Source: a virus. Taken from it: a stretch of DNA of 20,062 nt. The notes under the pieces were generated by a model. That model saw only the letters and a list, made by a program, of their open reading frames with translations. It did not search any database and was not told where the DNA came from. The translations under genes and the position numbers were made by a program. Shown here piece after piece: positions 1 to 20,062 of the stretch. The stretch is taken from IMG/VR virus record IMGVR_UViG_3300005095_000133, positions 1 through 20,062 of that record. One strand, written 5' to 3'. Position 1 is the stretch's first letter; each line of letters opens with the position of its first letter.

Positions 1-330
1 CGTGCCACCAAACGCCACCGTAACCATCTTGGCCACCGCTTTCAAATCGCGCCACGACCGACGCACGCGCGCCCGCCACCACTCCGGCCAAAACTCCCGC
101 ACCCGGTAAGGGCGACGGCGCTTCTTCGGGTCCCGGTATAGATTGGCAAGCATCGCCATCATGCTCGCCATCCAATAATCCAGCCTGGCACCGCCCAGCG
201 GTTCCACCCGCAGGAAGGCCTGCCACTCTGCGAACTCTCGGCTGCTGATGCGCGCCTGCGCCTCCGCCACACTCATGCCCAACAGCGCCGCCAACCGAAA
301 CCACGCCCGCCGCTCCGGGCGCGCCCTCAG
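1..330 (-). CDS. Tail assembly chaperone extension (lambda gpT-like), partial at window edge
   Basis: This open frame lies in the -1 frame relative to the upstream chaperone gene and has no stop over its 110 codons before the window edge. The translation contains ISSREFAEWQAF, then LRVEPLGGARLDYW, RDPKKRRRPYR and FWPEWW. That pattern (ISSREF/EW, then EP.G..R.D, then a DPKKR-type basic stretch) is characteristic of the T extension of phage tail assembly chaperones. In lambda, gpG and gpGT chaperone the tape measure protein during siphovirus tail assembly. The first in-frame ATG (GLLG-M-SVAEA) has no Shine-Dalgarno sequence and the open frame begins exactly at the slippery site, so I read it as expressed by frameshifting from the upstream gene rather than independently. 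The tape measure gene is expected just beyond position 1. Confidence 0.8.
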   Translation of the reverse strand, partial: MRARPERRAWFRLAALLGMSVAEAQARISSREFAEWQAFLRVEPLGGARLDYWMASMMAMLANLYRDPKKRRRPYRVREFWPEWWRARVRRSWRDLKAVAKMVTVAFGGT

Positions 331-336
331 TTTTTT
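304..336 (-). promoter_or_regulatory. Programmed -1 ribosomal frameshift signal
   Basis: On the minus strand the last codons of the G-like gene read GAA AAA AAC TGA, giving the ideal X XXY YYZ heptamer A AAA AAC (330-336) directly before the stop. Eight bases after the AAC a perfect 6-bp stem follows: CGCCCG (321-316), loop GAGCGG, CGGGCG (309-304). This is the usual spacing for a stimulatory structure. Slipping by -1 replaces the TGA with CTG AGG GCG and continues into the T-like frame. Seen directly: heptamer, stop and hairpin. Inference: that frameshifting occurs and at what rate. The run of seven A could also be a sequencing error, but the recognised families on each side make a genuine signal more likely. 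Confidence 0.85.
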
Positions 337-674
337 TCCAGCGCCTCCACGTCTTCTTCCGTCAGCGCCGAAAGCCGCACCGCGGCTTCGAAAACACGAT
401 TCAGCGCGGCCGCGCTTTTGCGCCCCAGCGCCTCGATGTCCTCATCGCTGAAAATCCGCTCGCCGTTTTCGTCCACGATGCACCGCGCCACATACCGCGC
501 CCGGAAATTGTCCAGCGGACGACGCAATTCTGCCGCCTCGGCCTCCAGCGCATCACGCTCCGCGCCGGTCAGCCCGCGCACGCGCACCACGCCGCCCCAC
601 TCCGGCACGGCCACCTCGACCGTCTCCAAATCCTGCGCCTGCAAAATCTCGTCACGCGTCAGAATCTTTCCCAT
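327..674 (-). CDS. Tail assembly chaperone (lambda gpG-like)
   Basis: The 115-aa product (MGKILTRDEILQAQDLETVE...) has the pattern of siphophage tail assembly chaperones: an opening DEIL..QDL, a core WGG-V-VRVRGLTGAERDALE, and a helical, acidic C-terminus ending at EALEKN. Such proteins bind the tape measure protein and recruit tail tube subunits in the cytoplasm during assembly, and are made both alone and fused to a T extension. The start is ATG at 674, eight bases after GGAGG. It lies between the tail tube gene and the T frame, the canonical place. The stop TGA immediately follows a slippery A AAA AAC. The 92-base gap to the upstream tail tube gene holds AATTGCG/AATTAGG heptamers. Confidence 0.85.
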   Translation of the reverse strand: MGKILTRDEILQAQDLETVEVAVPEWGGVVRVRGLTGAERDALEAEAAELRRPLDNFRARYVARCIVDENGERIFSDEDIEALGRKSAAALNRVFEAAVRLSALTEEDVEALEKN

Positions 675-735
675 TCGCTACCTCCGCAATTCCTAATTCG
701 CAATTTTCTGGGCAGGCGCGCCCCCCTCGCGCCGC

Positions 736-768
736 CCCTAACTTGCCTTACCTGCCTAACGCCCTATC
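736..768 (-). repeat. TTAGG-type heptamer-like intergenic repeat, copy 1
   Basis: Directly behind the tail tube stop the minus strand reads TAGGGCG TTAGGCAGG TAAGGCAAG TTAGGGG. A closely similar stretch occurs at 16,072-16,104 and a longer version at 16,307-16,356. The neighbouring bases 681-705 hold a related AATTGCG AATTAGG AATTGCG run that ends in the GGAGG used by the chaperone gene. No coding potential is visible. Confidence 0.6.
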
Positions 769-1198
769 ACGCCAACGTCGGCTTCCCTGTAATCTTCAGC
801 GTCACGCTCGCGCTTAACTTGCCGTTTACCGGCGCATCCGCTTCGAATGCCGTCACATAGGCCGCGAACTGCCATTCTGTCCCGTCTGGAAAGACTACCT
901 TCCAGTTGCGCTTCGTTCGCGCCGCAAAATCCGCCATCAGGCCCGCACTCGCATTGTGCGTGGCCTCCGTCGGAATAAAGTTGATGTCGAAGCTCACCTC
1001 CCCCGCGTCCAGCAACGTCACGATGTATTCCTTCCAACCGTCCGTGCTGCCCTGATGCGTCACCTCTTCCGTGTCCGCACCCAACGAAGGCGGCTTGATG
1101 TCCTGCACCTCCGCAATCGGCGTGAAGTTTTCCGGATCTGCCCCGTCGCCCCGCAGTAAGAGCGTTCCAAACGAAGAAATTGCATTGCTTTCAGCCAT
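767..1198 (-). CDS. Phage tail tube (major tail) protein
   Basis: The 143-aa protein (MAESNAISSFGTLLLRGDG...) matches siphovirus tail tube proteins of the lambda gpV N-domain type. It has an early region 'FTPIAEVQDIKPPSLGADTEEVTHQGSTDGWKEYI' cut here for length (IAEVQDI, GADTEEVTHQ, STDGWKEYI being the key parts), followed by DAGEVSFDINF and a closing strand-rich VNGKLSASVTLKITGKPTL. These subunits stack as hexameric rings to form the tail tube through which DNA is ejected. The start ATG at 1198 follows GGAGG with suitable spacing. It lacks the C-terminal Ig-like domain of lambda gpV and is of normal length without it. Its position between the tail terminator and the chaperone genes is the standard siphovirus order. 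Confidence 0.85.
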   Translation of the reverse strand: MAESNAISSFGTLLLRGDGADPENFTPIAEVQDIKPPSLGADTEEVTHQGSTDGWKEYIVTLLDAGEVSFDINFIPTEATHNASAGLMADFAARTKRNWKVVFPDGTEWQFAAYVTAFEADAPVNGKLSASVTLKITGKPTLA

Positions 1199-1211
1199 TG
1201 GTCATACCTCC

Positions 1212-1607
1212 TCAATCTTCTGCGTGCCAGATGATGACATCCAGCACACGCTCGAATTTGCCAGTTTCAAAGAAAAATCCGTCTCGCTCGGTATCCACGA
1301 AGACCGCCTGCACCGGCACGCCGCCCATCGATCCGCGATAGCCGCTCACTGCCTGCCGCACAGCCTTCGCGACCGCCACGGCCTCAGCCTGCCGCGCCGC
1401 CCTCGCCGTAATTTGCACCCGCGGCCACGCCAGTCCGCTCGGCCCTGTCTGCGCATACACACGCGGCGTACTTACTCGCTTCAATACCACCAACGGCAGC
1501 GCCGCGTCCTGGGGCGCAACGGTCACGAACACCCGCTCGCCCACCAACGCCGTCACACCGGCGTTGGCCAGCAAAAACACCCGCAGCGCCTCCGTCACAT
1601 CCATCAC
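1212..1607 (-). CDS. Tail terminator / tail completion protein (DUF3168-like)
   Basis: The 131-aa product starts MMDVTEALRVFLLANAGVTALVG and continues RVFVTVAPQDAALPLVVLKRVS, the alpha-then-beta pattern of the DUF3168 / gp17-like tail completion family. These proteins form a ring capping the head-proximal end of the tail tube and stop its polymerisation. The start overlaps the stop of the gp10-like gene as ATGA, so translation is probably coupled; a second ATG follows immediately and could be the real start. The tail tube gene begins 13 bases downstream with its own strong Shine-Dalgarno. The family call rests on pattern recognition, supported by gene order. Confidence 0.78.
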   Translation of the reverse strand: MMDVTEALRVFLLANAGVTALVGERVFVTVAPQDAALPLVVLKRVSTPRVYAQTGPSGLAWPRVQITARAARQAEAVAVAKAVRQAVSGYRGSMGGVPVQAVFVDTERDGFFFETGKFERVLDVIIWHAED

Positions 1608-2089
1608 CGCACCGCCTTCATTATGGCCTGCACAAGCACCTTGCCCATCGCGCGCACCGCCTCGTCGCCGTGCTCGTCAATGGCTGGGCGCAAAAACGGG
1701 CGCTCCGGCACGCCGGGGTGGTGCACCTCGCCACGCACCACTTGGCTATCGCCTGCGCCAAACGCCACCGCCCGCTTGCCCGACCCGCGCTTCGGACGAA
1801 TCACGTGCGGCTTCGCACCAAACTCTGCGAACGCGTAATCCCAATGCTTCCTGTCAGGCCCCACCGCCGCAGCCACCACATCGCCCTTGCGTTTCTCCAT
1901 CACCGCATACACATGCGGCCCAGGTGCATCACGCCGCGCCGCGGCCTCGATGACCAGCGCACCCTCGAAGACCGCATCCGGCAGCATCTTGCGCAAGTCC
2001 ACGCCCAACGCGCGCAGCACATCCGTCAACTCGCTTATGCCCTCGACTTTCCAGTCGATTTTTGCCTTTCGTCCGCTGCCCTTACTCAT
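1604..2089 (-). CDS. HK97 gp10-like head-tail joining protein
   Basis: The 161-aa protein contains the signature seen in HK97 gp10-like proteins: an N-terminal GISELTDVLRALG helix, EGALVIEAAARRDAP, a central YAFAEFGAKPHVIRPK, and the closing HHPGVPERPFLRPAIDE. The RPFLRPA motif is the most diagnostic. The family acts at the head-tail junction or neck of siphoviruses. The ATG at 2089 lies inside the last codons of the head closure gene (8-base overlap), and its own stop overlaps the next start by 4 bases, so this is one tight operon. Length is ordinary for the family. Confidence 0.85.
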   Translation of the reverse strand: MSKGSGRKAKIDWKVEGISELTDVLRALGVDLRKMLPDAVFEGALVIEAAARRDAPGPHVYAVMEKRKGDVVAAAVGPDRKHWDYAFAEFGAKPHVIRPKRGSGKRAVAFGAGDSQVVRGEVHHPGVPERPFLRPAIDEHGDEAVRAMGKVLVQAIMKAVR

Positions 2090-2411
2090 CGACCTGCTCC
2101 TTGCAAAGCAGAAGCCACATCCGCTTGCGCTCGTTGACGTTCACCACGCTCACGATCTCAAACTTGCGACCTTCAAAAAGCAGGCGCATCGTTGGCTTCG
2201 GCGCCGCGCCAGCGCGCCAGCGCAGCCAAACCTTGTGCGTGATCTCGGCTTCCACCTGTACACCCTCGTTGAACTCGCGCCCGCTCACCGGCTGCACTGT
2301 CGCCCAGGTCGTCAGCACATCCGCCCAGTCGTCCAACGTCTGGCCAAAACCATCCACCGCGCCCGACCGCGCTTGCAGCGTGATCCTGTGCCTCAATCGA
2401 CCGCTTTCCAT
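2082..2411 (-). CDS. Head closure / head-tail adaptor (SPP1 gp16-like)
   Basis: The 109-aa protein, read from MESGRLRHRITLQ, contains VDGFGQTLDDWADVLTTWATVQPVSGREF, the hallmark of the phage head-tail joining family (SPP1 gp16 / HK97 gp9-like): an N-terminal 'G.LRHRI.LQ', then 'D.WG.....W....T.WA.V.P..G.E'. These small beta-barrel proteins form the ring below the connector that closes the DNA-filled head. I chose the ATG at 2411 instead of the longer upstream start because it shares TGATG with the stop of the connector gene and has GAGG a few bases before it. Confidence 0.85.
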   Translation of the reverse strand: MESGRLRHRITLQARSGAVDGFGQTLDDWADVLTTWATVQPVSGREFNEGVQVEAEITHKVWLRWRAGAAPKPTMRLLFEGRKFEIVSVVNVNERKRMWLLLCKEQVDE

Positions 2412-2989
2412 CAAAACCTCGCCGCTCGCAGGGGCGCGACCAGATACCACACGCCCATCGGAATATCTTCCAACGACTTAGCTTCGCTCACCGCCTCGCG
2501 GTGTTCGAACCAGTGCGCCGCCAAAAGCCGGATAGCCTGCCGCGCGGCCTCCGGCACGTTCTTTGGCTCGCCGTATCCGGCCACATACTCCACACGCACC
2601 CCCGCGGCCGGGACCAGCGCCGCGCTCGGCCATGCCTGCCCCGCGCGCAGCACCACCCGCCCTGGCGTGCTGGTCGTGTCCACCACATACGTCGCTGCAT
2701 CCAGCGTATGCATCGCGCCGGCGGCATCGGTATAGGTCACGGCGCTCACCGCCTGCAACGGCGGGCGCGGCAGGCGCAGCACGTCGTCCTCAGGCCAGGC
2801 ATCAAGGGTTAGGGCAAGGGTCTGGGTAATGAACGCGCGCCACAACAGGCGCTCCAATGTCTCCCGCGCCGCACGGATATAGGCCCCAATCAGGCCGTCT
2901 TCGTCCGCATAGTCCACGCGCAACTGCGCCTTCACCTCGTCCACACTCACCGGCTCTTCCACCGGTGGCGTCACCACAACCAGACCCAT
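2411..2989 (-). CDS. Head-tail connector (gp6-like / phiE125 gp8-like)
   Basis: The 192-aa protein opens with a loop then VSVDEVKAQLRVDYADEDGLI and IRAARETLERLLWRAFITQT, the conserved start of the gp6-like connector family, and continues with LTLDAWPEDDVLRLPRPPLQ and a YVAGYGEPKNVPEAARQAIRLLAAHWFEHRE segment. HK97 gp6 forms the ring attached to the portal after packaging. The longer size is typical of phiE125 gp8-type members, which carry a beta insertion between helices. ATG at 2989 follows GAGGAGG. It is followed by the coupled head closure gene, the order expected for HK97-like neck genes. Confidence 0.85.
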   Translation of the reverse strand: MGLVVVTPPVEEPVSVDEVKAQLRVDYADEDGLIGAYIRAARETLERLLWRAFITQTLALTLDAWPEDDVLRLPRPPLQAVSAVTYTDAAGAMHTLDAATYVVDTTSTPGRVVLRAGQAWPSAALVPAAGVRVEYVAGYGEPKNVPEAARQAIRLLAAHWFEHREAVSEAKSLEDIPMGVWYLVAPLRAARF

Positions 2990-3021
2990 CGCCCTATCCT
3001 CCTCGCCCAGGGTGATTCACG

Positions 3022-3261
3022 TTATTTCTTGACGGCTTTTTCTTCAGGTTCTTTGGCGGCCTTCTCGGAAGGTTCCTTGACGGCCTTCTCGGAAGGTTCC
3101 TTGACGGCCTTCTCGCGCTTGGGACCGCCCTTTTCCTTCACTTCCACGGCACGGCCGGCGCGAATCACGCTCTTGGCCAGGCCGTCGGGCAGTTCCACCA
3201 CCTCGCCGGGCTTCCGCGCCACGCCCTGAATCGTGCAGGGAATCAAAATCTTGACTTTCAC
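3022..3261 (-). CDS. Small phage protein with a Lys/Glu-rich repeated tail
   Basis: Function unknown. The 79-aa product has a compact N-domain of about 45 residues (KILIPCTIQGVARKPGEVVELPDGLAKSVIRAG, given here as its core) and a C-terminal tail of repeated EKAVKEPS units. I prefer GTG at 3261, which lies eight bases after AAGGAG; the in-frame GTG at 3270 lies within the Shine-Dalgarno region and would be badly spaced. Small proteins of this general kind ('V..G..V..PG..V.LP...A..LI..G.A') often occur between capsid and connector genes of HK97-like phages. The charged tail could be disordered or bind capsid or DNA; this is only inference. Confidence 0.7.
   Translation of the reverse strand: MKVKILIPCTIQGVARKPGEVVELPDGLAKSVIRAGRAVEVKEKGGPKREKAVKEPSEKAVKEPSEKAAKEPEEKAVKK
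3029..3115 (-). repeat. 24-bp tandem repeat inside the small protein gene
   Basis: About 3.6 copies of a 24-bp unit encode the octapeptide EKAVKEPS and variants. Copies at 3053-3076 and 3077-3100 differ by a single base, the copy at 3029-3052 is diverged, and 3101-3115 is partial. The near identity of the central copies suggests recent duplication by slippage or unequal recombination. Confidence 0.9.
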
Positions 3262-3283
3262 GATCCACACTCCTTGTTTCTGT

Positions 3284-3354
3284 GGGGCAGGGCATACGGT
3301 TCAACCCTGCCCCTTCAACGAACCGTTACTCGCAAATTGCTATTCGCAATTTGC
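3284..3354 (-). other. Two intergenic hairpins behind the major capsid gene
   Basis: Immediately after the capsid stop the transcript can form GCAAATTGC-loop-GCAATTTGC (3332-3354; 9-bp stem, 5-nt loop) and then GGGGCAGGG-loop-CCCTGCCCC (3284-3313; 9-bp stem, 12-nt loop). Neither is followed by a T-run on the transcribed strand, so they are unlikely to be intrinsic terminators. They may stabilise the capsid message or mark a processing site. Confidence 0.7.
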
Positions 3355-4671
3355 TTACACCGCCGCGTCCAGAATCACGGCGAAACTCTCCGGGTGCCGC
3401 GGCGCAATGTCCACGTCCATGAAGGCGGTCACCAGCAGTTGACCTTTGCGCCCCTGGGTGTACGGGTCGACCAGAATATCCATCCCGTTGCCCCACACGC
3501 CGATGATCAAGTCCTGCCAGTTGCCGAAGAAGATCGCGCTCAACCCCGTGCCGGTGCCTTTAATCAAATCATTGCGCACCTGGGTGGTCACCAGCGCACG
3601 ATAGCCGTTCAACGGGTTCTGCCCGTTCTCCCAGATGAAACTGGGGTACCCACTCACCTTCGGCGCGGTCTTCAGATAGCCGCGCACCGACGGGTTGGTG
3701 ATATAGGCCATCCGTTGGACGTCCGCGTTGGCGTTGGCGATCGCCGTTTCCAGCGCCACGATGTGGCGCCACTCCGGCGCGCCGCCGTCTGTGCCGATGG
3801 GCACCACGCTCACTTCAGCGTTGTTCGCCAATCCCAGCGGTTCGGGATCTGTGCCGCTGCCGTGCAGCGCCGCGCGGTCGATGCCCAACGCAATTGCCTG
3901 GGCAATGTCTTCGCGGGTCATTCTTTCCACGTCCATACTACTTTGCAGTAGTGATTTGCGGCTAATAGCAGTCGTCGCCGATGCCGATTTGGGAGACAAT
4001 GTCACTTGTCCAAACTCGTAATTACTCTCATTAGCCTCGCCATTCTCTGCTACCCATTGCATCGTTGCACCGCCGGTGACCCGCGAAAGCGGCAGATCAC
4101 CTACCAGGCCGGTCAGGGTGCGCGCGCCCGCCTGCTTCAGCACCATCCGTGCATACAGCATCTCGATGAAGGTGATCGGCTCCTGCCCCACCAGGTACCC
4201 GCCCTGGGTGTCGGTGCCGACCACGATGCCGCGGCGCTCCGGCAGCGGCGCTTCCAGCACGTCGAAAGGCACGAAGAAGCCCCGTGGCTCATGGCCCAGG
4301 CGCTTGGCCACTTCCTCACTGGCCTCGCGTTCCAGTTCCGCACCGCGCCAATCGTTCCGCTCTGCAGCCCGAATGGCACGGTGCAGGCTATACTTCTCCA
4401 GGTCACGCCTCTCCATGCCAATGCGGCCCGCAGGCTCCGGCTTCACCGCGCCGCGCTGCGGCTCGCGCAACTCGCGCACTTCGATGTTCACCTTTTCCAG
4501 CCGTTTGGCGCGCGCTTCCAGCTGGTCGGCCTCGGCCATCAGCGCGTCGAACTGCTCGCGCTCTTCCTCGGTCAGGTCGCGGTCTTCGGCCTCGGCGGCC
4601 TCCACCAGCGCCTGCGCCTCTTCCAACTTCTGCGCCCGCTTTTGGCGCAATTCGTCCACTTTGGTACCCAT
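3355..4671 (-). CDS. HK97-family major capsid protein
   Basis: The 438-aa product shows the organisation of HK97-fold capsid precursors. Residues 1 to about 105 form a charged coiled-coil delta/scaffolding domain (KVDELRQKRAQKLEEAQ..., typical TEEEREQFDALMAEAD). The shell domain follows with TQGGYLVGQEPITFIEML, then RTLTGLVGDLPLSRVTGG, ATTAISRKSLLQSSMDVE, a YITNPSVRGYLKT segment, GYRALVTTQV and the closing IFFGNWQDLIIGVWG and HPESFAVILDAAV. The scaffold part is presumably removed by the protease encoded just upstream. I use ATG at 4671, which follows GGAGGAAACTC and starts the delta domain; the frame stays open upstream but that stretch is the protease gene's antiphase shadow and resembles no capsid sequence. 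Confidence 0.95.
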   Translation of the reverse strand: MGTKVDELRQKRAQKLEEAQALVEAAEAEDRDLTEEEREQFDALMAEADQLEARAKRLEKVNIEVRELREPQRGAVKPEPAGRIGMERRDLEKYSLHRAIRAAERNDWRGAELEREASEEVAKRLGHEPRGFFVPFDVLEAPLPERRGIVVGTDTQGGYLVGQEPITFIEMLYARMVLKQAGARTLTGLVGDLPLSRVTGGATMQWVAENGEANESNYEFGQVTLSPKSASATTAISRKSLLQSSMDVERMTREDIAQAIALGIDRAALHGSGTDPEPLGLANNAEVSVVPIGTDGGAPEWRHIVALETAIANANADVQRMAYITNPSVRGYLKTAPKVSGYPSFIWENGQNPLNGYRALVTTQVRNDLIKGTGTGLSAIFFGNWQDLIIGVWGNGMDILVDPYTQGRKGQLLVTAFMDVDIAPRHPESFAVILDAAV

Positions 4672-4687
4672 GAGTTTCCTCCTCAAA

Positions 4688-5377
4688 CTACAGTCGTTTT
4701 GCGATTTCAACCTTGGCACGCAACACACCCAAACGCCGCCCCTGCAACACCTGGTCGTCGCCTGCCTCACCCTCACCCGCGCGGCCCTCCGCGCCGGCTT
4801 GGGCCGGTAACGCCGCAATGCGGCGCAAATCCGCTAACCATGCTTCCAGCGCCCGCACTCCGATTTCCGTCTGCGGGTATGCAGGCATCGTCACCGGCGA
4901 AACATCATACAAATCCACATCCAGTAAGCGGCGCACGGGCTTCCCGTCTGCTGCCGTGCTCCACTTGTCACCGCCTTCCGGCACCCGGAACGAAAATGAC
5001 ATCTGCGTCACGTCCCCGCGCCGGATGCTCTCCATGAGATCCCGCGCCCACTGGGTTTCCGGTGGCAAAATCTCCACCCGCAGCCCGTGACTGTCCTCTT
5101 CCAGGTGCAACGTGCCCGCGCTGACGCGCCCCAACACGTAGTTCGTGTCATGGTTCCACAGCGCCACCACGTCTTGCCCCTCGGCCAACGCCCTGCGGAA
5201 CGCGCCTGGGGCAATCTCTTCGTAAAAATCCCAAATCAACGTGGGCTGATTGAACACCGCGGCATACCCCACCAGCCGCGGGCGATTGTCCGCACCCGTC
5301 TCTGCCCGCATCTCCACGGTAAACGCCCGGCGTTCCACAGCCGCACCTACCATTTCTTGCAGTTTCTGCTCGTCCAT
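4688..5377 (-). CDS. HK97-family prohead protease
   Basis: The 229-aa protein is a U35-type prohead protease that matures the capsid by removing scaffold domains. Visible family elements: RLVGYAAVFNQPT (residues about 35-46), EEIAPGAFRRAL, the catalytic His in ALWNHD (H76), the Ser motif QMSFSF (S127), and DLYDVSPVTMPAYP (acidic residue about D158) closing the fold. Residues after about 170 are a charged helical tail. ATG at 5377 follows GGAGG. The gene lies between portal and capsid genes, the standard HK97 order, with 12 bases separating it from the portal stop and 16 from the capsid start. Confidence 0.93.
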   Translation of the reverse strand: MDEQKLQEMVGAAVERRAFTVEMRAETGADNRPRLVGYAAVFNQPTLIWDFYEEIAPGAFRRALAEGQDVVALWNHDTNYVLGRVSAGTLHLEEDSHGLRVEILPPETQWARDLMESIRRGDVTQMSFSFRVPEGGDKWSTAADGKPVRRLLDVDLYDVSPVTMPAYPQTEIGVRALEAWLADLRRIAALPAQAGAEGRAGEGEAGDDQVLQGRRLGVLRAKVEIAKRL

Positions 5378-5389
5378 CGTCCCGTCCTC

Positions 5390-7366
5390 CTAATCTGCCA
5401 CTGTAATCATGCAATCGCACCCGTCGTGCAACGGCGGGTGCCCCACCCACTGCCGCACCACGAATTCCGGCTTGGTGTCATCACCGGGCAGCACCTCGCC
5501 CTTCGCCACGAACCACCCTTCGATGCCGACCACCTGGCCATCCAGCCGCTTGCAATAGGGGCAACTCTTGTCGAATGTCACCCAAACCAAATGCTTCACG
5601 CCTAACGCCGTGAATACCCACTTCGCCACCGCGTTGTTCAGCCGGTGCGCGTTCCGCCGCGCTTCCTTATCCGCGCGCGTCGCCCGCCATTCCTCCGTCC
5701 GTGCGGTTACCGCGTCCATTGCCTCGGCCGCGTCCGCGGTGTTCACCAGTTCCCTGACCTGCCCCGCGCTGGAACCCGTCCACCGCTCGGCCAGGGTCTC
5801 CAGATACTCGTCCACGAAGCCTTCCACACCCTGGGGCGCGCCTTGGCCTTGCGTTTCTATAGAAACGCTTACCGCCTCTCCCGCGGCGGCCTCTGCCACC
5901 GCCCGCGCATAGGCCAGGAAGACCGGGCGCAGTTTGTCCTGCATCCAGCCCGCGTGCTGCTCCATGAACGTATCCAGCCACGCCAGGAAGCCCGCCGTAT
6001 CTCTCCGGCCAAGATACTTCCGCGCCGCATTCGCCACATCGTTGGCTTCTCGCCGCGCCACCCGCTCGAACGCGTCCAACAGCGCTTCGTGATGGTAGTC
6101 AATCAATTGCCGCCGTGCTGCAACCCGCTTTTCCGCCGCGCGCTGCTCCACAACCTGCAACGGCCCCGGTGCGTGCAAACTTCGCTTTTGCTGCTGCGCC
6201 ATCATGTTCATCGGCGTCCAATAGGTATCGCCACCCGGAATTGGGTTCATGTTTTCCAGGCTGCGAATGTCATTCGCACTCAGCCACCCGCCGGTGCGCC
6301 CGATGTTGTAGGCCTCGTAACGACTCTTGATGTCACCGCGCAGCAACCCATCTACCAGATGCTCGGCAAAATACCTCTTCCGCTCCGCGGGCGTCAAAAG
6401 CCGCATCCGGATCGCCTGTTCCCACCGCACCAACCACGGCCGCAGGGTGTAAACCACAAACTCGATGCCCTGGTGCTCGATGTTGCTGAACGTCGCCCGA
6501 TCTAAATCCGCCAGCATATGCGGCGGAATGCGGTACAAACGCGCAATTTCCGTGACCTGAAACTTGCGGGTTTCCAGAAATTGCGAATCCTGCGGCGGTA
6601 GCCCTACCGTTTCGATGTCCATCCCCTCTTCCAGAATGGCCGGTTTGTGGGCTTTGTCCACCCCGCTATGGGCCTCTTCCCAACTTTCTTTGAGATGCTT
6701 ATACGCGTCCTCACTCAATCTGTCGGGATGCTTCAGCACTACACCTGGACGGGCATCATTTTCAAAAAACCGCGCACCATACTCTTCTGCAGCCAGCAAC
6801 AACCACAAACTGCGCCGTGCAAGACCAACGGGTGAATACCCCACTAATCCATCAAAGCCCAACGCCGGAATATGCAGAATTTCCTCCGCGGCAAATGGCT
6901 GCCGCACGCCTTCATAGTGATATTCCAACGCACCAGCGGCATTCCGTTTGACCGTCATCTTGTCCGGGCGCAACGGCCATAATTCACGTACCCGTCCACC
7001 GTTATCACGCACAATTTGGGCATACGCATTGCCCCACGTCCCCAGGTGCGCCTGTAACGTCTCACGGAACACGACCGCTGTCATTTCAGGATTAGGCTGA
7101 TCGTGCAACAATTCATAAAGGGGATGTTTGGTTGCCCGCCGCTTGCCCCCATCTGCAGTACGCTCATAGAGAATCAGAGGCAGGCTTCCCACGCTTTCGG
7201 CAATCAATCGCACTGCGGAATACACCGCGACAATGGTAAGAGCGTTCCGCGGTGTAACCACGGGAGTTCCGCCGTTCGCCCGCAACGCCGTCCACCACTG
7301 CTTCGTCGGCAGGGTATACACCCCGCGCCGTTCAGGTAACGCTATCGCCCGCTGCAAAATGCCCAT
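5390..7366 (-). CDS. Portal protein fused to a MuF-like minor head domain
   Basis: The 658-aa protein is longer than usual HK97-family portals. Residues 1 to about 395 are a clear portal: NALTIVAVYSAVRLIAESVG, an HPLYELLHDQPNPEMT segment, HLGTWGNAYAQIVRDN, EEILHIPALGFDGLVGYSP, NDARPGVVLKHP and RIPPHMLADLDRATFSNIEH. The portal is the dodecameric ring for DNA entry and exit. After a helical linker (about 395-590), the C-terminus has CPYCKRLDGQVV (C602, C605) and HPPLHDGCDC (H643, H647, C650, C652), the metal-binding pattern of Mu gpF-like minor head proteins. The start overlaps the end of the 53-aa gene region (TGAGATG). The palindrome at 5851-5868 lies in the linker. Confidence 0.92.
   Translation of the reverse strand: MGILQRAIALPERRGVYTLPTKQWWTALRANGGTPVVTPRNALTIVAVYSAVRLIAESVGSLPLILYERTADGGKRRATKHPLYELLHDQPNPEMTAVVFRETLQAHLGTWGNAYAQIVRDNGGRVRELWPLRPDKMTVKRNAAGALEYHYEGVRQPFAAEEILHIPALGFDGLVGYSPVGLARRSLWLLLAAEEYGARFFENDARPGVVLKHPDRLSEDAYKHLKESWEEAHSGVDKAHKPAILEEGMDIETVGLPPQDSQFLETRKFQVTEIARLYRIPPHMLADLDRATFSNIEHQGIEFVVYTLRPWLVRWEQAIRMRLLTPAERKRYFAEHLVDGLLRGDIKSRYEAYNIGRTGGWLSANDIRSLENMNPIPGGDTYWTPMNMMAQQQKRSLHAPGPLQVVEQRAAEKRVAARRQLIDYHHEALLDAFERVARREANDVANAARKYLGRRDTAGFLAWLDTFMEQHAGWMQDKLRPVFLAYARAVAEAAAGEAVSVSIETQGQGAPQGVEGFVDEYLETLAERWTGSSAGQVRELVNTADAAEAMDAVTARTEEWRATRADKEARRNAHRLNNAVAKWVFTALGVKHLVWVTFDKSCPYCKRLDGQVVGIEGWFVAKGEVLPGDDTKPEFVVRQWVGHPPLHDGCDCMITVAD
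5851..5868. repeat. 18-bp palindrome GCGTTTCTATAGAAACGC, copy 1 (inside portal gene)
   Basis: A perfect palindrome inside the portal-MuF linker; on the minus strand it encodes VSIET at about residues 500-505. Three further copies occur at 9106-9125, 18,730-18,749 and, with one mismatch, 19,870-19,889. Confidence 0.9.
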
Positions 7367-7367
7367 C

Positions 7368-7529
7368 TCACTGGCTCCGCATCGCGCCCAACAGGCTTAC
7401 CACCAGCAGCATCCCACCTGCTGCCAGCAGCCCCAAATCCATACCCCACCGCAGGCCCACGCCCGCGCTGGTCATGGCCCATCCTACGAAACCCATCACA
7501 TCGTAAACATCTACCTGCAACCGTTTCAT
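7368..7529 (-). CDS. Small membrane protein between TerL and portal
   Basis: A 53-aa ORF missed by length cut-offs: it starts MKRLQVDVYDVMGFVGWAMT and has a hydrophobic stretch DLGLLAAGGMLLVVSLLGAM near the C-terminus, ending RSQ. Its ATG overlaps the TerL stop as ATGA (7529/7526), and its TGA lies one base before the portal ATG, so it is tightly built into the packaging operon. One, perhaps two, membrane segments are predicted by eye. Small hydrophobic genes at this place are seen in several phages, but I know of no assigned function. Confidence 0.75.
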   Translation of the reverse strand: MKRLQVDVYDVMGFVGWAMTSAGVGLRWGMDLGLLAAGGMLLVVSLLGAMRSQ

Positions 7530-9079
7530 AGTGTCCGTATCCCTCGCGTCTCGTAAACCGACCCACCTTCCGCGGCGTGGCGCGTTGCCCTGTCCAGGGC
7601 CATGATGAGCGCCACCATCCCATCGATCTTTTCACGGCTCTTTTTCTTGTTCGGCTTCACATTGCCCGCGGGGTCAGTGTCCACCACCAGGTTATCAGCC
7701 ATCCACCGCAGCACCGGATGACCTCCGTGGGCTATTTTCCCTTCCAGGACCAAACGTAATAATTCTTTCGTGGGGGGGCTCATGCTACGAAAGCCCTGGC
7801 CGAACTGCACCATCGTGAAACCGCGCTCTTCCAGCGCCGTGCTGATTTGCACCGCGCCCCACCGGTCGAAGGCAATTTCCCGAATGTCGTACATCTCACC
7901 CAGGCGCTCGATTTCCGCCATGATGAAAGCGTAATCAATCACATTCCCCGGCGTCGCCGTGATGTAACCATCGCGCACCCAGGCATCGTAAGGCACTCGG
8001 TCACGCCGCGCGCGCTCGACGATGTTCTCTTCCGGAATCCAGAACCGCGACACCACCCGCCACAAATCGCCTTCCTCCCGCGGCGGAAAGACGATTTCGA
8101 AAGCCGCAATATCCACGCTGCTGGCCAGGTCGAGGCCGCCATAGCCCACCCAGCCCGCCAGGGCTTCTTCGTCCACCTCATGGGCGCACGCATTCCACGC
8201 CTCCATCGGCAGCCAACGCGTTTCCTGCTGCGTCCACTGGTTCAGGTGCAGCCGCCGGAAGGTGTTCTGATACGCCGGGCTTTGCTGCGCCCGCCGCGCC
8301 TCCCCGCGCAAGTATTCCCACTTCAAGGTGTGCCCCAGGCTGGGGTTGGCTTTCTTCCACACCTCTTCATCCAGCCAATCGTCATCTTCGTCTGCCGCCC
8401 AAATTGCTGGGTAGAAGGTATCGTCTTCGATGATGCCCTCAGCCACCTTGCGGGCGTACTCGTGTTGCTCCCAGCAAATGCTCTCGCGGTCATACCCCGC
8501 TGTGGTGATTGCAATCACCAGGGGCTGCCGCCGCGCGCCCGTGGCCGTTGTCAACACGTCCCACAACTCACGGTTGGGCTGCGCGTGCAACTCGTCGAAC
8601 ACCACCCCGTGGGCGTTGAATCCGTGTTTGGTGTAGGCATCCGCCGACACTACCCGATACACACTCCGCGTCGCCGGAACCACAATGCTGCGCTTGTAAA
8701 CCTCGCTCCGCGCCTCCAGCGCGGGGCTGGCTTCCACCATCTGCTTCGCCAGGTCAAACACAATCGCCGCCTGGTCGGTATCCGCCGCCGCGCTGTAAAT
8801 CTCCGCCCCCGGCTCATCGTCCAGGAACAGCATATACAGCGCCAAGCCAGCCGCAAGGTTCGACTTCCCGTTTTTCCGGGGCACCTCAATGTAAACCGTG
8901 CGATAGCGCCGCGTGCCGTCAGGCCGCTTCCAGCCGAAAACATCCCGCACGATCTTCTTCTGCCACGGCAGCAGCAGGAATGGTTGACCGGCCCACTCGC
9001 CCTTCACATGCACAAGCAGGCGCTCGAAGAATGCCACGGCCACCGCCGCGGCCTGTTCATCGAACCAATACTCAGCCAT
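7526..9079 (-). CDS. Terminase large subunit (TerL)
   Basis: The 517-aa protein is the packaging motor. N-terminal ATPase: adenine-binding LLPWQKKIV, Walker A VPRKNGKS (residues about 66-73), Walker B VVFDELHA (about D162, E163), and the coupling motif ITTAGYD. C-terminal RNase H-like nuclease: GGLDLASSVD (D317, D323), a middle IAFDRWGA, and KIDGMVALIMAL (D486). This set is typical of the HK97/phiC31-like terminase family that pairs with P27-type small subunits. I prefer ATG at 9079 (MAEYWFDEQ), preceded by GAGGA, over the upstream ATG; it overlaps the TerS end by eight bases. Confidence 0.96.
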   Translation of the reverse strand: MAEYWFDEQAAAVAVAFFERLLVHVKGEWAGQPFLLLPWQKKIVRDVFGWKRPDGTRRYRTVYIEVPRKNGKSNLAAGLALYMLFLDDEPGAEIYSAAADTDQAAIVFDLAKQMVEASPALEARSEVYKRSIVVPATRSVYRVVSADAYTKHGFNAHGVVFDELHAQPNRELWDVLTTATGARRQPLVIAITTAGYDRESICWEQHEYARKVAEGIIEDDTFYPAIWAADEDDDWLDEEVWKKANPSLGHTLKWEYLRGEARRAQQSPAYQNTFRRLHLNQWTQQETRWLPMEAWNACAHEVDEEALAGWVGYGGLDLASSVDIAAFEIVFPPREEGDLWRVVSRFWIPEENIVERARRDRVPYDAWVRDGYITATPGNVIDYAFIMAEIERLGEMYDIREIAFDRWGAVQISTALEERGFTMVQFGQGFRSMSPPTKELLRLVLEGKIAHGGHPVLRWMADNLVVDTDPAGNVKPNKKKSREKIDGMVALIMALDRATRHAAEGGSVYETRGIRTL

Positions 9080-9620
9080 CGCCGTCCTCATCCTCGCCGT
9101 CGCCACGCGTTTCTATAGAAACGCGCCCCTGCTCAACCTCATCCGCTGCCTGCGCCACCGCCGCAAACAGCATCTCCGCCAGCGATTTCCCGCCGCCACC
9201 CCCCGGCTGCACATGCACCCGCGCCCTGTCCGCGGGCGTCAACCCAAACCGTGCGGCATACTCCCGAAAGGCCTTGCTGTTATCCCGCCACACCTGCAAT
9301 AGCGGGTGTTTGCGCGGCAGCCCGCGCTCGTCCTCGGCAATCATGCCTTCCTGCTCTATCTGTCGCCATGCCTTGCTGGCCAGCGCCCAATGCTTCGCCA
9401 TAATCTCGAACGCGGGCACATCCGCGGCGGTCAGCAGTCCCATGTCCACCAGCGCCCGCGCAGCCTGGCGCCAAAACCGCGCCGCGTCCTTGTCCAATCC
9501 GCTCGGCACCCGCGGCGGTCGGCTCAACGCCTGGGCCGTAGGCTCCTCCGGCAACGCGCGCTTGCCCGGGTTCCCCTCCAACCGCTTCAACGCGGTGGGC
9601 TTCGGGGGCCTTCCCCTCAT
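9072..9620 (-). CDS. Terminase small subunit, P27 family
   Basis: The 182-aa protein opens with GRPPKPTALKRLEGNPGKR, the strongly conserved start of P27-family small terminases, followed by helices containing LTAADVPAFEIMAKHWALA and RFGLTPADRARV. It recognises the packaging site and delivers DNA to TerL. The start overlaps the HNH stop as ATGA, and the end overlaps the TerL start. The last 26 residues (EQGRVSIETRGDGEDEDGDG) are acidic and low in complexity. They contain the VSIET peptide encoded by the second palindrome copy, suggesting the repeat has been tolerated in a dispensable tail. Confidence 0.95.
   Translation of the reverse strand: MRGRPPKPTALKRLEGNPGKRALPEEPTAQALSRPPRVPSGLDKDAARFWRQAARALVDMGLLTAADVPAFEIMAKHWALASKAWRQIEQEGMIAEDERGLPRKHPLLQVWRDNSKAFREYAARFGLTPADRARVHVQPGGGGGKSLAEMLFAAVAQAADEVEQGRVSIETRGDGEDEDGDG
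9106..9125. repeat. Palindrome copy 2 (inside TerS gene)
   Basis: CGCGTTTCTATAGAAACGCG is a perfect 20-bp palindrome within the TerS C-terminal tail. Its 18-bp core equals the copy in the portal gene, and it is read in the same frame as VSIET in both proteins. Confidence 0.9.
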
Positions 9621-10084
9621 CGTTTCCGCTCCTGTGGAAATTCCGCGAATTTCGCGGGCATGTGCGCATGACTGCCGAACGGTCTCGCACTCTGGTTACC
9701 CAGAGATTTAGCCCCCCCTCCCCCCTGCGGGCGCCCGAACCCGCCGTCTTCCAGCGCCGTCTTGCGTGCGTGGCACGATTTGCACAGGGGTTGCAAGTTT
9801 TTGCGTGCGTGCGTGCCTCCCCGCGCCAACGGGACGATGTGATCCACCTCGGTCGCCAGCACCACTTCACCGCGCTCGGCGTGCTCCCCAAACGGATCTG
9901 CACAAAGCGGCTGCGATTTGAGTACTTGTAATCGTATCTTCCGCCAGCGCGCATCATAGCCGCGCCGTGCCGCACTCCCCCGCACCCGCTCCTGCTGGCG
10001 CGCGTGCTCCCGGCAATACGCCCCAACCTCGGCAAACCTGGGGCATCCCGAAACAGCGCATGGCCGACGCGGCTTCCTCGGCAT
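9617..10084 (-). CDS. HNH endonuclease (packaging-associated)
   Basis: The 155-aa protein carries a full HNH motif: EVDHIVPLARGG (D81, H82), then N96 in ARKNLQPLC, and a CKSCHARKT zinc finger partner (C101, C104, H105). An N-terminal Cys/His cluster (C9, C14, C24, H27) may form a second zinc site. HNH proteins beside terminase genes, such as HK97 gp74, take part with terminase in cos cleavage and head morphogenesis, and the ATGA overlap with TerS supports that role here. The C-terminal 45 residues are Gly/Ala/His-rich without recognisable fold. A homing endonuclease is less likely because the gene is built into the operon. Confidence 0.92.
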   Translation of the reverse strand: MPRKPRRPCAVSGCPRFAEVGAYCREHARQQERVRGSAARRGYDARWRKIRLQVLKSQPLCADPFGEHAERGEVVLATEVDHIVPLARGGTHARKNLQPLCKSCHARKTALEDGGFGRPQGGGGAKSLGNQSARPFGSHAHMPAKFAEFPQERKR

Positions 10085-10097
10085 CAGTCTGCTCCTC

Positions 10098-10433
10098 TCA
10101 CCACTTCAGCCCAAACATAGCATGAGCAAGCCACAGCCCAATACTGCTAAACAGGCTTATTGCCACAGCCCACAACGCTCGTTGTGTGCCGTTCAACACT
10201 CGTTTGATATCCCGCATGTCGTCCACCATACCGGGTTTTTCTCGCCCGCCATCCTCGCCGAACAACACCCGACGGTGCTTCTCCATCTCTTTTTCCAGTG
10301 CGCTCACGCGGCCATCCATCAGCCGCAGGGTCGTTTTCATGTCTGCAATGCCCGAAGCGATAACATCCAAACGCTCGAACATCGCATCCATGCGGCGCAT
10401 CATCTCAGCATTGGTTACTCGTTGCCCGCTCAT
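10098..10433 (-). CDS. Coiled-coil protein with C-terminal membrane anchor
   Basis: The 111-aa product, read from MSGQRVTNAEMMRRMD, has heptad-like helices (RRMDAMFERLDVIASGIADM, then GRVSALEKEMEKHRRVL) and a membrane segment near residues 87-107 (LWAVAISLFSSIGLWLAHAMFG, key part AISLFSSIGLWLA). The layout recalls XhlA-type phage membrane proteins and Mu/lambda spanin-like or holin accessory proteins, but I cannot assign a family. I chose ATG at 10433 because AGAGGGG precedes it and the longer upstream start would read through the frame of the 39-aa gene. It is followed by the HNH gene 13 bases downstream. Confidence 0.75.
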   Translation of the reverse strand: MSGQRVTNAEMMRRMDAMFERLDVIASGIADMKTTLRLMDGRVSALEKEMEKHRRVLFGEDGGREKPGMVDDMRDIKRVLNGTQRALWAVAISLFSSIGLWLAHAMFGLKW

Positions 10434-10524
10434 ACTCACCCCTCTTGCTCCGCTTCTTGGAAAACTCCACCATGCCGAAGACCAACGCCAGAAAATTGAT
10501 GCCATTCACAACTATGTCGCCCAT
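10405..10524 (-). CDS. 39-aa single-pass membrane peptide
   Basis: A short ORF begins ATG at 10524 after a strong GGAAGGAGCAGAACG leader. The product starts MGDIVVNGINFLALVFGMVE and ends in a basic, polar tail (FSKKRSKRGEYERATSNQC). One hydrophobic helix spans about residues 4-20, with basic residues on the following side. It overlaps the next gene by 29 bases in another frame. It is the first gene after the intrinsic terminator at 10,571-10,615, so it is a candidate first late gene. Function is unknown; holin-like roles for such peptides are possible but unsupported. Confidence 0.65.
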   Translation of the reverse strand: MGDIVVNGINFLALVFGMVEFSKKRSKRGEYERATSNQC

Positions 10525-10570
10525 CGTTCTGCTCCTTCCTTCTCTGTGACTATACGAACCGACTTAACGC

Positions 10571-10615
10571 AAAACCGCCCGACCGCGCTCAACATTATTG
10601 AGCACAGTCGGGCGG
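10571..10615 (-). terminator. Strong intrinsic terminator between early and late genes
   Basis: Reading leftwards, CCGCCCGAC (10615-10607), TGT, GCTCAA, a TAATG loop, TTGAGC, GCG, GTCGGGCGG (10583-10575) forms a 9+6-bp interrupted stem followed by TTTT (10574-10571). The zinc-ribbon gene's TAA stop falls in the loop. Read rightwards there is no T-run, so it acts on leftward transcripts. It separates the early block from the packaging/head genes, which start only 47 bases further on. Confidence 0.85.
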
Positions 10616-10873
10616 CAAACTCCGACCTTTCGCCATTCCCCGCGGGGTTGGCCCGCGGGTGTCTTCCTTCCTTTCTATTATACCACGTTTTCCCAGCCGC
10701 CGCTCCGGTTTTCTTCCTGCCGTCCAATGCCATCGAAACCCGCAATGCTCACAGGTTCCATCAGCATGATACAGCCTCATCGTCCCTACCACCATTCTCC
10801 ACTCTCTCCCTGACCATATCGCTGTCCCTATCTCCCTCCCGCATCCCGGACAATATAGCCTCATCGTCTTCAT
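10595..10873 (-). CDS. Zinc-ribbon protein
   Basis: The 92-aa product from MKTMRLYCPGCGREIG has two knuckles, CPGC (C8, C11) and CEHC (C41, C44), about 30 residues apart, the spacing of a small zinc ribbon; the second is followed by GFRWHW. The last 40 residues are basic and Pro/Arg-rich and may be disordered. I chose ATG at 10873 because GGAGGGGCAGGG lies directly before it and upstream residues in this frame are repeats of V and C from the GT-rich leader. Phage zinc ribbons often bind nucleic acid or RNA polymerase; a regulatory role at the adjoining terminator is conceivable but not shown. The gene ends inside that terminator. Confidence 0.65.
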   Translation of the reverse strand: MKTMRLYCPGCGREIGTAIWSGREWRMVVGTMRLYHADGTCEHCGFRWHWTAGRKPERRLGKRGIIERKEDTRGPTPRGMAKGRSLPPDCAQ

Positions 10874-10888
10874 CCCTGCCCCTCCCCG

Positions 10889-10981
10889 AAAAAAACACAC
10901 ACAAACACACTCACACCCACGCGCGCACACACACGCACTAACCACACCCAACCACTACCACATACACACAACACACACACT
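10889..10981 (-). repeat. GT-rich (CA on plus strand) low-complexity leader
   Basis: About 90 bases consist almost wholly of CA/AC steps on the plus strand, with CGCGCG and CACACACG alternating stretches. Transcribed leftwards this gives a GU-rich RNA between the HTH gene stop (10984) and the zinc-ribbon start. No ORF with a plausible start is supported. Alternating purine-pyrimidine DNA of this kind can adopt Z-form or slip. Confidence 0.8.
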
Positions 10982-10983
10982 CT

Positions 10984-11487
10984 CTAATGGAGGGGATCGG
11001 AATTCATATCGCTCTCGCCCCCCTCCCCATCGTCGAAGCCCACCACGCGGCCCATCGCCCGGAAGATCATCTGCGCCGCCTCGCGCCCGTCTTCCGTGCG
11101 TCGCGCCCGACTCACCGCCACGCCCAACGCATCCCACGCCCATTGCCGCAAATACACCCGCCGCTTCTCGACCTTGAACGGGCCGATAGAAACCGCGTAT
11201 TTCTGCAGATACCTCTTCACCGTGGCCGTGCTCACCCCCAGCCGGTAAGCCGTCTCGCTCATCGCCTGCTGCACGCTCATGCCCTCTTCTCTGGCAAAAA
11301 TAGCCAGCATCACCAGCATCGCACCCAGCAACCGCACAAATCTTTCTTCCGTCGCGGTGCTGAACTCCATGATGTCGAACAACTTCAACGCCCCCAAACC
11401 GCCCATCTGCATCGGGAAGAACCGCCGCAGCACCTCCTCCGGGCGTGCCTTCTTCTGCTTCTTGTCCTTCTGCTGTTGCTTAGCCAT
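10984..11487 (-). CDS. Helix-turn-helix protein, possible phage regulator
   Basis: The 167-aa product starts with a very basic MAKQQQKDKKQKKARPEE segment, a helical middle (ERFVRLLGAMLVMLAIFAREEG), then a likely HTH at about residues 70-97 (SVQQAMSETAYRLGVSTATV, KRYLQKY) followed by KVEKRRVYLRQW that could be the wing. The C-terminus is acidic. ATG at 11487 follows AAGGAGGAAGAC. As the last substantial early gene before the terminator and late genes, it may regulate late transcription, like the late activators of other phages; this is inferred from position only. I do not recognise a named family. Confidence 0.7.
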   Translation of the reverse strand: MAKQQQKDKKQKKARPEEVLRRFFPMQMGGLGALKLFDIMEFSTATEERFVRLLGAMLVMLAIFAREEGMSVQQAMSETAYRLGVSTATVKRYLQKYAVSIGPFKVEKRRVYLRQWAWDALGVAVSRARRTEDGREAAQMIFRAMGRVVGFDDGEGGESDMNSDPLH

Positions 11488-11641
11488 GTCTTCCTCCTTT
11501 GTTCAAAATAATTTCGGCTGCCTGGCCAACCGCCAGGCCCAGGCCACGCATTCCTATCACCACAACTGCAATTGCCTGGGAACTGGCTGGCGTTCCTTGC
11601 CAGCGTCTTCCGGCGGTTTGTTCGTCCATTGACGCGCCCAT
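11480..11641 (-). CDS. Possible 53-aa small membrane protein
   Basis: This ORF begins MGASMDEQTAGRRWQGTPAS and continues with the apolar stretch QAIAVVVIGMRGLGLAVGQA, ending AEIILNKGGRHG. It overlaps the 3' end of the 89-aa gene in another frame and its TAA overlaps the start of the HTH gene, filling a gap that otherwise has no gene. The apolar region is interrupted by an Arg, so membrane insertion is uncertain. No strong Shine-Dalgarno precedes either ATG (11641 or 11629), so expression may depend on coupling. Treat as tentative. Confidence 0.4.
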   Translation of the reverse strand: MGASMDEQTAGRRWQGTPASSQAIAVVVIGMRGLGLAVGQAAEIILNKGGRHG

Positions 11642-11826
11642 GCCGGTGAATCGAAAAACGGATCCACACCCAATGCCGTCACACTAAATGCCCACGCATC
11701 CCAAACCGTTGGAAAATCAGCCAATATCATCTGTTCCTCATCCCGCCATGCCGGGACTTCTGGGGCATTGGGGAAAACATGCAAACAAACGCCATCGTGC
11801 GGCGAGCAACTAACACGAACCAACAT
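11557..11826 (-). CDS. Small phage protein of unknown function
   Basis: The 89-aa product reads MLVRVSCSPHDGVCLHVFPN and continues with acidic and aromatic residues (WRDEEQMILADFPTVWDAWAF). ATG at 11826 is preceded by AAAGGAAAGTGGCT, a good Shine-Dalgarno, which makes it a better choice than the ATG two codons upstream. No membrane segment or metal motif is evident beyond the two N-terminal Cys and His. I do not recognise the family; it is supported as a gene by its start signal and its place in a continuous leftward row. Confidence 0.6.
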   Translation of the reverse strand: MLVRVSCSPHDGVCLHVFPNAPEVPAWRDEEQMILADFPTVWDAWAFSVTALGVDPFFDSPAWARQWTNKPPEDAGKERQPVPRQLQLW

Positions 11827-11869
11827 AGCCACTTTCCTTTGGTCATCTGACCATCACAATGCTGGATAC

Positions 11870-12403
11870 TCACCATACTAACCAAACTGGTTGCACTGCT
11901 ATAACAACAATTCCGCTGATAATTAGAATAAATATTACTGCGGCAATACTTACATACTCTGCCTTTTCCAAATTAGCTCTTTTGTTGGCTTCAACCGAGT
12001 CCAAATAAGTGCTAATCAATATCCTGTAGGCCTCCCCTTCTTCCTTTTGTAAAAGATGAGTATGAAGGTCATCCCAGTTCGTAGCAATAGCATTCTTGTA
12101 TCTCCGAGGGCGTAGAGCCATGAGGCACGCCCCTGCCAACGCCAGATAGGCCAACACAAAAGCCAATAACATCAGATCCGAACGAAACTGCGACAGCATC
12201 CCACCCCCAATAACGACGCTCCCCGCCAAAAGAAGCGCCATCGCCTTGAAATCCAAGACATTGGCGGCTTCCTCATATTGATCAAACACGCGCCGCAGTT
12301 CCTCTATCGCTAACTTCTCCAATCCCATATCGCCTCCAAGCTGATACGGATTCCCAGCAATCCGCTCCAGCGGAACCCAAACCACACGCCTGCGCTCATC
12401 CAT
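11870..12403 (-). CDS. Three-TM membrane protein, Pycsar-effector/SLATT-like layout
   Basis: The 177-aa protein has an N-terminal amphipathic helix (LEKLAIEELRRVFDQYEEAA), TM1 about 53-71 following DFKAMALLLAGS, TM2 about 76-97, a soluble helical stretch (NWDDLHTHLLQKEEGEAYRI, LISTYLDSVEANKRANLEKA), and TM3 about 150-172. This arrangement - helix ending in a 'D.KA' entry into TM1, hairpin, then cytosolic helices leading into a last TM - resembles the membrane effectors of Pycsar and SLATT-type defence systems. No cyclase gene is adjacent. ATG at 12403 follows GAGGAGG and overlaps the previous gene by eight bases. In a phage it may act in superinfection exclusion. The family call is by layout only. 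Confidence 0.65.
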   Translation of the reverse strand: MDERRRVVWVPLERIAGNPYQLGGDMGLEKLAIEELRRVFDQYEEAANVLDFKAMALLLAGSVVIGGGMLSQFRSDLMLLAFVLAYLALAGACLMALRPRRYKNAIATNWDDLHTHLLQKEEGEAYRILISTYLDSVEANKRANLEKAEYVSIAAVIFILIISGIVVIAVQPVWLVW

Positions 12404-12758
12404 CGGCTTGCCTCCTCGTGGAGATTGCCTTCTCAAGAATATACATGAGCCGTTCCACGATTTCCTTCAAATCATCCCTGTTGTGCTCCACCGCACGCAG
12501 TGCGCCCGCCGACCCGCTACCCTCCGATGGTCGCAAGTGGCAATCCCACAGGCTATCCATTAATTCTTGCGCGCTCCAAATCGGAATTTCGAGCGCTTCG
12601 AAGTCAACACCCGCCCGCGCGTTGCGCTCCACCGTCGTAAATTCCATGTTTGTAAGCACCGCAATGCGGTCGTCGGGAAGTTCCTCGTAAAAATAAATTC
12701 TGATAGCCTCTTTGATTGGAACAGGCTCTGCTGCCACTCTCAATTTGCCTTTCCACAT
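12396..12758 (-). CDS. Conserved-looking phage protein (RPSEGSGSAG motif)
   Basis: The 120-aa product contains PIKEAIRIYFYEELPDDRIA, then LWDCHLRPSEGSGSAGALRA and a C-terminal helix HNRDDLKEIVERLMYILEKA. A similar 'LW..G.RPSEG.GSAG...A...HL.DMR' motif is familiar to me from phage and prophage proteins of unknown function, so I regard it as a phage gene; this is from memory and not checked. ATG at 12758 follows GGAAGG. Its end overlaps the start of the three-TM membrane protein gene by eight bases, so the two are probably translated together. Confidence 0.7.
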   Translation of the reverse strand: MWKGKLRVAAEPVPIKEAIRIYFYEELPDDRIAVLTNMEFTTVERNARAGVDFEALEIPIWSAQELMDSLWDCHLRPSEGSGSAGALRAVEHNRDDLKEIVERLMYILEKAISTRRQADG

Positions 12759-12784
12759 AACACACCTTCCCTCATCTTGACTGT

Positions 12785-13225
12785 TTAGTGCAATACTCTC
12801 ATGAACATCATTACAAAAAGAACCACAAAAACGGCAATTGTCATTCCGATAACCAGATAGTTTTTCCTCTCATCATACAATGGCCCTACTGGCATATGTT
12901 CTGGTTTCGAAACCGCAATGCCCTGCCGTGCTACCCAATTGAGAATTCGTAAAACCTCCTCCGCACTCTGATAGTCCAAAACCCCCATCTTCTTCTCGTC
13001 TTCCCCGGCCCACGGCGGCAGAATATATGTGCCAGCAGCATCCCAAATAACCACCTCAGCAGTCTGCGAGCCCCTCTTCCCCGCTTCCATGTCTGCACGA
13101 ACGGGGTCATCATAACATTCGACGCTCTTATTGCTACACTCATTATCTATGCCAAACTGCACAGATACTGTGTAACCGTTCTTGAATGTAATCCAGAACC
13201 CCTTTCCATTTGTAATCTTGAACAT
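12785..13225 (-). CDS. Beta-domain protein with C-terminal membrane anchor
   Basis: The 146-aa product begins MFKITNGKGFWITFKNGYTV then SVQFGIDNEC and later SQTAEVVIWDAAGTYI, a beta-rich domain whose 'G.GF...F.NGYTVSVQFG' and 'G..TAEVA.W' pattern recurs in phage and actinobacterial proteins of unknown function. A helix (YQSAEEVLRILNWVARQG) follows, then a single TM at about 122-143. ATG at 13225 comes after GAGGAGG; the upstream ATG two triplets into MRRKRL lies within that Shine-Dalgarno. The protein should be anchored with its beta domain in the cytoplasm (no signal peptide). Role unknown. Confidence 0.75.
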   Translation of the reverse strand: MFKITNGKGFWITFKNGYTVSVQFGIDNECSNKSVECYDDPVRADMEAGKRGSQTAEVVIWDAAGTYILPPWAGEDEKKMGVLDYQSAEEVLRILNWVARQGIAVSKPEHMPVGPLYDERKNYLVIGMTIAVFVVLFVMMFMRVLH

Positions 13226-13268
13226 CAGTCGTTTCCTCCTCATTTAGCCGCGTCCGGTGCAACTGGAG

Positions 13269-13523
13269 TTAGCCAGCATCCTCTTCTGGAACAAGATTTG
13301 CCATTGCTGACAATACTGGCTCAAACGCGTCCACAATCTGCTCAACCAAGCCCATCACTGCTTTGGCGAACTCGCGTGATGCTGCTACAACTGTATTTGC
13401 AGATGCGGTAAGTTGCAACAAAAACTCCCGCTGCTCCTCCGGCGTGAGGGCGTCATACCATGCCACAATGTCGCCTCCCTCGCGCTTCAGGTCAATTGCC
13501 TGCTGCAACAACGTATTAGGCAT
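13269..13523 (-). CDS. Small helical phage protein
   Basis: The 84-aa product from MPNTLLQQAIDLKREGGDIV is helical, with WYDALTPEEQREFLLQLTAS followed by a longer helix (ANTVVAASREFAKAVMGLVE) and an acidic end. I use ATG at 13523 because AGAGGAGG stands six bases before it. The frame also continues upstream to a GTG at 13610 that overlaps the stop of the next gene; that longer form (113 aa) is possible but has only a weak AAGGG. I do not recognise the family. Confidence 0.65.
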   Translation of the reverse strand: MPNTLLQQAIDLKREGGDIVAWYDALTPEEQREFLLQLTASANTVVAASREFAKAVMGLVEQIVDAFEPVLSAMANLVPEEDAG

Positions 13524-13602
13524 AGACGCCTCCTCTGCCAGCGACGTGCTGGCTAACGCTTGCGTCACCGGCTCGCCGAAGGCGAGTCCGGTGAACGCGG
13601 GG

Positions 13603-13821
13603 TTAGACACGCCCTTCGCTCAAAGTCTCAATATCATCATCCAGCATTTCCACGACGGCCTTGATAGAGAATAAGATGGGGTACTCTATCACATCCTGCC
13701 CCAAAATGTTCTTTTTGCCAACGGCGAACTCGTCGGGCAATTCTCTTTGCATGGCCATGACCGCATCACTGATGGCATCACGGTATTTTGTGAGCAGGAG
13801 TACCAGTTGCTCGTTTGTCAT
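13603..13821 (-). CDS. Small acidic helical phage protein
   Basis: The 72-aa product (MTNEQLVLLLTKYRDAISDA...) is mostly helical and acidic and ends DDDIETLSEGRV. ATG at 13821 follows AAAGGAGCAAGGCG, a strong start signal. A short hairpin GGCAC-TCC-GTGCC lies just upstream of the Shine-Dalgarno. There is no recognised domain. The gene is supported by its start signal and place in the operon. Confidence 0.65.
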   Translation of the reverse strand: MTNEQLVLLLTKYRDAISDAVMAMQRELPDEFAVGKKNILGQDVIEYPILFSIKAVVEMLDDDIETLSEGRV

Positions 13822-13904
13822 CGCCTTGCTCCTTTCGGCACGGAGTGCCTAACTATTTTTAAGCGACCAATTCGCCGCATAACACCGCCCGCGGCGGCAA
13901 AAAC

Positions 13905-13932
13905 CGACTAAACGACCACACGACTAAACGAC
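13905..13932 (-). repeat. Direct repeat CGACTAAACGAC, two copies
   Basis: The 12-mer occurs at 13905-13916 and 13921-13932, i.e. with 16-bp periodicity, over the stop of the 77-aa gene and the start of the 102-base gap before the next gene. The rest of the gap (13822-13904) holds a CCGCC-GCG-GGCGG stem without a T-run and nothing else recognisable. It could be a protein-binding site or chance. Confidence 0.5.
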
Positions 13933-14157
13933 TACCCTCACCCACTCACTCAACATCACCCGAACCCGCGCCGCAGGCGCCCAAAATGCCCGCCCCCCTC
14001 CCATCAAAGGCCTCACCCTCACTTCATCCATACGCTCACCCAAATGCTGCCCCAATACTTCCACCAAAAACGGCTGCTCGTCATGCTCCGGAATATACAG
14101 CGCCAATGGCATCAAGCCTCCCAGCGCCTCCCGGCCCCGTCTTGGCCATCCCGACAT
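13924..14157 (-). CDS. Small phage protein of unknown function
   Basis: The 77-aa product reads MSGWPRRGREALGGLMPLAL, then YIPEHDEQPFLVEVLGQHLG and a basic, Val-rich end. ATG at 14157 follows GAAAGGAGGCGGCAT, which is much better than the longer upstream start. It overlaps the preceding 95-aa gene by 77 bases in a different frame, an unusually long overlap even for phage. Its end runs into the CGACTAAACGAC repeat. No domain recognised. Confidence 0.6.
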   Translation of the reverse strand: MSGWPRRGREALGGLMPLALYIPEHDEQPFLVEVLGQHLGERMDEVRVRPLMGGGRAFWAPAARVRVMLSEWVRVVV

Positions 14158-14368
14158 ATGCCGCCTCCTTTCTCTCTCGCTCTTCTCGCTCGCGCCGCAG
14201 CGCCCGCATTTCGATTTGCAACTGCTTCGCCGGACAATGAAACGCGCACACCACACCCAGCAACTGCTCGGCATATTCAGCCAGAAGCCATCCAGGAACG
14301 TCCACCGAACGCACCTCGAAAACTGCCTCTTCCGCCACCGTCGTTACTGGACGCCCGCGCCCCATCAT
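14081..14368 (-). CDS. Small phage protein with charged helix
   Basis: The 95-aa product (MMGRGRPVTTVAEEAVFEVR...) has a segment WLLAEYAEQLLGVVCAFHCP followed by a long, highly charged helix (IEMRALRREREERERKEAAY). The start is ATG ATG at 14368 after TGAGGTAG. The Cys/His pair (CAFHC) might bind metal, but the pattern is not diagnostic. The C-terminal 25 codons overlap the next gene in another frame. Function unknown. Confidence 0.6.
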   Translation of the reverse strand: MMGRGRPVTTVAEEAVFEVRSVDVPGWLLAEYAEQLLGVVCAFHCPAKQLQIEMRALRREREERERKEAAYVGMAKTGPGGAGRLDAIGAVYSGA

Positions 14369-14373
14369 CTACC

Positions 14374-14568
14374 TCACGCCACAGATTTCAACGCCGCAAT
14401 GATCCGGTTCAATCGCATCACCACCAGCGCCAATACCCGCATGGCTTCCACCAAGCTCATCTCACCGTCTAAAAGCCGCTCGATCTCTTCCAGCGCCGCT
14501 GTTGCCTCCATAATGGCGTCATCTCGCGCCCACGCCGCCGCATGTGGCCACTTCTTACGCGCTGTCAT
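14374..14568 (-). CDS. Small helical phage protein
   Basis: The 64-aa product (MTARKKWPHAAAWARDDAIM...) is almost entirely helical, with EATAALEEIERLLDGEMSLV and a closing MRVLALVVMRLNRIIAALKS. The second helix is amphipathic and could dimerise or lie on a membrane. Its ATG overlaps the stop of the membrane protein gene upstream as ATGA, so translation is probably coupled. No family recognised. Confidence 0.65.
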   Translation of the reverse strand: MTARKKWPHAAAWARDDAIMEATAALEEIERLLDGEMSLVEAMRVLALVVMRLNRIIAALKSVA

Positions 14569-14912
14569 CGCTCACCACCGCGCTCATCACGCGCCGCCGA
14601 GCGCGCTTCCGCCAACGCCTGTTCCAACGCCCGCCGCGCCGCGTCCGCCTCTTCCGACCGACGCACCACACCGCGCCACCACTCACCCAACACCATCGGC
14701 GTACCCGAAGCCACAAAACACACCCCCACCCACACCGCCGCGCGCCAGTCCACCACAGCCGCACCGGCCAGCGTCACCGCCACGCCAATCACCACCAACA
14801 TCGCCACTTGGCCCCGCTTCCGCTCCCCCAGCCACGCCACGAACCAGTTGAACAACACCCCAAACAGCAGCAGCCCCAACACCACCGCCAAGTGCTCGCT
14901 ATGCCACACCAT
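14565..14912 (-). CDS. Three-TM membrane protein with cytosolic coiled tail
   Basis: The 115-aa product has three hydrophobic segments: about 8-28 (AVVLGLLLFGVLFNWFVAWL), 36-54 (VAMLVVIGVAVTLAGAAVV) and 58-77. These are followed by a charged helix (RRSEEADAARRALEQALAEA). ATG at 14912 follows GAGGAGGTGAAC. It overlaps the upstream gene by 14 bases and the downstream gene by 4. A small polytopic protein in the early operon might alter the membrane or block superinfection, but nothing identifies its role. Confidence 0.7.
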   Translation of the reverse strand: MVWHSEHLAVVLGLLLFGVLFNWFVAWLGERKRGQVAMLVVIGVAVTLAGAAVVDWRAAVWVGVCFVASGTPMVLGEWWRGVVRRSEEADAARRALEQALAEARSAARDERGGER

Positions 14913-15336
14913 CGTTCACCTCCTCGTCGTCTAACATCTGACACCTGAAACTTCCCCCCAATCTCTTCCCTTTTTCTACCCAATCCTCGCCCAATTCCGG
15001 GCGCATCCCCCCTCGTGCTTCTTCCGTGCTACCATCCAACCGTCGCACCTTACCATCCGAATATCCCCGCACACCGCGGTCCACATCCGCGATCAGCATA
15101 CTTCCCGGCCAACCCGCATCGAAATGCGCCCGCGCATCCTCCCCCACCGCGGCCAACGCCCTCGCAAGCGGCTCCGGCAACACACTCCCCAACACACCCG
15201 CAGCCTCTGCCGCTTCTTCCACCGCCTTCAAAACCTGCCGCGCCGCATACGCCCGCGCCGCATACCCCTTCCGGTACCCGCGCAGCGCCACCAAATCGGC
15301 CACCACTTCCTGATAAAACGCCGTCGTCATGCTCAT
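14899..15336 (-). CDS. Helical protein, possibly MazG-like
   Basis: The 145-aa product reads MSMTTAFYQEVVADLVALRG, then YAARQVLKAVEEAAEAAGVL, a second helix LARALAAVGEDARAHFDAGW, and a disordered-looking acidic end. The pairs EE..E in KAVEEAAEAAG and ED in GEDARAHFD resemble, weakly, the metal-binding helices (EExxE, ExxD) of MazG-like nucleotide pyrophosphohydrolases, which are frequent in phages. The second motif is poor, so I leave the call open. ATG at 15336 follows GGGAGGCGGTGCG and overlaps the winged-helix stop as ATGA. Confidence 0.55.
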   Translation of the reverse strand: MSMTTAFYQEVVADLVALRGYRKGYAARAYAARQVLKAVEEAAEAAGVLGSVLPEPLARALAAVGEDARAHFDAGWPGSMLIADVDRGVRGYSDGKVRRLDGSTEEARGGMRPELGEDWVEKGKRLGGSFRCQMLDDEEVNDGVA

Positions 15337-15734
15337 CGCACCGCCTCCCGCCAGCCATCGCTCGTAACGCCGTCAAACAGCCCCGGCTGCCCCCAACGAT
15401 GCACCACCGCCCGCGTCATCGCCCGGTCAACCTCCGCGAGATCTCGAATCCGCGGGCGCACCTCACGCGCTAAAAAATCCATTGCCTCTACCCTGTCCTT
15501 CGCCAGCCAATACCCTCCCCCGCGCCCACCGGCCGAACAAATCAGCACCCCCCGCTTTCGCAATCCGTTCACCGCCGCGCGCACGGCGCGCTCTGAAACC
15601 CGCGTCCCCAAATCTCGGCGCACCGCGGCCACCAACCCGGCGCGGGAAATCACCCGTTCACGCCCCACATGCCCCGCCAAAACCCGCGTCACCGCGGCCA
15701 TCACCTCTTTCTGCGCTCGCCATTCCTCACGCAT
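15333..15734 (-). CDS. Winged-helix DNA-binding protein with C-terminal QPGLF motif
   Basis: The 133-aa protein from MREEWRAQKEVMAAVTRVLA has a winged-helix pattern: VISRAGLVAAVRRDLGTRVS, ERAVRAAVNGLRKRGVLICS, then a GGRGGGYWLAKD wing. Similar domains appear in phage replication and regulatory proteins. Near the end QPGLFD (about 116-121) fits the Q-x-x-L-F form of a beta sliding clamp-binding peptide. ATG at 15734 follows GGAGGAGAGCA; the longer frame from TTG at 15854 runs through the remnant gene in the wrong frame. A role in phage replication is my inference. Confidence 0.7.
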   Translation of the reverse strand: MREEWRAQKEVMAAVTRVLAGHVGRERVISRAGLVAAVRRDLGTRVSERAVRAAVNGLRKRGVLICSAGGRGGGYWLAKDRVEAMDFLAREVRPRIRDLAEVDRAMTRAVVHRWGQPGLFDGVTSDGWREAVR

Positions 15735-15879
15735 TGCTCTCCTCCATCTCGTCGAACAAGCCCGGCTGCTCCCCGTCAACCAGCCCGCGCCTGCCCCTTG
15801 CTCCGACCCACGCCTGTTCGTAGACGTGCGGCGGCAGGCGTCCCCATAGAGCAAGCCGGCCCGGCCGGCCCCGCGCTCC
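15727..15879 (-). pseudogene. 5'-truncated gene remnant ending in QPGLFDE
   Basis: Between an in-frame TAG (15882-15880) and TGA (15729-15727) the minus strand is open for 50 codons, ending LPPHVYEQAWVGARGRRGL, VDGEQPGLFDEMEESNA, and its stop overlaps the next start in the compact manner of neighbouring genes. It contains no ATG, GTG or TTG that would allow translation of this part, apart from a late TTG and ATG near the end. The sequence looks like the C-terminus of a real protein whose N-terminus is lost. A tRNA-like fragment lies just upstream. Alternatively a CTG start or a sequence error could rescue it. Confidence 0.45.
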
Positions 15880-15939
15880 CTACTGCGCTACCTCAAACCC
15901 GCCGCGCTCTTCCCGGCACCCACCGGCAAGGCGGGCGGA

Positions 15940-15998
15940 TTTGGGGCGGGACTTGAACCCGCGACCTGGGTATCGTTACCGACCTGCTCCCCTCGGCG
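15940..15998 (-). other. tRNA-like fragment (T-arm), not a complete tRNA
   Basis: The minus strand contains GCGGG-TTCAAGT-CCCGC (15962-15946), a perfect T-arm with G53-C61 and a canonical TTCAAGT loop, preceded by AGGTC as a variable loop and by AGCAGGTCGGTA, which resembles a D-loop. I cannot find a paired 7-bp acceptor stem nor a 5-bp anticodon stem with a 7-base loop; only GGTA-ACGA-TACC remains where the anticodon arm should be. It is best described as a degenerate tRNA or a tRNA-derived remnant. The surrounding 15,880-16,083 gap holds no intact gene. Confidence 0.5.
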
Positions 15999-16003
15999 CC
16001 CGT

Positions 16004-16031
16004 GCACCTGACACCTGATACCTGACACCTG
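16004..16031. repeat. Tandem heptamer ACACCTG x4
   Basis: The plus strand reads GCACCTG ACACCTG ATACCTG ACACCTG, four 7-bp units with one or two changes. A shorter version (CTGACACCTGAAAC) is found at 14,939-14,951. It lies in the non-coding stretch next to the tRNA-like fragment. Confidence 0.8.
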
Positions 16032-16071
16032 GCACACGGACGCCCAAGGCAACCGACCGGCTGCCCCAACA

Positions 16072-16104
16072 CCCCTAACTTGCCTAACCTCCTAACGCCC
16101 TATC
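16072..16104 (-). repeat. TTAGG-type repeat, copy 2
   Basis: Minus strand GATAGGGCG TTAGGAGG TTAGGCAAG TTAGGGG closely matches the stretch at 736-768. Here it covers the last codons of the 70-aa gene (ALGG-stop) and the following non-coding bases. Confidence 0.65.
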
Positions 16105-16296
16105 CTCTTTCTCTCGCATCCTCGCCCATTCCCGAATGATGTACCTCAGCGCCGGGCTAAACCCGATCTTCTCGCTCAACGCCAACTCCTGCATCACAGC
16201 CTTCACCACCTCGATATCCTCCGGAAATAACACCACACCCCGCACCACAAAGTCCCGTTTCTTATTCCGCTTCTTCGCACCCGCACCCTTCACCAT
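16084..16296 (-). CDS. Small basic protein, ribbon-helix-helix-like
   Basis: The 70-aa product has a Lys/Arg-rich N-terminus (KGAGAKKRNKKRDF), a short strand VVRGVVLFPEDIEVVKAVMQ and a final IGFSPALRYIIREWARMREK helix. 'FS.ALRYII.EW' is the pattern seen in CopG/Arc-type ribbon-helix-helix DNA-binding proteins and antitoxins, although the strand-forming residues are atypical. ATG at 16296 follows TTAGGAGGTGAAGCG, where the GGAGG is the last unit of the TTAGG repeat array. As the second early gene it may be a transcription regulator; no partner toxin is evident. Confidence 0.6.
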   Translation of the reverse strand: MVKGAGAKKRNKKRDFVVRGVVLFPEDIEVVKAVMQELALSEKIGFSPALRYIIREWARMREKEDRALGG

Positions 16297-16306
16297 CGCT
16301 TCACCT

Positions 16307-16356
16307 CCTAACTCGCCTAACTTCCTAACTCCCTAACTCCTAATTCCTAATTCCTC
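16307..16356 (-). repeat. TTAGGAA/TTAGGAG tandem array
   Basis: Minus strand GAATTAGG AATTAGG AGTTAGGG AGTTAGG AAGTTAGG CGAGTTAGG AGG: about seven TTAGG units spaced by 7-9 bases between two early genes. The first unit supplies the TAG stop of the upstream gene and the last supplies the Shine-Dalgarno of the downstream one. Confidence 0.85.
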
Positions 16357-16856
16357 TCCCCGCGCGCCAATGCGCACGTCTCTTCCCCCTCGTCCCACCA
16401 CGCACACCGCGTCCCCAAACAAACCGCATACCACTCCATACCCGCGCTCATCACCGGGCAAATCGGCTCCTCGAACGCCGCCGCGCGCTCGGCCTCATAC
16501 CGCGCCACCCACAGCGCCCCCTTCGCCGATTTCCGCTCCGGCTCGTCGTCCTCCACCACCCATCCCCTCGGCCAGTGAAACCGCTTCGGCCAATAAGATA
16601 AATACCCGCCAACGCCTGCTTCCTCGTCCTCCACCACCCATTCCACCACTACAGGCCCTATGCCGTCGCCTGTCAACACCACATCGCCTTCCACCACGTC
16701 CAGCCGCAATACCCCCGCATCCAACAGCGCACGCAACTCCGCTGCCTCCTCATCCTTCTCCAACGCCTCCCGCACCTTCGCCAGCCGCGCCCGCGCCATG
16801 TCCTCGAACACCGCCTCGTCATGCAAACCCAAAAATGCCCGCAATCGCTCGTCCAT
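16347..16856 (-). CDS. First early-operon protein with Cys-rich C-terminus
   Basis: The 169-aa product from MDERLRAFLGLHDEAVFEDM has a helical N-half (ARLAKVREALEKDEEAAELR), a beta-rich middle with DVVEGDVVLTGDGIGPVVVE, and a C-terminal Cys cluster: EEPICPVMS, VCLGTRCAWWDEGEETCALA. The four Cys (C-x(n)-C-x4-C-x8-C) probably bind a metal; a 'CLG..CAWW......C' ending is familiar from phage proteins of unknown role. ATG at 16856 follows GGAGAGGAGAACG, and the promoter's start point lies about 45 bases upstream, so it is the first gene of the leftward transcript. Confidence 0.7.
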   Translation of the reverse strand: MDERLRAFLGLHDEAVFEDMARARLAKVREALEKDEEAAELRALLDAGVLRLDVVEGDVVLTGDGIGPVVVEWVVEDEEAGVGGYLSYWPKRFHWPRGWVVEDDEPERKSAKGALWVARYEAERAAAFEEPICPVMSAGMEWYAVCLGTRCAWWDEGEETCALARGERN

Positions 16857-16908
16857 CGTTCTCCTCTCCTGCCAGATGTCATTTATCACCTGCCGCCAGG
16901 CAATTTAG

Positions 16909-16937
16909 AGTATACAACACTTGTAAACAGTTGTCAA
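16909..16937 (-). promoter_or_regulatory. Main leftward early promoter (PL/PR-like)
   Basis: Reading leftwards: TTGACA (16937-16932), a 17-base spacer, TATACT (16914-16909). The -35 is perfect and the -10 has five of six consensus bases, making it the best promoter in the window. It drives the minus-strand phage genes. The inverted repeat at 16,918-16,940 covers its -35 and spacer, so repressor binding there would block it. Confidence 0.92.
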
Positions 16938-16940
16938 GTG
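16918..16940. promoter_or_regulatory. Operator-like inverted repeat over the early promoter
   Basis: CACTTG (16918-16923), 11 bases, CAAGTG (16935-16940). An overlapping pair ACAAC/GTTGT (16914-16918, 16930-16934) adds symmetry. Its place over the -35 and spacer of the leftward promoter, beside a divergent XRE repressor, is that of a phage operator. Confidence 0.7.
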
Positions 16941-16958
16941 GCAGATAATAAGACGCCA

Positions 16959-16972
16959 CAGGCAATTGCCTG
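16959..16972. promoter_or_regulatory. Second operator-like palindrome CAGGCAATTGCCTG
   Basis: A perfect 14-bp palindrome upstream of the repressor gene. A half-copy, CAGGCAATT, lies at 16,897-16,905 near the start point of the leftward promoter. Repressor bound at both could loop or regulate its own synthesis. Confidence 0.65.
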
Positions 16973-16977
16973 CGCGC

Positions 16978-16983
16978 TATAGT
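16978..16983 (+). promoter_or_regulatory. -10 element for near-leaderless repressor transcript
   Basis: TATAGT lies 10 bases before the repressor ATG, so the transcript would start at or within a few bases of the start codon, as for lambda PRM. No Shine-Dalgarno precedes the ATG. A -35 match is poor, and the palindrome at 16,959-16,972 sits where an activator or autoregulator would bind. Confidence 0.55.
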
Positions 16984-16993
16984 TTATTAGCCT

Positions 16994-17380
16994 ATGGACA
17001 ATTTCACTGAATGGCTTGAAAACGAACTGAACAAAAGAAATTGGGATAGAGCCGAACTTGCTCGAAGAGCACGTTTAGCTACATCCACTGTTACGCGCAT
17101 TATGAACGGCGAAAGGTCTCCTGGACCTGATTTTTGCCGTTCTGTTGCTCGCGCTCTCAACCTCCCCCCCGAAACCGTCTTCCGCAAGGCTGGTCTTCTT
17201 CCCCAAAAGCCCGATACCGACCCCGAAATCGAAGAAGCCCTCCATCTACTCTCTCAACTCCCCGGCCCCGTCCGCAAACTCGTCCTCCTCCAAATCCGCG
17301 CCCTCGCCGAAGCCCCAAACCTCCAGGTCACCCCCGCGCCCGCCAAACACGGCAAAACCTCCACAGCCCACGGCGCATGA
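16994..17380 (+). CDS. XRE-family phage repressor (CI-like), short form
   Basis: The 128-aa product has an N-terminal HTH_XRE domain: RNWDRAELARRARLATSTVT (helices 2-3 about 17-36), RIMNGERSPGPDFCRSVARA and LNLPPETVFRKAGLLP. A helical segment (EEALHLLSQLPGPVRKLVLL) follows and then a Pro/Ala/Lys tail. It is divergent from the early operon with operator-like palindromes between them, the classic immunity-region layout. It lacks the S24 peptidase domain that gives CI/LexA repressors RecA-triggered self-cleavage, so induction must work otherwise. The start ATG at 16994 is near-leaderless. Two plus-strand genes follow at once, probably co-transcribed. Confidence 0.9.
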   Translation: MDNFTEWLENELNKRNWDRAELARRARLATSTVTRIMNGERSPGPDFCRSVARALNLPPETVFRKAGLLPQKPDTDPEIEEALHLLSQLPGPVRKLVLLQIRALAEAPNLQVTPAPAKHGKTSTAHGA

Positions 17381-17403
17381 TTTCCCTCAATAGGGGGCTT
17401 TCA

Positions 17404-18174
17404 ATGGCCGAAGACATCATCAACATCCGCACCCGCATTGCCGGAACCTCCCGCCGTCAAAAATGGGTCTGGCACCTCGAAAACGACACCCCCGTCTACC
17501 TCGAACGCGAACCCCAAAACCCCTACGACCCCAACGCCATCGCCGTCTATGCCGAAATCCCCCACCACGGCCATAAACAAATCGGCTACATCCCCCGCGA
17601 AATCGCCGCCGACATCGCCCCCTACCTCGACCAGGGCTACACATCTTCCGCCCGTATCATCGCCCTCTTTGGCGGCGAGCCAGGCAAACCTACCCGTGGC
17701 CTCGCCCTCAGCATCACTCTCAAAAAAGCACAACCCCGCGCCAAACGCACAACCCCAAAGCCAAAACCACAACCCAAACCTGAACCCCAACCCGCGCCAA
17801 CAACGTCGCCAAAAGAAGCCGAAACACCGCCCCTCCCGCCAAAAAACCTTCCCCTCGCCTGGCTCCTCTTCTTCCTCACGGCCATTGCCCTCCTCGTCGC
17901 CCTGGCTTTCGCCCCCCTGCTCGCCATCAGCGCGGCAATCGTTCTTGTTCTCCTCACCATCTTCATCAGCCCCCAATCCCTCACCTGCCCCACCGAAGCC
18001 CACATCATCTTCGGCGGCCTCACGATTCTCATTGCATTCATCTCCCTGCCTGTTTACCTCAACGGCGCATCCCCAAGCACCACCCACACTTTCACAGCCC
18101 TTCTTGCCACAGCAACCGCCTTCACCGCCTACACCTGGGGGAAAAGCCTCGCCTGTCCACGGAAACAACCATGA
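17404..18174 (+). CDS. HIRAN-domain protein with C-terminal membrane segments
   Basis: The 256-aa protein has a HIRAN domain at about residues 8-107: IRTRIAGTSRRQK, VYLEREPQNPYDPNAIAVYA (the diagnostic NPYDPNAI-V) and KQIGYIPREIAADI (IGYIPR), ending in GLALSITL. HIRAN domains bind 3' DNA ends in fork-remodelling helicases such as HLTF and also occur alone in bacteria. A Pro/Lys linker (about 108-148, KPKPQPKPEPQP) leads to about four hydrophobic segments (150-170, 171-190, 200-219, 228-245). Such a membrane-tethered HIRAN is not a layout I know. ATG at 17404 starts the domain and lies 24 bases after the repressor stop; the open frame upstream is the repressor's shadow. Confidence 0.85.
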   Translation: MAEDIINIRTRIAGTSRRQKWVWHLENDTPVYLEREPQNPYDPNAIAVYAEIPHHGHKQIGYIPREIAADIAPYLDQGYTSSARIIALFGGEPGKPTRGLALSITLKKAQPRAKRTTPKPKPQPKPEPQPAPTTSPKEAETPPLPPKNLPLAWLLFFLTAIALLVALAFAPLLAISAAIVLVLLTIFISPQSLTCPTEAHIIFGGLTILIAFISLPVYLNGASPSTTHTFTALLATATAFTAYTWGKSLACPRKQP

Positions 18175-18731
18175 ACGATTTCGAACAATACCGCCACCGT
18201 CTCCACAACCTCAAACGCTCCCCTTACTTCCGCATCCTTATTGCTGAAATACGTGCACTCCACGCCTTTTTCACCCTGCTTCTCACCATCTCCCCCCGCC
18301 GCCTCTTCCTCATCGCCGTCACCTTCTCCCCCGAAGCGCTCACCATTATCTTCCATTATCTCTCGTTCATCCTTCCGCCCCTTACCATCTTCTTTCTCTC
18401 CCTTGCTGTTTACACTCCCTACACCCTTATCACCATCCTTGACGCCACCACCACCCCCCTCCTCGCTACCGCCGCCACCTTCTATCTTGCCTACTTCCTC
18501 CGCCGCGGCCAGGCCTGGGCTCCTCGCATTTTCTCCCCCATTCCCTGGGCCTCCCTTCGCCTCGCTCTCCTTGCCATCCTCACCGCCAATCTCGCCCTTT
18601 CCCTTCCTTTTACCTTACCCGCCCTCTTTCTCTCCATCACCTCCATGACCGCCGCTCTCGTCCTCATGCACTACACCACCTTCATCCTCGCCGCCGACAT
18701 CTTCGTCCCACGCCGCATCCGCCTTGTTTAG
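18171..18731 (+). CDS. Polytopic membrane protein coupled to the HIRAN gene
   Basis: The 186-aa product (MNDFEQYRHRLHNLKRSPYF...) has a basic N-terminal helix and about five hydrophobic segments at roughly 27-50, 56-82, 92-110, 127-147 and 149-175, and ends in RRIRLV. No enzymatic motif is visible. Its ATG overlaps the HIRAN stop as ATGA, so the two are translated together and may form a complex in the membrane. The stop TAG overlaps the third palindrome copy, which with the following T-rich bases could end the transcript. I do not recognise a family. In an operon behind a prophage repressor, superinfection exclusion or defence is a reasonable guess. Confidence 0.75.
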   Translation: MNDFEQYRHRLHNLKRSPYFRILIAEIRALHAFFTLLLTISPRRLFLIAVTFSPEALTIIFHYLSFILPPLTIFFLSLAVYTPYTLITILDATTTPLLATAATFYLAYFLRRGQAWAPRIFSPIPWASLRLALLAILTANLALSLPFTLPALFLSITSMTAALVLMHYTTFILAADIFVPRRIRLV

Positions 18732-18749
18732 CGTTTCTATAGAAACGCT
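18730..18749. repeat. Palindrome copy 3, also terminator-like
   Basis: AGCGTTTCTATAGAAACGCT is a perfect 20-bp palindrome beginning in the stop codon of the membrane protein gene. On the plus strand it can fold as an 8-bp stem with a TATA loop followed by TTCTTTTTC, so it may serve as the terminator of the repressor operon. Confidence 0.8.
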
Positions 18750-18824
18750 TTCTTTTTCATCACACCAATAAAATAAAATGTTTTCATACTTTTTAGAAAA
18801 AACCCTCCCAAATTTCAAAAAATA

Positions 18825-18833
18825 TGCTATACT
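18825..18833 (+). promoter_or_regulatory. Extended -10 promoter of the structured RNA
   Basis: TGCTATACT is a TGn-extended -10 with five of six hexamer bases, within an AT-rich stretch (18,750-18,840) in otherwise GC-rich DNA. There is no good -35, which extended -10 promoters can do without. The start point would be at about 18,839-18,842. Confidence 0.65.
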
Positions 18834-18840
18834 AGATACA

Positions 18841-18991
18841 CGGGGCCGTTACGGCTTGGGCAGCATACTGGCCCGAACAACCATAACGGAGGTTGTTCAT
18901 AAGTCCAAGTCCCTGCTGCCGACAACCGCCATTCGTATCACAAACATCGGGCGTGCGCAAGAGGCGCTACCAACGCCCGATGTTTGTTTTT
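18841..18991 (+). ncRNA. Structured RNA upstream of DUF3800 gene
   Basis: About 150 nt with no ORF of note. Elements: CCGTTA (18846-18851); GGCAGCA (18859-18865) paired with TGCTGCC (18914-18920); within it a perfect 8-bp hairpin GAACAACC/GGTTGTTC (18875-18882, 18891-18898) with loop ATAACGGA, whose TAACGG is complementary to the upstream CCGTTA, giving a pseudoknot. CTTGG (18855-18859) and CCAAG (18905-18909) offer a further crossing or alternative helix. A terminator hairpin ends the RNA. Structured RNAs named DUF3800 motifs were reported upstream of DUF3800 genes in comparative searches; I cannot say whether this belongs to one of them. It may be a free RNA or a leader of the DUF3800 message. 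Confidence 0.75.
18941..18991 (+). terminator. Intrinsic terminator between the RNA and DUF3800
   Basis: CAAACATCGGGCGT (18941-18954) pairs perfectly over 14 bp with ACGCCCGATGTTTG (18973-18986); the loop can form a GCGC-AAGAG-GCGC mini-stem. TTTTT (18987-18991) follows directly. The DUF3800 Shine-Dalgarno begins seven bases later, so expression of DUF3800 would need read-through or attenuation. Confidence 0.92.
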
Positions 18992-19011
18992 AAACCCGGA
19001 GGAACACATCA

Positions 19012-19836
19012 ATGTACATCCTCTTCCTCGATGAATCCGGTAAAGCCCCCACCGATACCCACTTCATCCTCGGCGGTCTCGCCGTCTTCGAAGGCCTGCT
19101 TTACTCCCTTCGTGACGGCCTCGACCGCATCATGGCCGAAACCTTTCCAGATGACCCCCATAAGGTTTTTCACGCCAGCGAACTCTATCGCCAAATGAGC
19201 AATGGCCAACTCCCCGGCTTTGAAAGAACACACTACATCGCCCTACTCAATGCCATCGCCAATCTTATCGTCCGCTACAACTACGCCTACCATGACCATA
19301 CCCGCCCCGGCGTCATTCTTGTCGGGCAGGTCATCGAGCGCGCCGCCGTCAGTCCTCCCCAAAACGCGTCAAAAGACGACAATCTTCCCTACTACCTCGA
19401 AGGCTTCAAAGGCGCCCTCACCCGCTTCCACGGCTTCCTCCGCGACCTCGATAGCGAAGGCAACCCCCAACACGGCCTTGCCGTCATGGCCACCTGGAAA
19501 CAGCAATCCCACAATACCCTCAAACAAACCTACGCCATCTATCGCGAAGAAGGCACACACCTCGGCTACATCTCCCGCATCCCCATCCTCCCTCTTTTTA
19601 CCGAAAGCGCCTCCACCCGACTCCTCCAACTCGCCGACATGGTTGCCTACGCCCTCCACCGCGCCTATAACCGCGACGACTGGAAGTACTTCCGCCCCCT
19701 CGCCCCCGCCTTCTACAAAAAAGGCGGCGTCTTCGCCACCCTTTACCACAAAACAACCCAAAGCGAACAATGTCCCTGCCCCGCTTGCGTAAGTCGGCAA
19801 CGATTCCAGCCCCCCCTCCCCAAATTCCCTACATAA
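19012..19836 (+). CDS. DUF3800 protein
   Basis: The 274-aa protein is a full-length DUF3800 member: the opening MYILFLDESGKAP (D7, E8, S9) followed by HFILGGLAVFE, the HASEL motif (about 54-58), and the late LLQLADMVAYALHRAYN (D209). These conserved acidic and polar residues suggest a nuclease-like, RNase H-type active site, though the activity of the family is not established. The C-terminus adds CPCPAC (C254, C256, C259), a possible metal site. GGAGG stands nine bases before ATG 19012. The only upstream element is the structured RNA with its terminator, so the two probably form one functional unit. DUF3800 genes are common near phage-related and defence loci. Confidence 0.92.
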   Translation: MYILFLDESGKAPTDTHFILGGLAVFEGLLYSLRDGLDRIMAETFPDDPHKVFHASELYRQMSNGQLPGFERTHYIALLNAIANLIVRYNYAYHDHTRPGVILVGQVIERAAVSPPQNASKDDNLPYYLEGFKGALTRFHGFLRDLDSEGNPQHGLAVMATWKQQSHNTLKQTYAIYREEGTHLGYISRIPILPLFTESASTRLLQLADMVAYALHRAYNRDDWKYFRPLAPAFYKKGGVFATLYHKTTQSEQCPCPACVSRQRFQPPLPKFPT

Positions 19837-19869
19837 TCACCACGCTGGCGCCCGAAACTAATTGCCCGC

Positions 19870-19889
19870 AGCGTTTCTATAGAAATGCT
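19870..19889. repeat. Palindrome copy 4 (one mismatch)
   Basis: AGCGTTTCTATAGAAATGCT differs from copy 3 only by C to T in the right arm. It lies in the 77-base gap between the DUF3800 and lipoprotein genes, which holds nothing else I can identify. Confidence 0.85.
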
Positions 19890-19913
19890 CACCCACACTC
19901 AAAAGGGGAAATC

Positions 19914-20062
19914 ATGTCCACTAAACGCCTCATCCTCCTCACCCTAATCGCCGCCCTCGCCATCGTAGCGTGCACCCAAACCGCGCCACCCCCTACACCC
20001 ACGCCACCCCCACCAACATCCACAAACACCCCTCTCCCCTCGCAAACTCCAACCCCCACCGA
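19914..20062 (+). CDS. Lipoprotein, N-terminus only (cut by window end)
   Basis: The first 49 codons encode MSTKRLILLTLIAALAIVAC, a signal peptide with basic start, hydrophobic core and lipobox IVAC (lipidated C20), followed by TQTAPPPTPTPPPPTSTNTP and further Pro/Thr repeats. This linker presumably holds an extracytoplasmic domain away from the membrane; the domain itself lies beyond the window, so function cannot be judged. GGGG eight bases before the ATG is the likely Shine-Dalgarno. Pro/Thr-rich linkers directly after the lipidated Cys are common in Chloroflexota lipoproteins. It looks like a host gene rather than a phage gene. Confidence 0.85.
   Translation, partial: MSTKRLILLTLIAALAIVACTQTAPPPTPTPPPPTSTNTPLPSQTPTPT

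Follow-up and report, generated by a model that had tools for sequence, protein, structure and literature searches.

A predicted phage RNA ending in a terminator lies upstream of a DUF3800 gene, and the pair is possibly a diverged copy of an RNA-DUF3800 module

The window examined here, that is, the whole 20,062-nt stretch of a 20-kb virus record, carries on its minus strand genes apparently for phage structure and packaging, and its terminase-like gene has hundreds of relatives in viral contigs. Near the right end, the genes run rightward: that of an HTH repressor is at 16994, those of a HIRAN-domain protein and a predicted membrane protein come after it, and the RNA-DUF3800 unit follows. The HIRAN-domain gene (17134-18174, +) adjoins the repressor gene, and its product showed weak similarity to the PADLOC candidate defence models PDC-M03B. 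A sibling phage of about 83% nucleotide identity (L023) stops short of the RNA-DUF3800 region, and no DNA relatives of positions 16900-20062 were found among phages.

The unit comprises, in order, an extended -10 promoter, an RNA body of about 98 nt, a terminator, a Shine-Dalgarno sequence and the DUF3800 gene (Table 1), and transcription likely starts at about 18840-18842. An earlier note, made from the sequence of this DNA, had described an extended -10 promoter and a well-started DUF3800 gene, and both were found: the promoter reads TGC-TATACT, accompanied by a weak -35 element, and the gene has the ribosome-binding sequence, start codon and length given in Table 1 together with a Pfam match. 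The terminator described there is present as well, but its stem is a perfect 15 bp rather than 14 bp and its T-run is T4-T5. This stem was equalled in 0 of 3000 shuffles and is thus far beyond chance.

Table 1. Features of the RNA-DUF3800 unit in window coordinates
Feature	Position	Strand	Details	Basis
Extended -10 promoter, TG-C-TATACT	18825-18833	+	TATACT at 18828-18833; -35 weak	Sequence; same placement in most relatives
Predicted small RNA, body	18841-18938	+	98 nt	
CCGUUA	18846-18851	+	Complementary to 18884-18889	
GGCAGCA	18859-18865	+	Pairs with 18914-18920 as the 5′ arm of a 7-bp helix (minimum-energy fold)	
8-bp hairpin GAACAACC/GGUUGUUC, loop AUAACGGA	18875-18898	+	Arms 18875-18882/18891-18898	
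UAACGG, in hairpin loop	18884-18889	+	Partner of 18846-18851	
Intrinsic terminator	18940-18991	+	Perfect 15-bp stem 18940-18954/18973-18987 and T-run (T4-T5)	
Shine-Dalgarno, GGAGG	18998-19002	+	9 nt 5′ of ATG	
DUF3800 gene	19012-19836	+	ATG at 19012; 274 codons, intact frame	

The encoded protein matched PF12686 (DUF3800) with 54.2 bits against a Pfam gathering cut-off of 21 (E = 3.5e-14), whereas PADLOC and NCBIfam returned nothing and no relative by sequence was found in the PDB. Its AlphaFold2 model had a pLDDT of 87.7, and the best PDB structure matches of the model were RNase HII/H2 (E about 1e-4), a D107N variant of Thermotoga maritima (T. maritima) RNase H2 being among the matches. From this model, an RNase H2-like fold is predicted for the protein. 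DUF3800 has been described as an RNase H fold with catalytic rearrangement (PMC10910872).

In the predicted topology, D7 and E8 close strand 1, position 160 closes a later strand, and D209 lies within a late helix. The fold, the D-E pair closing the first strand and the Asp in the late helix are thus shared with RNase HII/RNase H2; the identity, however, is only about 11%, an extra H/C3 cluster occurs at the C terminus, and the presumed third catalytic position lacks an acidic residue in the window protein. Judging from the topology and from the layout of RNase H2 active sites, position 160 would be catalytic. It is Ala in the window, whereas the 35 sampled DUF3800 relatives have Asp (33) or Glu (2), leaving the protein without the full set of RNase-H2-like active-site acidic residues. 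Two further positions at which relatives mostly have Glu, 133 and 192, are altered as well. Because Ala160 stands where relatives have Asp, the window protein is predicted to be non-cutting or poorly cutting; it is possibly catalytically dead and may act solely as an RNA-binding partner. Residues D7, E8, Q206 and D209 are kept, and so is the C-terminal H246/C254/C256/C259 cluster, which is common to the window protein and its nearest clade and whose retention argues against simple decay. Single-protein scans of viral and genome collections returned no close relatives.

The RNA body is predicted from its sequence to be a diverged DUF3800-associated RNA outside known families. It had been proposed to form a pseudoknot through an 8-bp hairpin whose loop complements an upstream hexamer. 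The hairpin and the complementarity both held up: when the 98-nt body was dinucleotide-shuffled, 0.9% of the shuffles contained a perfect hairpin of at least 8 bp, and a match to the loop as long as CCGUUA/UAACGG arose in about 3% of shuffles. In the minimum-energy fold (about -32.0 to -32.5 kcal/mol), the RNA forms a 5′ hairpin, which encloses the region of CCGUUA, and a rod ending in the 8-bp hairpin. In an alternative two-hairpin fold (-26.0 kcal/mol), both hexamers pair as a nested helix. Since the same hexamers fit this nested helix, and the searches turned up no homologous RNA in which covariation could be followed, the pseudoknot is treated as unproven; the complementarity is real but weak evidence for it. 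The folding z-score of the whole element was -4.7, mostly because of the terminator, compared with -1.1 to -1.7 for the 98-nt body alone; true members of the RNA family ranged from +0.3 to -4.1.

The nearest proteins found share 24-36% identity with the window protein and occur in phages, plasmids, viral contigs and chromosomes. Upstream of them, one layout recurred, namely a sigma-70-type promoter, a compact RNA, a terminator, a Shine-Dalgarno sequence and the DUF3800 gene. In the tree, the window protein grouped with 23 proteins (support 93/96); its branch is long (1.8), so that its position is unsure. All 23 of these other clade members carry a three-way-junction RNA just 5′ of the gene, mostly Rfam DUF3800-VI, and every DUF3800 observed in the clade came with an RNA. 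In most relatives, the promoter immediately precedes the RNA; clade members usually also have a terminator separating the RNA from the gene, with a long and mostly perfect stem. A terminator-ended RNA paired with a DUF3800 gene, as first noticed in the window, is thus a recurrent arrangement in phages, on plasmids and in chromosomes. That structured RNAs lie upstream of DUF3800 genes was already known, as the Rfam DUF3800 families attest, and the association is cited in PMC10910872, in line with the earlier note's description of a reported, functionally unexplained class. An incomplete literature search found no paper on DUF3800-VI, and earlier proposals may exist. In the Pseudomonas phages FBPa47 and Marin (L002, L003), the RNA-terminator-DUF3800 unit is found downstream of genes for a CI-like repressor and for a protein annotated as BRCT or ligase, just as the window unit lies downstream of an HTH repressor.

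RF02915, the model of DUF3800-VI, matched the RNA in most relatives' loci. Our own model R1, built on 17 RNA units with strong covariation, found more members at the expected place in four loci (L114, L016, L015 and L009), and also in L122/L127, L123/L129, L126 and L128; the RNAs of L019, L130 and L131 form the same kind of three-way junction by fold. In an unfitted alignment, two-sided changes occurred at 13 of the 20 pairs of the junction (51 two-sided cells versus 16.1 in shuffles), and in a larger, model-fitted alignment at 18 of 20 (112 cells versus 31.9). A genome search with the RNA model was insensitive (4 of 399 genomes), and protein searches were therefore used; none was found in a Bacteroidota sample. 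A second three-way-junction RNA subclass was also observed (L131:2364-2424 (-), L146:2911-2971, L147:2915-2976 and L149:354-413); its four members have the P1 helix GCGUC...GUCGC, lie 5′ of DUF3800 genes of about 300 aa with a C-terminal CxCxxC, and had no match in Rfam.

Like a DUF3800-VI locus, the window has an RNA just 5′ of a DUF3800 gene belonging to this clade, a promoter at the RNA start and a terminator before the gene. Its RNA differs, however, in being longer (about 98 versus about 52 nt) and in remaining at background with RF02915 and with our models: no match was obtained with RF02915 at E ≤ 10, at most 5.9 bits with R1 and R2, and 4.8 bits with R3, the model of the second subclass, whose members score 72-83. 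A three-way junction can be drawn in the window RNA, at most a few percent of the ensemble adopting it; when forced, it reached -20.7 kcal/mol compared with -32.0 for the best fold, and the candidate was rejected. The covariance models of Rfam 15, other DUF3800 motifs included, also gave no match. Two of the outcomes that the earlier note would have taken as refutation, no Rfam match and no demonstrated covariation, thus apply to this RNA, but its setting among relatives speaks for a functional unit. The window copy is a double outlier, with an RNA having no confident three-way junction or model match and a protein having Ala160; either RNA and protein diverged jointly, as expected of interacting partners, or both are drifting.

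Tandem RNA units, two each and separated by a fixed 5-nt spacer, were found in three lineages (L106/L107, L108 and L126), and the tandem copies are as unlike as 33 of 51 identical positions. Judged by fold alone, a second unit that has diverged is apparently present in L114. In L126 (1448-1551), the tandem DUF3800-VI RNAs precede a truncated DUF3800, and in L124 (1501-1556, -) and L125 (1501-1554, -) a DUF3800-VI RNA is present and DUF3800 is absent from the fetched flanks. The window RNA is a single unit, with no tandem copy found.

Type III toxin-antitoxin loci consist of a single promoter, a repeat RNA, a Rho-independent terminator and a toxin gene (PMC5086642). The window resembles such systems (ToxIN, CptIN and TenpIN) in its predicted single promoter, structured RNA, Rho-independent terminator and nuclease-fold gene and in its mobile-element setting, and its relatives resemble them in their tandem RNA units. 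It differs in that the protein is predicted to be RNase H2-like and not of the ToxN/CptN/TenpN-type fold, and in that the relatives' units are three-way junctions of about 52 nt in one or two copies, with one unit in the window. Type III systems are further marked by a pseudoknotted antitoxin RNA, by toxicity that the RNA neutralises and by processing of the RNA by the protein; on the first of these, the window shows the loop complementarity expected in about 3% of shuffles, along with the possible nested alternative. We give a probability of about 0.45 to the reading that the window holds a phage-borne RNA-DUF3800 ribonucleoprotein module that has diverged from its relatives, type III-like in its working though not a member of type III. 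In such a module, the single promoter would start transcription at the 5′ end of the RNA, and the intrinsic terminator would release an RNA of about 150 nt; because of this release, the RNA would be in excess and the DUF3800 mRNA would arise by read-through only. By analogy with the antitoxin RNAs that hold ToxN, the RNA would bind the DUF3800 protein into an inactive or poised ribonucleoprotein. The module would serve maintenance or phage defence on mobile elements, and its prophage-type location, on the repressor side in the immunity region, would allow expression by the lysogen. The sequences themselves show the layout, the covariation and tandem units of relatives, the predicted fold and the missing acidic residue; from these we infer the RNA-protein binding, the inhibition, the toxicity, the role in maintenance or defence and the loss of catalysis. 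Against this reading, we counted the window RNA's failure to match RF02915 or our own models, its poor three-way junction, its single unit and the long branch of the protein, as well as the Rfam label discussed next.

The earlier note had left two options, an attenuator and a separate RNA working with the protein. As an attenuator, the leader would act in cis: on sensing a ligand, or else its own DUF3800 protein, it would allow or block passage through the terminator. Rfam labels DUF3800-VI cis-regulatory, the RNA and terminator lie 5′ of the gene in nearly all loci, the competing folds of the window RNA lie within about 6 kcal/mol of each other, and in four loci (L103, L104, L015 and L019) the terminator is formed by P1 and the U-run of the RNA itself. 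However, complementarity between the RNA and the 5′ arm of the terminator was not above that in shuffles (mean z 0.19, 15 loci), so that antitermination was rejected as giving no signal; furthermore, the RNA units occur in tandem and persist without the gene, and the terminators are long and mostly perfect. Because of the tandem units, the gene-less RNAs, the RNA's own adjacent promoter and the missing terminator-arm complementarity, the separate RNA fits better and the attenuator, which we regard as unlikely, less well.

A separate RNA could instead activate or direct the RNase-H-like nuclease as a cofactor or guide, as in RNA-guided systems, and not inhibit it. The RNase H2-like fold and the structured RNA adjoining the gene throughout the clade would suit this role, and DUF3800 accompanies some Cas12a2 and VI-F CRISPR loci (PMC10910872, PMC12669027), whose accessory proteins likewise tie an RNase-H-fold DUF3800 domain to an RNA-based system. 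Unlike those loci, the window showed neither a CRISPR array nor a Cas protein or TPR domain next to the gene. Moreover, the DUF3800-VI units are compact and have no evident variable guide segment, and Asp is missing from the presumed catalytic position of the window protein; we consider a cofactor or guide rather improbable. Less probable again is an ordinary 5′ untranslated region with an unrelated terminator, a decaying RNA and a degenerate, non-functional DUF3800 cargo, to which the absent model match, the modest body z-score, the lost acidic residues and the absence of a close homologue from viral and genome collections would point, but which fits poorly with an intact 274-codon frame with Shine-Dalgarno, the retained H246/C254/C256/C259 and D7/Q206/D209, the high-confidence fold, and a perfect 15-bp terminator and extended -10 placed exactly as in relatives.

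Returning to the ribonucleoprotein module, the present analysis adds to the known association the type III-like reading, the lack of any signal of antitermination, the variant with Ala160, and a second subclass of three-way-junction RNAs. The type III-like layout of promoter, tandem RNA units, terminator and RNase-H2-like gene offers a directly testable explanation. If the reading is true, a new enzyme fold would join the RNA-neutralised toxin systems, and the window copy would offer a naturally occurring active-site change for telling RNA binding from cleavage. It is a long shot that the DUF3800 modules form a novel class of toxin or defence systems that are RNA-neutralised and built on the RNase H2 fold, and that the phage deploys a catalytically dead version with a re-made RNA as a pseudo-toxin or decoy against host or rival modules.

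Elsewhere in the window, a weak YrlA-like match at 15850-15985 (-) contains a tRNA T-arm-like stretch, GCGGGTTCAAGTCCCGC, and perhaps represents an attachment-site remnant of a tRNA 3′ end. A Chloroflexota host is our guess from a Thr/Pro-rich lipoprotein. The palindrome GCGTTTCTATAGAAACGC occurs at 5851-5868, 9107-9124, 18731-18748 and, imperfectly, 19870-19889, with 0.01 copies expected. A search for it in 257 billion bases gave three scattered matches, which is about chance, and the 20-mer was not found in viral contigs. The copies at 18731-18748 and 19870-19889 flank the promoter-RNA-DUF3800 unit, and at the position equivalent to 5851-5868 the sibling phage L023 carries another perfect palindrome, GCGTTCCCGCGGGAACGC.
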